Origin: Sulfurospirillum halorespirans DSM 13726
GTDB lineage: Bacteria; Campylobacterota; Campylobacteria; Campylobacterales; Sulfurospirillaceae
Direction of reading: 5' to 3'
Assembly: GCF_001723605.1 (NCBI RefSeq)
Contig: NZ_CP017111.1
Location: forward strand, 248,001 to 312,000
DNA length: 64,000 bases
Shown one piece after another: positions 1 to 64,000 of this stretch (position 1 is its first letter; each line of letters begins with the position of its first letter). The notes under the pieces were generated by a model. The model ran no database searches, was not told the DNA's origin, and saw nothing but the letters and a program-made list of their open reading frames with translations. The position numbers and the translations under genes were made by a program.

Positions 1-1024
1 AGAGGCGTTTGCATTGATCTTTAGACCATCCCTCTCAACGGCAAAAGTCGTTACGAACGTTTCAGGTCGTGGTGTGGGAATGGACGTTGTTAAAACCAAC
101 ATCGAAAAACTCAACGGTATCATTGATGTCGACAGCGAAGTCGGTCATGGTACGGTGATTAAACTCAAAATTCCTCTTACTTTAGCGATTATTCAAGCCT
201 TGCTTGTCGGTGCGCAAGAGGAGTACTATGCGATTCCTTTGGCGTCTGTTTTAGAGACGGTTCGTATACCATTGGATGAGATTTATACGATTGAAGGCAA
301 AAATGTTTTAAGACTTCGTGATGAAGTGCTCTCTTTGGTTCGCCTCTCAGACATCTTTGGTGTCAAACAGGTGTATGAAGGTGGCGAACACACCTATGTC
401 GTTGTCATCGGACTTGCAGAGTCCAAACTGGGCGTTGTTGTTGATACCCTTGTTGGGCAAGAAGAGATTGTTATTAAATCTTTGGGTGATTATCTCCAAG
501 GGATTGAAGGCATCGCGGGTGCTACGATTCGAGGCGATGGACGTGTGACGTTGATCGTCGATGTTGCTGCTCTTATGAATCTTGCAAAAGGCATCACGGT
601 TGATATTCGTGCGAGTGCAGAAACCGTTGTGAAGACCAAAACAGTACCAAGCGACTACATCGTTTTAGCAGTCGATGATAGTGCGATGGATCGTAACATC
701 ATGAAAAAATCGATGGAGCCTATTGGGGTTAAAGTGCTTGAAGCCAGTAACGGTCAAGAAGCGCTTAACATGCTCAAATCGGCTGAATACAGCATCGATG
801 CGGTTTTGATTGATATTGAGATGCCGCGCATGGATGGATACACGTTAGCGGGCGAGATTCGTAAATACTCGAAGTACAAAAACCTTCCACTCATTGCAGT
901 AACATCTCGTACGTCTAAATCAGACAGACTTAGAGGCGTTGAATCAGGTATGAGTGAATACATCACCAAGCCATACTCTCCCGAATATCTCGAGAGTGTT
1001 GTGCGAAAAAATATAAAACTATAA
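1..1024 (+). CDS. cheA: CheA chemotaxis histidine kinase with C-terminal receiver domain (3' part)
   Basis: The gene enters from the left edge; the reading frame is open from base 2 with no true start in the window. The fragment begins at the end of the HATPase domain (GRGVGMDVV, the G-box, then GHGTVIKLKIPLTLAI). It continues through the CheW-like P5 domain that binds CheW and receptors (about fragment residues 55-195) and ends in a receiver domain. The receiver keeps an acidic pair (VDDS), the phospho-acceptor Asp in VLIDIEMP and the Lys in ITKPYS. A CheA-receiver fusion is typical of Campylobacterota, where the receiver is thought to act as a phosphate sink or modulator. cheW follows after 13 bp, so the two are probably co-transcribed. 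Confidence 0.95.
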   Translation, partial: EAFALIFRPSLSTAKVVTNVSGRGVGMDVVKTNIEKLNGIIDVDSEVGHGTVIKLKIPLTLAIIQALLVGAQEEYYAIPLASVLETVRIPLDEIYTIEGKNVLRLRDEVLSLVRLSDIFGVKQVYEGGEHTYVVVIGLAESKLGVVVDTLVGQEEIVIKSLGDYLQGIEGIAGATIRGDGRVTLIVDVAALMNLAKGITVDIRASAETVVKTKTVPSDYIVLAVDDSAMDRNIMKKSMEPIGVKVLEASNGQEALNMLKSAEYSIDAVLIDIEMPRMDGYTLAGEIRKYSKYKNLPLIAVTSRTSKSDRLRGVESGMSEYITKPYSPEYLESVVRKNIKL

Positions 1025-1037
1025 GTGGGGCAAAACG

Positions 1038-1532
1038 ATGAATGATAAACTCAATCAAATTCTTAAAAAACAGCAAGAACAAGTTGATGAGCCGCACAAA
1101 AAAGAGGATGATGTTATTCAACTGGTCGGATTTATTATAGGGCAAGAAGAGTACGCGGTGCCCATTTTAAGCATTCAAGAGATCATTAAGCCGATTGAAT
1201 ACACAAGGGTTCCCAGTGTGCCAACGTATATCTTAGGTGTCTTTAACCTTCGCGGAAGCGTCATTCCTTTGATTGATCTTAGAAGTAAGTTCAAAATGGA
1301 CCCTGCTAAAGTGACGGAAGATACGCGCTACATCGTTATGAAGGGTGTCGATAATACCGCAGGCTTTGTGATTGATCGTCTCACAGAGGCGATTCGTATC
1401 AAAAGCAGTCGTATCGGACCACCGCCTGAAACGATTCATGCGGAAAAAGGGATGGTGTACGGCATTGGAATGCGGGATGAAAATATCTTGACGATTCTTA
1501 AAGTCGAACAGCTCTTAAAACGCGATTTCTAA
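1038..1532 (+). CDS. cheW: CheW chemotaxis coupling protein
   Basis: A 164-residue cytoplasmic adaptor that links chemoreceptors to CheA. After a charged N-terminal extension of about 27 residues, the single CheW domain starts at VIQLVGFIIGQEEYAVPI. It carries the typical NLRGSVIPLIDLR motif near the middle. It lies 13 bp downstream of cheA and ends just before a strong bidirectional terminator shared with the convergent metF. Family assignment is secure; the N-terminal extension is variable in the family. Confidence 0.95.
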   Translation: MNDKLNQILKKQQEQVDEPHKKEDDVIQLVGFIIGQEEYAVPILSIQEIIKPIEYTRVPSVPTYILGVFNLRGSVIPLIDLRSKFKMDPAKVTEDTRYIVMKGVDNTAGFVIDRLTEAIRIKSSRIGPPPETIHAEKGMVYGIGMRDENILTILKVEQLLKRDF

Positions 1533-1540
1533 ACCCTCAT

Positions 1541-1579
1541 AAAGCGCCAAATCAAGCTATTTGGCGCTTTACATGTAAA
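1541..1579. terminator. Bidirectional terminator between cheW and metF, with palindrome TTACATGTAA
   Basis: A perfect 12-bp stem (AAAGCGCCAAAT at 1541-1552, loop CAAGCT, complementary arm 1559-1570) is flanked by A-rich and T-rich edges, so it can stop transcription from both sides. The right arm runs straight into TTTACATGTAAA (1568-1579), one copy of the repeated palindrome described in the findings. Confidence 0.85.
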
Positions 1580-1581
1580 CC

Positions 1582-2496
1582 TTAATACTTCACCAAATCT
1601 GCGACCAATTCAAAGTTATTGGCACTCATCATATGAATCTTTGGATGAATCTTTTTAAGTTCTAAAAAGGCATTTAACGAGAGTTCAAACCCTACTTTTT
1701 TCTCTTCTTCTTCACTGATTTTTTTAGCATGTGCTAGTTTGTCCATCCAGATAGAAGGCACATGAATGCCTGGAACGTGCGCGCTCAAAAATTGAGCGGT
1801 ACGCAGTTTGATAATCGGAAAAAACCCTAAAATGAGTTGCGCTTGGCTCTGCTCTTTGTTGATCTCGGCTTTGGCATCTTTGAGTAAGTCTAAAAGCATT
1901 TTCGCATTTTCAACGCTGTAAACAGGTTGGGTGATGATGCCCACCGCGCCATGTTTGATCTTTGTTGCCATCTTTTTCATTAAATTTTTAGGGGTATTGG
2001 CATGTGCATTGCACACCGCAAAGGAGTAAATGGGTTTGGGTTGCGTTTTAAACGGTTTTCCCGAGTAGTCAATGCCTGCATTAAAGCACTGAATGATTTC
2101 TAACAGAAGCGTACTGTTTCCTTCAAAAACCCCTTTAACGGCGGGTTGATCACTTGCGCTCGCTGGATCTCCCGTAAGGGCGAGAATCGTGCGCAGATCA
2201 AATCCATTCGCACCCAAAAGGTCTGATTGTAAGGCGACTTTATTGCGGTCTCGCATGCTCATTGTCGCGATGACGGGTTTATGAAACTGTGTTTGAAGTT
2301 TGAGCGCGCCAAAAAGCGCATTGAACTTAAGGCGTGCGAGCGGATTGTCGGTGGTGCTAAAGCCATCCACAATTTTATCCAGTCCAAATGCCGCAATTTT
2401 TTCAATAATCGGCTCAAACGTTGGCTCGTGCATCGGGGTTGTCTCAAGCGTCAAGAAGGTGTCATATTTTAACTTTTCGATAAAATTTTCAATCAT
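1582..2496 (-). CDS. metF: Methylenetetrahydrofolate reductase
   Basis: A 304-residue soluble TIM-barrel flavoenzyme predicted to reduce 5,10-methylene-THF to 5-methyl-THF for methionine synthesis. The family is recognised from the N-terminal strand with the acidic position (FLTLETTPMHEP), the TGDPAS segment after the LALTG strand, and the FFPII and GIHVP segments of the C-terminal half. It is alone on the minus strand between cheW and serB. The sequence is divergent from the E. coli enzyme, as in other Campylobacterota, so the call rests on motif order and length. Confidence 0.85.
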   Translation of the reverse strand: MIENFIEKLKYDTFLTLETTPMHEPTFEPIIEKIAAFGLDKIVDGFSTTDNPLARLKFNALFGALKLQTQFHKPVIATMSMRDRNKVALQSDLLGANGFDLRTILALTGDPASASDQPAVKGVFEGNSTLLLEIIQCFNAGIDYSGKPFKTQPKPIYSFAVCNAHANTPKNLMKKMATKIKHGAVGIITQPVYSVENAKMLLDLLKDAKAEINKEQSQAQLILGFFPIIKLRTAQFLSAHVPGIHVPSIWMDKLAHAKKISEEEEKKVGFELSLNAFLELKKIHPKIHMMSANNFELVADLVKY

Positions 2497-2630
2497 TGCG
2501 TTTATCCATTCGGGTGAACTTTGGCGTATTATAACTTAAACACTGAAAAAGAGGTAATTGTTTTATGTTTTATTGCCTAAGCAAGATACTGCTATAATAA
2601 GTGCCTTAAGAATCACAAGGAGCAGTCTGG

Positions 2631-3251
2631 ATGAAGTTGTGTGTGTTTGATTTTGACTCAACGCTGATGGATGGCGAAACCATCGATTTTCTAGCCAAAG
2701 CGCATGGAGTCGAAAAAGAGGTTTCAACGATAACTGAAGCTGCGATGCGTGGAGAGCTTGATTTTTTCGAGAGTTTGAGCACACGTGTAGGGCTTTTAAA
2801 AGGGATGAACGCCAAAATTGCAGAAGAGATGTGCGCTTGCTTACCTCTGATGAATGGTGCCAAAGAGGCAATCTCTGGACTGAAAGCCAAAGGCTATACG
2901 GTAGTCGTTTTTAGCGGAGGTTTTCGCATCGCAACGACACCTGCTAAAGCGATTTTAGGGTTTGATGTGGACTTTGCGAATGTTTTACATGTAAGAGATG
3001 GACATCTTAGTGGACTGGTCGGTGGCGACATGATGTTTGGTTTTTCCAAAGGTGATATGCTAAGACGCTTGCAAAATCTTTTACATGTAAGTTATGAAAA
3101 TACGATTGCCGTGGGTGATGGCGCGAATGACATCTCGATGTTTGAATGTGCGGCGAAGAAAGTAGCCTTTTGCGCCAAACCGATTTTGAAAAATGCCGCT
3201 AATATCGTGATCGATGAGAAAGATATGCGTAATCTTCTCCAATTTATTTAA
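2631..3251 (+). CDS. serB: Phosphoserine phosphatase
   Basis: A 206-residue HAD-superfamily phosphatase for the last step of serine synthesis. Motif I is FDFDSTLMDGE (nucleophile Asp7, acid/base Asp9), motif II is the Ser in VFSGGF, and motif IV is GDGANDISM. It lacks the N-terminal ACT-like domain of longer SerB proteins, as usual in this phylum. A good ribosome site (AAGGAG) precedes the ATG. tal starts 12 bp after the stop, so the two are probably one transcript. Two copies of TTACATGTAA lie inside the gene (2985, 3081), both read Leu-His-Val. Confidence 0.93.
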   Translation: MKLCVFDFDSTLMDGETIDFLAKAHGVEKEVSTITEAAMRGELDFFESLSTRVGLLKGMNAKIAEEMCACLPLMNGAKEAISGLKAKGYTVVVFSGGFRIATTPAKAILGFDVDFANVLHVRDGHLSGLVGGDMMFGFSKGDMLRRLQNLLHVSYENTIAVGDGANDISMFECAAKKVAFCAKPILKNAANIVIDEKDMRNLLQFI

Positions 3252-3263
3252 AAGAGTCAAACA

Positions 3264-4262
3264 ATGTATAACAATGAACTGAAATTTTCGTTATGGTGTG
3301 ATTTTGTGGAGCGAAGCTTCCTTGAGGGTGAATTTGGCGAGTTGATCGCAAACAATGTCATTAATGCGGCAACGAGCAATCCTTCTATTTTCCAAGCCGC
3401 GTTTTTAGGTTCACCTGCATATGCGGAAGATAAAGCAAAACTCCAAGGCAAATCCGCCAAAGAGATGTATGAAGCACTGGCGATTAGCGACATTCAACTT
3501 GCCGCCAAGAAACTTTTAAACTCGTATAAAAAAGGTGACGATGGCTTTATCAGCATTGAAGTCGATCCTTTCTTGTGCGATGATACGGAAGCGACCGTGG
3601 AAGAGGGCAAACGCCTTTTCAAAGCGATCGGTTATCCGAATGTGATGATCAAAGTTCCTGCCACCGAAGCTGGTTTTAGTGCAATGGAAGCGCTTTTGAG
3701 CGAAGGCATTAACGTCAATGCTACTCTTGTTTTCTCCGACACTCAAACCAAAGAGTGTCTCAAAGCCTTTGGCAGTGCGAATAAAACGTTAGTCGAAAAA
3801 GGGGTTAAAAAACTTCCCCAAGCAGTCATCAGCATCTTTGTGAGTCGTTTTGATCGTAAGCTGGATGCTGAGCTTGCCAAAATTGATTTTGTAACATCAC
3901 GCGTAGGCATTATGAACGCCATGCGTTGTTATGAGCTCATTCAAAATGCGAAGTTACCCAATGTGAGAACGTTGTTTGCGAGTACAGGCGTTAAAGGCGA
4001 TAAGCTGAGTCCTGATTATTACATTAAAGAACTTTTCCTCGAAAACTCGATCAATACCGCACCACTTGCAACAATCAAAGCATTCATCGCCTCTTCCAAA
4101 GCGTGCAAGCCTATCGAGCTTAGATCCGATTGGATTGAGAACTTTTTTCACTCCGTAGAAGCCAATGGCATCGATATGAACGTTGTATGTGATGAGTTGA
4201 TGGATGAGGGTTTGCGTGCCTTTAAAGAAGCTTTTGTAGAGATTTTAAACGAACTCAAATAG
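3264..4262 (+). CDS. tal: Transaldolase
   Basis: A 332-residue enzyme of the non-oxidative pentose phosphate pathway that moves a dihydroxyacetone unit between sugar phosphates through a Schiff-base Lys. The catalytic Lys is in VMIKVPATEAG. The NAATSNPSIF segment near residue 35 and the NVNATLVFS strand are typical of the long bacterial transaldolases of Campylobacterota and actinobacteria. It is tightly packed between serB and the PilT-like gene (15-bp gap). Confidence 0.93.
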   Translation: MYNNELKFSLWCDFVERSFLEGEFGELIANNVINAATSNPSIFQAAFLGSPAYAEDKAKLQGKSAKEMYEALAISDIQLAAKKLLNSYKKGDDGFISIEVDPFLCDDTEATVEEGKRLFKAIGYPNVMIKVPATEAGFSAMEALLSEGINVNATLVFSDTQTKECLKAFGSANKTLVEKGVKKLPQAVISIFVSRFDRKLDAELAKIDFVTSRVGIMNAMRCYELIQNAKLPNVRTLFASTGVKGDKLSPDYYIKELFLENSINTAPLATIKAFIASSKACKPIELRSDWIENFFHSVEANGIDMNVVCDELMDEGLRAFKEAFVEILNELK

Positions 4263-4277
4263 ACAAAGGATGCCCCA

Positions 4278-5480
4278 ATGGCAGCAGTTGAAGTCAATGT
4301 AAGCGAACTCACATTTGAGATGACCAAAAAGCTGAAGTTTTACCTCAGCAAGCTGGTTGAACATAAGGGAAGCGATTTACATGTAAAGACAGGAGCGACC
4401 ATTCGTGGGCGTATTCATGGTGAAATTGTCTCTTTTTCCAAAGAGGCGCTTGGGTACCAAGATGGACTGACGTTGGCAAAAGAGCTTTTACGAAGTCGTT
4501 TCCCTGAGTTGGTTGAGAAGAAAAACATTGACTTCACCTTTAAGCTCAACGATGAGTACCGTTTCCGTGTTAATATGTTCTTTCAAGTCGATGGTGTCTC
4601 AGCGGTATTTAGAACGATCCCGATGGTGCTTCCTACGATTGAAGCCCTTCATTTGCCTGTCATTTTGAACACACTGTGCGATCTTCCTCGTGGTCTTATT
4701 TTAGTCACAGGTCCTACGGGATCGGGTAAAACAACGACACTCGCTTCGATGATCAATCGCATCAATAAGACGCAAAAAAAGCATATTATCACGATTGAAG
4801 ACCCCGTGGAGTTTATCTACAAAGATGAATCGTGCGTGGTCAATCAGCGTGCCATTGGGCAAGATGCCATCTCCTTTTCCGATGCGCTTCGTGCCGCGCT
4901 TCGTGAAGATCCTGATGTCATTTTGGTGGGTGAAATGCGTGATCTTGAGACGATCGAAACGGCGATGCACGCAGCCGAAACCGGTCACTTAGTGCTCTCC
5001 ACACTGCACACCGTGGATGCGAAAGAGACCGTTGGGCGTATCATTGGTATGTTTCCAGGAAGCGAGCAAAACCGCATCAAGATGTCGTTAGCATCTGTTT
5101 TGCAAGGCATTGTTGCGCAACGATTGGTCAAAACAGTCGATAATGGACGAACAGCGGCAGTCGAAATTTTGGTGAAAAATGCCCGTATTGAAGCATTGAT
5201 TTTAGAAGGTCGTGAGGGCGAAATACCAGACGCACTCAAAGAGGGAAAAGACGTTTACAAAACCCAAACCTTTGATCAAGCCCTTTTAGGATTGTACGCA
5301 GAAGGCAGAATCTCACGTGAAGCGGCGATCCAAACCTCGACCAGTCGCAATGACATTACGATGGCACTGGATTTTTACGATGCCGATAAAAGTCAAAAAG
5401 AGACACGCAAAGATGAGACGCGTGTGAGCATTAAAGAGCTTCAAGAGATCGATAAAGACATCCTTAGCTTAAAGAAATAG
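4278..5480 (+). CDS. PilT/PilU-type secretion ATPase
   Basis: A 400-residue hexameric ATPase of the type IV pilus retraction family. An N-terminal PAS-like domain (residues about 15-120) is followed by Walker A GPTGSGKT (145-152), an Asp box (ITIEDPVE), Walker B (DPDVILVGEMRD, 211-222) and a His box (TGHLVLSTLHT). The C-terminal third (QTFDQALLGLYAEGRIS) resembles PilU more than PilT; the PilT AIRNLIRE motif is not seen. It probably powers pilus retraction or DNA uptake, but no other pilus gene lies in the window. One TTACATGTAA copy at 4377 reads Leu-His-Val. Confidence 0.85.
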   Translation: MAAVEVNVSELTFEMTKKLKFYLSKLVEHKGSDLHVKTGATIRGRIHGEIVSFSKEALGYQDGLTLAKELLRSRFPELVEKKNIDFTFKLNDEYRFRVNMFFQVDGVSAVFRTIPMVLPTIEALHLPVILNTLCDLPRGLILVTGPTGSGKTTTLASMINRINKTQKKHIITIEDPVEFIYKDESCVVNQRAIGQDAISFSDALRAALREDPDVILVGEMRDLETIETAMHAAETGHLVLSTLHTVDAKETVGRIIGMFPGSEQNRIKMSLASVLQGIVAQRLVKTVDNGRTAAVEILVKNARIEALILEGREGEIPDALKEGKDVYKTQTFDQALLGLYAEGRISREAAIQTSTSRNDITMALDFYDADKSQKETRKDETRVSIKELQEIDKDILSLKK

Positions 5481-5546
5481 AGACTTTATACAGCTTTTAG
5501 GTTTACTCCTGTACAATTAGCACCTTATTTTTTACAAAGGAAAACT

Positions 5547-6083
5547 ATGTTAGAAGGCATCATTAGAGATAGTATCGAAAAAAAGGCTACCAAAGCGCTT
5601 CGTAGAGATGGATATCTAATTGCTAATATTTACGGTAAGGGTGAACAAAACATCAATGCTGCATTTAAAGCAAACGAATTCATCAAAGCAGCAAAGAACA
5701 AAGAGACTCTTATTTTCCCAGTCAAAGTTGCGGGTAAAGAGTACAATGTTGTGATCCAAGATTACCAAAGAGACCCCGTAAATAGCAATCTTTTACATGT
5801 AGATTTGCGTATTGCACTTCCAGGTGTTCTTAGTAAATATTTAGTGCCTGTTATGCTTGAAGGTCTTCCCGTCGGCACAAAAAACAAAGGCGTTTTGATT
5901 CAATCAAAAAAACGTTTAACCGTTAAATGTACAGCAGAAAATTTACCAAACAGCTTCGTCATTGACGTCAGTGGACTTGATGTTGGTAATACTGTTCTCG
6001 TACGTGATATCCCCGTTCCAGCAAACGTTATCATCATGGATGAGACACGTGTTTCTGTTGCCGGAGTTATTAAAGCGAAGTAA
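5547..6083 (+). CDS. rplY: 50S ribosomal protein L25 (Ctc type)
   Basis: A 178-residue 5S-rRNA-binding protein. The N-terminal L25 domain ([23 protein letters not shown]) is joined to the C-terminal TL5/Ctc beta domain ending SVAGVIKAK, giving the long form of the family. A strong ribosome site (AAAGGA) precedes the ATG. pth follows after 8 bp, the conserved order in Campylobacterota. A one-base variant of the palindrome (TTACATGTAG, near 5793) reads Leu-His-Val. Confidence 0.95.
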
Positions 6084-6091
6084 CGCTTATT

Positions 6092-6667
6092 ATGACACTG
6101 ATCGTAGGGCTTGGAAATCCAGACTTACAGTATAAAAATAATCGACACAATGTCGGTTTTATGGTCATCGATGCACTCATCGATGACCAATCTTCATGCG
6201 AAAAAATCACCAAAGCCAATTTCAAAGGCGAGCTTTTTAAAGCCACTTCGATGCTTCTTCTTAAACCCACAACCTATATGAATCTCTCTGGCGAAAGTGT
6301 TAGAGCCGTTGATGATTACTTCAAACCCGATCACATTATTGTGATTCATGATGATTTAGACCTTCCTTTTGGAACCCTGCGTTTTAAAATCGGAGGCGGT
6401 CATGGCGGTCATAATGGGCTAAGATCGATTGATGCACATATTGGTGCTGAGTATATTAGGGTTCGCATTGGCATTGGAAAACCCTTGCATAAAAGCGATG
6501 TAGCGAAGTATGTGCTTTCTGATTTTTCAGCGTGTCAGCGAGAATTTTTACCTGAAATTCTTTTACATGTAAAGAAAAGCATTCAAGCCCTCCTCACACA
6601 GGATTTAAAAGAAGTTTCGCTACAATACTCCCTTAAACAAACACTGTGCGATGGGGATAAGGTATGA
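6092..6667 (+). CDS. pth: Peptidyl-tRNA hydrolase
   Basis: A 191-residue enzyme that frees tRNA from stalled peptidyl-tRNA. It has the family signature GLGNPDLQYKNNRHNVGF, including the catalytic His, KPTTYMNLSG, the HDDLDLPFG segment and GGHGGHNGLRS. It lies between rplY and lptG and overlaps lptG by 4 bp (ATGA), indicating translational coupling. One TTACATGTAA copy at 6563 reads Leu-His-Val. Confidence 0.96.
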   Translation: MTLIVGLGNPDLQYKNNRHNVGFMVIDALIDDQSSCEKITKANFKGELFKATSMLLLKPTTYMNLSGESVRAVDDYFKPDHIIVIHDDLDLPFGTLRFKIGGGHGGHNGLRSIDAHIGAEYIRVRIGIGKPLHKSDVAKYVLSDFSACQREFLPEILLHVKKSIQALLTQDLKEVSLQYSLKQTLCDGDKV

Positions 6668-7722
6668 AACTTTTTGAGAAATACATTGTTAAAAATTATC
6701 TCAAAAATTTCTTTGTTATTTTCATAGCGCTTGATCTTTTTTATGTTGGTGTTGATCTGCTCACCAATTATAATAATATTCCCGATTCTGCCAATTTACA
6801 GCTACTCTACGCGATTTTTCAAGGGATGAATGCGGTCAATTATGTGTTGCCACTCTCCATTGTTTTTGGCATGGTTGTGACCTATTTTGGCATGATCAAA
6901 TCCAATGAGCTCATTTGTATGTACGCTTCAAGTATCTCAAAACGCTCTTTGGTCAGACCTTTTTTTCTGACGGCTTTAGTTTTAACACTGGGCTATATCG
7001 GGCTTAATTGTACTGAGTTTGCCTATGCGTACGAGTACAGTGCCAATCTTAAAAAATACAACCGCATCTCCACCAGTTCCGAAGATCTTTTTTTAAAACA
7101 CGATAACCAGTATGTCTATTTTAAACGGCTTGATCCTCTTAAACAAGTCGCATACGATGTCACTATTTTTGAAGTGGAAAGTGTGGATCTTACCAAGATT
7201 ATTCGCGCTTCCGTTGCTTCGTTTATTAAAAATCATTGGGTCTTAGAAAATGTCAGTATCATTCATAAACCACATGTCAGCTCGCTGGATGATACGGGAT
7301 ACCGCACGGAAAGTGTTCCAACACTCAAAACGATGGAAAATTTTAAACCGAAGATCATGGACAATGTGTATCAGAGCGAATACGCGCTCTCCATTATAGA
7401 CGGAATCGATGCGCTGCTCTTTTTTGAAACCCAAGGGGTGAATACCCATAAGATCAAAGCGACACTTTTTTATCAACTTTTTTTCCCGCTTTTTGCCCCT
7501 TTCTTAATTGTTATTTTGTACTATAAAGCACCCGTTATGGGGCGTTATTTTAATATGGCACTGATTGCTTCTTCGTTTGCTTTTATCACCCTTGTGGTGT
7601 GGAGCGGACTCTTTTTGCTTAGCCGTTTGGCAGCCAATGGCGTTATTTTTGCTGAGATTGCTATTTTACTTCCAATTATTCTGCTCTTTTTTACAGCATT
7701 ACATTTTTACGCGAAACGCTAA
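6664..7722 (+). CDS. LptF/LptG-family lipopolysaccharide export permease
   Basis: A 352-residue inner-membrane protein of the YjgP/YjgQ family, part of the LptBFGC transporter that extracts lipopolysaccharide from the inner membrane. Hydrophobic segments at about residues 10-30, 55-75 and 95-115, a long periplasmic beta-jellyroll (about 120-260), and three C-terminal helices (about 268-350) match the family plan. It overlaps pth by 4 bp. The syntenic Campylobacter gene is usually called lptG; I cannot tell F from G with certainty. Confidence 0.85.
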   Translation: MKLFEKYIVKNYLKNFFVIFIALDLFYVGVDLLTNYNNIPDSANLQLLYAIFQGMNAVNYVLPLSIVFGMVVTYFGMIKSNELICMYASSISKRSLVRPFFLTALVLTLGYIGLNCTEFAYAYEYSANLKKYNRISTSSEDLFLKHDNQYVYFKRLDPLKQVAYDVTIFEVESVDLTKIIRASVASFIKNHWVLENVSIIHKPHVSSLDDTGYRTESVPTLKTMENFKPKIMDNVYQSEYALSIIDGIDALLFFETQGVNTHKIKATLFYQLFFPLFAPFLIVILYYKAPVMGRYFNMALIASSFAFITLVVWSGLFLLSRLAANGVIFAEIAILLPIILLFFTALHFYAKR

Positions 7723-7800
7723 ATTGGGCTCTATTTAATCATTTTTTGTTGAACTTTTTGATAGAATAGAAAATTATTGTTATCTCTGATAAGGTTCAAA

Positions 7801-9006
7801 ATGACGAAATTCCAAGCTTTGGCACAAAAATATGGCACCCCTTTATACGTGTATGATTTTGATACGATCGACACAAAATTTTCTGCTCTAAAAGAAGTTT
7901 TTAAAGCACGCAAATCACTGATCTGTTTTGCCGTAAAATCAAACTCCAATCTCTCTGTTTTAAAACACATGGCACACCTAGGTGCTGGATGCGATTGCGT
8001 CTCCATTGGCGAAGTGAAACGCGCTTTAGTGGCAGGAATCCCAAAATACAAAATTATTTTTAGCGGTGTCGGCAAACGGGATGAAGAGATTGAAGAAGCC
8101 CTTCAAAACGATATTTTGATGATCAACCTTGAGAGTGAAGAGGAGATGAATCGCGTTGAGATGATTGCCTCAAAACTAGGCGTGATTGCACGCATCAGCA
8201 TTCGTGTTAATCCCAATATCGATGCACAAACCCATCCGTATATCTCAACGGGTCTTCATGAAAATAAATTTGGCGTGGATTTGGACAGTGCCAAACGCAT
8301 GTACATTCATGCCAAAAATAGCGCTTCACTTGATCCTGTGGGCATCCATTTTCATATTGGAAGTCAGATAACCGAAGTGGAGCCTTTTAGAGAAGCGGCA
8401 CTGGTGTTGGCGAATTTATTACGAAATTTAAAAGCGCTCAAAATAGAGATTAAATTTTTTGATGTGGGTGGTGGCATTGGTATTCAGTACAAAGATGAAA
8501 CAACTGTTGATCTTTATGCTTACGCTCAATCAATTTTTGCAGCCCTTACCGGTCTTGATGTCACACTTGTGTGCGAACCAGGGCGCTATTTGGTAGGCGA
8601 TTGTGGCTTCTTTTTAACGCGCGTGCTGTATGAAAAAAACAATGGTTTTAAACGCTTTGTGATCGTTGATGGTGCTATGAATGATCTGATTCGTCCAAGC
8701 CTGTATCAAGCGTATCATGCCATTGATGTTGAAGGCAAAGAAGATCACGCAACAAGTGTGTGTGATGTCGTTGGGCCTATTTGTGAAAGTGGTGACTTTT
8801 TTGCGAAAAATATTGCATTACCTGCCCTTGAGCACGATGATCTTCTGATCGTTAAAAGCGCAGGAGCCTACGGCTTTACGATGAGTAGCAATTACAACAC
8901 ACGTACGCGCGTCGCCGAAGTTGCACTTGAAAAGGGCGAAGATCGTTTGATTCGCCAGCGTGAAAGCTTTGAAGATGTGATTGCATTAGAGCGAGCATAT
9001 CTGTGA
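7801..9006 (+). CDS. lysA: Diaminopimelate decarboxylase
   Basis: A 401-residue fold-III PLP enzyme for the last step of lysine synthesis. The PLP Lys is in CFAVKSNSN; HIGSQ, the glycine-rich GGGIGI and CEPGRYLV phosphate-binding and dimer motifs follow, with the C-terminal Cys in GPICESGD. The ATG at 7801 is chosen over the in-frame TTG at 7777 because it places TKFQALAQKYGTPLYVYD at the usual N-terminus, although the upstream ribosome site is modest. pheA follows after 24 bp. Confidence 0.95.
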   Translation: MTKFQALAQKYGTPLYVYDFDTIDTKFSALKEVFKARKSLICFAVKSNSNLSVLKHMAHLGAGCDCVSIGEVKRALVAGIPKYKIIFSGVGKRDEEIEEALQNDILMINLESEEEMNRVEMIASKLGVIARISIRVNPNIDAQTHPYISTGLHENKFGVDLDSAKRMYIHAKNSASLDPVGIHFHIGSQITEVEPFREAALVLANLLRNLKALKIEIKFFDVGGGIGIQYKDETTVDLYAYAQSIFAALTGLDVTLVCEPGRYLVGDCGFFLTRVLYEKNNGFKRFVIVDGAMNDLIRPSLYQAYHAIDVEGKEDHATSVCDVVGPICESGDFFAKNIALPALEHDDLLIVKSAGAYGFTMSSNYNTRTRVAEVALEKGEDRLIRQRESFEDVIALERAYL

Positions 9007-9030
9007 GTTATTCCATAGGAAAGGCACATC

Positions 9031-10098
9031 ATGCAAGTAATCGATAAATTTCGAAAAGAGATTGATCTGATTGACAATGAGATCTTAAAACTGCTCAATG
9101 AACGTATGGAAAAGGTCAAAGAGATTGGACGTGCCAAACAAACCAGTGGAACAGCAATTTACCGACCAGAACGTGAAAAAGAGATCTTAGATCGCCTCAA
9201 AGCGCTCAATAACGGTGCGCTGAACACAAAAGCGATTGACGCAATTTTTTTAGAAGTCTTTGCCGTAAGCCGCAATCTAGAATTTCCTGAGAAAATCGCA
9301 TTTATGGGACCAGAAGGCAGTTACACGCATCAAGCCGCAGAGAGTCGTTTTGGCGCGATGGGCAGTTATATTGAAGTCAGTTCCATCGAAGCGGTGTTTC
9401 ATGTCTTGGAAAATGGTGAAGCAAAATACGGCGTAGTTCCTGTGGAAAATAACACCGCAGGTGCCGTGGGTACGACACTGGATTGTTTAGGAAAATTTAG
9501 CTCAAAAATTGTGGCCGAACTTTACATGGACATCCACCACTCTTTTGCTACGGTGTGTGAGGACATTAAAAAAGTGAAACGCATCTACTCACATCCGCAG
9601 GGTTATAACCAATGTCGAAGATTTCTGGAAGAGCATATGCTCTTAGGTGTGGAGTTTATTCCCACCAAATCAACGGCAGAAGCGGCGAAAAAAGCAAGCG
9701 AAGATCATGATGCTGCGGCGATTTGTTCCCACATTGCTGCTAAATTGTCGAACGTGCCCATTTTGTTTGAAAAAATTGAAGACAATATGGCAAACCAAAC
9801 ACGCTTCTTGATTTTGAGTGATTTTAAAAACAAAAAAGGGGTGCATAATAAAACCTCCATTTTGGCGAAAACTGATGATAAACCTGGCGGACTTGTGGAG
9901 TTTTTGCAAACCTTCCAAGATCAAAAAGTGAATCTTACGAAGATTGAGTCGCGCCCAACGAAAGAAAAAGGGTTCCAATCCATTTTTTACATGGATTTTG
10001 AGGGACACATTGATGATGAAAATGTCCAAAAAGTGATCGATGAAAATAGAGACAGATACGATATTAAATGGCTTGGAAGCTATATTTGTGGAGGATGA
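9031..10098 (+). CDS. pheA: Bifunctional chorismate mutase / prephenate dehydratase
   Basis: A 355-residue protein with three modules. These are an AroQ-type chorismate mutase (residues about 1-85, IDNEILKLLNERM), a prephenate dehydratase (about 90-270, FMGPEGSYTHQAA, ENNTAGAVG and the TRFLIL motif) and an ACT regulatory domain (about 280-350, DDKPGGLVEFLQ and ESRPT) for phenylalanine feedback. It lies between lysA and hisC, 3 bp before the hisC start. Confidence 0.96.
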   Translation: MQVIDKFRKEIDLIDNEILKLLNERMEKVKEIGRAKQTSGTAIYRPEREKEILDRLKALNNGALNTKAIDAIFLEVFAVSRNLEFPEKIAFMGPEGSYTHQAAESRFGAMGSYIEVSSIEAVFHVLENGEAKYGVVPVENNTAGAVGTTLDCLGKFSSKIVAELYMDIHHSFATVCEDIKKVKRIYSHPQGYNQCRRFLEEHMLLGVEFIPTKSTAEAAKKASEDHDAAAICSHIAAKLSNVPILFEKIEDNMANQTRFLILSDFKNKKGVHNKTSILAKTDDKPGGLVEFLQTFQDQKVNLTKIESRPTKEKGFQSIFYMDFEGHIDDENVQKVIDENRDRYDIKWLGSYICGG

Positions 10099-10101
10099 GG
10101 A

Positions 10102-11202
10102 ATGCAATTTAACGGTGTTTTAGCAAATTTAAAAACGTACGAAGCGGGCAAGCCGATTGAGCTTGTGGTACGTGAGTATGGCATTGAAGCCAAAGATGTG
10201 ATTAAACTAGCAAGCAATGAAAACCCAAGAGGGTGTAGCCCAAAAGTGATTGAAGCGGTACGCGCAGAAGCGGTTCATATGAACCGTTATCCCGATGACA
10301 GTATGTATGAACTCAAAGAGTCTTTGGCGAAAAAATACCATGTTGAAGATAAAAACATTATCATAGGCTCAGGCAGTGATCAAGTGATTGAGATTGCGAT
10401 TCACGCGAAAGCCAATGCGAATACGAAAGTGTTAATGGCCGGTATTACCTTTGCCATGTATGAAATTTATGCGCTTCAAACAGGTGCAAAAGTACTTAGA
10501 ACACCTTCTGCTCAGCACAATTTGAAAGAGATGCTTGAAATTTATAAAGCGAATAAAGATATTTCGATCATTATGCTTTGTATCCCAAATAATCCTTTAG
10601 GCGAGTGTTTGGATGCTAAAGATGTTTATGCTTTTTTAGATCAAATTGACAAAGAGACATTGGTGGTGGTTGACGCCGCTTATTTGGAGTATGCACGCTT
10701 TAAAGATCCTGTAAAAAATATTGATGCCCAAGAGCTAATAACCAAATATCCTAATGCCATTTACACAGGCACGTTCTCAAAAGCGTATGGACTGGGCGGT
10801 ATGCGTTGTGGTTATGGCATTGCACAGCCTGAGATCATTCAAACGTTTTTGAAACTTCGAGCACCGTTTAACATCACCAATCTCACACTTAAAGCGGCGA
10901 TTGTAGCGCTGAGTGATGAAGCGTTCATGGATGCTTCGGTTAAGGAAAATTTTGAGCAGATGAGCGCGTATGAAGCATTTGCAAAAGAGCTTGGATTTAA
11001 AGTGATTGAGAGTTATACCAACTTTATCGTTTTAGAGTTTGACGCAAGTAAAAACTCTGGCGCAATTGCGCAAAAGTTGATGGAAAAGGGTATAATCGTT
11101 AGAAATTTAGGATCGTATGGTATGAATGCTATTCGTGTCACTATCGGAACACCAGAGCAAAACGCACGCTTTTTTGAACTCTTTAAAACAATTTACATGT
11201 AA
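10102..11202 (+). CDS. hisC: Histidinol-phosphate aminotransferase
   Basis: A 366-residue fold-I PLP aminotransferase. It shows [18 protein letters not shown], the substrate loop CIPNNPLG, the Asp in [11 protein letters not shown] and the PLP Lys in [16 protein letters not shown]. In this gene order it may also serve phenylalanine/tyrosine synthesis. The final codons TAC-ATG-TAA are themselves part of a TTACATGTAA copy (11193-11202), so the palindrome supplies the stop codon. Confidence 0.93.
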
Positions 11203-11214
11203 GAGAAAGACACC

Positions 11215-12945
11215 ATGGAGCTTAGAACACTTTTAAACCAAATAGCAACACTTATACAAAACTTGACCTTACGCCAAAGGATTGTTGCCGCCGTATCGAT
11301 TGTTGTCTTGATTGGTTTTTTAGTGTTTCTGACGCTTTATAAAAATTCCACGTCTGCCAAAGGAAATGGCTACAGTGTTTTGTTTGAAAATACAACCGCA
11401 GGTGATTCTGCGCTGATTATTCAACAGCTTGAAAAAGAGAAAGTTCCTTATAAAGTGCTCAATGAAGGCACCATCGCAGTTCCGAGTGATGTCGTTCATA
11501 AGCAGCGTATTGCGATTGCAGCCCTTGGCATTCCCAAAAACAGCAAAGTAGGTTTTGAGATTTTTGATAAAACCGAGTTTGGTGCGACCGATTTTGAACA
11601 AAAAATTAAATACATTCGCGCCCTTGAGGGTGAACTTGCGCGCACGATTGAAAGCCTTGGCCCCATTGCCAATGCAAGTGTGCATATCGCGATTCCGAAA
11701 GAGACCGTTTTTGCGCAAAAACAGGCGGCTCCAACGGCTTCCATTGTTTTAAATATTCGCCCTAGCATGAACCTTTCCATCAAACAGATTATCGGCATTA
11801 AAAATCTCGTTGCAGCGTCTGTTTCTAACCTCAATGCTGAGAATGTCTCTGTTGTCAATCAAGACGGTGAGCCTTTGGGTGACGAGCAGAGCAACATCTT
11901 CCAAGGCGAGCTCGTTAAAAGTCAAATGCGTTATAAAAAAGAGTTTGAGCACAATGTTGAGCAAAAAATTATCAATGTCTTAGCCCCTGTGATTGGTGGT
12001 GTCGATAAAGTAAATGCCAAAGTAACGATTGATTTTGACTTTTCACAGCAAGATTATGTGAGTGAAACGTATGATCCAAACTCAGTCCCTAGAAGTGAGC
12101 AGAGTGTTGAAGAGAAGCGCGAAGGAAAAGAGCCTCAAGATGTGGGTGGCGTTCCAGGTGCTATCAGCAACATAGGGCCTGTTCAGGGACTCGAAAATGG
12201 TAAAAAAAGTGAAACCTATCAAAAAAGTTCAACCACGACCAATTATGAAATTTCTAAAAAAGTGGTCAATTCCAAAGATGAATTTGCGAAAATTAAGCGC
12301 TTAACAGCAGCCGTGGTCGTGGATGGCGTTTATAAATACGGTGTGGACAGTGAAGGTAAGAAAAAGAGTGAGTTAGAGTATTTTTCACTTTCCAAAGAGC
12401 AGATGGACGCCATTCGTGATGTGGTGCGCCAAACGGTTGGATTCAATCAAACAAGAGGGGATGAAGTCACGGTCAGTAACTTTGAATTCAAGCCACTCTC
12501 CAGTGATGGAACCCGTGCTCCAACTAAAGACATGATGGATAAAGTCTCTAACTACGTAGGGCCATTGGTTCCACTGGTTAAATACCTGATCGTAGGTATC
12601 TTGCTCTTTATCTTCTATAAAAAAGTCATCATACCGTTTAGCCAAAAAATGGTGGAGACGAAATTGGATGACTTTGAAGATGAGGTCGAACCGGTTACTG
12701 CCCATGAAGAAGAGGGTGCCGAAGATACCTTGGAGAAATTCAGACAAGCGCGTAAAAAAGTGGAAGATCAACTTGGCATTGGTCAAGATTTTAACGAAGA
12801 AGCGCTTAAATACGATGTTTTACTTGAAAAGCTTAAACATGTTGCTGAGCAAAAAGGTGAAGAATTTGCTTCGCTTTTACAGTCTATGATTCGCAATGAA
12901 GGCGACTACGATAGTAGCAGAAACAGTTCTAAGGATATTGGATAA
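11215..12945 (+). CDS. fliF: Flagellar MS-ring protein FliF
   Basis: A 576-residue membrane protein that forms the MS ring of the flagellar basal body. It has an N-terminal membrane helix (about residues 23-43), the YscJ/FliF domain with the ring-building region (VLFENTTAGDSALIIQQL; AAPTASIVLNIRP), a disordered loop (about 290-345), a second membrane helix (about 455-475) and a charged cytoplasmic tail that binds FliG. Its stop overlaps the fliG start (TAATG). Confidence 0.96.
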   Translation: MELRTLLNQIATLIQNLTLRQRIVAAVSIVVLIGFLVFLTLYKNSTSAKGNGYSVLFENTTAGDSALIIQQLEKEKVPYKVLNEGTIAVPSDVVHKQRIAIAALGIPKNSKVGFEIFDKTEFGATDFEQKIKYIRALEGELARTIESLGPIANASVHIAIPKETVFAQKQAAPTASIVLNIRPSMNLSIKQIIGIKNLVAASVSNLNAENVSVVNQDGEPLGDEQSNIFQGELVKSQMRYKKEFEHNVEQKIINVLAPVIGGVDKVNAKVTIDFDFSQQDYVSETYDPNSVPRSEQSVEEKREGKEPQDVGGVPGAISNIGPVQGLENGKKSETYQKSSTTTNYEISKKVVNSKDEFAKIKRLTAAVVVDGVYKYGVDSEGKKKSELEYFSLSKEQMDAIRDVVRQTVGFNQTRGDEVTVSNFEFKPLSSDGTRAPTKDMMDKVSNYVGPLVPLVKYLIVGILLFIFYKKVIIPFSQKMVETKLDDFEDEVEPVTAHEEEGAEDTLEKFRQARKKVEDQLGIGQDFNEEALKYDVLLEKLKHVAEQKGEEFASLLQSMIRNEGDYDSSRNSSKDIG

Positions 12946-13970
12946 TGAAACTAACAGAAGAGCAAAAAACCCTCTATAACGAACTTTCCATGTCTGAAAA
13001 AGCGGCCATTTTGATGATCCAACTGGGTGAAGATTCAACCGCTAACCTTTTTTCACATATGGAGATAGACGTTGTCACAGATATTTCAAAATTTATTGCA
13101 ACGGCAAAAAATATTGATAAATCGGTTGCCAATGCTGTTTTAGAAGAATTTTATGTTATTTTACAATCAAACCAGTACATCCGAAGTGGTGGTATGGAGT
13201 ATGCGAAAGAGATTTTATACCGTACCTTTGGAGCGGAGGGTGCTCAAAAAATTCTTGATAAACTCTCTAAATCAATGGAAAATTCTCAAAGTTTTGGTTA
13301 TCTCTCTCAAATTAAGCCTCAACAATTGGGTGATTTTATTATGAATGAGCATCCTCAAACGGTAGCGCTTATTTTGGCACATATGGATCCAACGAGTGCG
13401 GCTGAAACACTCTCGTTTTTCCCTGATCAGTTGAGAAGTGAAGTAACGATTAGAATGGCAAACTTAGGCGAGATTTCACCTTCTGTTGTTAAAAGAGTTT
13501 CGGCTGTTTTAGAGAATAAACTCGAATCCTTGACTTCGTATAAAGTTGAAGTGGGTGGGCCTCGTGCGGTGGCTGAAATCCTCAACCGTTTGGGTCAAAA
13601 AGCGTCCAAAACAACGATTGCCTACATTGAACAAGCCGATGAAAAACTCGCTTCTATTATCAAAGATATGATGTTTACATTTGAAGATATTATGAAACTT
13701 GATGGCAATGCTGTGCGTGAAATCCTTAAAGTTGCCGATAAACGTGATTTAATGGTAGCGCTGAAAGGCTCAGCCGATGATCTTAAGCGAAAGTTCTTTG
13801 ATAATATGTCACAACGTGCTCAAGAAGCGTTTGTCGAGGAGATGAACTTTTTAGGGGCTGTTCGTGTTAAAGATGTCGAAGAGTCTCAACGAAAGATTGT
13901 TGAAGAGGTGCAAAAACTTTCAGAGCAGGGCATTCTCCAAATCGGCGAAGCCGAAGAGATGATAGGTTAA
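12945..13970 (+). CDS. fliG: Flagellar motor switch protein FliG
   Basis: A 341-residue rotor protein that converts ion flow through MotAB into torque. It contains the middle-domain EHPQT motif (MNEHPQTVALILAHMD) and the C-terminal torque helix with charged residues (MLFTFEDIM-like segment here MMFTFEDIMKLD, then KRKFFDNMSQRA). It overlaps fliF by one base and is followed after 4 bp by the broken fliH. Confidence 0.96.
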   Translation: MKLTEEQKTLYNELSMSEKAAILMIQLGEDSTANLFSHMEIDVVTDISKFIATAKNIDKSVANAVLEEFYVILQSNQYIRSGGMEYAKEILYRTFGAEGAQKILDKLSKSMENSQSFGYLSQIKPQQLGDFIMNEHPQTVALILAHMDPTSAAETLSFFPDQLRSEVTIRMANLGEISPSVVKRVSAVLENKLESLTSYKVEVGGPRAVAEILNRLGQKASKTTIAYIEQADEKLASIIKDMMFTFEDIMKLDGNAVREILKVADKRDLMVALKGSADDLKRKFFDNMSQRAQEAFVEEMNFLGAVRVKDVEESQRKIVEEVQKLSEQGILQIGEAEEMIG

Positions 13971-13974
13971 GATC

Positions 13975-14280
13975 GTGACAGAAAATATTATTGATAAAGA
14001 AAAAGTAGACGATCACTCTGTTAAACCGTATCGGTTTAAGGTTCTAGGCTCCAACGTAGCAGATGGCGCAACACCTTTACATGTAAACGAAGAGTACATC
14101 ACTGAGAACGCTTTTGCTAGCGAATCAAAGCATGTTCCTGATGAAATCGTTAACATTGCCCGCATTGAAGAGGGAACCCAAAATCAGTTTATTGAAGAGC
14201 TGCTCAAAAAAACCGATGAGCTGACAACCAATGTGGTGAAACTTCAAATTCAGATTGAAAAACAAGAACAAGACTTTAAT
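13975..14280 (+). pseudogene. fliH: Flagellar FliH, 5' fragment (gene split by IS)
   Basis: The N-terminal 102 codons of FliH, the FliI ATPase regulator of the flagellar export apparatus, starting at GTG. The frame reads on for five codons into the insertion element and stops at 14295. The fragment holds the N-terminal region and the start of the coiled coil (KLQIQIEKQEQDFN). Joined to 15191-15688 it gives an uninterrupted 267-codon FliH, which shows that the break is caused only by the insertion. It contains one TTACATGTAA copy (14077, Leu-His-Val). Confidence 0.9.
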
Positions 14281-15187
14281 AGACTTCTTTCATAACCCCC
14301 AAAAGGTCTAAAAATTGCTTTAAAGGGTGATGAAAACATATGAACGATTAAAACAGATAAGACCAGCGGAATTTAAACGGTTGGTAGGTGTAAAAAAAGA
14401 GACTTTTGAGGTGATGCTAGAAGTCTATAGTGAGTATCATGAGAAGAAGAAACAACAAGGTGGAAGACCAAATCGTCTTTTGCCAGAAACGCAACTTTTG
14501 TTGATGTTGGAATACTATAGAGAATATCGTAGTTTGGCACATATGGCATTTGATTATGAGATTAGTGAACCAACAGCATCAAGGATTATAAAAGAGGTAG
14601 AAACGGTACTGATACATTCAGGGAAGTTTTCATTACCTGGTAAAAAAGCATTGCATCAAGAGGGAGGAATTGAACTTGAATATATTGTCATTGATGCGAC
14701 TGAATGCCCAGTGCAACGCCCAAAAAAAGACAATGGCGTTGCTACAGTGGGAAGAAAAAGCGTCATACTGCCAAAGGACAAATTGTGATTGATGTGAATT
14801 GTCGTATCATTTGTACCGCAATCAGTACACGCACAATGCATGATTTCAAACTCTTTAAAACATCTCGGTTACCTATCAAAAAAGAGACAAAAGTATCTGT
14901 AGACACGGGTTATCTTGGTATAACATCTTTGCATCCTAATACGGATATTCCAAAGAAAAAAAGCAAGCTACATCCACTTAGTATGGAGGATAAAATTATC
15001 AATAAAGCAAAAGCATCCCTACGCATTGTCGTTGAACATATTAATGCAAAAATAAAGACTTTTAAAATGCTTGGAGAAAAGTATCGTAACCGCAGAAAAC
15101 GATTTGGATTACGCTTTAATTTGATCTGTGCTTTGATTAATTTTGATCGTGGTTTTAGGATTATTTGATGGGTTATGAAAGAAGTCT
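14281..15187 (+). mobile_element. IS5-family insertion sequence in fliH
   Basis: An element of about 907 bp with perfect terminal inverted repeats: the 19-mer at 14280-14298 is the exact reverse complement of 15170-15188. The flanks carry a short target duplication, AAT (14278-14280 and 15188-15190), which can also be drawn as TAATA because of local redundancy. Removing the element plus one duplication restores the fliH frame exactly. Length, ends and a two-frame DDE transposase fit the IS5 family, IS427 or IS1031 group. Identical repeats and an intact transposase suggest a recent insertion. Confidence 0.92.
14330..15168 (+). CDS. IS5-family transposase, two frames joined by -1 frameshift
   Basis: Two overlapping frames (14330-14788 and 14704-15168) together make one DDE transposase. 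The first holds a helix-turn-helix (EPTASRIIKEVE) and the first catalytic Asp (VIDATECPVQRP). The second holds the other Asp (SVDTGYLG) and the Glu (VVEHINAKIK). The switch point is a canonical slippery run of seven A (14722-14728, A-AAA-AAA in frame), after which the -1 frame gives KKRQW and YSGKKKRHT, a known IS5-family segment. The catalytic triad is intact, so the element looks active. An alternative start is the GTG at 14327. Confidence 0.88.
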
Positions 15188-15688
15188 AATAATAGACTCA
15201 CAGAAGAGCTGACCAGAGAGCGTGAAAATGCCTATGCTCAAGGGTACCAAAAAGCCAAAGATGAGCTTGAAGATGTGGCAGCCGAGATGAAATCGCGCTA
15301 TTTAAAATCGATTGGGCATTTGGATACGCTTTATAAAAGCATCGAAGAGAGATTGGCTAAACTAGAAACCGATATGAGTGTGACGGCTTTTGAGATCGCC
15401 AAAGAGGTGATTAAAAAAGAGGTGAGTGTCTCAAGTTCAAAAATTGCCGCATCGCTTTCAAAAGCCTTATTGCAAGAGGTTAAAGATGCAATTAAAATTG
15501 AACTGAGGGTCAACCCTAAAGATTTAGAGGCACTTAAAGAGCTTTACGCAGAAGATGAAAAAATCAAGGTAACGTCTGATGACGCGATTACCTTAGGTGG
15601 CGTTGTCATTCTTAGCGACGTGGGAAACCTCGACGGCAATTTGGCGATGCGTTTAGAAAAAGTAAAATATTTACTACAAGAAAATTAA
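15188..15688 (+). pseudogene. fliH: Flagellar FliH, 3' fragment (gene split by IS)
   Basis: The C-terminal part of FliH, in frame from the right end of the insertion. It begins NNRLTEELTRE and continues with the coiled coil and the C-terminal FliI-binding domain (FEIAKEVIKKEVS, LRVNPKDLEAL, GGVVILSDVGNLDGNL). A GTG at 15275 could start a 137-residue product containing most of the FliI-binding domain, but without the dimerising coiled coil and the N-terminal region that contacts the C-ring. dxs starts 15 bp after the stop. Confidence 0.88.
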
Positions 15689-15703
15689 AAAGTACTGGAA
15701 GAG

Positions 15704-17536
15704 ATGAAAACATTACGAGAATACTCCATTGAAGAATTGAACGAATATTGTGAGCAAATTAGGCAAAAAATTATTCAGACCGTCAGTAAAAATGGTGGGC
15801 ATCTGAGCAGCAATGTAGGTGCTGTGGAGCTGATTGTTGCCATGCACTATGTCTTTGATGTGAAGAATGATCCTTTTATTTTCGATGTAAGTCATCAAGC
15901 CTATACCCATAAACTGCTCACCGATCGTTGGGATCGTTTTGATACGCTTAGGGAGCTTGATGGCATCAGTGGCTACACAAGACCTGATGAATCACCGTGC
16001 GACTACTTTGTTGCAGGGCATAGTTCTACGTCTATTTCACTTGCTGTGGGTGCTGCAAAAGCGATAGCGCTCAAAGGGGAGCAATACAAACGTGTACCCA
16101 TTGCGTTGATTGGAGATGGCTCACTCAGTGCGGGGATGGTGTATGAAGCACTCAATGAACTAGGCGATCGCCGTTACCCTGTTGTCATTTTACTTAACGA
16201 TAATAAAATGAGTATTTCAAAGCCCATTGGTGCCATCAGTAAGTTTCTATCCAGCGCGATGGCGGGTGGATTTTACCAAAGAATTAAAAAAACAACCGAG
16301 CAGATTTTGCAATACTTGCCAGAGAGTGCTACGTACATGGCGAAAAAGTTTGAAGAGAGTTTTAAACTGATTACCCCGGGTATTTTATTTGAAGAGTTAG
16401 GTATTGATTATATTGGGCCGATTGATGGTCATGATGTCGAAAGTCTGATTCGTGCATTGCAATCCGCACGAAGTCTTAAAAAACCTGTGATCGTTCATGC
16501 TCAAACCCTCAAAGGCAAAGGCTATGAGATGGCGGAGGGATACTACGAGAAATGGCATGGCGTAGGTCCTTTTGATGTTGCCAGTGGCGAAGCGATCAAA
16601 CAAGGGCTGAGCAAAAATGCAACCACGATGTACTCTGAAGCATTGATGCAATTGGCTAAAACGCACGACAATGTCGTAGGTGTCACCGCAGCCATGCCCA
16701 GCGGCACAGGATTAACGCCTTTAATTCAAGCCTATCCAAATCGTTTTTGGGATGTGGCGATTGCTGAACAACATGCCGTAACGTCGATGTGTGCAATGGC
16801 GAAAGAGGGTTTTAAACCCTATATCACGATCTACTCCACCTTTTTGCAACGAGCGTATGATCAAGTGATCCATGATGCCTGTATTATGAATTTGGATGTT
16901 GTTTTTGCAATTGATCGTGCGGGCATTGTGGGGGAAGATGGCGAGACACACCAAGGGGCATTTGATATTTCTTACTTAAGTGCAGTTCCTCATATGACTT
17001 TAATGGCGCCACGTGATGAACGAAGCATGCACGCAGCGATTCACTATTCTTACCTCCACAAAGGTCCATTAGCCATTCGTTATCCAAGAGGATCATTTTT
17101 AGAATCAGATGCTTTTGAATCCGTGCCGTTTGAGTATGGAAAAGCGCAACTGCTCCAACAAGGGCAAAGTAGCATTCTTCTTTTAGGGTATGGTGCAGGG
17201 GTCGGAAAAGCCGTTGCAACTGCAAAATTATTGGCTGAGAAAGGTATTGAAGCAGCAATTGTCGATTTGCGATTTGTTAAACCTTTGGATGAGCCACTGC
17301 TGATCTCTTTAGCGCAAGAGTATGATCAGTGGTATGTCTTTAGTGACAGTGCAAAAATTGGTGGTGTTGGCTCATTACTGATGGCATTGAAAGAGAAATA
17401 TGCTTTACATGTAAAGATTAAAACCTTTGAATATGAAGATGCTTTTATCACACATGGTGCGACACATTTGATTGAAAAAAAATTGGGCATTAGTATCGAA
17501 CAGTTATCCGAAGCCATTTTAAAGGAACTCTATTAG
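15704..17536 (+). CDS. dxs: 1-deoxy-D-xylulose-5-phosphate synthase
   Basis: A 610-residue thiamine-diphosphate enzyme that opens the MEP isoprenoid pathway by joining pyruvate and glyceraldehyde-3-phosphate. It shows the family motifs GHSSTSIS, the ThDP motif GDGSLSAGMVYEALNELG ending in LLNDNKMS, and the transketolase-like pyrimidine-binding region with AEQHAVT and GIVGEDGETHQG. Because it is the last gene of the flagellar run, its expression must come through the fliH insertion or from a promoter inside or after it. One TTACATGTAA copy at 17405 reads Leu-His-Val. Confidence 0.96.
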   Translation: MKTLREYSIEELNEYCEQIRQKIIQTVSKNGGHLSSNVGAVELIVAMHYVFDVKNDPFIFDVSHQAYTHKLLTDRWDRFDTLRELDGISGYTRPDESPCDYFVAGHSSTSISLAVGAAKAIALKGEQYKRVPIALIGDGSLSAGMVYEALNELGDRRYPVVILLNDNKMSISKPIGAISKFLSSAMAGGFYQRIKKTTEQILQYLPESATYMAKKFEESFKLITPGILFEELGIDYIGPIDGHDVESLIRALQSARSLKKPVIVHAQTLKGKGYEMAEGYYEKWHGVGPFDVASGEAIKQGLSKNATTMYSEALMQLAKTHDNVVGVTAAMPSGTGLTPLIQAYPNRFWDVAIAEQHAVTSMCAMAKEGFKPYITIYSTFLQRAYDQVIHDACIMNLDVVFAIDRAGIVGEDGETHQGAFDISYLSAVPHMTLMAPRDERSMHAAIHYSYLHKGPLAIRYPRGSFLESDAFESVPFEYGKAQLLQQGQSSILLLGYGAGVGKAVATAKLLAEKGIEAAIVDLRFVKPLDEPLLISLAQEYDQWYVFSDSAKIGGVGSLLMALKEKYALHVKIKTFEYEDAFITHGATHLIEKKLGISIEQLSEAILKELY

Positions 17537-17556
17537 AGTTCTTGCAGAACTTTTTA
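17537..17556 (+). terminator. Terminator after dxs
   Basis: The hairpin AGTTCT-TGC-AGAACT (17537-17551) followed by a T run starts one base after the dxs stop codon and fits a small Rho-independent terminator. Confidence 0.6.
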
Positions 17557-17596
17557 CACGTCTTTAAAGCAAAGCTCCAAAGACTACGTTAACACT

Positions 17597-17704
17597 GGGT
17601 TTTGCTCGGCGCAATACCCACGAACCTCTGGTGCTTTTTCTTCTTTCAAAACGCATTTTGAAAGAAGTATATTAATTAATAAAAACTATTAGTTAGTTTT
17701 TTTT
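17597..17704. other. Structured non-coding stretch between dxs and perR
   Basis: Three inverted repeats occur in about 100 bp: an imperfect stem GGGTTTTGC/GCAATACCC (17597-17619), a perfect 12-bp stem with loop CGCA (17640-17667), and AAAAACTA/TAGTTTTT followed by T residues (17681-17704), which looks like a terminator facing perR. No convincing open frame is present. It could be a small RNA or a repeat family member; I cannot decide from one copy. Confidence 0.35.
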
Positions 17705-17762
17705 CAGGAAGATTGATCTAATTTATGGAATCATTCAGAAAATAGTAATAGGAAAGGGGTCT

Positions 17763-18185
17763 ATGATGAATGATTTTATCACTCTTCTCAAAACCAAAGA
17801 GCTTAAAGCAACACCCCAAAGAATATCGGTTCTTAAAGAGTTAGGTAAAAAGATGCATCCAACGATTGATGATCTTTATGAGGCACTTAGAAAAGAGAAT
17901 CCATCGATGTCTTTGGCAACGGTTTATAAAAACCTTGCAACACTGAAAGAAAAAGGTGTGGTGATTGAAGTCAATACCGCTGAGGGGAAAATGCGCTATG
18001 ACATCTACTCAAAGCCACATATTCATATTATTTGTAAACAGTGTGGAGCGATTGAAGATGTGGATTATGACCAAAATTTGTTTGAATATCAAACAGCGTT
18101 AGAGCAGGCTAAGAGCGTTAAAATTGATCGAATGGATGTGATTGCTAGTGTTGAGTCATGTTCTGTGTGTCACAAGAGGTCATAA
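17763..18185 (+). CDS. perR: Fur-family regulator, PerR type
   Basis: A 140-residue metal-dependent repressor. The winged helix (TPQRISVLKELG; MSLATVYKNLATLKEKGVV) is followed by the dimer domain with the metal ligands RYDIYSKPHIHIIC and two CxxC pairs (CKQCG, CSVCHKR) for the structural zinc. The position after dxs matches Campylobacter perR, and the convergent neighbour is the peroxide reductase ahpC, a typical PerR target. Assignment to PerR rather than Fur rests on context and on the second CxxC pair. Confidence 0.85.
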   Translation: MMNDFITLLKTKELKATPQRISVLKELGKKMHPTIDDLYEALRKENPSMSLATVYKNLATLKEKGVVIEVNTAEGKMRYDIYSKPHIHIICKQCGAIEDVDYDQNLFEYQTALEQAKSVKIDRMDVIASVESCSVCHKRS

Positions 18186-18194
18186 AAAAGAGTA

Positions 18195-18225
18195 CGCTAA
18201 GAGAGTTCATCTCTCTTAGCGAAGA
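18195..18225. terminator. Bidirectional terminator between perR and ahpC
   Basis: A perfect 11-bp stem (CGCTAAGAGAG at 18195-18205, loop TTCAT, arm 18211-18221) lies between the two convergent genes, with an A run on the left side that serves the minus-strand gene. Confidence 0.8.
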
Positions 18226-18228
18226 TGA

Positions 18229-18825
18229 TTATAGTTTTTCTGAGTTATGCGCTAGATAATCAGCAACACCTTCTGTGCTTGCTGTCATACCTTTATCGCC
18301 TTTTTGCCAACCTGCTGGGCACACTTCACCGTATTCATTTGTAAAGAGCATCGTATCGATCATTCTGAGCATCTCATCAATGTTTCTTCCAAGAGGTAAA
18401 TCGTTGATTACAGCATGTCTTACCGTGCCGTCTTTGTCGATCAAGAATGAACCACGAAGTGCAACACCCTCTTTGAAAAGAACGTCGTAATCACGAGAAA
18501 TTTGTTTGGTAATATCAGCAACCAATGGGAATCTTACTTGCCCAATTCCACCTTGATTGACAGGAGTGTTTTTCCATGCAAAGTGTGAAAATTGTGAGTC
18601 AATTGAGACACCAACAACATTAATGCCACGGTTTTTGAACTCTTCAAGTCTTTTATCAAAGGCAATGATTTCAGATGGACATACAAAAGTGAAATCGAGT
18701 GGATAGAAGAACAAAACAGTTCCTTTTGATCCAAAGTTTTCGTACAGATTGAAATTATCGACAATTTGATTGTCACCTAGAACGGCAGTTGCTGTAAAAT
18801 CAGGAGCTTTATTGGTTACTAACAT
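18229..18825 (-). CDS. ahpC: 2-Cys peroxiredoxin (AhpC)
   Basis: A 198-residue typical 2-Cys peroxiredoxin that reduces hydrogen peroxide and organic peroxides. The peroxidatic Cys is in FYPLDFTFVCPSE and the resolving Cys in GEVCPAGWQKG near the C-terminus. No AhpF is nearby, so thioredoxin is the likely reductant, as in other Campylobacterota. It converges on perR and is likely regulated by it; I could not define a convincing PerR box in the AT-rich upstream DNA (18826-18934). Confidence 0.95.
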   Translation of the reverse strand: MLVTNKAPDFTATAVLGDNQIVDNFNLYENFGSKGTVLFFYPLDFTFVCPSEIIAFDKRLEEFKNRGINVVGVSIDSQFSHFAWKNTPVNQGGIGQVRFPLVADITKQISRDYDVLFKEGVALRGSFLIDKDGTVRHAVINDLPLGRNIDEMLRMIDTMLFTNEYGEVCPAGWQKGDKGMTASTEGVADYLAHNSEKL

Positions 18826-18934
18826 AGGTATCCTTTAATTGAGAATTTTTATTGGTACAGAAATTATACAATTAAATATAAAAAACTCTTTTAATCAATA
18901 AGACTAATTTTATCCAATAAGTTTTAACCCAAAT

Positions 18935-20905
18935 TTAGGTTCTAAATTCTTCAAGCTTATGGTTGAGGTTTTCCGTCATTTTGCTCAGGTGTTCTGCTGC
19001 TCCTGCTATCTCTTCAACGCTACGGCTATTCTCCGTTGAAATTTTATTGATTTCGCCTATCTTGGTGATAATAGCATCAATTTCAGTACCCGTTTGAAGA
19101 TAGTTATCAACGGTATTTTCAGTTGTTTTTGTCACAGCATCAATAATCGTAAAGCTCTCTTGCAGACGATTTTCAACCTCTTGAGCGCTGATGGCGAGCT
19201 CCTCAATTTTGTGAGAGTTGTGGCTCATCTGCTCACTGGAGTTAACGATGGATTGAACAATAACATTAATCGTTGCATTGATTTCAATAAGGCTTTTTTG
19301 AGTGCGTTCCGCTAGTTTTCGTACTTCATCGGCAACAACAGCAAAACCACGTCCATGCTCTCCTGCGCGCGCAGCTTCAATGGCGGCATTTAAGGCAAGG
19401 AGATTGGTCTGATCCGCAATGTCACTGATGACGGTTAAAACACTTCTGACTTGTTCCGCATCGGTGCTAAGTTGGCTTAATTTTTGAGCCAGCTCAATTT
19501 CGGTGACAGAACTTTTTTGTATCTCATCAGTGAGCGCAACAACGGCATTACTGGCTGAGTAGAGTGAACGGTTGGCTTTAATCATCTCTTCTTTACTGCT
19601 CTTAGCTTGCTCGATGGAGCCTAACATATTACCACGCACTTGATTGGCTTGTTTGGTGGTATCAAAGACAATGGTGGTTGATTGTTCAACCAATTTTTCA
19701 ACTTGCAATGAGGTGGTTGAGAGTTCATGAGAGATAGACGAATTCTCGCTAGAGAGCGATTTTGCATTGCAGATGAGCACACGCACTTTTTCAATAAAAT
19801 GGTTGATTTGCTCACTCGCTTGTGCGATTTCATCACTGCCTTTAATCTGCAGTTTTCGGGTAAGATCGCCATCCCCACTGGAGAGCTCTTTGGCTTTTTC
19901 GATCAGGTTATTAAGCGGTTTGGTAATAATCTGATTGATAATAATCCAAATAACAAGCACAATGGCTAAAGTAAGAATTAAAGAGGTAATAATAAGTATA
20001 TCTCGTAGTTTGTCGTTTGCTTCTTGAAAATCTTTTTCATTGGCTTTGGCGACTAAAACCCAATTCCACTTATTAAAGGCTTGAAAACTTAGGATCTTCT
20101 CTTCACCTTCTTCAATAATATGCAACATTCCATTTTTTTGCGCAAGCATTTTTTTATCAAGTTCTGAAATAATTTTCGCTCCATCGCTTTTGGGGTGAAT
20201 ATCATACGACTCACTTTTGGTATTCATCGCATAAAAATAGCCATGTTCTCCAATTTTCATCGTATTGATCTGTTCTTCAAGTGCTTTGAGCCCTTCAGTA
20301 AAATTGTAACCAATAAATAAAATGCCTAAAATTTTATCGTCTTCAATAATAGGAGCGTAAACGGTAATATAATCTTGACCAAAAAGCCGTGCACTACCAA
20401 CATATTTTTGTTTTTTCATAATGGGTTCATACGCAGGACTGTTTTTACCTAAATAAGTTCCCATGGCACGTGAGCCGTCCTCTTTTTTCAACGAGGTAGA
20501 GATACGAATAAAATCATCCCCATTCAATACAAAAATAGTTGCAATCGCTCCTGTAATCTCTTTAAAAGCTTCCACTTTTGCAAAATTGTTATTAAGTGTG
20601 TAGCCGCCTGCCGCGATCAGAGGCGTATCAACACCATTGACTTTAATCTTCTCGTTGGCATCGACATGAAAAGAGCCAAAGCCCGCTTCAAAAATACTAA
20701 AAAGTTTCACGGCCGTATCTTCAAGAGCACTGTTATAAACTTGAACAGTTTGTTGTAAATCTGCAATATTTGAATGAATTTTTTGCTCAGTTTCTTGCTT
20801 AATATAGCCACTCAGATAAAAATTGATGTAAAAAATAAATGAAAAAATAGAGATAGAAACAATGAATACTTGTAAAATTGTCACTTTTTTTGCTATTGAG
20901 TTCAT
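18935..20905 (-). CDS. Methyl-accepting chemotaxis protein with periplasmic Cache domain
   Basis: A 656-residue chemoreceptor. It has an N-terminal membrane helix (about 10-30), a large periplasmic Cache-type sensing domain (about 35-305, with [15 protein letters not shown] and [10 protein letters not shown] typical of the Cache_3-Cache_2 fusion), a second helix (about 308-330), HAMP (about 330-385, [17 protein letters not shown]), and the signalling domain with the conserved hairpin ([20 protein letters not shown], then [12 protein letters not shown]). No C-terminal tethering pentapeptide is seen. The ligand is unknown; this domain class often binds small carboxylates. Confidence 0.92.
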
Positions 20906-21113
20906 CTAATACGCCTCCGCTTAAACTAAAATCTAATTGAATGATAGTATTCAAATAATCCTTTTAAGATCGTTAAGGGGAAATAGAAAAAACGTCAATG
21001 AGTGTTTACCTTCTTTTGGTTTGAGGTGTTTGGATTACAAACAATTTTAATATCAATTTTAATTTAGTTTCGATATAGTTTTTTGCTAGTAAAAACTGAA
21101 CTAAGGAGAAATT

Positions 21114-21398
21114 ATGGCAGTAAAAATTACTGATATTTGTATCGCATGTGGTGCCTGTATCGATGAGTGCCCTGTTGAAGCAATTGTAGACGATAGTGAC
21201 AACCCAACAGGTGCAGATATTTATTATGTATATGCTGACAAATGTGTAGAGTGTGTCGGACATCATGATGCCCCTGCATGTGCAGAAGCGTGTCCAACAG
21301 AAGGCTGTATCGTATGGGATGCTCCTTATCCTGGTCAGCCAAGTCGTGATGAAATCGGCGCAGATTTGAGAAAAGGCACAACGCCTTGTGCTGAGTAA
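21114..21398 (+). CDS. fdxA: 2[4Fe-4S] ferredoxin
   Basis: A 94-residue ferredoxin with two cluster motifs, CIACGACIDECP and CVECVGHHDAPACAEACP; the second is the expanded type of the Alvin-like ferredoxins. It follows a strong ribosome site (AAGGAG). In Campylobacter the equivalent gene lies between ahpC and ndk and is tied to iron and redox stress. It is followed by a clear terminator, so it is probably a single-gene transcript. Confidence 0.92.
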   Translation: MAVKITDICIACGACIDECPVEAIVDDSDNPTGADIYYVYADKCVECVGHHDAPACAEACPTEGCIVWDAPYPGQPSRDEIGADLRKGTTPCAE

Positions 21399-21406
21399 AA
21401 ACAGTA

Positions 21407-21446
21407 AAAACTAAAGAGGATTTTTCCTCTTTAGTTTTACATGTAA
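21407..21446 (+). terminator. Terminator after fdxA with palindrome TTACATGTAA
   Basis: A perfect 13-bp stem (AAAACTAAAGAGG at 21407-21419 with its complement at 21426-21438) ends in TTTT that flows directly into TTACATGTAA (21437-21446). The rest of the gap to ndk is AT-rich and holds its promoter. Confidence 0.85.
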
Positions 21447-21551
21447 GATATTTTAGCGTCTCTTTATTGATATTAAAAAAAAATTCTGCTATACTCCCAC
21501 GTTCTAATTCCCTACAAAGTTATGAAATTCAATTATATATAGGAGAGAATT

Positions 21552-21965
21552 GTGGAGAGCACATTATCTATTATTAAACCAGATGCAGTAGCAAAAAACG
21601 TTATTGGTAAAATTGTTGACAGATTTGAATCAAATGGGTTAAAAATTGCAGCGATGAAAAAAGTACAACTCAGCCAAGCGGATGCAGAGGCTTTTTACGC
21701 TGTTCATGCAAGCAGACCATTTTTTGGCGAATTGGTTTCATTTATGATTAGTGGTCCTGTTGTGATTATGGTTTTAGAAGGCGAAAATGCCGTTCTTAAA
21801 AACCGTGATCTTATGGGTGCAACCAATCCTAAAGAGGCAGCTAAAGGTACGATTAGAGCTGATTTTGCCGATAGTATTGATGCAAATGCAGTTCATGGTA
21901 GTGATAGCTTAGAGAATGCAAAAATCGAAATTGATTTCTTTTTTGCACGAAGAGAAATTCTTTAA
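21552..21965 (+). CDS. ndk: Nucleoside diphosphate kinase
   Basis: A 137-residue enzyme that balances NTP pools by a phospho-His mechanism, starting at GTG after AGGAG. It has the N-terminal [28 protein letters not shown] and the active-site His in [12 protein letters not shown]. It begins the ndk-yceD-rpmF-plsX-fabH run conserved in Campylobacter. Confidence 0.96.
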
Positions 21966-21970
21966 TTTCA

Positions 21971-22339
21971 ATGCAGATCGAATTCAAAAAAATTCCCACA
22001 ACTGGGATTCATTTTGAAACATCTTTAGGTGAAATTAGATTTTTTGGAGAAGCGTTAAAGACAAGTAAGACAATGGTAAAATGCACAGGTACAATGGAAG
22101 GAACCCTTCTTCATGTGTGTGATCGATGCGCTGAAAGTTTTAAGCTGATGGTCAATGAAAGTGTTGAAGTCTTTGCTTGTGAGGGTCTTTATGAAGATAC
22201 TGAGGGTGAAGGGCTTTTAAATATAATAGAATTTTTTGACGGTTCGATTGATGTGGATTCAATGCTTCAAAGTGAGATCGAAGCCTTCAAAAGCGATTAC
22301 CACTACTGTGGACAATGTGAACAACTAAAAGGAGAATAA
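21971..22339 (+). CDS. YceD/DUF177-family protein
   Basis: A 122-residue protein of the family normally encoded just before rpmF, associated in E. coli and plants with 23S rRNA metabolism. The core with paired cysteines is visible ([19 protein letters not shown] and [10 protein letters not shown] at the end), and the family's conserved C-terminal segment is present. It lies 5 bp after ndk and 1 bp before rpmF. The molecular role is unresolved. Confidence 0.8.
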
Positions 22340-22340
22340 A

Positions 22341-22493
22341 ATGGCAGTACCTAAGAGACGCGTGAGTAAAACCAGAGGCGCGAAAAGAAGAACACACTAT
22401 AAAGTAACCCTTCCTATGCCTGTTAAAGACACTGATGGAACATGGAAAATGCCTCATAGAGTGAACAAAACGACAGGCGAATATAAAAACTAA
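22341..22493 (+). CDS. rpmF: 50S ribosomal protein L32
   Basis: A 50-residue ribosomal protein ([20 protein letters not shown] at the N-terminus, ending TTGEYKN). ATG follows GGAGAATAAA. The stop codon is directly followed by the plsX ATG. Linkage of L32 with plsX and fabH is conserved across bacteria. Confidence 0.95.
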
Positions 22494-23486
22494 ATGCTAA
22501 CCATAGCAATTGACGCAATGGGCGGGGATTTCGGTCCTGCCCCCATTGTTGAAGGAACGCTTCACGCATTACGAGAACGTGAGTTTAAAGCACTTCTTGT
22601 TGGGGAAGTCGCTCTTTTAAGATCCCTTACCCCTCATGAATATTTAGACAGAATCTCATTTGTTGAAGCAACCGATATTCTTGATATGCACGAAGCCGCT
22701 ACCAATGCCCTTAAACGCAAAGAGACCTCTATCTATAAAGCCGTTGATTTGGTCAAAGATAAAGTAGCGGACGCCGTTGTTTCCATGGGACATAGCGGGG
22801 CAACGATGAGTTTGGCAACATTGCGTATTGGAAGGCTTAAAGGCGTTTTACGTCCTGCTATTGCAACCATTATGCCAACGGCTGTTCCTGGCAGATTGAG
22901 TTTAGTATTGGATGTGGGTGCTAATGTGGATTGTAAAGCAGAACATTTAGCACAATTTGCGGTCATGGGTGAAGCCTATGCCAAAGATATTTTAAAAATT
23001 GCTAAGCCTAAAGTTGGCTTACTCTCTAATGGTGAAGAGGAGAGTAAAGGTAATGAAATTACAAAAGAGACATTTTTAACACTCAAAAAATTTGAGAGTT
23101 TTGTCGGTAATGTCGAAGGTAATAATATTTTTGACGGCTCTGTTGATGTGATCGTTTGTGATGGCTTTGTTGGTAATATTTTGCTTAAAGCCAGTGAAGG
23201 TGTTGCCGATTCGATTACCAAGATTATCAAGCAAAATGTAAGGCGCTCTCCTTTAGCCATTGCTGGGGCGGTACTGATGCGCAAAGTATTTAAAGTGCTT
23301 AAAAAGCAAGTTGATTATGCCGAGTACGGTGGAGCACCACTGATTGGCATCAATGGCTGTGCGATTATTGGGCATGGAAAAAGTAACTCTAAAGCGGTCA
23401 AAAATGCTATTTTTCAAGCGATCAATTTTTCGAGTTCCAGTATCAACGCTGATATTGAGCAAAAAATAGCGCTACTAGAGCAATAA
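22494..23486 (+). CDS. plsX: Phosphate acyltransferase PlsX
   Basis: A 330-residue enzyme that converts acyl-ACP into acyl-phosphate for phospholipid synthesis; the acyl-phosphate is then used by PlsY, whose gene is also in this window. It has the typical N-terminus [13 protein letters not shown], then [21 protein letters not shown] and [13 protein letters not shown]. It begins immediately after the rpmF stop. Confidence 0.96.
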
Positions 23487-23495
23487 AGGATAAAC

Positions 23496-24488
23496 GTGTA
23501 CGCATCTTTAAAATCCATTGGAGGTTATGCTCCTTCTCGCATCCTCAGTAATACCGATCTTGAAAAAATGGTTGAAACGAGTGATGAGTGGATTGAGAAG
23601 CGTACAGGAATTAAAGAAAGACGTATTGCCGCGGACGATGAGGCGACAAGCGATTTGGGTGTTAAAGCAGCCCTTCTTGCCATTTCGCGTGCGGGGATAG
23701 CTAAAGAAGAGATTGATCTTATCATCTGTGCGACACTTTCACCTGATTATCTGTGTATGCCCTCCACCGCGTGTGTAATCGCTGGCAAGCTTGGCATTAA
23801 TGATGTCATGGCATTTGACATCAGCGCTGCTTGCAGTGGGTTTGTCTACATGCTTTCCATGGCAAAAGCTTTCATTGAATCAGGCATGAAAAAAAATATT
23901 TTGCTTATTGGTGCCGAAAAAATTAGTAGCATGATTGATTATACCGACCGAGGAACCTGTATTCTTTTTGGTGATGGTGCCGGTGCTGCGATTATTGGTG
24001 CGACTGAAAATAAAAACGAAGCTATTTTAGATATTCACGCATCCGCTGATGGACGTTATGGTGATCTTCTTATCACGCCAGGGTGTGGCTCAAAATATCC
24101 ATGTTCTCAAGAGACACTGGATAACAAACTCAATTACATCAAAATGCAAGGCAATGAAGTTTACAAAGTGGCGGTTAAAACCCTTACCAACGATGTGATT
24201 GATATTTTAGAAAAAAACAACATTGACGCTTCACAAATTGATCATTTCATTCCGCATCAAGCCAATTTTAGAATCATCGAAGCGGTGCGTGCAAAACTTA
24301 ATTTCCCTATCGAAAAAACCGTTCTAACCGTTGCAAAATATGGCAATACTTCTGCAGCGTCCATTCCGATGGCAATGAACGATGCTTATGAAGAAGGACG
24401 CATCAAAAAAGGCGATCTGATGCTCTTAGACACCTTTGGTGGTGGTTTCACATGGGCAAGCGCTCTTGTGCGTTTTGGCGGTCATTAA
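23496..24488 (+). CDS. fabH: 3-oxoacyl-ACP synthase III
   Basis: A 330-residue thiolase-fold enzyme that starts fatty-acid synthesis by condensing acetyl-CoA with malonyl-ACP. It starts at GTG. The active-site Cys is in [12 protein letters not shown], with the His in DHFIPHQAN and the Asn in YGNTSAAS completing the Cys-His-Asn triad. It is the last gene of the cluster, followed by a palindromic terminator. Confidence 0.96.
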
Positions 24489-24491
24489 TCC

Positions 24492-24534
24492 TTACATGTA
24501 AACCTAAAAAAGCTTACATGTAAAGCTTTTTTAG
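24492..24534. terminator. Terminator between fabH and tyrA built around palindrome TTACATGTAA
   Basis: Two copies of TTACATGTAA (24492-24501 and 24514-24523) lie in the 42-bp gap. The second is the centre of a long near-perfect inverted repeat (24504-24534, A6-GCTT...AAGC-T6) that forms the bidirectional terminator of the convergent genes and overlaps the tyrA stop codon. Confidence 0.85.
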
Positions 24535-25361
24535 AGAATTTTATGCAAGGTGGTGGCTTTACTCATCCATGCTTCAAGACCACTCCAGTCCTCTTCTTCA
24601 ATCATCTTTTTTGACTTTTCAAGCTCTTCTTTAAACACCTCAATCGAACTTAAAAGATTGGTTTTATTTTGCCTAAAAATATCCGACCACATTTGAGGCG
24701 AACTCTTAGCCACACGGCTCATATCCCTAAAACCGCCTGCTGCAAGGGCCAAAATACTCTTTGGATCTTCTTGTCCCATAACACTGTTTGCCAGTGCATA
24801 ACTAATCACATGGGGAAGATGTGAGATAAACGAAGCATGCGCGTCATGGGAGATCGGGTCCATAAAGACGATTTTCATTCCAATGTGGGAGAACATCTGA
24901 ATCGCTCGGTTTTTATGCAGGTCATTGCTGTTATCGGTATCGCATAAAACAACCACTTTGTCATGATAAAGATTTTGAATCGCCGCACTCGGGCCAAATT
25001 TTTCGGTACCGGTCATCGGGTGCGCGGCAATGAAATTGGAACGAATCGATTCAGGCACAGAAGCTACGATCTCCGCTTTGGTACTTCCTAAATCAATAAT
25101 CGTTGTTGTATCGCGCACATCTTTAAGCTCTTGGAGTGCTTTGATAATGCCTCCAACAGGAATAGCAAGGAAAATCACATCGCAGGCTTTAATCTCAGCA
25201 AAGGAGACAATGTCGTGTACAAGATTGAGTTTTAATGCCTCTTCGCAGTGGCTCAGATTGTGGTCGAAGCCAACAATTTTAGAGACCAATTTGGTGTTCT
25301 GGAGTGCTAAACCTAAAGAGCCTCCCATCAAACCAAGTCCAACAATACCAACAACCATCAA
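24531..25361 (-). CDS. tyrA: Prephenate dehydrogenase
   Basis: A 276-residue NAD-dependent enzyme of tyrosine synthesis. The nucleotide-binding motif GIVGLGLMGGSLGLAL is at the N-terminus, followed by the catalytic region AAHPMTGTEKFGPSAA and HVISYALAN. There is no ACT or chorismate mutase domain. Two adjacent ATG codons are possible starts. It converges on fabH and is divergent from bamA. Confidence 0.93.
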   Translation of the reverse strand: MMVVGIVGLGLMGGSLGLALQNTKLVSKIVGFDHNLSHCEEALKLNLVHDIVSFAEIKACDVIFLAIPVGGIIKALQELKDVRDTTTIIDLGSTKAEIVASVPESIRSNFIAAHPMTGTEKFGPSAAIQNLYHDKVVVLCDTDNSNDLHKNRAIQMFSHIGMKIVFMDPISHDAHASFISHLPHVISYALANSVMGQEDPKSILALAAGGFRDMSRVAKSSPQMWSDIFRQNKTNLLSSIEVFKEELEKSKKMIEEEDWSGLEAWMSKATTLHKIL

Positions 25362-25390
25362 AACTCCTTTTCTGCCGTATCTTCGAGCAC

Positions 25391-25400
25391 TTACATGTAA
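25391..25400. repeat. Palindrome TTACATGTAA in the tyrA-bamA intergenic region
   Basis: One exact copy in the divergent promoter region, 30 bp upstream of tyrA and 87 bp upstream of bamA. It is the only intergenic copy here that is not next to a gene 3' end or terminator, apart from those upstream of psrA and of the FIST gene. Confidence 0.8.
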
Positions 25401-25486
25401 CCTTTATGAGGTTTAATAGGCACTTAATTCTAGAGATGGTATTATATTCAAAATATCTAAAAAAATAAATTCTAGGGCTAATCAGT

Positions 25487-27736
25487 ATGAAAAAAATAAC
25501 TGCGTTGTCTCTTGTTGTCGCGACTACTTTGTGTGCGGCTCCGTTAAAAAGCCTTCAGTTTGATGGTTTGATCCACCTCTCTCCTGAAATGGCTTCAGAG
25601 ATGATCGATATGAGAGCCGGTGACTCTATCGATATGGAAAAAATCGATAAAGCCGTAAAAACGCTTTACAAACAGAACTATTTTGAAGATGTTTGGGTCG
25701 AAGAGGTGAGCGAAGGTGCTCTGTTGATCCATGTGAAAGAAAAACCCGTTATTGCTAAGGTCGATTTTTTAGGCATTAGTGAGAGCGACAAAGATGAGAT
25801 GAATAAACTTGCAGGCATCAAAAAAGGTGAAGTTTATGATGCTGAGCGAGCAGAACTCTCCAAACTCAAAATTATCAAGTTTTATGAAGACAAAGGGTAT
25901 TTTGATACCGTTGTTGAGATCAAGACGACTCCGCTGAGTGAAAAACTCTCGATGTCATTGGATTTTGTCATTAACCGCGGTGAAAACGTTGTGATTAAAA
26001 ACGTTACCTTATGCGGTACAAAAGAGCTGGATTATGATGATGTTGAGCCGAATATCGCCAATAAAGCTGCAGAGTGGCTTCCTTGGATGTGGGGCTTTAA
26101 CGATGGAAAGCTGAGAACCAGTGATTTAGAGCATGACTCTGCTCGTATTAAAGATACGTATATGCAAAAAGGTTACTTGGACTGTGAAGTGAGTCAACCT
26201 TTCTTAAAAACCTACCTCGATAGTTATACCGCTGATCTTGTTTACAGCATCAGTGAAGGCGAACAGTACAAAGTGGGTACGATCGCGATTGAAATTCCAG
26301 AAGGGTTTATCGATAGCGATGAAGTGATTAAAGCGATGTTCCTTCAAAATGGAAAAGTCTTTAACGTTGCAAAACTTCGTAAAGATATGGCATTGATTGA
26401 GACCAAGGTCGCGGATCAGGGGTATGCGTTTGTGAAAATCGTTCCGGATGTTAAAAATGACAAAGCAACACATATCGCAAACATTACATACCGTGTCATC
26501 CCTGGTGAAAAAGTCTATATCAACAATGTCAGAATCGCAGGCAATAGCCGAACGATTGATCGGGTTGTTAGACGAGAAATCTATTTAGCCAATAACGATC
26601 TTTACAGCAGAACCGATGTGACCGATACAAAAAGTGCGCTTAAGCGAACAGGTTATTTTGAAGATGTTGAGATTAAAGAAGAGCGTTTGAGTAAAAACTC
26701 TATGGACTTAGTCATCAATGTCAAAGAAGCTTCAACAGGTTCCATCGGTGGTGGTATTGGTTATGGCTCATCTGATGGACTTTTGTTAAGTGCGAGTGTG
26801 TCTGATGGCAATATCTTTGGTTCAGGTTTGCGAGCTGGTATTGATGTGGAAAGATCTGATAGTGAACTTAATGGAGCACTCTCTTTAAGCAATCCACGCC
26901 TTTTTGACTCTGTTTACAGTCTCAGTGGTAAGATTTATGCTGCCGACAATGACTACGACTATTATGATGAAGAGCGATACGGAATCAACATTGTTTTAGG
27001 GCGTAAAATTGCACGTAACTGGGGTGTTTCAATAGGGTATATTATTGAACAAAACAAACTCTCCGATGTGGATGACAGCGTTGATACCTCTTTGTATACC
27101 ACAGAGCGAACACTTAAAAGTTCAGTTGTTCCAGGTATCTCGTTTAACAATACCGATGACTACTACCTTCCACGCAGTGGTATCGCTGCAAGCAGCAGTT
27201 TAGAGATTGCAGGATTGGGTGGTGATGAAAAGTTTATGAGCAGTGTCAATAAATTTGCGACCTATTACGGTCTGCAAGATTTGATCGATTATGATTTGAT
27301 TTTACGTTACAAAGCACAGTTCAAATACCTTGCCATCAATGATTCAGATGAAAAATACTCTTATGGTGAGAAGTACTATATGGGTGGTGTTAGAACCATT
27401 CGTGGTTATGAGTCTAACTCTATTTCTCCAAGAGGTACGCCTGCGCCTCTCAAGGGCGAACCTCTTGGTGCGCTTGTTGGTGGTAACACAATGCTCATTA
27501 ATACCGTAGAAGCGAGCTTCCCATTGATCGAACGTCTTAAAATGCGTGCCGCAATCTTTTTTGACTATGGTATGATCGGTGAAGATAATTTAAATATTAA
27601 ACGTGGTGGTACGGGTATTGCGCTTGAATGGGTTTCTCCATTGGGACCGATTGGGCTTATCTTTGCACAGCCGGTTATGGATGAAGCAGGGGATGAAAAA
27701 GCATCCTTTGAATTTACAATCGGACAGAAATTTTAA
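25487..27736 (+). CDS. bamA: Outer membrane protein assembly factor BamA
   Basis: A 749-residue Omp85 protein that inserts beta-barrel proteins into the outer membrane. A signal peptide (MKKITALSLVVATTLCA) is followed by five POTRA domains (about residues 22-410) and the 16-strand barrel (about 415-749), ending in the outer-membrane signature EFTIGQKF. The VRGF-like barrel motif appears here as TIRGYESNSISPRG. It is followed by a terminator shared with the convergent ppx gene. Confidence 0.95.
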   Translation: MKKITALSLVVATTLCAAPLKSLQFDGLIHLSPEMASEMIDMRAGDSIDMEKIDKAVKTLYKQNYFEDVWVEEVSEGALLIHVKEKPVIAKVDFLGISESDKDEMNKLAGIKKGEVYDAERAELSKLKIIKFYEDKGYFDTVVEIKTTPLSEKLSMSLDFVINRGENVVIKNVTLCGTKELDYDDVEPNIANKAAEWLPWMWGFNDGKLRTSDLEHDSARIKDTYMQKGYLDCEVSQPFLKTYLDSYTADLVYSISEGEQYKVGTIAIEIPEGFIDSDEVIKAMFLQNGKVFNVAKLRKDMALIETKVADQGYAFVKIVPDVKNDKATHIANITYRVIPGEKVYINNVRIAGNSRTIDRVVRREIYLANNDLYSRTDVTDTKSALKRTGYFEDVEIKEERLSKNSMDLVINVKEASTGSIGGGIGYGSSDGLLLSASVSDGNIFGSGLRAGIDVERSDSELNGALSLSNPRLFDSVYSLSGKIYAADNDYDYYDEERYGINIVLGRKIARNWGVSIGYIIEQNKLSDVDDSVDTSLYTTERTLKSSVVPGISFNNTDDYYLPRSGIAASSSLEIAGLGGDEKFMSSVNKFATYYGLQDLIDYDLILRYKAQFKYLAINDSDEKYSYGEKYYMGGVRTIRGYESNSISPRGTPAPLKGEPLGALVGGNTMLINTVEASFPLIERLKMRAAIFFDYGMIGEDNLNIKRGGTGIALEWVSPLGPIGLIFAQPVMDEAGDEKASFEFTIGQKF

Positions 27737-27738
27737 TC

Positions 27739-27774
27739 TTACATGTAACCAAGGAAAGCGTCTCTTTCCTTGGT
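27739..27774. terminator. Terminator between bamA and ppx, with palindrome TTACATGTAA
   Basis: TTACATGTAA (27739-27748) starts three bases after the bamA stop and abuts a perfect 11-bp stem, ACCAAGGAAAG (27748-27758) with its complement at 27764-27774, in the gap between two convergent genes. Confidence 0.8.
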
Positions 27775-27797
27775 CTTCTTCGCTTCAACTTCCTAAA

Positions 27798-29264
27798 TTA
27801 CTTAATAATAATCGCAAAAGAGGCTGGTTTAATCAGCTGTTTAATCTGTTCACGTGCTAAAAAAAGTCTCTTCTCTGCTTGAATAGTGAGGGTGTGATTT
27901 TGGTAGCTAAAGGCAATTTTGCTGCGACGCATATCGCTGTTAATGGCTTTGGCTAACGAGAGAATGAAGCTGAGCCATTGCACGGTTTGCATATCGGGCA
28001 AAAGGGTTTTATAAAGCGTCATATCCTCTTGTGCTGGAAGTTTGTTGACGTGGTATTTAATCAACATCGCAATAAGAATTTTTTGTTCATGCGAAAAGCC
28101 GTAGTTGAGGTTATTTAAAATAAAGTAGAAACTGTGCAGATGATTTTGATAAAACCCTAACTTTGTGCCTATGTTATGAAGTTCTGCGGCGACACCCAGT
28201 TCGTATTTGAAGTTCTCAGGTATGCCATGAAGAGGAGAAAGTGTATCAAAAAGAAGGTGCGAAACCCTTTTAATATAGAGATTATCTTCTTCCATCAGAG
28301 AGAAACGATCTTTAAAACTGCGAAGGCTGAGTTTAAAATCGGAGCTAAATTTATGGTGGTGGGAGCGTAAGAGATCGCACAAATAAGCTCCTTCTCTAAT
28401 TCCCGCACCACTGGTGATCATTGTTTTGCTGGAGAGTTTTTGCAAGATAGACTGAAAGATAATGCACCCTTCGCGCATCGTATCAAAGCGATCTTTACGC
28501 ACACCTAGATTCTTAAGTCCCAAAACATCGGAACTGACGATGGCATTGACCAACGAGGTGTGCGAGGCGATTTCATACTCAAAGCCATGCACTGTCTTAA
28601 GAGGGTAATTGGTGCGCTCCATAATGATCTTAGAAAGCGACCTGAGTGTTCCACCGATGCCAATCATATCGTTACATGTAAAGCGCTCTGGAATCTTTTC
28701 AATGGCTTCATTGATAAAAGCACGAATTTTTTCCAAAGGTATTTTTTTATCAAAAAAGAGCTCTTTGAGTCGGACAGTGCCAATATTTAGCGAGATCGTT
28801 TCAACAATCAGACCATTTTCAATCTTAGCAAGTTCTGTTGAGCCTCCACCAATGTCAATCGTCACAGCATCGTGGATCTCTTTAAGGTAGTTCAGTGCGC
28901 CTACTGCACCATAATACGCCTCTTTCGTTCCTTCAATAATTTTAATATTGATATTAAGCTCATGATGGACTTGGTTAATAAAAGCATTGGCATTGGGGGC
29001 ATCACGAAGTGCAGACGTGGCAATGCAGAGCACCTTGTTGCACTTGAGTCCTTTAATGATATGCCCAAACTCTTCAAGCGCAGTAAAAGCGCGTTTCAGT
29101 GCAGGCTCTTGCAGTACACCATCAAAGTTGTAAGCACCTTCTCCAATGCGTACACGACTCTTGGTCTCATTAATCAGGTGGAAAGCAAAACGACTACTTT
29201 TTTCAAAGATTGCCATTCGTGCAGAGTTGGATCCTATATCAATAATGGCTGTGCGTTTAGACAT
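27798..29264 (-). CDS. Ppx/GppA phosphatase family protein with HD-like C-terminal domain
   Basis: A 488-residue ASKHA-fold phosphatase acting on polyphosphate or pppGpp. The N-terminal phosphate loop is IIDIGSNSARMAIF and the second loop VTIDIGGGSTELA. The C-terminal part (about 315-488) has an HD-type helical region (AELHNIGTKLGFYQNHLHS; LIKYHVNK). Exopolyphosphatase and guanosine pentaphosphatase activities cannot be separated by sequence. Its start overlaps the stop of the ferredoxin gene, as in Campylobacter (fdxB-ppx). It contains one TTACATGTAA copy (28672) read on the coding strand as Phe-Thr-Cys. Confidence 0.87.
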   Translation of the reverse strand: MSKRTAIIDIGSNSARMAIFEKSSRFAFHLINETKSRVRIGEGAYNFDGVLQEPALKRAFTALEEFGHIIKGLKCNKVLCIATSALRDAPNANAFINQVHHELNINIKIIEGTKEAYYGAVGALNYLKEIHDAVTIDIGGGSTELAKIENGLIVETISLNIGTVRLKELFFDKKIPLEKIRAFINEAIEKIPERFTCNDMIGIGGTLRSLSKIIMERTNYPLKTVHGFEYEIASHTSLVNAIVSSDVLGLKNLGVRKDRFDTMREGCIIFQSILQKLSSKTMITSGAGIREGAYLCDLLRSHHHKFSSDFKLSLRSFKDRFSLMEEDNLYIKRVSHLLFDTLSPLHGIPENFKYELGVAAELHNIGTKLGFYQNHLHSFYFILNNLNYGFSHEQKILIAMLIKYHVNKLPAQEDMTLYKTLLPDMQTVQWLSFILSLAKAINSDMRRSKIAFSYQNHTLTIQAEKRLFLAREQIKQLIKPASFAIIIK

Positions 29265-29515
29265 TAAAGGTCGCTATTAAGCTGTTCGTATTTTAGCTTT
29301 AGCTCTTCAACGCTTTCGATATTATCTGGGTCTGCAACGATGCACTCAACAGGGCACACAGAGATACAGGCAGGCTCATCGTAGTGACCAACACACTCTG
29401 TACAAACATCTGGATCAATGATATAAATTGGATCAGACTCCTCAATCGCTCCATTGGGGCATTCATCGCGACACGCGTCACACGCGATACACTCTTCCGT
29501 GATCATTAAAGACAT
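29264..29515 (-). CDS. fdxB: 2[4Fe-4S] ferredoxin (YfhL type)
   Basis: An 83-residue ferredoxin with CIACDACRDECPNGAI and the spaced second motif CTECVGHYDEPACISVCP, the Alvin/YfhL type. Its stop overlaps the ppx ATG (TAATG). The symbol follows the syntenic Campylobacter gene. The electron partner is not identifiable from context. Confidence 0.88.
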   Translation of the reverse strand: MSLMITEECIACDACRDECPNGAIEESDPIYIIDPDVCTECVGHYDEPACISVCPVECIVADPDNIESVEELKLKYEQLNSDL

Positions 29516-29582
29516 GCTTGTTTTCCTTATTTAAAGTCAAATTTATTGACGAGTTTATACACTAAAAATACTTTAACGAAAT

Positions 29583-30893
29583 TTAAAGAGAACGTTTGCG
29601 AAGAGGAAGTAAGAGTGTAGCTACTGTTCCTTGCCGATCTTCCCTGTTTTTGAGCGTGATTTTTGCCCCTATTGCATCGGCGGCATTTTTTGCAAGGAAA
29701 AGTCCAAGCCCCGCACCTGTTTGATTTCCATAGCGTTTAAACGGTGCAAAAAGATCTTTACTCTCATCAATGCCAATTCCTTCATCAATGACATGTACCA
29801 CAAAGCCCTCTTTTAAAAGCAGCGCTTGAATCGTGATATTTCCATGCTTTGGCGTGAATTTGATCGCATTTTGAACAAAATTCTGTAAGATATGAATCAA
29901 AAGAGTGGGTTGAAGCATCATTTTATAGCTCAGAGGTGCGATCTCTTCAATAAGATTTTTATCTTCCATCTTGGCTAAAATGGTGTAATTATTCACTTGC
30001 TCTTTTAAAAAAGCAATCAAATCAATTTCTACAGGTTTTTCAAACTGCGCCCCTTCTTGCCTACCAATCTCTAAGATATTGCTGATCATCTTGTTCATAT
30101 CGTTAATCGTTTGGTTATTGCTTTTGATCGTATCTATATATTTCTCATTCTCTCTTGGTTTTAAAAGTGTCACTTCATTCTTCGTTTTCATAACCGCCAA
30201 AGGCGTTTTGAGTTCATGTGCGGCGCCGATGAAGAGCTCTTTTTGAGAGTTAACAAAGATTTGAATACGCTCAACCAGTTTATTGATACTTGATCCCAAA
30301 GGTTGAAACTCACTGGGGAGCTTTTGTGTTTCAATCATCTGTAAAAAGTTTTCATTCATATTGGCAAGTTTGTTGGTCAAGGAGCGAATGGGAAGGACTA
30401 GCATCCGAGAGAGGAAAAGTGCATAAAAAAGGATCAAGAAGATTGCTGTTAGGTTAATGCTCAAAATATTTCTAAGAATTTTGTTTAGTAAAATATCGGT
30501 ATTTGAGATGTCTTTGGTGATAGAGATAAAGTAATGCTCGCGTTTTTCCAAAGGATAGTAGATGGTCAGAAATTTTTGCTCATCCTTTTCACTGTGCTCA
30601 AACGAAGGGGTATTGCCTTGATTGACACGAATGGCAATCGTTACTTGCACATCGTTGGGGTTATTGATAGAACTTAAGGAAGGATCAAAAATATTAATGC
30701 CCATACGCTCAATGGAGCTGGTGCGTGATGTAGCAATAATCTGGGCTTGTTTGGTGAGTTCGTGGGTAATATCTTCAAAAATTGAGATTTTAATGTAGTT
30801 GTAGAGGATGACGGAAAAGATTACAATCAGTGTCGCCGAAGCGGACACCAATTGTAATATAAAACTTTCTCTTATACTTTTTTGGGAAAGCAA
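29583..30893 (-). CDS. Sensor histidine kinase paired with a CosR/HsrA-type regulator
   Basis: A 436-residue membrane kinase. It has two membrane helices (about residues 12-32 and 142-162) around a periplasmic domain of about 100 residues without a recognisable fold, then a HAMP-like linker, the phospho-acceptor His226 in GAAHELKTPLA, the N box (NFVQNAIKFTP), G1 (DEGIGIDES) and G2 (TGAGLGLFLAK). The ATG lies inside the 3' end of the regulator gene (22-bp overlap), so the two are translationally coupled and probably cognate. In the syntenic Campylobacter locus, as I recall it, no kinase is present. Confidence 0.92.
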   Translation of the reverse strand: MLSQKSIRESFILQLVSASATLIVIFSVILYNYIKISIFEDITHELTKQAQIIATSRTSSIERMGINIFDPSLSSINNPNDVQVTIAIRVNQGNTPSFEHSEKDEQKFLTIYYPLEKREHYFISITKDISNTDILLNKILRNILSINLTAIFLILFYALFLSRMLVLPIRSLTNKLANMNENFLQMIETQKLPSEFQPLGSSINKLVERIQIFVNSQKELFIGAAHELKTPLAVMKTKNEVTLLKPRENEKYIDTIKSNNQTINDMNKMISNILEIGRQEGAQFEKPVEIDLIAFLKEQVNNYTILAKMEDKNLIEEIAPLSYKMMLQPTLLIHILQNFVQNAIKFTPKHGNITIQALLLKEGFVVHVIDEGIGIDESKDLFAPFKRYGNQTGAGLGLFLAKNAADAIGAKITLKNREDRQGTVATLLLPLRKRSL

Positions 30894-31543
30894 AATCTAT
30901 AACCTCTTCGTCTAACGGTCTCAATCGTTGAGATTTCCAATGGTTTGTCCATTTTTTGACGAATTTGGTTAATAGCAACTTCAATAACGTTAGGTGTCAC
31001 AAGCTCTGGCTCTTCCCAGATTGCATCAAGGAGTTGCTCTTTAGAGACGATTTGGTCGCTGTGGCGAGCAAGGTGAGTTAATACTTCAAACGGTTTACCT
31101 TTAAGTTCAATCTCTTGACCTTTGTAGGTAATTTTTTCTTCATCAGGATCGATCGTAAGGTCATCAATTTTGATAACATTGGTACCGCCAAAACGAAGAC
31201 GTGCTTCGATACGAGCGACTAAAATATCAAAATCAAATGGTTTACGGATGTAATCATCAGCACCTGCTTTAAGGGCTTTGATTTCGCTCTCTTTGTCATC
31301 TTTTGCAGAGATAATCACTGCAGCCGTGCGAGGAGATTTTTGTTTAATGAGGTTGATAAGATCAACGCCATCGCCATCAGGGAGCATCCAGTCTGTTAAA
31401 ACGAGGTCATAATTACGAATACCAATGTAGTATTCTGCATCTTTATAGTTTTCAGAGCTGTCGGTTTGGTACCCGAACTCTTGTAAGCCTTCTGCAATAG
31501 TCTTATTGAGGGTTACTTCATCTTCAACGATTAAAATTCGCAT
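30872..31543 (-). CDS. cosR: OmpR-family response regulator of the CosR/HsrA type
   Basis: A 223-residue regulator with receiver (1-118) and winged-helix DNA-binding domain (125-223). The DNA-binding half (GKPFEVLTHLARHSDQIVSK, TPNVIEVAINQIRQKMDKP) is close to C. jejuni CosR and H. pylori HsrA/HP1043, essential orphan regulators that lack a normal phosphorylation site. Here the receiver keeps Asp8, Asp51 (LVLTDWMLPDGDG) and Lys101, so phosphorylation is possible. The neighbourhood (ppx, fdxB, folB) matches Campylobacter cosR except for the added kinase gene. Confidence 0.9.
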   Translation of the reverse strand: MRILIVEDEVTLNKTIAEGLQEFGYQTDSSENYKDAEYYIGIRNYDLVLTDWMLPDGDGVDLINLIKQKSPRTAAVIISAKDDKESEIKALKAGADDYIRKPFDFDILVARIEARLRFGGTNVIKIDDLTIDPDEEKITYKGQEIELKGKPFEVLTHLARHSDQIVSKEQLLDAIWEEPELVTPNVIEVAINQIRQKMDKPLEISTIETVRRRGYRFCFPKKV

Positions 31544-31622
31544 TATAAATTCCTTAGTTGCTAAAATTTAAACGGGATTATAGCATAATTTTAGCTAGAT
31601 TTAAAGTTTTTTTAATTAAATT

Positions 31623-31958
31623 TTAATTTTGGGCGTAGTAAATCGTGTGCGAAACCCCAACTATCGCATTTGGCAAAATATCAGGTTTTAAAATTTTGAG
31701 TTTAAGTTTTGAGATTTGTGGATAGAAAACTTTAAGTTTTTGACTTAAATCTTTCAAAGCATCTTCGAGTAAGAAGTAGCGCATCGCGTTCATTTCAGAT
31801 TCTAAAAAAGCAGAAACTTTAGCATAATCAATGAAATTATCCCCATGATAATCATACGAAATCTTTACATGTAACGTAACGTTTTGAGGGGTGAGGCGCT
31901 CTTCTTCAAGAATGCCTACAATCGTCTCAAATGTTAAATTTTGAATATGAATCTGCAT
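31623..31958 (-). CDS. FolB-like dihydroneopterin aldolase family protein
   Basis: A 111-residue T-fold protein predicted to act in folate synthesis. It starts IHIQNLTFETIVGILEEER, matching the family's N-terminal strand with the conserved Glu in GILEEER, and has the later YAKVSAFLES helix. It overlaps plsY by one base and lies 79 bp upstream of cosR. It contains one TTACATGTAA copy (31865, Leu-His-Val). The fold is likely; the exact reaction is less certain. Confidence 0.75.
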   Translation of the reverse strand: MQIHIQNLTFETIVGILEEERLTPQNVTLHVKISYDYHGDNFIDYAKVSAFLESEMNAMRYFLLEDALKDLSQKLKVFYPQISKLKLKILKPDILPNAIVGVSHTIYYAQN

Positions 31959-32584
31959 CAGACAACTTTTGATTCTTTCCCTTGAAACAGACGAATAATA
32001 TTGGGAATGTGTTTATACACAATCAAAAATGCGATGATGAAAATCGGCGCATGGGTTTTGATCCCTTCAAGATCAGGATGAAGGATAAACGAAGAGAGAA
32101 TCAAAGCACACAGTGCCAAGAGGGATGATAACGAAGAGATTTTAAGTACTTTGCCCACAACAAACCATGTCACAAAAGCGATCAAAGTTTCAAAAGGAAG
32201 CATCACAAACAGCACTCCAGCTCCTGTTGCCACGCCTTTACCGCCTTCAAATTTTAGGTAAGGACTGTAGCAATGACCAATGACTGCAAAAATAGCGATC
32301 GCCCACAGCGTTTCGATACTTAATCCCAAAAATTTACCAACGAGTAAAAGGACAATGCCTTTAAGCGCATCTAAAACAACCGTAGCGATGGCGAGTTTTT
32401 TTGCCAACACGGGATTGGTTTCTTTGAGAACACGAAGTACATTGGTCGCCCCGATACTTCCACTTCCCGCTTCTCGAATATCTTGACCTGTAAAAAGTTT
32501 TGCTAAGAGTAAACCAAACGGAATGCCGCCCACAAGATAGCTTAAAATATAAAATTGAACGTTAATATTATAGAGAAAATCCAC
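31958..32584 (-). CDS. plsY: Glycerol-3-phosphate acyltransferase PlsY
   Basis: A 208-residue inner-membrane enzyme that transfers the acyl group from acyl-phosphate (made by PlsX) to glycerol-3-phosphate. Family motifs are SYLVGGIPFGLLLAK, GSGSIGATNVLR, GHCYSPYLKFEGGKGVATG and the C-terminal YKHIPNIIRL. GTG at 32584 is chosen as start because AAGGA lies about 8 bp upstream and the product then begins right before the first membrane helix. The longer open frame would overlap the divergent nadA and is not supported. Confidence 0.88.
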   Translation of the reverse strand: MDFLYNINVQFYILSYLVGGIPFGLLLAKLFTGQDIREAGSGSIGATNVLRVLKETNPVLAKKLAIATVVLDALKGIVLLLVGKFLGLSIETLWAIAIFAVIGHCYSPYLKFEGGKGVATGAGVLFVMLPFETLIAFVTWFVVGKVLKISSLSSLLALCALILSSFILHPDLEGIKTHAPIFIIAFLIVYKHIPNIIRLFQGKESKVV

Positions 32585-32684
32585 ACACAATCCTTCATTG
32601 AAATTGCCACAGTATAGCAATAATTTTGTTATTATTTCTTTAACGCTATAATAAGTTTTTTCGATAGAACGCAAGGAATTTAGG

Positions 32685-33677
32685 GTGGATAATTCAAAAC
32701 TCAAAGAAGAAATTTTAAAACTCAAAGACGAGTTACATGTAAGCATTGTGGCCCATTTTTATCAGAAAGATGAAGTGTTTGAACTGGCTGATTTTGCAGG
32801 AGATTCGCTTCAGCTCGCTCAGTGGGCAGCCAAAGATAAAAATCCCTATTTGCTCTTTTGCGGTGTGGGATTTATGGGGCAAAGTGTCAAGATTTTAGCA
32901 CCCGAAAAACGTGTTTTAATGCCTAAAATCGCCTGTTGCGCGATGGCTCGGATGATCGATGTGGACTATTTTGATCAAAATGTAGCCCTTTTAGAAAAAG
33001 CGGGTATTGCCAAAGAAGACATTTTGCCAGTGACGTATATCAACTCCTCGGCAGATGTGAAAGCGCGCATTGGCATGATGGGTGGGTATGTGTGCACCAG
33101 CTCCAACGCGAAAAAAATTATTACCAAAGCACTGGAGAGCAACAAGAAAATTCTCTTTGTTCCCGATCGCTGTCTGGGACAAAACATCGCCAAAGAGATG
33201 GGGTTAAAATCATGCATTGTGGGTGATGGAAGTGATCCTAAAGAGGCGGACATTTTATGCTATAACGGTTTTTGCTCGGTTCATCAGCTCTTTGATGTCG
33301 ATGACATCGCGTTTTACCGTGCTAAGTATCCCGGTATCCTCATCGTCACGCATCCAGAGTGCAAGCCTGACGTGTGCGATCTCTCCGATTTTGTGGGCTC
33401 AACCAGTCAGATTATCGACTACGTGAAAAAACTTCCTTTGGATCAAAAAGTTGCCATTGGTACGGAATACAATATGATTAAGCGTTTGCGTAAAGAGAAT
33501 ACCTATGTGCTCTCTTCTTCAAAGCCAGAGTGTCCTACGATGAATGAAACCACACTCCAAGATGTGTACAACGTGCTTCTCAGCATCAAAGAAGAGCGAT
33601 TTGAGAATGAGATTAGCATCTCCGAAGAGACCCGAAAATGGGCGCATGTAGCGCTGAATCGGATGTTTGAGCTATGA
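32685..33677 (+). CDS. nadA: Quinolinate synthase
   Basis: A 330-residue [4Fe-4S] enzyme that makes quinolinate from iminoaspartate and dihydroxyacetone phosphate for NAD synthesis. It starts at GTG with AAGGA upstream. It shows IVAHFYQKDEVFELADF, the SGDSLQLA-like FAGDSLQLAQWA, VCTSSNA and the cluster Cys in CPTMNETTLQD. nadC overlaps its stop by 4 bp. It contains one TTACATGTAA copy (32733, Leu-His-Val). Confidence 0.95.
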   Translation: MDNSKLKEEILKLKDELHVSIVAHFYQKDEVFELADFAGDSLQLAQWAAKDKNPYLLFCGVGFMGQSVKILAPEKRVLMPKIACCAMARMIDVDYFDQNVALLEKAGIAKEDILPVTYINSSADVKARIGMMGGYVCTSSNAKKIITKALESNKKILFVPDRCLGQNIAKEMGLKSCIVGDGSDPKEADILCYNGFCSVHQLFDVDDIAFYRAKYPGILIVTHPECKPDVCDLSDFVGSTSQIIDYVKKLPLDQKVAIGTEYNMIKRLRKENTYVLSSSKPECPTMNETTLQDVYNVLLSIKEERFENEISISEETRKWAHVALNRMFEL

Positions 33678-34504
33678 TCAAAACATTTGTTAAAAAAGCA
33701 CTTGAAGAAGATGTTGGCAGAGGAGATCTTTTTTCATTGGTCGGCAAAGACAGTTTTGCGAGTGCTAATATCATCTGTAAAGATGAGGGGATTTTTGCAG
33801 GAAAACCTTACGTTAAAGCGCTGTGCAAGATGAACAAACTGGATGTTACCTTCTACTTTGACGATGGTGATACACTTCAAAAAGGCGATTTGGTTGCCTT
33901 AATCGAAGGCAAATCTAAAAATATTTTGCGGTGTGAACGAACGATTTTAAACCTCATGCAACACGCCAGTGGCATTGCGAGCAATGTTGCTGCGTATAAA
34001 AAAATACTTGAAGGCTACCGTGTCAAACTGCTGGATACTAGGAAAACCAGACCGCATTTGCGCGTGTTTGAAAAATACGCCATTCGTTGTGGTGGCGGTA
34101 ATAACCACCGAATGGGCTTGGATGATTGCTTGATGATTAAAGATACCCATCTGAAAACTATCGACGATCTGAATGTTTTTATTGAAGAAGCCAGAGAGAA
34201 ACTTCCCTTTACATGTAAGATTGAAATTGAGTGTGAAGATGTAGAATTTGCGAAGTTTGCGATGCAATGTGGCGCCGATATTGTGATGTGTGACAATATG
34301 TCGTATGAAGCGATAGAAGCCGTTGTTGCGTATAAAAACAGCGATTTTCCTCATGTGCTTTTAGAAGCGAGTGGCAACATTACCAAAGAAAATATCGTAG
34401 CATACGCTCAAACAGGCGTGGATGCGATTAGCAGTGGGAGTTTGATTCATCACGCGGTTTGGCTTGATTTTTCAATGAAAATTACCCATAAAACTGTGAT
34501 CTAA
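33674..34504 (+). CDS. nadC: Nicotinate-nucleotide pyrophosphorylase (carboxylating)
   Basis: A 276-residue quinolinate phosphoribosyltransferase that completes the path begun by NadA. It has EEDVGRGDLFS near the start, ERTILNLMQHASGIAS, LDTRKTRPHLRVFEKYAIRC and RMGLDDCLMIKD, then VMCDNMS and LEASGNI. It is translationally coupled to nadA. It contains one TTACATGTAA copy (34209) read Phe-Thr-Cys. Confidence 0.95.
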   Translation: MIKTFVKKALEEDVGRGDLFSLVGKDSFASANIICKDEGIFAGKPYVKALCKMNKLDVTFYFDDGDTLQKGDLVALIEGKSKNILRCERTILNLMQHASGIASNVAAYKKILEGYRVKLLDTRKTRPHLRVFEKYAIRCGGGNNHRMGLDDCLMIKDTHLKTIDDLNVFIEEAREKLPFTCKIEIECEDVEFAKFAMQCGADIVMCDNMSYEAIEAVVAYKNSDFPHVLLEASGNITKENIVAYAQTGVDAISSGSLIHHAVWLDFSMKITHKTVI

Positions 34505-34520
34505 ATAGGAATGTTGCACT

Positions 34521-35579
34521 GTGGCAGATGATCAAGAAAAGACGGAAGAGCCCAGTTCCAAGAAGATTGAGGATGCCAGAAAAGATGGCAATGTCCCCAA
34601 AAGCCAAGATACCAGCGCTTTTGTCACGTTAGTCGTGGCACTGGTTGCTTTTTTAGCGCTCTTCCCGTGGATAGAATCACGCATCGTCTATCTTTATTTT
34701 TATTATCAATCCCTCATTGGCACCGAAATCACCAAAGAAGCAACACTTCAAATCTCAATGATCTCGTTTCGTGAAGTTCTTTTTATGGTGATTCCCCTCT
34801 CATTAGCCGTAGCTATTTCTGGAATTTTAGCCAATGTGATGCAAACAGGTTTTATTTTTACCACCAAACCGTTGATACCGGATTTTTCAAAACTGGATCC
34901 GGTGAAAGGGCTAAAAAATCTTTTTTCGATGAAAAAAGCGGTAGAGACGATCAAAATTATTATCAAAGTAGGGATGATCTTATGGGTATGCTACTATTTT
35001 TTACTCTCGTTTACCAAAGAACTTCCTACTGTTATCTATTTTCCACTCTATGATCAATTGGCGTGGCTAAAAGAGAAAATGCTCATTTTGGTTGCTGTCA
35101 TTTTATTGCTCTTTTTGGTTCTCTCCTTAGCGGATTTGATGTTTGTTCGCTACAACTACTTTAAAAGTTTGCGGATGAGCAAGCAAGAGTTGAAAGATGA
35201 ATACAAACAGATGGAAGGTGATCCGAAGATTAAAGCCAAAATCAGGCAGATTCAGATGCAAATGACGCGCAAGCGCATGATGCAAGAGATTCCCCAAGCC
35301 GATGTCGTTATCACCAACCCAACGCATTATGCCGTAGCCATTCGCTACAACCAAGAAAAAGAGGCAGCGCCTAAAGTCATTGCAAAAGGGACAGATTACA
35401 TAGCGCTTCGCATTAAAGAGATTGCGATGAATTATAATATTCAGATTGTTGAAAACCCTCCCTTGGCAAGAGAGCTCTATAAAAAGTGCAATATTGGTGA
35501 GATTATTCCTGAAAATCTTTACAAGGCCGTTGCTGAAGTATTGGCGTTTGTCTACAAAAGCTCTAAAAAAATGCGCTAG
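34521..35579 (+). CDS. flhB: Flagellar export protein FlhB
   Basis: A 352-residue membrane component of the flagellar type III export gate that switches substrate class. It starts at GTG with KTEEPSSKKIEDARKDGNVP, has four membrane helices (about 30-52, 88-110, 145-165, 180-205), and a cytoplasmic domain with the self-cleavage motif NPTH in VVITNPTHYAVAIRYN. It stands away from other flagellar genes, as often in Campylobacterota. Confidence 0.95.
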   Translation: MADDQEKTEEPSSKKIEDARKDGNVPKSQDTSAFVTLVVALVAFLALFPWIESRIVYLYFYYQSLIGTEITKEATLQISMISFREVLFMVIPLSLAVAISGILANVMQTGFIFTTKPLIPDFSKLDPVKGLKNLFSMKKAVETIKIIIKVGMILWVCYYFLLSFTKELPTVIYFPLYDQLAWLKEKMLILVAVILLLFLVLSLADLMFVRYNYFKSLRMSKQELKDEYKQMEGDPKIKAKIRQIQMQMTRKRMMQEIPQADVVITNPTHYAVAIRYNQEKEAAPKVIAKGTDYIALRIKEIAMNYNIQIVENPPLARELYKKCNIGEIIPENLYKAVAEVLAFVYKSSKKMR

Positions 35580-35643
35580 GGAGCATCAATAACTTTTCAG
35601 TCAAAATTAAGTATAATTACCCTTTTACGAATGTGGAGTTAAG

Positions 35644-36588
35644 ATGTATCACCAAGCGTGGAAGCGTATGCTTGAAGCCAATCACATTGTTATTGTCTCT
35701 CATGTACACCCCGATGGCGATACGTTAGGGAGTGCGCTAGCGTTGTATGATGCACTGATCCGCACGGGGAAAAAAGTAACGCATTACAACAAAAACAGTG
35801 AATTACCACGTGTGTACGATTTTTTGCCAGGATTTTCAAAAATCAAAAATAGCGTACCAAAGCATTTTGATCTTGTGGTCAGTTGTGATTGCTCAACCCG
35901 TGATAGGCTCAAAATCCCTCTTGGAGATTATGAGATTATCAACATTGACCATCACCTCACCAACCACTATTTTGGAGATATAAACCTTGTGGTCGATCGC
36001 TTCACGAGTGCCGGGATGGTGGTGTATGAGCTTTTAAAAGCCAATGGCATTGAGATGAGCCAAGCGTGTGCAACCTGCCTTTACACGGCGATTGCAGACG
36101 ATACAGGGTTTTTTCAGTATGGCGACATGGATGAATTTACTTTTAGCATTGTGGCACAACTGGTGAAAGATGGCGCCAATCCAAAAGAGATCGCTTCTAA
36201 GGTGAAGCGCAGAGAATCGCTTTCAAAGATAAGACTCTATGGGTATATGCTCAACCATTTTGATCTTTATGAAAATGGGCGTATCGCGACCATTATTTTT
36301 GATAAAGCAGCCCTGGAAGCAACAGGTGCCAAAAGAGACGATACCAAAAATATCGTCAATATGCTCAGAAGCATTGCAAATGTCACCATTGCTATTATGA
36401 TATTGGAAGAGAAAGAGGGAGGCTATAAAGTCTCATTACGCAGTAAAGATATTAATGTTTCAAACGTTGCGTTGGAGTATCAAGGAGGTGGTCATAAGAC
36501 TGCCGCAGGGTTTGAAGTGCCCATCTGTGATCCCAAAATGCTTCGAGATGAAATTGTGGAAAAAATAAAAAGGATAGACAAAGAATGA
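35644..36588 (+). CDS. DHH-family phosphoesterase (NrnA-like)
   Basis: A 314-residue protein of the DHH/DHHA1 family, predicted nanoRNase or pAp phosphatase. The DHH part shows VSHVHPDGDTLGSALAL, DCSTRDRL, NIDHHLTN and ADDTGFFQYGD; the DHHA1 part ends in YQGGGHKTAAGFEVP. It overlaps the start of the M23 gene by 4 bp and begins the large envelope operon. nanoRNase and phosphatase activities cannot be separated by reading alone. Confidence 0.88.
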   Translation: MYHQAWKRMLEANHIVIVSHVHPDGDTLGSALALYDALIRTGKKVTHYNKNSELPRVYDFLPGFSKIKNSVPKHFDLVVSCDCSTRDRLKIPLGDYEIINIDHHLTNHYFGDINLVVDRFTSAGMVVYELLKANGIEMSQACATCLYTAIADDTGFFQYGDMDEFTFSIVAQLVKDGANPKEIASKVKRRESLSKIRLYGYMLNHFDLYENGRIATIIFDKAALEATGAKRDDTKNIVNMLRSIANVTIAIMILEEKEGGYKVSLRSKDINVSNVALEYQGGGHKTAAGFEVPICDPKMLRDEIVEKIKRIDKE

Positions 36589-37955
36589 AAAAACAGAGAA
36601 AATCATCCATAGCTGCGTTTGTGCTAGGATTTATTTTTTTACTTTTAGTAGGTGGCGTTGCATTTGTATTTAACTCCAATTTGTTTGAAAGAGAAGCTCC
36701 TCAAATTGTTCTTCCCAAAGAGATAGAGTGGAATTTAAAAGACCCGATTAAAGTTCAAATAGTCGATGCAAGTGGACTTCGTTTTGTGCGTGCTTCGCTC
36801 TTTGATGGTGAAAAAAGCATTATTTTAGATACAAAAGAGTTCAAATCAGCCGAAAAAATGGTTGATTTAAACCTCTCGTTCCCCAAAATGGGTTTTGGTG
36901 CCAATAAAAAAGTATTTGAGTTAAATATCGAAGCAGTTGATGGCAGCAAATGGAATTTCTTCTCTGGCAATAGCGTCAGTGCAAAATCGGTGATTAAAGT
37001 CGATACCAAAAGACCTGATGTCAATATCATTGGAAGTTCGTATAAGATTATGAAGGGTGGCGTTGCAGCGGTGATTTTTAAAGCGCAAGATGAAGCGATG
37101 AAATCACTCTACGTTGAGACGAATTTTGGTAAGAAATTTTATCCGACACCGTTTTACAAAGAGGGGTATTACATTACGTTAGTGGCATGGCCGACACATA
37201 TCGAGAGTTTTACTGCTTCGGTTGTGGCAATAGACCGCGCAGGAAACTTAACTAAATCCCATGTACCTTATTTTTTACAAGATAAAAAGTACAAAACATC
37301 TACGATTGCATTGGAAGATCGCTTTTTGGATGGTAAAATTGCCGATTTGATTGCGGAAATGGCACCTGAACGCTCATCCCTTACCAAACTAGAAAAATTT
37401 AAATTTGTTAATGAAGATATGCGCAAAGGCAATGAAGCTAATATTTTAAAAGTAACCTCTGCGGTTCCAATAGACCTTATCAGCGGATTTTATTTAAAAC
37501 CTTTTTACCCACTTCGCAATGGCAAAGTGGTTGCCAGTTTTGGCGATCACCGCTATTATGAGTATGAGAAGCAACCGACCAGTGAGTCATACCATTTAGG
37601 GCTAGATCTTGCCAGTAATGCGCAAGCCGCTATGCAAACTTCAAATGATGGAGTCGTCGTTTTTGCGCGTGAAAACGGCATTTATGGCAATAATATCATT
37701 ATTTCCCATGGCTTAGGTGTTTATTCACTGTATGGGCACTGTTCTAGCTATATGGTCAAAGAGGGCGATGTGGTTAAAGCAGGAGAGTCCATCGCCAAAA
37801 CAGGCTTAACAGGCTTAGCGTTAGGAGATCACCTTCACTTTGGTATGTACGTTCAAGGTGTGGATGTCAGACCAGAAGAGTGGATGGATGAGGTGTGGCT
37901 TAAAGAGAGCATTTTTAATGTAATAGAATCAGCAAAGAAGATTATGGATCGATGA
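36585..37955 (+). CDS. M23-family peptidoglycan endopeptidase
   Basis: A 456-residue envelope protein. It has an N-terminal membrane anchor (about residues 10-30), an uncharacterised periplasmic region with beta-rich repeats, and a C-terminal LytM/M23 domain with the zinc ligands H and D in YHLGLDLASN, a central GDGVVKAGESIAKTGLTG-like segment, and HLHFG. It probably trims peptidoglycan cross-links, which in helical Campylobacterota also sets cell shape. It lies directly before minC and lpxC, an order seen in Campylobacter. Confidence 0.9.
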   Translation: MKKQRKSSIAAFVLGFIFLLLVGGVAFVFNSNLFEREAPQIVLPKEIEWNLKDPIKVQIVDASGLRFVRASLFDGEKSIILDTKEFKSAEKMVDLNLSFPKMGFGANKKVFELNIEAVDGSKWNFFSGNSVSAKSVIKVDTKRPDVNIIGSSYKIMKGGVAAVIFKAQDEAMKSLYVETNFGKKFYPTPFYKEGYYITLVAWPTHIESFTASVVAIDRAGNLTKSHVPYFLQDKKYKTSTIALEDRFLDGKIADLIAEMAPERSSLTKLEKFKFVNEDMRKGNEANILKVTSAVPIDLISGFYLKPFYPLRNGKVVASFGDHRYYEYEKQPTSESYHLGLDLASNAQAAMQTSNDGVVVFARENGIYGNNIIISHGLGVYSLYGHCSSYMVKEGDVVKAGESIAKTGLTGLALGDHLHFGMYVQGVDVRPEEWMDEVWLKESIFNVIESAKKIMDR

Positions 37956-38545
37956 AAGTAACGCAAAAAAACGTCAGAGTGTTTCATATTGAGATTGATG
38001 ATGAAGCCTCTTTTTTAGACTATTTTAGAAAAAATAGCCTTCTTTTAAGGGAATTCTTTTTGCTTATAGAAGGTGAAATTACGAAGAATATTGCCTTTAT
38101 TTTAGATCAAAGTGGTGTCTGTTATAAAGAGATCAATCAGTGTAACATTCGTTTTGGTGGTATCAAAAAAGAGGCACTCTCTCTTGAAGAGGCACCTAAA
38201 AAAGAGAAAGTTTTAGAAGAACAACCACCCAAACAGATGCCAAAACTCAAGCTCTATGATCGTCCGATTCGTTCAGGTGAAGAGATTGTTGAGAGTTTAC
38301 CGATTGTTATTTTTGGTCGCGTTAACAGCGGTGCAAAAGTCTTTTGTGAAGAGAGTATGAGTATTTATGGTATTATTGACGGATTAGTACAGTGCGATGG
38401 CGAGTATATCGTGCTGAGTGGCATGAGCCCTAGAGGTCACCTCATTTTTAATGGCGAGATCGTGGATCGGGAGATGCTCAAACTTAATGTGCTTCAAAAA
38501 ATCGTTATGCGAAATAACGTTCTTGAGATAAAGGAAGTTGTGTGA
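37952..38545 (+). CDS. minC: Septum site-determining protein MinC
   Basis: A 197-residue FtsZ inhibitor. The short N-terminal domain and a charged linker (about 75-105, EEAPKKEKVLEE) are followed by the MinC C-terminal beta-helix (RSGEEIVESLPIVIFGRVNS, GIIDGLVQCDGEYIVL). It overlaps the M23 gene and lpxC (GTGA), so all three are coupled. minD and minE are not in the window. Confidence 0.85.
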   Translation: MKVTQKNVRVFHIEIDDEASFLDYFRKNSLLLREFFLLIEGEITKNIAFILDQSGVCYKEINQCNIRFGGIKKEALSLEEAPKKEKVLEEQPPKQMPKLKLYDRPIRSGEEIVESLPIVIFGRVNSGAKVFCEESMSIYGIIDGLVQCDGEYIVLSGMSPRGHLIFNGEIVDREMLKLNVLQKIVMRNNVLEIKEVV

Positions 38546-39426
38546 AACAGACCACATTAGCCAAAGCTGTCAGCGGTGTTGGAATTGGGCTTCATAAAGG
38601 TGAGCCTATTCAAATACGTCTTGAGCCTCTTGAAGCCAATAGCGGTATTCTTTTTTACCGAAGCGATATTGGACTCTTGGTTCAAGCCTTGCCTCAAAAT
38701 GTTGTGAATACGCAAATGGCAACGGTCATTGGCAATGCAAGTGGCTATATCTCAACGATTGAACATCTTCTCTCTGCGGTATATGCGTATGGTATTGATA
38801 ACATTAGAGTGGTTCTTGATGGTGCTGAAGTGCCTGTAATGGATGGAAGCAGTGCCAGTTTTTGTATGATGCTCGATGAAGCGGGAAAGCGAAAACTAGA
38901 TGCGACCAAAGATGTCTTGATCATCAAAAAAGAGGTTGAAGTTGCCGATGGTAAAAAATTTGCACGCGTAACGCCGAGTCTGAAACCTACCTATAACTTT
39001 ATGATTGAATTTGCGCATCCTTCCATTGGAAAACAAGAGTATCACTTTGAATTTAGCAAGAAAAATTTTATTGAAGAGATAGCGCGTGCACGTACGTTTG
39101 GTTTTATGAAAGATGTACAAATGCTACGTGCTCGCGGCCTTGGGCTTGGAGGCTCTTTGGATAACGCGGTTGTTTTGGATGAGACGAAGATTCTCAATCC
39201 TGAGGGGTTACGTTTTACCAATGAATTTGTCAGACACAAGATTTTAGATGCGATTGGCGATTTATCACTCCTCGGAGCTCCTTTTTTAGGAGACTACACC
39301 TCCTTTGCAGGAAGTCATAACTTAAATCATGAACTAACCAAAGCGATTTTAAGAGATCCAAGCAATTATGAAATTCGCACGCTAAGTGTTGAGAGAGCCC
39401 AAGAGTTTGAGAAGGTGTACGCATAA
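38542..39426 (+). CDS. lpxC: UDP-3-O-acyl-N-acetylglucosamine deacetylase
   Basis: A 294-residue zinc enzyme for the committed step of lipid A synthesis. It starts at GTG. It shows GVGIGLHKGEP, STIEHLLSAVYAYGIDN (zinc His), DGSSASF, RARTFGFMKD, and the zinc residues in RHKILDAIGDLSLLG. The stop TAA (39424-39426) overlaps what looks like the damaged start of tsaB; see that entry. Confidence 0.96.
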   Translation: MKQTTLAKAVSGVGIGLHKGEPIQIRLEPLEANSGILFYRSDIGLLVQALPQNVVNTQMATVIGNASGYISTIEHLLSAVYAYGIDNIRVVLDGAEVPVMDGSSASFCMMLDEAGKRKLDATKDVLIIKKEVEVADGKKFARVTPSLKPTYNFMIEFAHPSIGKQEYHFEFSKKNFIEEIARARTFGFMKDVQMLRARGLGLGGSLDNAVVLDETKILNPEGLRFTNEFVRHKILDAIGDLSLLGAPFLGDYTSFAGSHNLNHELTKAILRDPSNYEIRTLSVERAQEFEKVYA

Positions 39427-39881
39427 AAACTGCTGTTGATATTGTTGTTATAACGCTTACTTCGCCTTTACATGTAGGCATTTATGAAAATAACCAACTC
39501 ATTAAAACGTATGAGACAGTGGATCAAACAAGTGAAGTTTTGCCCTTGCTTTTTGAGACTATTTTAAAAGAGTATCACCTTGTACGTCTCTTTTTTGCGA
39601 GAGGTCCTGGAAGTTTTATGGCGATTAAAATTACCTACATTTTTTTAAAAACGCTGAGTATTACACTGAACATTCCTCTTTTAGCCTGCGATGGATTTGC
39701 TTTTAATGAAGGAAGAGCGATTCGTGCGATGCGCAATCTCTATTTTATAAAAGAAGCAGAAGCGATTACCACGGTGCGTTTGGAAAGTCCTGTGGAGCAA
39801 CATTTTACATTACCGAAAGTTTTAGATGAAACCCTTTTTACGAACGAAATTGAACCACTTTATATGTTACCAGCAGTTTAG
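39423..39881 (+). CDS. TsaB-like protein (t6A synthesis), start codon apparently AUA
   Basis: A protein of about 152 residues, short for TsaB, matching the small Campylobacter version found between lpxC and thrB. TsaB partners TsaD in making t6A37 of tRNA. The fold's first strand (DIVVITLTSPLHVGIYENN) and the GPGSFMAIKITY motif are present. Between the in-frame stop at 39408 and 39519 there is no ATG, GTG or TTG. The only start with a good ribosome site (AGAAGG, 39410-39415) is ATA at 39423, which overlaps the lpxC stop as ATAA. A start at GTG 39519 would remove the first strands. It contains a palindrome variant, TTACATGTAG (39468). Confidence 0.65.
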   Translation: MKTAVDIVVITLTSPLHVGIYENNQLIKTYETVDQTSEVLPLLFETILKEYHLVRLFFARGPGSFMAIKITYIFLKTLSITLNIPLLACDGFAFNEGRAIRAMRNLYFIKEAEAITTVRLESPVEQHFTLPKVLDETLFTNEIEPLYMLPAV

Positions 39882-39890
39882 GAGCGATGT

Positions 39891-40775
39891 GTGAAGATAA
39901 AGATACCAGCGACTAGTGCCAATTTAGGACCCGGATTTGATTGTTTAGGTCTTGCCATCGCACTGTACAATGAAGTTTGCATTAAGCCTTCAAGTTACCA
40001 AAGTATCTCTGTTAAAGGAGAGGGTGAAGAGAATGCAAAACTGAAAAAAAACAATATTTTTGTCTCCATTTTTTACGATATTTATCAAGAATTAGCGGGT
40101 AAAAAAGATCCTTTCAGGTTTGAGTTTTTTAATGCAATCCCTTTTTCAAGAGGGCTTGGAAGCAGTTCCGCCGTCATTGTTGGCGCCATTGCCAGTGCTT
40201 ATGAGATGGCGGGTGTGAAAGCAAGTCGTGAGACTATTTTAAACAAAGCCATCTTATATGAAACGCATCCTGATAACATTGCCCCAGCCGTTTTTGGAGG
40301 CTTTACCAGCTCAGTAGTTGAAAGTGGAAGAGTAAAAACATTGAAAAAAGTGCTTGGAGAGAAGCTTAAAGTGGTGATGGTGATTCCTGATCGCCCTATG
40401 TCCACAGCGCATTCGAGGACACTACTTCCTAAATCGTACCCCATGAAAAATGTGGTGTACAATCTTTCGCGTGCATCTTTGCTAACGGCAGCATTTTTTA
40501 GCGAAAATTGGGAGTTTTTAAGAGTGGCATCCAAAGATTGTATGCACGAACATCGTCGTATGAAGCAGATGAAAGAACTTTTTGAAGTACGTGAGATTGC
40601 TTTAAGAAGTGGTGCCTTAATGAGTACACTCTCAGGAAGTGGCTCATCGTTTTTCAATCTCGTTAAGGCGGAAGATGCTCCAAAGGTTGCAATAGCCCTT
40701 AAAAATGCGTTTGGAATGTTTAGAGTAGAAATCTTTGAATTAGATAATAACGGTTTTGAAATCGTAAAAAGCTGA
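39891..40775 (+). CDS. thrB: Homoserine kinase
   Basis: A 294-residue GHMP kinase that phosphorylates homoserine on the way to threonine. It starts at GTG after AGGAG. The N-terminal PATSANLGPGFDCLGLA, the ATP loop FSRGLGSSSAVIVGA and the C-terminal STLSGSGSSFFNL are the three GHMP motifs. It lies within the envelope and translation operon, as in Campylobacter. Confidence 0.95.
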   Translation: MKIKIPATSANLGPGFDCLGLAIALYNEVCIKPSSYQSISVKGEGEENAKLKKNNIFVSIFYDIYQELAGKKDPFRFEFFNAIPFSRGLGSSSAVIVGAIASAYEMAGVKASRETILNKAILYETHPDNIAPAVFGGFTSSVVESGRVKTLKKVLGEKLKVVMVIPDRPMSTAHSRTLLPKSYPMKNVVYNLSRASLLTAAFFSENWEFLRVASKDCMHEHRRMKQMKELFEVREIALRSGALMSTLSGSGSSFFNLVKAEDAPKVAIALKNAFGMFRVEIFELDNNGFEIVKS

Positions 40776-40810
40776 AAGACAGCTAAAATTTGATATAATC
40801 AGGCGCAAAA

Positions 40811-41062
40811 ATGAGTCAACCCATACGAATGTGCATTGTTTGTAGAGAAAGATCTTTACAACACAGTTTACAAAGATTGCAGATTGTAGATGGAGAGCTC
40901 ATGCTCTTTTCCAAAGTTGGAAGAAGCTTTTATATCTGCAAGGCATGTATGACAAACAATGAAAAGAAAGTTGTAAAAATACTCAACAATAAATGCAAAA
41001 CAAATCACAAAGCAATGATGGAATTTGGTAAAATTTTTAAGGAGATAGGGTCGAATGGATAA
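40811..41062 (+). CDS. YlxR/DUF448-family RNA-binding protein
   Basis: An 83-residue basic protein with the family opening RMCIVCRERS and a later CKACMTNN pair. YlxR-like proteins are normally encoded next to nusA or infB and bind nucleic acid. It overlaps infB by 8 bp, so translation is coupled. The exact role is unsettled. Confidence 0.85.
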   Translation: MSQPIRMCIVCRERSLQHSLQRLQIVDGELMLFSKVGRSFYICKACMTNNEKKVVKILNNKCKTNHKAMMEFGKIFKEIGSNG

Positions 41063-43712
41063 AGTTCGTATAACCGAAATAGCAAAAGAACTGGGCATGA
41101 AGAACAAAGAGATCGTTGATAAAGCGGTAGATCTTGGTCTTGATGTCAAAGGGCACTCAAGTTCAATTAGTACAGAAGATGCCGAAAAACTCATGAATTA
41201 CGTCTTAAGCGGAGAGACTGCACAAGCAAGTAAGCCGTCCCCTCAACCTAAAGCTCCAGAGATTAAAAAAGTTGAAGTCGTAGAGACTCCACCGCCTGTC
41301 GTTGAAAAACCAAAAGTACCTGAAGTTGCTGCTCCTAAAACAAAGACATTGAAAGAAAAAGAGCTTGAAACGGGTCATACCGCTCAAACTCCCCCTCAAA
41401 AAGAGCTGGTTGAGAATACAGTATCAGATGTAGCTGAAGATAAAGCAGACACAGTAGACAAAGTAGATCCAACCAATGTACAAAAGCGCAGAGGTTTGGT
41501 TATTGTTAAAAAGAAACGACCTGAAGTCAAAGAGGTCGAAGTTGAAGTAAGACAAAGCCCATCGTCGTTTTATGGTTCACGCGAGAGTACACCTTCAAGA
41601 AGTATGGAGTCCATGTTTGCTACGTCTAACAGTGCAAGCGAACTTCAGAAAAAGAAAAAGAAGCTTAAAAAAATACCTGCTGAGAAAAAATCCACGACAG
41701 AAAAATTGGATATTGCTTTAAATATTGAGATGGCAGATAACCGTATTGATACGGAAGAAGAGGATATGATTGTCCTTCCCGATCTTAATGTTGGTCTCTT
41801 GGTGAATGAAGAAGCCAAAAAGAAAAAACAGATCGATCCAAGCCAAATTAGAACCACTAAAAAAACCAATTTCGTCATGCAAGGTATTCAAAGAGTTGGT
41901 CGAAAGCGTAGACGCCGTCCAGTGCAAGTGCAAGAATCCGAAGCGATTAGTGCGATTGAAATTCCTGAAGAGATTAGGGTGTATGAGTTTGCTGAAAAGA
42001 TCAATAAACCGGTGAGTGAAGTCATTAAAGAGCTTTTCTCGTTAGGTGTTATGTTTACCAAGAACGACTTTTTAGATAAAGATTCGATTGAAATTTTAGC
42101 AGAGACCTTTGGCATCAATGTGACAACGGTTAATGATCAAGAAGCGTTTGATTATGTTAAAGCGTACGATGATGAAGGTGAAGCTAGCGATCAAATTCTT
42201 GTTGAGCGTGCTCCTGTTATCACCATCATGGGTCACGTTGATCATGGTAAAACATCCCTCTTAGATTACATCAGAAGTGCCAAAGTCGCTGCAGGTGAAG
42301 CAGGTGGCATTACCCAACACGTGGGTGCTTATATGGTAGAGAAAAATGGTCGAAACATTACCTTTATCGATACTCCAGGTCACGAAGCCTTTACTGAAAT
42401 GCGTTCACGTGGTGCGAAAGTGACCGACATTGTTATTGTTGTTGTCGCTGCAGATGATGGTGTTAAACCTCAAACCAAAGAGGCGATTGAACATGCAAAA
42501 GCGGCCAATGTTCCTATTATTATTGCCGTCAACAAAATGGATAAAGAAGCCGCCAATCCTGATCTTGTCAAAGCACAACTCGCAGAGCTTGGTATTACCC
42601 CTGTTGATTGGGGTGGAGAGCATGAATTTGTACCTGTATCTGCTAAAACAGGTATGGGTATCGAAGACTTGCTTGAGACTATTTTATTGCAAGCAGATCT
42701 TTTAGAGCTCAAAGCAGATCCTAGTCGTGAAGTGAAAGCCACCGTTATTGAAAGCTCCCTCGAAAAAGGGCGCGGTCCTGTCGCAACCGTTGTTGTTGAA
42801 GATGGTACGATGCGTGTGGGCGACATTGTGGTTGCTGGTGTTGCCTTTGGTAAAGTTAAAGCATTGCTCGATGATCTTGGACGCTCTGTCAAAGAAGCAC
42901 TTCCTGGTGAGCCAGTTGTTGTTCTTGGACTGAGTGAAGTACCAGGTGCAGGCGATACGCTGATTAGCGTTAAGACAGATAAAATTGCACGTGAATATGC
43001 GAAGAAAAAAGCAGAATACCTCCGTCAAAAAGAGCTTTCTAAAACGACTAAAGTAAGTCTTGATGATCTAAGCGCGATGATTGCAGAGGGTGCTTTAAAA
43101 ACACTACCTGTTATTATCAAAGCAGATGTTCAAGGAAGTCTTGAAGCGATCAAGGGAAGTTTGGAAAAAATCAGAAACTCTGAAACCAAAGTTAACATCG
43201 TGAGTGCAGGTATTGGTGGCATTACGGAGAGTGATGTCGCGATCGCGAGTGCGAGTTCAGACTGTATCATTTTAGGTTTCCATGTACGACCTACAGGTGT
43301 GGTTAAAGAGAAAGCAAAAAGTGCTGGTGTTGAGATTAAAACGTACAATATCATCTATGATTTGATTGATGATGTCACCAACATTGTAACAGGCCTTATG
43401 GCTCCTGTTATTCGTGAAGAGAATATCGGTCAAGCAATGGTTAGAGAAGTATTCCCTGTGCCAAAATTGGGACACATTGCGGGTTGTATCGTAACGGATG
43501 GAACCATTAACCGTGGTGTTAAAATCAGGGTTATTCGTGATGGCGTTATCATCTATGAAGGCAGTGTTTCATCCCTTAAACGTTTCAAAGAGGACGTTAA
43601 AGAGGTGGGTAAAGGGTTTGAGTGTGGTGTAGGTATCACAGGATACACGGATATTAAAGTGGGCGATTATATCGAGAGCTTTAAAGAGGTTGAAGAAAAA
43701 GCGAAACTATGA
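41055..43712 (+). CDS. infB: Translation initiation factor IF-2
   Basis: An 885-residue GTPase that places initiator tRNA on the ribosome. It has the IF2-N fold at the start (RITEIAKELGMKNKEIVDKA), a long charged linker (about 55-310), a second IF2-N (EEIRVYEFAEKINKPVSEVI), then the G domain with GHVDHGKTS, DTPGHEAF and NKMD. Domains II to IV follow, with GADVQGS-like IIKADVQGSLEAIKG near residue 690. It is coupled to ylxR and rbfA by overlaps. Confidence 0.97.
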   Translation: MDKVRITEIAKELGMKNKEIVDKAVDLGLDVKGHSSSISTEDAEKLMNYVLSGETAQASKPSPQPKAPEIKKVEVVETPPPVVEKPKVPEVAAPKTKTLKEKELETGHTAQTPPQKELVENTVSDVAEDKADTVDKVDPTNVQKRRGLVIVKKKRPEVKEVEVEVRQSPSSFYGSRESTPSRSMESMFATSNSASELQKKKKKLKKIPAEKKSTTEKLDIALNIEMADNRIDTEEEDMIVLPDLNVGLLVNEEAKKKKQIDPSQIRTTKKTNFVMQGIQRVGRKRRRRPVQVQESEAISAIEIPEEIRVYEFAEKINKPVSEVIKELFSLGVMFTKNDFLDKDSIEILAETFGINVTTVNDQEAFDYVKAYDDEGEASDQILVERAPVITIMGHVDHGKTSLLDYIRSAKVAAGEAGGITQHVGAYMVEKNGRNITFIDTPGHEAFTEMRSRGAKVTDIVIVVVAADDGVKPQTKEAIEHAKAANVPIIIAVNKMDKEAANPDLVKAQLAELGITPVDWGGEHEFVPVSAKTGMGIEDLLETILLQADLLELKADPSREVKATVIESSLEKGRGPVATVVVEDGTMRVGDIVVAGVAFGKVKALLDDLGRSVKEALPGEPVVVLGLSEVPGAGDTLISVKTDKIAREYAKKKAEYLRQKELSKTTKVSLDDLSAMIAEGALKTLPVIIKADVQGSLEAIKGSLEKIRNSETKVNIVSAGIGGITESDVAIASASSDCIILGFHVRPTGVVKEKAKSAGVEIKTYNIIYDLIDDVTNIVTGLMAPVIREENIGQAMVREVFPVPKLGHIAGCIVTDGTINRGVKIRVIRDGVIIYEGSVSSLKRFKEDVKEVGKGFECGVGITGYTDIKVGDYIESFKEVEEKAKL

Positions 43713-44086
43713 TAGACAAAAGTATTAAAATCCAGAGAACCCAAAGCGTTTTAAGAGAACTTATTCCTGAAGCGCTTTCAACATTAGAAGATGAACTGCT
43801 TCGTGGGGTTTGTGTGATCGATGTTGAGTGTAGCCGTGGAAAATACGATGCGAACGTCTATTTAGATGGTTCTGTGTATGATGAAAAAGAGAAAAATTAC
43901 ATTCTTTCACGATTGGATCGCGTTCAGCGTCATATTCAAACCCACTGCATGCAAGCAGAAGGTTGGTTTCGCTGTCCCCATTTCACATTTTATTTCGATG
44001 ATAGCTTAGAGCGCCAAAATAAGATGGATGCTCTGTTTGCAAAAGTGGAAGAAGAGCTCAAAAAAGGTAAGAATAACGATGCTTGA
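43709..44086 (+). CDS. rbfA: Ribosome-binding factor A
   Basis: A 125-residue KH-like 30S maturation factor. It starts IDKSIKIQRTQSVLRELIPE and has the later FRCPHFTFYFDDSLERQNKM segment, equivalent to the family's P-L-F-DxS region. It overlaps infB by 4 bp and rimP by 8 bp. Confidence 0.9.
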   Translation: MIDKSIKIQRTQSVLRELIPEALSTLEDELLRGVCVIDVECSRGKYDANVYLDGSVYDEKEKNYILSRLDRVQRHIQTHCMQAEGWFRCPHFTFYFDDSLERQNKMDALFAKVEEELKKGKNNDA

Positions 44087-44507
44087 TCAAGAAAAAATTG
44101 TAAAAATTGTAGAGAGCTGCGGTGTCTCTTTCTACGATACCGAAGTAGCAAACGAATTTGATAAAAGAATTTTTCGTCTTTACATTACGTCAAAAGAGGG
44201 CATTAGCCTTGATAAATGCGCAGAGATTAGCCGTATTTTATCCCCTATTTTTGATTTAGAGCCACCACTTGAGGGTGAGTATCTTTTCGAAGTCAGTTCT
44301 CCTGGCATTGAGCGAAAACTCACTAAGCCTGAGCATTTTACAGCTTCTATTGGTGAAAAAGTCAAAGTCAAGCTGAACAGTAAAGAGAAATTCATCGGGC
44401 TTCTTGAGAGCTTCGCTGACAATGTTGCCTTTGTTCGCGTTGAAAATGAACTCAAACAGATTTCACTGAATGAGATAGAAAGTATCCGAACTTATTTTGA
44501 ATGGTAA
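44079..44507 (+). CDS. rimP: Ribosome maturation factor RimP
   Basis: A 142-residue 30S assembly factor. The start ATG at 44079 (MLDQEKIVKIVESCGVSFYD) is chosen because it gives the usual N-terminus and overlaps the rbfA stop; the frame is open further upstream but only inside rbfA. The family motif LEPPLEGEYLFEVSSPGIER is present, then the SH3-like C-terminal domain. It overlaps ribD by 7 bp. Confidence 0.92.
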   Translation: MLDQEKIVKIVESCGVSFYDTEVANEFDKRIFRLYITSKEGISLDKCAEISRILSPIFDLEPPLEGEYLFEVSSPGIERKLTKPEHFTASIGEKVKVKLNSKEKFIGLLESFADNVAFVRVENELKQISLNEIESIRTYFEW

Positions 44508-45514
44508 GCGCGTTTGACACTCTTTTAATGCAAAAAGCACTTGATGCCGCTTGGGCGTATCAGGTGCTAACGTTTCCAAACCCTGCGGTTGGAGCAGTTG
44601 TGAGCAATGACCAAGGCGATATTTTGGGGGTTGCGGCACACCAAAAAGCGGGATATGCTCATGCTGAAGTGCTTGCAATTAAAGCAGCTTACGAAATACT
44701 CACAGAAGATAGACGCATCAGCGACATCGAAGATGCGAGCGAACTCCACACCTTTTTAAAAAAACATCACACCCATCTTTTCCACAATCTCTCTTTACAT
44801 GTAACCCTAGAGCCGTGTCATCATTTTGGCAAAACTCCTCCATGCTCCTCCTTGATTGAAGCGCTTCATTTTAAACGGATTGTTATTGGCTCGTATGATG
44901 AAACTCAAGCACAAGGCGGTGGGGCGTATCTTCAAAGCAAAGGGATGGAGGTGCATTTTGGATGTCTGAAAAAGGCATGCGATCTGCTTTTATCTCCTTT
45001 TACATGTAAGGAAAACAAAGAGCCGTTTCTCTTTTTTAAACTCGCACTGAGTGCGAATGGTGTGGCTACGGGTGGGATAATTACGTCGCTTGATTCACGC
45101 GTTATGGTGCACCGTTTACGAGATCGCTGCGATCTTTTAGTTATCGGAGGCAATACGGTTCGAGTTGATCGTCCCATTTTAGATGCAAGGCTGTGTGATG
45201 GTAAAGCACCTGATGTGCTTATTTACTCTCATCACAACGATTTTGATCGCACCATTCCTCTGTTTGATATCCCTCATCGCTCGATCACGGTTGCTTCTGA
45301 TCTTAATCATGTCAATGAGTACGAAATGGTGATGGTTGAAGGAGGGCAAGGGCTTTTGGATGCTCTTTCAAATGAAATCAAGTGGTATTTGATCTTTGAA
45401 TCACCGCATGAAAAAGAGGGGAAGACGATCGTTTTACCCACAGGATTGCAAAAGATTTTTTCTCAAAGAGTGGGCGAAGATACGATGAGTTGGTATTTTA
45501 AACACACCGTCTAA
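44501..45514 (+). CDS. ribD: Bifunctional riboflavin biosynthesis protein RibD
   Basis: A 337-residue enzyme with an N-terminal zinc deaminase (HAEVLAIKAA for the zinc His and catalytic Glu; EPCHHFGKTPPC for the zinc cysteines) and a C-terminal reductase (LALSANGVATGG, RDRCDLLVIGGNTVRVDRP, VEGGQGLL). It catalyses two consecutive steps of riboflavin synthesis. It contains two TTACATGTAA copies, one read Leu-His-Val (44795) and one Phe-Thr-Cys (45000). Confidence 0.93.
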   Translation: MVSAFDTLLMQKALDAAWAYQVLTFPNPAVGAVVSNDQGDILGVAAHQKAGYAHAEVLAIKAAYEILTEDRRISDIEDASELHTFLKKHHTHLFHNLSLHVTLEPCHHFGKTPPCSSLIEALHFKRIVIGSYDETQAQGGGAYLQSKGMEVHFGCLKKACDLLLSPFTCKENKEPFLFFKLALSANGVATGGIITSLDSRVMVHRLRDRCDLLVIGGNTVRVDRPILDARLCDGKAPDVLIYSHHNDFDRTIPLFDIPHRSITVASDLNHVNEYEMVMVEGGQGLLDALSNEIKWYLIFESPHEKEGKTIVLPTGLQKIFSQRVGEDTMSWYFKHTV

Positions 45515-45518
45515 ACGG

Positions 45519-45833
45519 TTACATGTAAAGTACGTATTTGCGTAACAAAAGTGCCTGAGCCTCTTCGTAGCGTGCGGTGAGCGATGAAGGTGTTGAGGCA
45601 ATCAGTGGGGCGTATTTTTCATACGTTTGCCACACGCGTAAAGCGCCCTCTTTTTTCCCTTTGCACGCCAAAGCTAAAGCGGTAGAGGCGTTGATCAGTC
45701 CTTTAAGGATTTTGGCTTCATCGGTGTGCTCTGGAAGTTTTTTCAAACGATGCCACTCCACTTCCAATACTTCGTGTCCTTCAACAAACTCATCACGTTC
45801 AACGACGTTCAAAAATGCTTCAATGGCTAACAT
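45519..45833 (-). CDS. DUF309-family small protein
   Basis: A 104-residue helical protein with the DUF309 signature FVEGHEVLEVEWHRL near the N-terminus, followed by ILKGLINASTALALACKGK. Function is unknown. It overlaps the upstream EAL-domain gene by 14 bp. Its last codons TAC-ATG-TAA are part of a TTACATGTAA copy (45519-45528), the second case in the window where the palindrome supplies the stop codon. Confidence 0.75.
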   Translation of the reverse strand: MLAIEAFLNVVERDEFVEGHEVLEVEWHRLKKLPEHTDEAKILKGLINASTALALACKGKKEGALRVWQTYEKYAPLIASTPSSLTARYEEAQALLLRKYVLYM

Positions 45834-48342
45834 AGTGACTCTTTATTTTTGTTTTTGGGGAAGGCTCATGCAGATAGAACCCTTGTGCAAAGTCAATGTC
45901 AAGCTCTTTGACTTTTTCCAAGATCTCTTTTTTATGAACAAATTCAGCTACGACTAAAATGCCTAAGTTTTTAGCAAAATGGGTAATCGTTTTCACCGTT
46001 GCATACGCATTGGCATCGGTGTCAAGGTTTTTAATCAGTGAACCATCGATTTTGATGAAATCCACATTGAGGCGCAGTAAGTATTCAAAGTTAGAATACC
46101 CTGCACCAAAATCATCAATCGCAAGCAAACAACCGTATGTGCGTATCTGTTGCAAAAACGTTTGCACTTCTGTGGAGTCTTCAATGCCCTCTGATTCGAC
46201 GAGTTCTAGGGTGATGTGCCCTTGCAGTGTGGGGTATTGGTGCAACATATCCATCAAAAATGCCGTTGTTTCTTGGTTCATAATATCTTCTTTGGTGATG
46301 TTGATCGAAATATCACAATGCAGCTCCAAAGCGGCTCGCAACCCCTCTTGAATGACAAAACGCGTCAGTTGATCGTACAAGTGCATGCGTTTGGAGAGGT
46401 CAATAAAATGAAAAGGCGAGATAATGCGTCCATCGGTATCAATGAGGCGAATCAGTACCTCATACTTTTTGCGCGCGTTCTTCTTTACATGTAAAGGAAC
46501 AATTTCCTGCAAAAAGATCGTAAAACGGTTCTCTTTAAGCGCACTCATAATGGTTTCATTCCACTGAATGTCTTTTTGCAAACGTTCTTCAAAGCCTTTA
46601 TTGTCATCGTAAACCACGAAATTTTTGCGAGATTCGCGTGCCTCTTTCATGGCGATCTCCGCACGGTTGTAAAGATACCCAACCCCGTTGGCAATGCCAA
46701 AACGAAGGGTGAGTGGGTAATATGTCTGTTGAATGAAAAGCCCTTCATGCGAGAGAATGGCAAGAATGTGTTGGCATTCATTGTTAAAGGCTTGGTCAAG
46801 AAGTGGTGCGTCGCAAAAGAGGGCAAATTCATCGCTTTGGAGATGAAAGAATTGCCATGTTTTTGGCATAAGCTGTTTGATTTTAAGGGTTAAATGGCGC
46901 AGATAGAGGTCTCCAAAGGCTTGCCCATGCAGAGTATTGATGTCACGAAACCCACAAATATTAAGAATGGCTAAGTGCGGTGCTTGGGTGCGTTCAATGG
47001 CTTCAAAGAGAAACTTGCGACTGGGAAGCTCAGTGAGCTTCTCTTTGCGCAGGTGTTCCACTTGTTCAAACAGCTCACTGACATCGTAACGAATTGCAAT
47101 GTACTCATGAATCGCTCCTTGCTCGTCAAATAGTGGCATAATCACCGATTTAACGTAGTAAGCACTGCCGTCTTTGCGGCGGTTTTTCACAACACCTTTC
47201 CAAGTATTTCCCTCTTTTAGGGTTTCCCACATCTCTTTAAAGAAGTTTTGAGGGTTGTCTGGATGGCGGACAATGTTATGGGGTTTGCCTAAAAGTTCCA
47301 TTTCGGTGTAGCCTGAGATAGCCATAAATTGAGTATTGGCATAGGTAATAATGCCTTTAGCATCGGTTTTGGAGACAATCGTATTTTCATCAATCGCCTC
47401 TTTGTAGTGTTCTAAGAGGTGAGATTGTTTTTCATGCTCACAAATCAGATGCGCAATTTCACCCAGTTCATGTTCTTGACGTGAAAGTGCTGCAATGTAA
47501 TTGAGATTGTGGCTTTTAAGTGCCATAGAGATGTATCGAATTGGTGTGAAGATAATCTTATAGGTAAGGGAATGAAACAGTACAATGCCCCCTAAAACAA
47601 TGATAAATCCTGCAAAGAGTAGAAAGTTTTGCATTTCAGCCATAAAAAGAAGCATCGAGGAGGTGTAGTAAAAATCAAGATAACCGATCACGTCATCCTG
47701 CAAAGAGTGAAGTGGAATCTCAAAGTGCTCTTCTAAGGTAGGATGATCACTCGCAGAAAAAAGTGACGCTGTTCCAAGGCTCACATGTCCCATACTTTTT
47801 AGAAAAGCATCATCAAAAAGTCGTCCTAAAACCAAAAAGCCCTTTGGTTCACCCGTACGTTTCAAATCAGCCGAGGTATGAATGGGCGCTAAAAAAAATT
47901 GGATAAACGCACCATCTTCGTAGTGGTAAAATTCTTTAAAAGAGGACTTTGAGGCATCAAAAGAGGATAAATCAAAATTTATGGTTTGAACGTCGTTACT
48001 TTTATGGCGATAAACCAGCTTTTTAGAAGCATCAAAGATAAAAATATAATGAAGCCCAAATGTGGGAAGCAGAGGCTCTAAATTATCCTTGCTCCAGCTT
48101 AAATCTTGGGTGTTCACAAACGTTGCCATTTCATCCCAGCGCGAGTAGTTAAGGCTCATTTGCCTCAGAGGAGTCTTTTCAAGATTTAAGACGGCTTTGT
48201 AGCGTTCAAACACACTACTTTGCTCGTGTGCGATCTGTCTTTGCTCTTGCGTTTTTTTACTAAACCAGACACTTGTCATTAAGATCAGTGTGCAAGAGAG
48301 GATGATTGTGCTGTAAAGTGCATATGTTTTTGCTATTTTCAT
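45820..48342 (-). CDS. CHASE4-PAS-GGDEF-EAL protein, probable c-di-GMP phosphodiesterase
   Basis: An 840-residue membrane protein. Helices at about residues 8-27 and 237-258 enclose a periplasmic CHASE4-like domain (NYSRWDEMATFV). A PAS domain (about 310-420), a GGDEF domain (about 430-575) and an EAL domain (about 590-830) follow. The GGDEF signature is degenerate (QSDEF), so cyclase activity is unlikely. The EAL domain keeps YEVLIRL, ELVESEGIEDS, the DDFGAGYSN loop and IKIDGSLI, so hydrolysis of c-di-GMP is plausible. It is paralogous in its cytoplasmic half to the protein at 60180-62981. Confidence 0.88.
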   Translation of the reverse strand: MKIAKTYALYSTIILSCTLILMTSVWFSKKTQEQRQIAHEQSSVFERYKAVLNLEKTPLRQMSLNYSRWDEMATFVNTQDLSWSKDNLEPLLPTFGLHYIFIFDASKKLVYRHKSNDVQTINFDLSSFDASKSSFKEFYHYEDGAFIQFFLAPIHTSADLKRTGEPKGFLVLGRLFDDAFLKSMGHVSLGTASLFSASDHPTLEEHFEIPLHSLQDDVIGYLDFYYTSSMLLFMAEMQNFLLFAGFIIVLGGIVLFHSLTYKIIFTPIRYISMALKSHNLNYIAALSRQEHELGEIAHLICEHEKQSHLLEHYKEAIDENTIVSKTDAKGIITYANTQFMAISGYTEMELLGKPHNIVRHPDNPQNFFKEMWETLKEGNTWKGVVKNRRKDGSAYYVKSVIMPLFDEQGAIHEYIAIRYDVSELFEQVEHLRKEKLTELPSRKFLFEAIERTQAPHLAILNICGFRDINTLHGQAFGDLYLRHLTLKIKQLMPKTWQFFHLQSDEFALFCDAPLLDQAFNNECQHILAILSHEGLFIQQTYYPLTLRFGIANGVGYLYNRAEIAMKEARESRKNFVVYDDNKGFEERLQKDIQWNETIMSALKENRFTIFLQEIVPLHVKKNARKKYEVLIRLIDTDGRIISPFHFIDLSKRMHLYDQLTRFVIQEGLRAALELHCDISINITKEDIMNQETTAFLMDMLHQYPTLQGHITLELVESEGIEDSTEVQTFLQQIRTYGCLLAIDDFGAGYSNFEYLLRLNVDFIKIDGSLIKNLDTDANAYATVKTITHFAKNLGILVVAEFVHKKEILEKVKELDIDFAQGFYLHEPSPKTKIKSHYVSH

Positions 48343-48529
48343 GTCTCAGTATAGTTAAAAGCGATTTAAATTTGCTTTATTTTAAAAAATAAGATACACT
48401 ATTTTCCTAGAAAGATGAGGTTCGAGTTCATCTTTGGTAGTTTTTTGATACGTGACCTTTAGTTAGCATCCTAAAATACTCCAAAAATACTCAATTTTCT
48501 ACTTTTCGATTTTATAACAGGAGCATACG

Positions 48530-48745
48530 ATGGCTTTATTAGAGGGAACCGTTAAATGGTTTAACAATGAAAAAGGTTTTGGATTTATCCAACCAAACGA
48601 TGGCGGAAAAGATGTATTCGTACACTTTCGTCAAGTAAATAGATCAGGTTATGGTCGTGTATCTTTGGCAGAAGGCCAAAAAGTCACTTATGAACTAGGC
48701 GAAGGTCCAAAAGGCCCACAAGCTGAGAACGTAACAGCACTATAA
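48530..48745 (+). CDS. Cold-shock domain protein
   Basis: A 71-residue OB-fold RNA chaperone with RNP1 (KGFGFIQP) and RNP2 (DVFVHF) motifs and the N-terminal [14 protein letters not shown]. The gap upstream (48343-48529) leaves room for a long leader, as is usual for CspA-type mRNAs; AGGAG lies 7 bp before ATG. Its terminator overlaps the end of the opposite-strand kinase gene. Confidence 0.94.
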
Positions 48746-48748
48746 TTT

Positions 48749-49918
48749 TTAGGAGGAGATTTTCTCCTCCTTTTCCTCTTTTCTAAACCAATAGCTAAAT
48801 TCACTTCCTTTTTTCTCTTCTGATTGCACTTCAATCACAACACCATACTTATCACAAATACTTTTCACAATACTAAGCCCAATTCCAAAGCCACCTTTGT
48901 AGATGTCCCCTCGGTAATGGCGCTCAAAAATCTTTTCGACCTCCTTAATTCCCACCCCTTGATCTTTGACTTTAAAACAGAGTCTATCGTTGTCTGCGTT
49001 TAATGTGACTTCGATGATGGTTTGCGTGGGCGAATATTTGATTGCATTGGTGATATTGTTATCAATAATGCGTTGAAGCTCAATACGGTTGATGCGCACA
49101 TAAAGTTGAGACTCGATGTGTGAACAAATCGTAATCTCTTTTGAAGCGCTTAGGGCTTCAAAGTACGCAATGCGATCTTCCAAAAACGTCGAAAAATTGA
49201 GTAGTTCGGTTGTGTAGGTGATCGTTTTGTTTTTGATGAGGTATTCCAAATCATCGTACAATGTTGCAAGGGTAGAGAGTGCCGCAAGGGTGCGACCGAG
49301 GCGTTTGTCTTTGTATTTTTGCACCAGCCCTTCGATATTGAGCTGCATAATGCCCAAAGGTGTTTTAAGTTCGTGCATCACATCGGTAAAAAAGAGATTC
49401 ATACGCGTGGACGTTTCGATGTAAGGCTTGAGCAAGAGTTTCAAAAGAAGGTACGAAAAAAGTAACATCCCCATCAAAACGACGCCAATAATGACCAAAA
49501 TATCAAAAATAACTTGCGAATGCGAGATCTCTTTTTGCACGATTAAATACTTTACATGTAAAGCATTTGAAGCCAGAGGATGTTTGTAAAAAAGAGAACT
49601 CTCATTGGTGACGAATTCATCGCTAAAGCTTGGAATAGGCTCTTCGATCAGTGAAAAAACGATGCGGTTGTTGGCATCTAAAAGCGTACTTTTAAAGAGG
49701 ATGGAGCGTGGAAACAAGAAAGTTTTTTGAAGTGGCAAAATGCCTTGAATGGTTGCTTCAATCTCTTTGGCATAACTGCGCAGTTGCGTCTCTTGATTGA
49801 CTTGGCTGAGGCGCAGTGAAACGGAGAGGTAATTTAAAATGGGAAATGAGACGAGTAAGAGCGTCAAGAAAGTGAGAATGATGGCGAAAATAAACGCATT
49901 TTTAGTCTCACTTTTCAA
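48749..49918 (-). CDS. Sensor histidine kinase of the tsdA-adjacent three-gene operon
   Basis: A 389-residue membrane kinase with two helices (about 9-30 and 138-160), a short periplasmic part of about 100 residues without a known fold, the phospho-acceptor His182 in DVMHELKTPLG, N box (NNITNAIKYSP) and G boxes (DQGVGIKEV, GGFGIGLSIVK). It overlaps the response regulator gene by 11 bp. It contains one TTACATGTAA copy (49552, Leu-His-Val). Together with the next two genes it forms an operon divergent from tsdA. Confidence 0.9.
   Translation of the reverse strand: MKSETKNAFIFAIILTFLTLLLVSFPILNYLSVSLRLSQVNQETQLRSYAKEIEATIQGILPLQKTFLFPRSILFKSTLLDANNRIVFSLIEEPIPSFSDEFVTNESSLFYKHPLASNALHVKYLIVQKEISHSQVIFDILVIIGVVLMGMLLFSYLLLKLLLKPYIETSTRMNLFFTDVMHELKTPLGIMQLNIEGLVQKYKDKRLGRTLAALSTLATLYDDLEYLIKNKTITYTTELLNFSTFLEDRIAYFEALSASKEITICSHIESQLYVRINRIELQRIIDNNITNAIKYSPTQTIIEVTLNADNDRLCFKVKDQGVGIKEVEKIFERHYRGDIYKGGFGIGLSIVKSICDKYGVVIEVQSEEKKGSEFSYWFRKEEKEEKISS
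48751..48781 (+). terminator. Terminator of the cold-shock gene inside the 3' end of the kinase gene
   Basis: A 9-bp stem AGGAGGAGA-TTT-TCTCCTCCT (48751-48771) followed by a T-rich run. The left arm covers the last codons of the convergent kinase (EEKISS), so one sequence serves as coding end and terminator. Confidence 0.75.
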
Positions 49919-50567
49919 TTTTGTATCCTATGCCTTTCGCAGTGATGATAAAATCCTTATCAGTCTTGTCGCGCAGTTTTTTAATCAGCATGCGTATATC
50001 ATTATCGCCGACTTCTTTACCTTCCCAAACGTATTCGTGGATGAGCTCTGTGGAGATAAAATTGCCCCTATTTTTTACCAAAACAAAGAGCAATTTGCGT
50101 TCATAATTGCTGAGATTGACCTGCATCTCTTCAAACCAGAGGCTTTGGTCGTCACTATGGTAGGAAAAACCATGCGTGAGGGGAATGACATCGAGTGTCG
50201 TATGCAGATGGTAACTTTTGAGCGTTTGCGAGACACGGTATTGAAGCTCTTTGAGTGAAAATGGTTTACGCAAATAGTCATTACAGCCAAGTTCGTACCC
50301 CAAAGAGAGGTTGTTAATGTCCGTCAAAGAGGTGATAAAAATGATCGGAAGATCGAGTTTTGCTTTACGAATCTCTTTGAGGATTTCATAGCCGTCCAGA
50401 TGCGGAACTCGAATGTCCAAAAGGGCAAGATGATACTGCTTTTCAAAGAGTGCATCAAGCGCAACAAGCCCATCTTCAAAGGCATCAACTGCATAGCCCA
50501 TCTCTTCCAAAGAGTCTTTGATACTCTCATTATAGGTGTGGTCATCTTCCAGCAGCAAAATCTTCAT
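49908..50567 (-). CDS. OmpR-family response regulator of the tsdA-adjacent operon
   Basis: A 219-residue regulator. The receiver keeps the acidic pair (LEDDH), Asp51 (ALLDIRVP) and the Lys in YLRKPFS. The C-terminal winged helix (about 125-219) has VNLSNYERKLLFVLVKNRGN and DNDIRMLIKKLRDK. It overlaps the Cache-like gene upstream by 4 bp and the kinase downstream by 11 bp. The OmpR family binds direct repeats about one helical turn apart, and such a repeat lies before tsdA. Confidence 0.9.
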   Translation of the reverse strand: MKILLLEDDHTYNESIKDSLEEMGYAVDAFEDGLVALDALFEKQYHLALLDIRVPHLDGYEILKEIRKAKLDLPIIFITSLTDINNLSLGYELGCNDYLRKPFSLKELQYRVSQTLKSYHLHTTLDVIPLTHGFSYHSDDQSLWFEEMQVNLSNYERKLLFVLVKNRGNFISTELIHEYVWEGKEVGDNDIRMLIKKLRDKTDKDFIITAKGIGYKIEK

Positions 50568-51550
50568 CGAATCAGTACTTCACGTTTCTGCGAGTCTTCA
50601 ATTGCAGGCTCCAAGGTCTTTACATGTAAAGGTGTTGCGCGAGGGGTGAGGGAAGCTCGAAGGAGCAACGACTCTTTGAGCAAGGACTCTCCAAACCAAA
50701 TTCCAATGTAACCTACCTGTTTGGCTTCGATGTCAAACAGCGGCGTAAAGCCAAACAGGGCATCGTTAGAGCGCGCAAACCCTTTCTCCAATGTTGAGGT
50801 CGAGATGATGGCATTTAAGGCATTGATGCACCCGCTAGGACAGCTGTTGCTCACAATAACGTAGTTATCGATTTGGGTCAGCTCTTTCATCCATTCACCA
50901 ATCTCTAAAAGCTCTTTGTCCATCAAAATCACAAAATTGATCTTTTTAGCGTTCAGCTTTTGGGCGATTTCATCAAAACTGATGATGATTTCCAAAGAGC
51001 CGATAAACTCATTTTTAGCATAAATCGGGCAGAGTGCTTTGATGTTGAGACGTTTTCCTAGCTCAATCGCCACCAGAGGCATTTTGGTTTGATGCAAAAG
51101 TGTTATGCCTTTGCGAAACGTGGAGAGATCGTCGCCATAATCATCAAAATCCCAGCTTCGCACGTACGCCTTTGCCTCTTTGGTATGGAGTTGCACTTCA
51201 AGGTTTTCAATCTGTAAATAGTGTTTGATTTTAGAAATTTCGCTCTGTAAGGTTTCAAAAAGTAACGCACGATCGTTTTTAAGGTACCCCTCTTTGAGTG
51301 TCTCATTTTGAGAGAGCATTAGCGCGATGCTAAGGGCGAGTTGTTTTTCATGGGAAATCAGCTCTTGGGTGAGGCCTAGCACACTCTCCACACTGTTTTT
51401 GGCATCTTCGATGTAAAGGTTGTGGTTAGCGCGATAGATCAAAAAGCCAAGGGTAAGGATGAGGACGAAAAAGAGTCCAAAAAAGAGTGCAAATGCACGA
51501 AATGTTTTGATGGGAAATCCTTTGTAATCATTACGTGAATTATAGCTCAA
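50564..51550 (-). CDS. Membrane-anchored Cache-like sensor protein without output domain
   Basis: A protein of about 328 residues with one N-terminal membrane helix (about 18-40, ALFFGLFFVLILTLGFLIY) and a periplasmic double-Cache-like domain (ISHEKQLALSIALMLSQNE; SWDFDDYGDDLSTFRKGI; PIYAKNEFIGSLEIIISFDE). There is no HAMP, kinase or methyl-accepting domain after it. A cytoplasmic signal output is therefore absent, and the protein may be the ligand-binding partner of the adjacent kinase. The start is uncertain: TTG at 51550 is the nearest standard start, and no ATG lies in frame before the helix. It contains one TTACATGTAA copy (50620, Leu-His-Val). Confidence 0.75.
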   Translation of the reverse strand: MSYNSRNDYKGFPIKTFRAFALFFGLFFVLILTLGFLIYRANHNLYIEDAKNSVESVLGLTQELISHEKQLALSIALMLSQNETLKEGYLKNDRALLFETLQSEISKIKHYLQIENLEVQLHTKEAKAYVRSWDFDDYGDDLSTFRKGITLLHQTKMPLVAIELGKRLNIKALCPIYAKNEFIGSLEIIISFDEIAQKLNAKKINFVILMDKELLEIGEWMKELTQIDNYVIVSNSCPSGCINALNAIISTSTLEKGFARSNDALFGFTPLFDIEAKQVGYIGIWFGESLLKESLLLRASLTPRATPLHVKTLEPAIEDSQKREVLIR

Positions 51551-51563
51551 AAGGGCGAAGTGA

Positions 51564-51598
51564 AAATTGACGAAAAATTGACGTAGAAAAACTATGAT
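51564..51598 (+). promoter_or_regulatory. Tandem operator and -10 box upstream of tsdA
   Basis: The 9-mer AAATTGACG occurs twice (51564-51572 and 51575-51583) with an 11-bp period, the arrangement bound by OmpR/PhoB-type dimers. TATGAT (51593-51598) follows as a possible -10 box. The site lies between tsdA and the divergent sensory operon. That the neighbouring regulator binds it is inference. Confidence 0.6.
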
Positions 51599-51630
51599 GG
51601 TGGTTATAGAAAATTTTAAGGAGGTAAGAG

Positions 51631-52626
51631 ATGAAAAAAGTATCGATTCTTGGAATGGCACTACTACTTTTGGGTGCAAGCGGGCTTTTTGCATTTGATG
51701 TGGCGGAGCTTGCTAAACGCTCAGATAAAGGGTTTAAACCGGTTGTGGTGAAAGATTGGAAGGCGCCTGATGAGAGCACCATTCCTAATAATCTTTTTGG
51801 AGAGACCGTGCGTTATGGAAAAGCACTGGTGCATGAAACCTACAAATACATCGGTCCCGAAGTTGCGGATGCTAAAATGCGTTACGCGGGTAACAACCTC
51901 GCCTGTTCTTCGTGTCACCAAGATGCAGGCACCAAGCGATGGTCAGCACCTTTTATGGCAACGTTTGGAACGTTTCCTCAATACCGTAATCGCGATGAGA
52001 ACATCGGTAGCATTGAAGAGCGTGTCAATGGGTGTATGAATCGCAGTATGAATGGCAAATCGCTTCCTGAAAATGGAAAAGAGATGCGTGCTATCGTGAC
52101 GTATATGTACTGGTTAGCGCAAGGCATTCCTGTTGGAGCCAAAGTCGAAGGCGCTGAGTTTCCTCAGGTCAATCGCAAAATGGTCATGAGCCAAGCGGCC
52201 GATCCGATCAAGGGTGAAAAAGTGTACAAAGAGCATTGTGCTTCGTGCCATGGTGAAAATGGAGAAGGCGTGAAACGTGAAGGCAAAGCCAATGGATACG
52301 AGTTTCCTCCACTTTGGGGCAAAGATACGTACAATACAGGTGCTGGAATGTACCGTGTGCTTCGCGCGGCAGACTGGATCGTAGCCAATATGCCTTTGGG
52401 TGCGGACAATCACAACCGTATTCTCACCGACGAGCAAGCCTACAATGTCGCAGCGTACATCAATAATTACGATAAACCACGCGACGTCAAAGCCAATCGT
52501 GAAAAAGATTTTCCTGATCTTAGCATGAAAGTGCCTGATAGCGATGTTGGACCTTATGATGATAACAAAACACGTCACCAACACAAATTTGGTCCGTACA
52601 AAGGGATCATTATTCCTGCAAAATAA
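51631..52626 (+). CDS. tsdA: TsdA-type diheme cytochrome c (thiosulfate dehydrogenase / tetrathionate reductase)
   Basis: A 331-residue periplasmic cytochrome with a signal peptide (about 1-21). Heme 1 is CSSCH (92-96) with the TsdA-specific Cys ligand in VNGCMNRSMNGK (Cys135, equivalent to C. jejuni Cys138); heme 2 is CASCH (203-207). TsdA enzymes interconvert thiosulfate and tetrathionate; in C. jejuni the enzyme works mainly as a tetrathionate reductase, which fits an anaerobic sulfur respirer. AAGGAGG lies before the ATG. It is divergent from a three-gene sensory operon. Confidence 0.9.
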   Translation: MKKVSILGMALLLLGASGLFAFDVAELAKRSDKGFKPVVVKDWKAPDESTIPNNLFGETVRYGKALVHETYKYIGPEVADAKMRYAGNNLACSSCHQDAGTKRWSAPFMATFGTFPQYRNRDENIGSIEERVNGCMNRSMNGKSLPENGKEMRAIVTYMYWLAQGIPVGAKVEGAEFPQVNRKMVMSQAADPIKGEKVYKEHCASCHGENGEGVKREGKANGYEFPPLWGKDTYNTGAGMYRVLRAADWIVANMPLGADNHNRILTDEQAYNVAAYINNYDKPRDVKANREKDFPDLSMKVPDSDVGPYDDNKTRHQHKFGPYKGIIIPAK

Positions 52627-52631
52627 ACACC

Positions 52632-52657
52632 CTGTGGCAAATTTCGGTTTGCCACAG
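52632..52657 (+). terminator. Hairpin after tsdA
   Basis: A perfect 10-bp stem (CTGTGGCAAA with complement at 52648-52657, loop TTTCGG) starts five bases after the stop codon. No T run follows, so it may act as a transcript end or 3' stabiliser rather than a classic terminator. Confidence 0.6.
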
Positions 52658-52757
52658 ACTTCAACTCCTGCTTTAAAAATTGACACTGCTTTGCTGTAAT
52701 AACGTTAGGTTTAGACTATTTCTTTATAATACGGTATAAAATCAGAAAAGAGCCTCC

Positions 52758-53105
52758 ATGACCAAAGAAAAACTCATCTCCGACACGCAAACCTTGCACC
52801 GTTTTATTCAACTGCATTGCGACAAAAAGCATCACGATATTCCCAAAAAGAAGGGCGCTTTGCAGGTGAGTTTTAAAGAAGAGTCCTTGTGCGATCTTCC
52901 CTATCATATCTGCGAAGAGTGCGAGACGCTTTTTCTCTACGCGTATGGCAAACTGAAAAATTGTCCGCACGAAAATAAACCGAGTTGTCGCAAATGTCCC
53001 GATCCGTGTTATGCAAAGCCGATGTGGAAAAAGATGGCGAGCGTGATGATGTTCAGCGGTATGCAGTTTGGACTGACCAAAATACGCAAAATCTTTTCCA
53101 AATAA
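52758..53105 (+). CDS. YgbA-like (nitrous oxide-stimulated promoter family) protein
   Basis: A 115-residue Cys-rich cytoplasmic protein. It matches the YgbA family: an early HRFIQLHC region, a CEECETLFLYAYGKLKNCP segment, then CRKCPDPCYAKPMWKKM and a final basic stretch. The family is linked to recovery from nitric oxide in E. coli, with an undefined mechanism. The cysteine pattern could bind metal. The stop overlaps the ATG of the radical SAM gene (TAATG). Confidence 0.78.
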   Translation: MTKEKLISDTQTLHRFIQLHCDKKHHDIPKKKGALQVSFKEESLCDLPYHICEECETLFLYAYGKLKNCPHENKPSCRKCPDPCYAKPMWKKMASVMMFSGMQFGLTKIRKIFSK

Positions 53106-54793
53106 TGCTCCCCTACCTCAGTCACAAAGCCTTTATGCGCTCGCATTACGGCGAAGCACTGTTTAGCATTCCTGTCAATTTAGAGTTTGGTTGCCCTAAC
53201 CGTGAAAAAGATGGAAGTGGCGGCTGCTCTTTTTGCCCCGAACATGGAGCGCGTGCAGCGCAGATCGCCGATGCAAAGAGCGTGGAAGAGCAGATCGAAA
53301 AAGCGCTCTTATTTGCCAAAAGACGGTACAAAGCCTCGTCATTTGCGCTCTACATTCAAGCCTACACAGGAACCTTTGCTTCGTTGGTCACGCAAAAAGA
53401 GGCGTATGGAAAACTGCTGTCGCTCTATCCCTTTCGTGCTTTACATGTAGGTACACGTCCTGATTGTCTCAGTGAATCGACGCTGGAGTATTTGCGTGAA
53501 TTAAACCAAAAAATAGACGTCGTGGTCGAACTAGGCGTGCAAACTTTACACGATGCAAGCTTAGCGCACATGAATCGAGGACACGATGCCGCCTGTTCGC
53601 TGGATGCGATTAGACGTTTACATGTAAAAGGGTTGAAAGTCTATGCGCATCTCATTATCGGCTTGCCAAATGAGAATTTAGAGATGTGGAAACAGAGTTT
53701 GAAAGGCTTGGTGGACGCGGGCATTGATGGCATTAAATTTCACAATTTGCATATCATCGAAAACACCGATTTGGCGCGCGAATTTTCTCAAAGCCCTTTT
53801 GCACTTTTAAGCGAGTACGAATACGCCGAAGCGCTCATCGAGCTGTTGCGTTATGTTCCTTCTACCATTCCCATCTTACGCCTTGCAACCGACACGCCAG
53901 CGCATGAACTCATCGCTCCAAAATGGCACATGGCAAAAGGGCAGTTTGGCGAATACGTCGCCCAAACGATGCGTTATCGTGGTATCAAACAGGGCGATTT
54001 GGTTGAATCTAAGCGCGAAGAAAGTTATGAAATACCACAAAAAATCGATCTAAAAGATGGAAGTTCGACTTTGTGGAGTGAAACGTACCATGATTATTAC
54101 CATCCCAAAGCAGGTGCGTACATACAAGCCAAAGAGCTTTTCATTGAAAAATCAGACCTCAAAGCACGTCTTGAAAAAGGCGACGTGAACCTTTTAGAGA
54201 TCGGTTTTGGGATGGGTTACACCACCTTTAAAGCGTTAGAATTAGCCCAAACCTTAGCCAAAAATCGTTTACATGTAAACGCCATCGACCAAGACCGCAT
54301 GCTCTTAAAAACGGCTTCTGCCATCGTCCCCAATACTTTACATGTAAAGATGTTGAACGCGCTTTTTACATGTAAAACCTACGAAGATGATTTTGCGAGG
54401 ATCGACTTCCACACTATCGAAGCGCGCTATGGTGTCACACTTTTAAGCGAGACATTTGATGTCATCTTTTTAGACCCCTTTATCGAGAGCAATAACGCTT
54501 CGCTCGTCACGTTAGAATTTTCCCAAAACCTGCGAAAACTGCTTAAACCAAATGGCGTTTTGGTCACCTCAACCGCTTTACATGTAAGCCAAATCGGACT
54601 CACTCTCGCAGGCTTTGACGTCAGCGTCGCCAATGATGAAAACAGCGACATCAAAGGTGTTGTCGCCAAACATTCTACGGCTTCAAAATCGTTACATGTA
54701 AAAGAGCCGTACAGCGATCCTTATGGTGTTTGGAGTGATAAAATGATAGAAAGTGAGCATCAAAAAGTCTTTACATGTAAAGGCAAAAGTTAA
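53105..54793 (+). CDS. Fusion of YtqA/MnmL-like radical SAM domain and MnmC-like methyltransferase
   Basis: A 562-residue protein. The first part (about 1-310) is a TIGR01212/YhcC/YtqA-type radical SAM domain with Cys30, Cys41 and Cys44 (CPNREKDGSGGCSFC), TRPDCL, VELGVQT, MNRGHD and IKFHNLHI. The second part (about 320-562) is a Rossmann methyltransferase like the MnmC N-terminal domain, with LLEIGFGMGYTT (about residue 365) and VIFLDPF (about 455), then LRKLLKPNGVLVTST. In B. subtilis YtqA (MnmL) and the separate methyltransferase YtqB (MnmM) finish mnm5U34 of tRNA; this fusion probably joins the two steps. ATG at 53105 gives the family N-terminus. The gene carries seven exact TTACATGTAA copies and one variant. 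Confidence 0.88.
   Translation: MLPYLSHKAFMRSHYGEALFSIPVNLEFGCPNREKDGSGGCSFCPEHGARAAQIADAKSVEEQIEKALLFAKRRYKASSFALYIQAYTGTFASLVTQKEAYGKLLSLYPFRALHVGTRPDCLSESTLEYLRELNQKIDVVVELGVQTLHDASLAHMNRGHDAACSLDAIRRLHVKGLKVYAHLIIGLPNENLEMWKQSLKGLVDAGIDGIKFHNLHIIENTDLAREFSQSPFALLSEYEYAEALIELLRYVPSTIPILRLATDTPAHELIAPKWHMAKGQFGEYVAQTMRYRGIKQGDLVESKREESYEIPQKIDLKDGSSTLWSETYHDYYHPKAGAYIQAKELFIEKSDLKARLEKGDVNLLEIGFGMGYTTFKALELAQTLAKNRLHVNAIDQDRMLLKTASAIVPNTLHVKMLNALFTCKTYEDDFARIDFHTIEARYGVTLLSETFDVIFLDPFIESNNASLVTLEFSQNLRKLLKPNGVLVTSTALHVSQIGLTLAGFDVSVANDENSDIKGVVAKHSTASKSLHVKEPYSDPYGVWSDKMIESEHQKVFTCKGKS
54269..54780. repeat. Dense cluster of six TTACATGTAA palindromes
   Basis: Six exact copies start at 54269, 54338, 54366, 54578, 54692 and 54771, all in the methyltransferase half of the fusion gene. 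Four are read Leu-His-Val and two Phe-Thr-Cys. A seventh exact copy (53618) and a one-base variant (53442) lie in the radical SAM half. This is the highest local density in the window. Confidence 0.92.
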
Positions 54794-54843
54794 AAGTTTA
54801 ACCCTTTAGTGTAGTTAGATTACAGTCTCTTAATTTTTGAAAT

Positions 54844-55704
54844 TCATTCTTTATATAGCGGATATTGTTTTCCAAAATATTTACATGCTATGTAACTTGT
54901 GATATTTGCGGCTAAGTTATGGTTACTATTGTCTTTTGCCAGCTCATCATAAAAACTAGTATGAAAATGTTGTCCAATCTTTTCATTATTTCTAAAAAAT
55001 TCTAACTTAACGCTCTTCATCCTTGCCATGACTACAGTCGTATCAAATCTTCCAGTTTGTGGTTTATCTGGGAACGATATTTGTATAGTCAAATCATCCC
55101 CTTTGGGAATAGAGAGTTGTTGGAAATTATCTCCAACAATTTTTTGAAGTTTAATAAGCTCTTTATTATCGGTAGGCACAATTTCTATATTTGCTGAATT
55201 AAGTTTACCATTGAACCCAAAAGTAGATGGAATTTCATTTACTTTTTGCTTGATTTGTGAGCGAGGATATCCTCCGACACCCGAATTTGTTATATCCATA
55301 TCTGATGCAGTTACATTTTTCATTGGGTGTGCAAGATCTACAATTTCTTTTGTTCCTGCTAGCATATTTTTACATGTATAATAGCTCATTGTTGAAATAT
55401 GATCTTTAACGGTAATCCAATGTAAACCTGGTTCTACTTGGAAGTAAAGGTAATATGAAAATGACAAAGATTCATAAATAGATGCATTGTCATCAATAAA
55501 AATAGTGGCACTTGTCGTATATAAAGCTCTACTCATAAAGAGAAAAAGATCAACTTTTTCTGGATTACTTACTGTATCACTTTTGTAATCTTTAAGGTTG
55601 ACAGTTTCTTTTGGCATTCTAGCATCACTTATAGCGGCAGCTATACAGCCTGTAAAAAGAAAACTAATGAGACAAAATAAGCTTGATAATAATAATTTTT
55701 TCAT
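54844..55704 (-). CDS. Predicted lipoprotein of unknown function
   Basis: A 286-residue protein with a lipoprotein signal (SFLFTGC, Cys19 lipidation site). The mature part has a domain starting VDLFLFMSRALYTTSATIF and later LTIQISFPDKPQT; I do not recognise the family. The gene is visibly more AT-rich than its neighbours and is flanked by wide gaps, which hints at a different origin. It contains a one-base variant of the palindrome (TTACATGTAT, 55370) and a split form near 54881. Confidence 0.7.
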   Translation of the reverse strand: MKKLLLSSLFCLISFLFTGCIAAAISDARMPKETVNLKDYKSDTVSNPEKVDLFLFMSRALYTTSATIFIDDNASIYESLSFSYYLYFQVEPGLHWITVKDHISTMSYYTCKNMLAGTKEIVDLAHPMKNVTASDMDITNSGVGGYPRSQIKQKVNEIPSTFGFNGKLNSANIEIVPTDNKELIKLQKIVGDNFQQLSIPKGDDLTIQISFPDKPQTGRFDTTVVMARMKSVKLEFFRNNEKIGQHFHTSFYDELAKDNSNHNLAANITSYIACKYFGKQYPLYKE

Positions 55705-56208
55705 ATTTTAGCCTTAGATTTGACGTTTGTATTCTTGATTTATCTAAGAGTAACTAGATATTACTTATATAGTTATTAAAATTATTTTATATGGGCAACT
55801 GGTTATTGTAATATTCTTTACAAAGACTATGAATTTTAACCTTTCTCTGTTAATATTAATGCTATAGAAATGTTATAGATCAAATTTTAGCTAAATTTCG
55901 TCTGCAAATCTTTACATGTAAAGATTTTTCACGTATCAAAAAACCAACCATCCTTTTTATTCTATGAAAAAAAGCTTTATTTGTAACGCTTACGACTTCT
56001 TTTTAAACAAAGCATCTTTACATGTAAACGTAAAAACATCAAAATTTACGTTATTTTTACGTCATATAATGCCCTCAAGTACGCTAAAAAGCCTATTTAT
56101 CTAAAATCTTCTACAAAAATAGTATTTAAAAGTCGTCTTTAAAGTTTACATAAAATTTACATAGCTTTTCTAAGATACCACTATGAAATCTTATGAAAAG
56201 GATGAAAG
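55705..56208. promoter_or_regulatory. Long regulatory region upstream of psrABC
   Basis: 504 bp without a gene. It holds two exact TTACATGTAA copies (55912, 56018). Two direct repeats with 11-bp period lie downstream: TTTACGTTA/TTTACGTCA at 56045-56064, with a TATAAT box directly after (56065-56070), and TTTACATAA/TTTACATAG at 56145-56164, with TAAGAT a few bases later. An inverted repeat AACGTAAA/TTTACGTT (56027-56052) overlaps the first pair. These look like regulator sites for the psr operon. A ribosome site (AAAAGGA) precedes the psrA ATG. Confidence 0.55.
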
Positions 56209-58500
56209 ATGACTCAAATGCTTAGCCGAAGAGGATTTTTAAAACTCTCTTCTACTGCAGCGGCCGTTGCAAGTCTCTCTTCGATACCAGGGACTCTTGG
56301 GGCGATTGAAGAGAGTAAAAAGCACTACAAAGGTACTACGAAGTTTACACCGAGTATTTGCGAGATGTGTACGAGTTCGTGTACCATTGAAGCGCGTGTG
56401 GAAGAGGGGAAGGGAATGTTTATTCGCGGTAATCCTGCGGATAAAAGTCGAGGTGGCAAAGTCTGCGCTCGTGGTAGTGCAGGGTTCAATCAGCTCTACG
56501 ATCCACAACGTTTGGTCAAACCGATTATGCGTGTGGGTGAGCGTGGTGAAGGAAAGTGGAAAGAGGTCAGTTGGGACGAAGCATACACTTTCATAGCCAA
56601 AAAACTGGATGAGATCAAACAAAAACATGGAGCACATACGGTTGCATTTACAGCGCGCAGTGGTTGGACGAAAACATGGTTTCACCATTTAGCACAAGCG
56701 TATGGTTCACACAACCTTTTTGGGCACGAAGCGACCTGTCCACTCGCGTATGGTATGGCAGGTAAAGATGTATTTGGCGCAGGCGCTAACCGTGATTTTG
56801 CGAAAGCGAAATACATCATCAATATGGGCCACAATGTCTTTGAAGGTATTGTTATCTCTTACGCTCGTCAATACATGGATGCCCTTGCAAACGGTGCAAA
56901 ACTGGTAACTTTGGAGCCAAGACTCTCTGTCATGGCAGCAAAGTCAACCGAATGGCATGCGATCAAACCAGGGCACGATCTTCCGTTTGTTTTAGCATTT
57001 ATGCACACACTGATCCATGAAAATCTTTACGATAAAAAGTTTGTTGAAAAGTATTGTGAAGGCTTTGAAGAGCTTAAAGCGAGCATTGCAGAATATACCC
57101 CTGAAAAAATGGCAACGGAATGTGACATCCCTGCTGATACGATTAAACGATTGGCACGAGAGTTTGCAAAAGCGGCTCCAAAAGCGATCTTTGACTTTGG
57201 TCACAGAGTTACTTTTACACCACAAGAGTTGGAACTTCGCCGCGCGATGATGATGATCAACGTTCTTGTGGGTGCGGTGGAGAGAGATGGTGGTTATTAC
57301 CTCTCTAAGGGAGCAGATTATTACAACCAATTTATTGGAGAGGGTGATCCAAAAGCCTTTAAACTTAAAAAACCAAAAACACCAGCGTATCCAAAAGTCG
57401 AAGTACCACGCATTGACCGCATCGGTGAGAAAGACAGTGAATTTTTCCTTGCAGGCAAAGGTGAAGGCATCGTTACATTGATTCCTCATGCGACACTGAC
57501 AGAACTTCCAGGGGTTGGTTATAAACTGCATGGATGGTTCATCGCACGAAACAATCCTGTTATGACACAGTCCAATATGGAAAATGTGATCAAAGCGATT
57601 AAAGCGATGGATTTGGTGGTGGTTGTGGATATTCAAGTCTCCGATACCGCATGGTACGCCGATGTGGTACTTCCAGATACGACTTATTTAGAAAGAGATG
57701 AAGAGTTTACTGCCAGTGGTAGTAAAAATCCAAGTTACGGGGTCGGTCGCCAAAAAGTGGTTGAGCCAATTGGAGAGAGTAGAGCACCATGGCGTATTGC
57801 TAAAGAGCTCGCTGAAAAAATGGGACTCAGTGCGTATTTCCCTTACAAAGATATTGAAGATTATCGTTTGCAACAAGTGGGTGATAACATTGATTTACTC
57901 GCTAAACTTAAAGCGACGGGTTCAGCTAGCTTTGGTGTGCCTTTGATGCTTCAAGAGAAAAAGAGTGTGGCTGAGTTTGTGAAAAAATTCCCAAGTGCCG
58001 CAGTCAAAGTGAACGAAGAGGGAACGATTGATTTTCCACAAAAAATCCAACTCTTTAGTAAAAAGCTTCAAGAGATCTCCCAAAAAGGTGGACTGAGCTA
58101 CGAGCCTTATAAGTACAAAGAAGCCGATGAACTCTATTTCGTCAATGGCAAATCAGCGGTGCGCTCAAACAGCCACAATGGTAACAACGCATGGCTTAAC
58201 AACCTTTTGGATGATGCAGCCGTATGGATTCACCCAAAAACTGCTGAACGTCTCGGCATTAAAAATGGTGACAAGATCGATGTTTATAACAAATACAGCA
58301 CTCAAAAAGGCAAAGCGCTTGTCACCAAAGGGGTAAGAGAAGATACGATCTTTGCTTACTTCGGATTTGGTCACATCAGCAAAGAGCTCAAACGAGCTTA
58401 CGGCAAAGGTGTTAACAGCAATTCGCTTTATTCGCCTTTGGTATCGCCAAATTCAGGTATGAACCTGCATGTCGTTGGCGTCAAAGTCAAAAAAGCGTAA
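56209..58500 (+). CDS. psrA: Polysulfide/thiosulfate reductase-type molybdoenzyme, catalytic subunit
   Basis: A 763-residue DMSO-reductase-family protein. It has a twin-arginine signal ([11 protein letters not shown]), a [4Fe-4S] site (Cys51, Cys54, Cys58, Cys86) and Cys177 in [10 protein letters not shown] as the molybdenum ligand, then the molybdopterin-binding region with GHNVFEGIV and the C-terminal [16 protein letters not shown] domain. It probably works in the periplasm, reducing polysulfide or thiosulfate with electrons from quinol via PsrC and PsrB. PsrA and PhsA cannot be told apart with confidence by reading. Confidence 0.9.
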
Positions 58501-58515
58501 GGGGAGGAGAGAACA

Positions 58516-59088
58516 ATGGCAAAAAAATATGGAATGATCCACGATAACAATCTTTGCATCGGCTGTCAAGCGTGCAACGTTGCGTGTAGATCGGAAAATC
58601 AAATACCAGAATCCGTGTACCGTTTACAAGTATGGGTCAAACAAGAAGAGTACCCCAATGGAACGCTTGGCTATGAATACCACCGCCAATCCTGTGTCCA
58701 ATGTGAAAACACACCGTGTGTGAGTGTTTGCCCAACTAAAGCGTCTTATGTCAATGACGAGGGCATCGTTTTAGTCGATGTTGATTTGTGTGTGGGCTGT
58801 TTGTACTGTGTTGCAGCGTGCCCTTACCAAGCGCGTTATGTGCATCCAATTACCAAAGCGCCTGACAAATGTACTTTCTGCCATGAATCACGATTGGCAA
58901 GAGGTGAAGAGCCAGCGTGTGTCACCGTGTGCCCAACAGACGCACTTATTTTCGGTGATCTCAATGATCCGAAAAGCAAGATCAATAAAGCACTCTCAGA
59001 GCGCGTCACGTATCGTCAAAAAGAGTCTTTAGGCACTCAACCAAAAATGTTTATTGTACCAAACCACAAAGGAGGGATCAGATCATGA
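58516..59088 (+). CDS. psrB: Polysulfide/thiosulfate reductase-type iron-sulfur subunit
   Basis: A 190-residue electron-transfer subunit with four [4Fe-4S] motifs: CIGCQACNVAC, CVQCENTPCVSVCP, CVGCLYCVAACP and CTFCHESRLARGEEPACVTVCP. No signal peptide; it is expected to travel with PsrA through the Tat system. A strong ribosome site (GGGGAGGAG) follows psrA by a few bases, and psrC overlaps its stop by 4 bp. Confidence 0.94.
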   Translation: MAKKYGMIHDNNLCIGCQACNVACRSENQIPESVYRLQVWVKQEEYPNGTLGYEYHRQSCVQCENTPCVSVCPTKASYVNDEGIVLVDVDLCVGCLYCVAACPYQARYVHPITKAPDKCTFCHESRLARGEEPACVTVCPTDALIFGDLNDPKSKINKALSERVTYRQKESLGTQPKMFIVPNHKGGIRS

Positions 59089-60050
59089 ATCAGATATGGG
59101 GCTCAATGGAGCAATACTCAACACTCGTATGGCATTGGCCAATTGCGATCTATCTCTTCTTAGCAGGTCTTTCAGCAGGTGCGGCGATGACGTCGTTAAT
59201 CGTTAAATGGATAGAGGGTAATGGCAAGCCTCCTTGGGATGGTCTTATCAAAGCAGGAGCAATTCTTGCACCTGTGACGATTTGTTTAGGTCTTTTCTTG
59301 CTTATTTTTGACCTTACACGACCGCTTATGTTTTGGAAATTGTTGATTCATTACAACTTTGGATCGGTTATGACACTGGGTGTTTTAGCGCTTTTTATCT
59401 ATACACCGCTCAGTTTTATCTATACAGCCATCAAATTTAAACCGTGGTTGTTTGAAACAGGACCGTTTGCAGGACTGCTCAAACCGTTCCGTGGCATTAT
59501 TGAGAGTATAGGCGATAATCCTGCATGGTTGGAGAGAACACTGTTTTTGTTTGCGGTGATCATCGGTATTTATACAGGATTCTTGCTCTCCGCAATGTAC
59601 AGTTATCCGTTGTTTAATACACCGTTATTGCCGATTCTTTTCTTGGCGTCTGGTCTTTCATCGGGTGTGGCAGCGTCTATTCTCTTTGGACTTCTTTTCT
59701 TCAAATCAGAAGTAAACGAGAAAAATGCTAAATACCTCCTTGAACTCGACCTTCGGGTTGTGCCAATGGAGCTGTTACTTCTTTTTGCTCTCTTTGTGGG
59801 TATGTACTTTCAAGGTGGCGATAAAGCGATTATTGCTATTCAAGCGATGACAACAGGTATTTGGGCGTTTGTTTTTTGGTTCGGTGTGATTGGTGTGGGC
59901 ATTGCTACGCCACTTCTTATCGCCGTTACAGCGCTTAAACACCATGCGTACCGCGTAGGGTATATTTTACTAAACTCCGTGGTGGTTCTTATCGGTGTTA
60001 TCTTCTTACGCCTTTACATTCTCTACGCAGGACAAACCTTCGTAGGATAA
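59085..60050 (+). CDS. psrC: NrfD/PsrC-type membrane anchor
   Basis: A 321-residue integral membrane protein with about eight hydrophobic helices (first at about 18-38, last at about 290-315). It has NrfD-family features such as the WPIAIYLFLAGLSAGA first helix and GLSSGVAASILFGL in the middle. It links the quinone pool to PsrB. No heme ligands are expected. It ends just before a hairpin terminator. Confidence 0.92.
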   Translation: MNQIWGSMEQYSTLVWHWPIAIYLFLAGLSAGAAMTSLIVKWIEGNGKPPWDGLIKAGAILAPVTICLGLFLLIFDLTRPLMFWKLLIHYNFGSVMTLGVLALFIYTPLSFIYTAIKFKPWLFETGPFAGLLKPFRGIIESIGDNPAWLERTLFLFAVIIGIYTGFLLSAMYSYPLFNTPLLPILFLASGLSSGVAASILFGLLFFKSEVNEKNAKYLLELDLRVVPMELLLLFALFVGMYFQGGDKAIIAIQAMTTGIWAFVFWFGVIGVGIATPLLIAVTALKHHAYRVGYILLNSVVVLIGVIFLRLYILYAGQTFVG

Positions 60051-60062
60051 GCTTTCATCCTA

Positions 60063-60096
60063 AAGCTCCCTTTTTTAAGGGGGCTTGCCTTCTTTT
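60063..60096 (+). terminator. Terminator after psrC
   Basis: The stem AAGCTCCC/GGGGGCTT (one G-T pair) with a loop of T and A, followed by a T-rich run, lies 12 bp after the stop codon. Confidence 0.75.
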
Positions 60097-60147
60097 TATG
60101 TTTCACTTTGTAAAATACTTCTTATAATAATTTTTTATTAGGGTTTT

Positions 60148-60157
60148 TTACATGTAA
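60148..60157. repeat. Palindrome TTACATGTAA upstream of the FIST gene
   Basis: One exact copy 22 bp before the GTG start and just upstream of its ribosome site (AAGGT), within a short AT-rich promoter region. Its position could affect expression if a protein binds it. Confidence 0.8.
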
Positions 60158-60179
60158 CACTTCAAAATAAGGTAACAGA

Positions 60180-62981
60180 GTGAAGTTAGTTAATTATACA
60201 TACGAAACACTTGATGCATTAGAGCACTTTTCACGAACCTATTTTAGACCGAACGAACATCTTTTTATCCAGCTTTTCTGTGGCAATACAGACAAAGCAA
60301 TCCTAACCGAAATCCTCCATTTTCTCAAAAAAACGTTTCCCAAATGTGTCATCATTGGTGCAAGTACGGCAGGCGAAATCAAATCGGGTCGCATCAAAAC
60401 AGGTACCATTCAAATCAGCTTTTGCCAGCTTGAAAAAAGCAGAGCCAAGGCCTATTATTTTGAAACGGTAAACTTTGAAAGTGGTCAAAAAGCGGCTGCA
60501 ACGATTCTCGAAGAGGATACCAAAGTGTGTATAGCCCTTGCACATCCTTTTGGCGAGGATGACAGCGAAGATTTTGTGGAAGGGTTTAATACACTCAAAG
60601 CCGATATGCCCCTCTCTGGCGGCAATGCAGCGGATGATTTTTTCTTCCAAAGTGCATTTGTTATTTATGAAGAGCAGCTATTTTCCCAAGGCATCGTGCT
60701 CGTAACTCTAAGTGGAAAAAGCTTACATGTAAACACCAATTACTCTCTTGCATGGACGCAAGTTGGTAAAGAACTCAGCATTACTAAAGTCGATAAAGGC
60801 ACCATTTACGAGATCGACCATCAGCCGATTCAAGAGGTGTATCAGCACTATTTAGGAAAGGATGTGATTCAAAACCTTCCGAGCAGTGCGATGGAGTTTC
60901 CCTTTGTCAAAATCTCAGATGATGTTGATGTGTGTCGCTCTCTGATTAGCGCTAATGGGGATGGTTCATTAACCTTTGCAGGGCATTTTGAAGAGGGTGA
61001 AAAGGTACGGTTTGCGATTGGCAATATCGAAGCGATTATTGACAGAGCTATTGTGATGCAAGATGAGATCAATGAAAAACCCTCCGACGCTATTTTTATC
61101 TATTCGTGCAGTGCGCGCAAACTGTTTCTTGAAAAACAGCTCAATTACGAGTTTGGACTCTTACAGCAAATCGCTCCCACAGCAGGCTTTTTCACCTACG
61201 GAGAATTTTTTCACTCACACCATAAAAACCAACTGCTTAATGTGACTACAACGGTCTTGGCGCTGGGTGAATCGGATTATATTATCACCCATCCTTTGGG
61301 TGAAAAACCAGCCCTTAACTGCTCCACACTCAAATCCCTCACCCATTTGGTCAACACAACGCAACATGAGCTCGACGTCAATATCAATTTTTTGAACCAG
61401 TACAAGATGGCATTAGATGAGTGTTGTATTGTCTCTAAGATGAATTTGGAAGGGGAGCTTACCTATGTGAGTGAACCTTTTTGTGAGGTAGCAGGGTATT
61501 CACGCGAAGAACTTTTAGGTCAAACACACCGTATGTTTAGACCAAATGACGCGGATATTACTATTTATACGACACTTTGGAAGACACTGAAAGCGAAAAA
61601 AATTTGGAAAGGAATTGTTCAAGGTGTCGATAAAAAAGGAAAAATACATTACTTACAAAATACAGTCATGCCTATTTTTGATGAAGCAGGCACTACACTA
61701 GAGTACATCTGTGCCCATTTTGACATTACCGATCTGATTTTGAAAGAACAGTTGATCGAACAGCATTTTAAAGACGAGCTCACAGGGTATGGGAACCGCG
61801 AAGCCCTCTTTCATCGCATGCGTTTGGATGAGAGTGCGAAGCTGTTGATTTTGCTCAATTTAGTCGAATTCTCGGAGATCAATGACTATTTAGGGTACGA
61901 CGTCGGTGATGAACTTTTACAACAAGTGGCGCATTTTTTAGTGGAGACTTTTGATGGTCATCCTGACGTTGTTTTTCGCATTAACGGCGATGAATTTGCC
62001 ATTTTGTTGATGGATCAAGATCCTAAAAGTTTCCGAAACGTGCGCGATAAAGTCAAACGCTTGATTCATCATTTAGAGAAAAAAGTCTTCACTATCAAAG
62101 GTTATGAAGTTGTGGTAAGGCTGAATGTGGGCGTTGCTGAGGGAAATACCGACGCGATTTACATGCAGTCACACATTGCCCTCAAAGAGGCAAAAATGGA
62201 GCATAAAGCGGTGGTGTTTTATGACATTAATCCAGCTCTCAAAGCCAAAACAGAAGAGAACCTTCAGGTCATTCACAAAATCCGCACGGCGATTGAAAAT
62301 GACCGAATTGTTCCCTTTTTTCAAGGTATTTACGACAATGAACTGCGTAAAATCACCAAATACGAAGTGCTGATGCGTCTGCAAGAAGAAGACGGCAGTT
62401 ATCTGAGTCCTTACTACTTCCTAGATCAAGCAAAAAAGACGAGGCTATATGAAAAATTGACCAAAATCATGATTCACAAATCGTTTGAATATCTGAAAGA
62501 TTTTGAAGTGGATTTTTCGATCAACCTGACCAAGGGCGATATTTTATCGCTTTCGGTTAAAGAGTGTTTGTACGAAGCGATCAAAAAATACAACTGCGCA
62601 CACCGCGTTATTTTGGAGATCGTCGAGTCTGAGGGCATTGAAAATTTTGGCGAAATTACCGCGTTTATTCATGAAGTCAAAAAGCTAGGATGTCGCATCG
62701 CCATCGATGACTTTGGTACAGGTTATTCCAATTTTGCCTACCTTACAAAGCTTGAGGTCGATATAATCAAGATTGATGGCTCTTTGATTAAAGATATTGA
62801 CACCAACGAAATCAGTGCCATGACCGTGGAGACCATCATCTCGTTTGCGCAAAAAATGGGCTATACGATTGTCGCTGAATTTGTCGATCGTGAAGCGATT
62901 CAAGAGAAGCTTTTGGGTTTACATGTAAACTTCTCGCAAGGCTACCTTTTCAGCAAACCAAGCCCTACTATTTCGCTTTAA
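60180..62981 (+). CDS. FIST-PAS-GGDEF-EAL protein, probable c-di-GMP phosphodiesterase
   Basis: A 933-residue soluble protein starting at GTG. The first 385 residues are FIST-N and FIST-C domains (IIGASTAGEI, HPFGEDDSEDF, LSGGNAADDF), which bind small ligands. A PAS domain (about 410-520), a GGDEF domain (about 535-675) with a degenerate NGDEF signature, and an EAL domain (about 695-930) with YEVLMRL, EIVESEGIENF, DDFGTGYSN and IKIDGSLI follow. The EAL site looks intact. It sits between psrC and the second psrA-like gene. It contains two TTACATGTAA copies (60723, 62919). Confidence 0.9.
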   Translation: MKLVNYTYETLDALEHFSRTYFRPNEHLFIQLFCGNTDKAILTEILHFLKKTFPKCVIIGASTAGEIKSGRIKTGTIQISFCQLEKSRAKAYYFETVNFESGQKAAATILEEDTKVCIALAHPFGEDDSEDFVEGFNTLKADMPLSGGNAADDFFFQSAFVIYEEQLFSQGIVLVTLSGKSLHVNTNYSLAWTQVGKELSITKVDKGTIYEIDHQPIQEVYQHYLGKDVIQNLPSSAMEFPFVKISDDVDVCRSLISANGDGSLTFAGHFEEGEKVRFAIGNIEAIIDRAIVMQDEINEKPSDAIFIYSCSARKLFLEKQLNYEFGLLQQIAPTAGFFTYGEFFHSHHKNQLLNVTTTVLALGESDYIITHPLGEKPALNCSTLKSLTHLVNTTQHELDVNINFLNQYKMALDECCIVSKMNLEGELTYVSEPFCEVAGYSREELLGQTHRMFRPNDADITIYTTLWKTLKAKKIWKGIVQGVDKKGKIHYLQNTVMPIFDEAGTTLEYICAHFDITDLILKEQLIEQHFKDELTGYGNREALFHRMRLDESAKLLILLNLVEFSEINDYLGYDVGDELLQQVAHFLVETFDGHPDVVFRINGDEFAILLMDQDPKSFRNVRDKVKRLIHHLEKKVFTIKGYEVVVRLNVGVAEGNTDAIYMQSHIALKEAKMEHKAVVFYDINPALKAKTEENLQVIHKIRTAIENDRIVPFFQGIYDNELRKITKYEVLMRLQEEDGSYLSPYYFLDQAKKTRLYEKLTKIMIHKSFEYLKDFEVDFSINLTKGDILSLSVKECLYEAIKKYNCAHRVILEIVESEGIENFGEITAFIHEVKKLGCRIAIDDFGTGYSNFAYLTKLEVDIIKIDGSLIKDIDTNEISAMTVETIISFAQKMGYTIVAEFVDREAIQEKLLGLHVNFSQGYLFSKPSPTISL

Positions 62982-63026
62982 AGCCAAATTATCATAGAAT
63001 AATAACAAACTAGGAAAGGGCGAAGT

Positions 63027-64000
63027 ATGGCATATCTCCAAGCGCGAAGAGACTTCTTAAAACTCGCAACAACGGGTGCAACTGCAACAGTGTTGATACC
63101 TGGAAGCTTGGGCGCTTTGGGCGAAGTCGCACTTCGGGGCGAAGATAAATTTGTTCGCTCCATTTGTGAGATGTGCAGTAGCAGATGCCCTATGGAAGCA
63201 CGCGTCATCAATGGCAAAACCGTCTTGCTTCAAGGCAATGCCTTTGCCAAAGAGATGGGAACCTCTTTGTGTGCCAAAGGCGTTGCCGGCTCTTCCCAAC
63301 TTTACGACTCCCAACGGCTTGTGAGTCCCTTGATTCGCGTGGGAAAACGTGGTGAAAATAAGTGGAGAGAAGCGAGTTGGGAAGAGGCATTAAACCTTGT
63401 CTCCACCAAACTCTCCGCGCTAAAAGAGCGGTATGGTGCGCGTAGTGTCATCTTTTCGTCTAAAACAGGTGAACATTACGACCTTTTGCGCTCCTTCGCC
63501 TCGGCGTTTGGTTCCCCCAATGTCTTCTCCCATTGGAGCTCCTGTCCCATCGCCATTGAGAGTGCGTTTACGCAGACCTTTGGCGAAAAACTTCACCGTG
63601 ATTTTGAAAATGCGACGTACATTCTCAATTTTGGGCACAACCTTTTTGAGGGCTTAGACATTCCCCTTACCAAAGCGATGGCACATTTTTGCGCCAATCC
63701 TTCTAAAAAATTGGTGGTGCTCGATCCTCGCTTTTCCATCATCGCAGCCAAAGCCGATGAGTGGCATCCCATCAAGCCAGGCAGTGATCTTGCCTTTGTT
63801 CTTGCGCTTTTACATGTATGGATCAGGGATGGCAAATTCGATCATACTTTTGTTGAACAGTACACCATTGGCTTTGATAATTTAGTGGATGCAGTCAAAG
63901 AGACAACGCCTCAATGGCAACAAACACTCAGCGGTATTGACGCCAACGTGGTAGAGCGTATCGCCTCCGAACTGTACGCGGCAGCGCCTCGGTGTATTAT
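63027..64000 (+). CDS. Second PsrA/PhsA-like molybdoenzyme catalytic subunit (5' part)
   Basis: The gene runs off the right edge after 324 codons. It starts ATG after AGGAAAGG. The Tat signal is RRDFLKLATTG; the [4Fe-4S] Cys residues are 47, 50, 54 and 82, and the molybdenum-ligand Cys is 173 in SHWSSCPIAIES. The layout parallels psrA, but motif residues differ (SHWSSCPIA against GHEATCPLA), so it is a paralogue with perhaps another substrate, such as thiosulfate, sulfur or tetrathionate. Its partner subunits, if any, lie outside the window. It contains a palindrome variant, TTACATGTAT (63810). Confidence 0.88.
   Translation, partial: MAYLQARRDFLKLATTGATATVLIPGSLGALGEVALRGEDKFVRSICEMCSSRCPMEARVINGKTVLLQGNAFAKEMGTSLCAKGVAGSSQLYDSQRLVSPLIRVGKRGENKWREASWEEALNLVSTKLSALKERYGARSVIFSSKTGEHYDLLRSFASAFGSPNVFSHWSSCPIAIESAFTQTFGEKLHRDFENATYILNFGHNLFEGLDIPLTKAMAHFCANPSKKLVVLDPRFSIIAAKADEWHPIKPGSDLAFVLALLHVWIRDGKFDHTFVEQYTIGFDNLVDAVKETTPQWQQTLSGIDANVVERIASELYAAAPRCI

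Follow-up and report, generated by a model that had tools for sequence, protein, structure and literature searches.

MnmL (YtqA) is the radical SAM enzyme responsible for the cmnm5-to-nm5 step in B. subtilis and S. mutans, and the Bacilli-type MnmL is the experimentally studied kind. The subsequent nm5-to-mnm5 methylation in B. subtilis is carried out by MnmM (YtqB, PF06962). Another methyltransferase, MnmC2, is known both as the N-terminal half of the bifunctional E. coli MnmC, where it is joined to the FAD oxidase MnmC1, and as the stand-alone DUF752 protein of Aquifex (PDB 3VYW). In E. coli MnmC, the two active sites lie ~45 Å apart, and release of the tRNA between the two steps has been proposed (PMC3648344).

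The locus described here lies in a 64,000-nt stretch of DNA, hereafter called the window. Its product combines, within a single polypeptide, an MnmL-family radical SAM enzyme and MnmC2, rather than MnmM or MnmC1. We consider it likely that this protein is a bifunctional tRNA wobble-uridine enzyme converting cmnm5(s2)U34 to nm5 and then to mnm5(s2)U34, and that it was gained horizontally and took over from a resident MnmC2. Starting from the cmnm5(s2)U34 that MnmE/MnmG would make, the radical SAM domain would produce nm5(s2)U34, as MnmL does, and the MnmC2-type domain would methylate the amine of nm5(s2)U34 with SAM to yield mnm5(s2)U34, the same proposed reaction as that of MnmM/YtqB. In Sulfurospirillum, the resident MnmL would thereby have become redundant or a back-up. 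We infer the substrate, the order of the steps, and the activity of both halves; domain identity, both folds, the cluster cysteines, the SAM loop, the Asp178 equivalent, the absence of MnmM and MnmC1, and the replacement seen in relatives all argue for this bifunctional reading.

A full-text literature search, with most subscription papers outside its reach, returned no description of an MnmL-MnmC2 fusion. The abstract of the MnmL work by Jaroch et al., which appeared in J Bacteriol in 2024, reportedly mentions fusion proteins in this pathway; therefore, the architecture may already be known. Articles citing that work offered no detail on fusions. NCBIfam already names both parts; the present analysis adds where the fusion branches in the trees and how it replaces the resident enzymes step by step.

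Architecture of the fused protein

The fused gene and its parts are as follows:

53105..54793, + strand: fused mnmL-mnmC2-like gene encoding 562 aa (open frame; TIGR01212 and MnmC2/PF05430 matches; AlphaFold2 model)
53105..54004, + strand: radical SAM domain, aa 1–300 (TIGR01212 over aa 6–299; Elp3-like fold; 32/37 near-invariant MnmL positions)
53192..53236, + strand: 4Fe-4S cysteine loop C30-x10-C41-x2-C44 (conserved cysteines)
54050..54679, + strand: MnmC2-like methyltransferase domain, aa 316–525 (PF05430; Aquifex MnmC2, 3vyw, E 7.4e-12)
54203..54217, + strand: SAM-binding loop GFGMG, aa 367–371 (aligned with E. coli MnmC G66–G70)
54473..54475, + strand: Asp457, which corresponds to Asp178 of E. 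coli MnmC (11 of 12 sampled Campylobacterota fusions conserve it)

Inspection of the reading frame revealed 562 uninterrupted codons from position 53105 on the + strand. The protein matches the Pfam families Radical_SAM, Radical_SAM_C, and Methyltransf_30 (PF05430), each above its cut-off, and the AlphaFold2 model, for which 43 aligned fused proteins served as input, is confident in both domains (pLDDT 90.3, pTM 0.89). The two-domain ORF is present in 32 of 44 genomes of its own family, in some of them as fragments, and also occurs in other phyla; therefore, it reflects neither a frameshift nor a chance joining. That two neighboring genes were merged by an error of assembly or annotation has next to no probability, given the continuous frame, the single confident two-domain model, and 82 fused loci of identical architecture elsewhere (not all independent), which include the isolate genomes of S. 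diekertiae, S. cavolei, and Malaciobacter halophilus. An assembly artefact, in particular, is ruled out by these relatives with matching architecture. The fusion of an MnmL/YtqA-family radical SAM domain with a C-terminal methyltransferase is real, and the one-polypeptide architecture proposed in the sequence-only reading was borne out by the TIGR01212 and PF05430 matches and by the model of both domains.

The radical SAM half matches the NCBIfam equivalog TIGR01212 (“tRNA modification radical SAM protein MnmL/YtqA”) over aa 6–299 with 242.6 bits, above the curated cut-off of 180 bits. Its cysteine motif, C-x(n)-C-x2-C, is intact, with a loop one residue shorter than that of the stand-alone MnmL resident in the same genome. 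C30, C41, and C44 are retained in 96% of the 25 fused proteins sampled and are invariant across a 17-member alignment (A1). At locus L051, a loop deletion takes out part of the cysteine loop. Across 19 stand-alone proteins (13 from Campylobacterota, 6 from Bacillota and Fusobacteria), 37 positions are fixed at a level of 95% or more, and the window protein retains 32 of them. The domain differs from MnmL/YtqA in its attached methyltransferase and in its placement in a sister clade with proteins of Kiritimatiellota/Verrucomicrobiota and spirochaetes; its identity is 28–31% with the Bacilli proteins and 32% with the resident MnmL. Residues K35, I84, G89, and A112 stand where G, F, N, and G are fixed in the clade holding the Bacilli MnmL, and these few clade-fixed differences, together with the position outside that clade, count against the bifunctional reading. 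By sequence, the closest solved relative is Elp3, a radical SAM enzyme for tRNA U34 cm5, which is also the nearest solved fold. The model aligns with Elp3 bound to tRNA over 281 residues, through the Elp3 radical SAM core (Z 25.0), whereas the fusion lacks the acetyltransferase domain of Elp3 and a different product is expected. The domain ends in ...RGIKQGDL, as do unfused homologues from Kiritimatiellota/Lentisphaerota; several unfused relatives terminate near the start of the fusion linker (...RGIxQGDL). Among Sulfurospirillum, this half is better conserved than the methyltransferase half.

The methyltransferase had been described from the letters alone as resembling MnmC rather than MnmM, a view that the family and fold searches uphold. 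PF05430 was matched with a score of 40.7 against a cut-off of 22, whereas Pfam returned no PF06962 (MnmM) match in the fused protein. Aquifex MnmC2 (3vyw) is the closest solved relative by sequence (E 7.4e-12) and also the best by fold, with Z 27.8 and an rmsd of 3.4 over 248 residues for chain D; against E. coli MnmC, Z is 21.6. The MnmC2 model NF033855 of NCBIfam matches aa 325–507 with 73 bits (E 3e-20), well above chance yet under the curated cut-off of 136 bits; this shortfall speaks against the bifunctional reading, and the stand-alone MnmC2 proteins of the phylum likewise fall under that cut-off. The fusion shares with MnmC2 the SAM loop, whose counterpart G66–G70 binds SAM in E. coli MnmC (PMC3648344), and the Asp of LDPF (aa 456–459), which aligns with Asp178. 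In E. coli MnmC, Glu101 and Asp178 appear to be critical for binding SAM and transferring the methyl group (PMC3648344); in the fusion, Glu101 is replaced by Asp395. Further differences are that the domain is C-terminal and that its partner is a radical SAM enzyme. Indeed, neither Pfam nor NCBIfam detected a TIGR03197/DAO (FAD-dependent MnmC1) domain in the fused protein, which distinguishes it from the bifunctional MnmC.

Wobble enzymes in the genome and the phylum

The genome is a single contig of 3,029,840 bases, and values that it shares with named loci such as those of Sulfurospirillum sp. SCADC, S. diekertiae, and S. cavolei suggest that it belongs to Sulfurospirillum. The sequence-only reading had proposed to check whether mnmC, mnmL, and mnmM are lacking elsewhere in the genome; of these, only mnmL turned up. 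A profile search for MnmM (PF06962) had no match in this genome or across 61 genomes of the phylum; its control did pick up MnmM in B. subtilis and Lactococcus. MnmC1 above the cut-off was found neither here nor elsewhere among the 44 family genomes, and no separate MnmC2 turned up in this genome, where the fusion is the sole MnmC2 match. However, a second TIGR01212 protein, a stand-alone MnmL of 317 aa with 299 bits, is encoded directly downstream of purF, ~80 kb from the fusion; therefore, the fusion is not the sole MnmL-type protein of the genome. The same reading had named a full MnmC or an MnmL/MnmM set elsewhere as evidence against itself, and one part of such a set is thus present. As the resident MnmL could perform step one alone, its presence weighs against the bifunctional reading. 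MnmG was found in all 44 family genomes by E-value and above the cut-off in 40.

In a survey of 200 genomes of the phylum, 172 contained an MnmC2 match. Most sampled families have one MnmL of ~320 aa and one MnmC2 of ~230–290 aa in separate genes, which are adjacent in six genomes (G016, G018, G050, G119, G124, and G167). One family (f3) carries MnmC2 mostly in frames of ~610–640 aa, above the cut-off, without any TIGR01212 protein above its cut-off; these long frames are consistent with full MnmC proteins. The distribution is thus complementary, with full MnmC lacking MnmL in f3 and MnmL accompanied by a separate MnmC2 in most others. Since separate MnmL and MnmC2 genes occur in most families, this is the ordinary arrangement, and the fusion is a variant of the same. 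Accordingly, the idea of a third, hybrid solution in one enzyme stands as to the joining of MnmL-type and MnmC2-type domains, but the pairing itself is usual in the phylum as separate genes and the fusion is a widespread family that probably arrived horizontally. Genomes of one genus (g18) mostly lack both MnmL and MnmC2. In two genomes (G106 and G127; loci L101 and L102), a separate MnmC2 is present, yet no MnmL above the cut-off; in these two, either MnmEG using ammonium or an unknown enzyme would be needed to supply nm5U.

Within the window's own family, 27 of the 32 genomes with the fusion also retain the stand-alone MnmL. None of the ten genomes in genus g2 has the fusion, MnmL, or MnmC2, but eight of them have an MnmC1-like protein scoring 133–159 bits against a cut-off of 174. 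For the one such protein tested, the MnmC1 score was far above that for glycine oxidase. One example (L052:1426-2553) is a stand-alone MnmC1-like FAD protein with 159.7 bits as MnmC1.

Origin of the fusion and replacement of resident enzymes

Within Campylobacterota but outside the family, a wider scan of 84,980 species genomes located the fusion in Sulfurovum, Sulfurimonas, Arcobacter sp. CECT 8985, and Malaciobacter halophilus; beyond the phylum, it occurs in MAGs of Kiritimatiellota, Verrucomicrobiota, Lentisphaerota, Cloacimonadota, Planctomycetota, and Margulisbacteria. Unfused relatives of the radical SAM half belong to Kiritimatiellota/Lentisphaerota and spirochaetes. In the radical SAM tree, all fused domains from Campylobacterota group together (100/98), nested inside a larger clade (100/99) whose fused and unfused members are of the Kiritimatiellota/Verrucomicrobiota type. 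The MnmL proteins resident in Campylobacterota form a different clade (100/99), with E. coli YhcC nearby and the Bacilli MnmL on the same side; the radical SAM half of the fusion does not group with the Bacilli-type MnmL but lies in a sister clade with 100/98 support. In this tree, MnmL-family genes of Anoxybacillus, Enterococcus, and Listeria (plasmid-labelled records) served as stand-ins for B. subtilis YtqA. In Anoxybacillus, an MnmM gene follows mnmL, and it is for this stand-in only that the neighboring methyltransferase gene was confirmed as PF06962. In the methyltransferase tree, the Campylobacterota fused domains are again one clade (100/98), separate from the resident MnmC2 clade (100/98). 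Because both halves cluster away from the residents, a ready-made fusion was likely gained horizontally, probably once. By its placement in the trees, it probably entered Campylobacterota from a Kiritimatiellota/Verrucomicrobiota-like lineage; this direction, likely from the nesting, depends on a foreign clade whose inner forks are weak. A joining of the resident mnmL and the resident mnmC2 within Campylobacterota was also considered but rejected, as each half falls in a clade apart from the residents.

Three Lentisphaerae fusions (L153, L156, and L160) were not counted as clear MnmC2, because their C-terminal methyltransferase scores poorly against MnmC2 and has no residue matching Asp178. 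In a Kiritimatiellia MAG (L151:3290-4900), an otherwise unfused homologue of the radical SAM domain is joined at its N terminus to QueH (epoxyqueuosine reductase; PF02677, 193.6 bits) and is thus another wobble-base enzyme fusion.

The Campylobacterota genomes show a natural progression, with one resident enzyme and then the other giving way to the foreign fused protein. Five genomes outside the family, from Arcobacter, Malaciobacter, Sulfurovum, and Sulfurimonas (G234–G238), have the fusion and both separate genes, and most Sulfurospirillum have the fusion and MnmL without a separate MnmC2. Two Sulfurospirillum lineages (G211 and G218) have the fusion alone; in them, the gene located downstream of mnmL in other genomes comes directly after purF, at distances of 68 and 3 bases. 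As G211 and G218 lie on separate branches of the tree, mnmL is absent in two lineages. The series thus runs from both sets, through loss of the resident MnmC2, to clean loss of the resident mnmL in two Sulfurospirillum lineages, and in some relatives the fusion appears to have fully replaced the separate enzymes. Among 16 genomes of other phyla with the fusion (G240–G255), 14 have no second TIGR01212 protein above the cut-off and 15 no second MnmC2 match; a second MnmL is present in G246 and G247, and a second MnmC2 also in G247. In three Lentisphaerota genomes of this set (G253–G255), the methyltransferase match is weak. Fusion-only genomes argue that both halves work, and in such species a single gene and a single purified protein would suffice to test the MnmL step, which is poorly understood.

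These genomes bear on two other accounts of the protein. In the first, the resident MnmL makes nm5U and the fusion acts mainly as a methyltransferase, its radical SAM half being recruiting or redundant. Most family members with the fusion do keep the stand-alone MnmL, whose score in the present genome is still 299 bits, and it is only the separate MnmC2 that they generally lose. Yet the radical SAM half retains its cysteines and 32 of the 37 key positions and is the better conserved half in Sulfurospirillum, the fusion was kept where mnmL was cleanly lost, and it is usually the sole MnmL in other phyla; we therefore regard this division of labour as unlikely. In the second, the radical SAM half catalyzes a C5-side-chain conversion other than that of MnmL, and the protein makes a variant wobble nucleoside. 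The clade separate from both the Bacilli and the resident MnmL, clade-specific changes in the QAYTGTFA segment, and the presence of the fusion alongside complete resident MnmL and MnmC2 in Arcobacter, Sulfurovum, and Sulfurimonas would fit such chemistry, but the MnmC2-type partner domain, the successive loss of resident MnmC2 and mnmL in fusion genomes, and the high retention of MnmL-invariant residues make it very improbable.

The bifunctional reading also has to accommodate the unfused relatives. MnmM was sought in 37 genomes that carry the fusion or an unfused relative and was found in none. The genomes of the unfused Kiritimatiellota/Lentisphaerota-type and several spirochaete homologues contain neither MnmC2 nor MnmM; therefore, this radical SAM branch is not always paired with a known methylase, which counts against that reading. 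A broader proposal, that a distinct, horizontally spread branch either performs radical SAM chemistry not seen in MnmL and makes a nucleoside beyond mnm5(s2)U, or converts cmnm5 to mnm5 on one bound tRNA with the intermediate unreleased, seems distinctly doubtful to us.

Upstream gene and a repeated palindrome

Two further features of the window are as follows:

52758..53105, + strand: small YgbA_NO-family gene upstream of the fusion (PF11756, 48.6 bits)
1568, 4376, 53617, 54268, 54337, 54365, and 54770: example sites of a repeated palindrome (35 sites in the window)

The stop codon of the YgbA_NO gene overlaps the ATG of the fusion by one base (TAATG). The gene lies directly upstream in 40 fusion loci, all from the Sulfurospirillum group and some of them duplicate records, with a typical gap of −1; among fusion loci of other lineages, it was not found. 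This overlap suggests that translation of the fusion may be coupled to that of a nitric-oxide-linked protein.

The most frequent 10-mer in the window is the palindrome TTACATGTAA (35 copies); allowing at most one mismatch, TTTACATGTAAA is present 34 times, where 0.41 would be expected. The repeat may serve as a signal of the genus, either of the uptake type or highly repeated for another reason; papers on such a role were not among the matches of the literature search. Seven sites fall within the fused gene, mostly in the methyltransferase half, and code for LHVK or FTCK, and several sites are found at matching places in other Sulfurospirillum loci.
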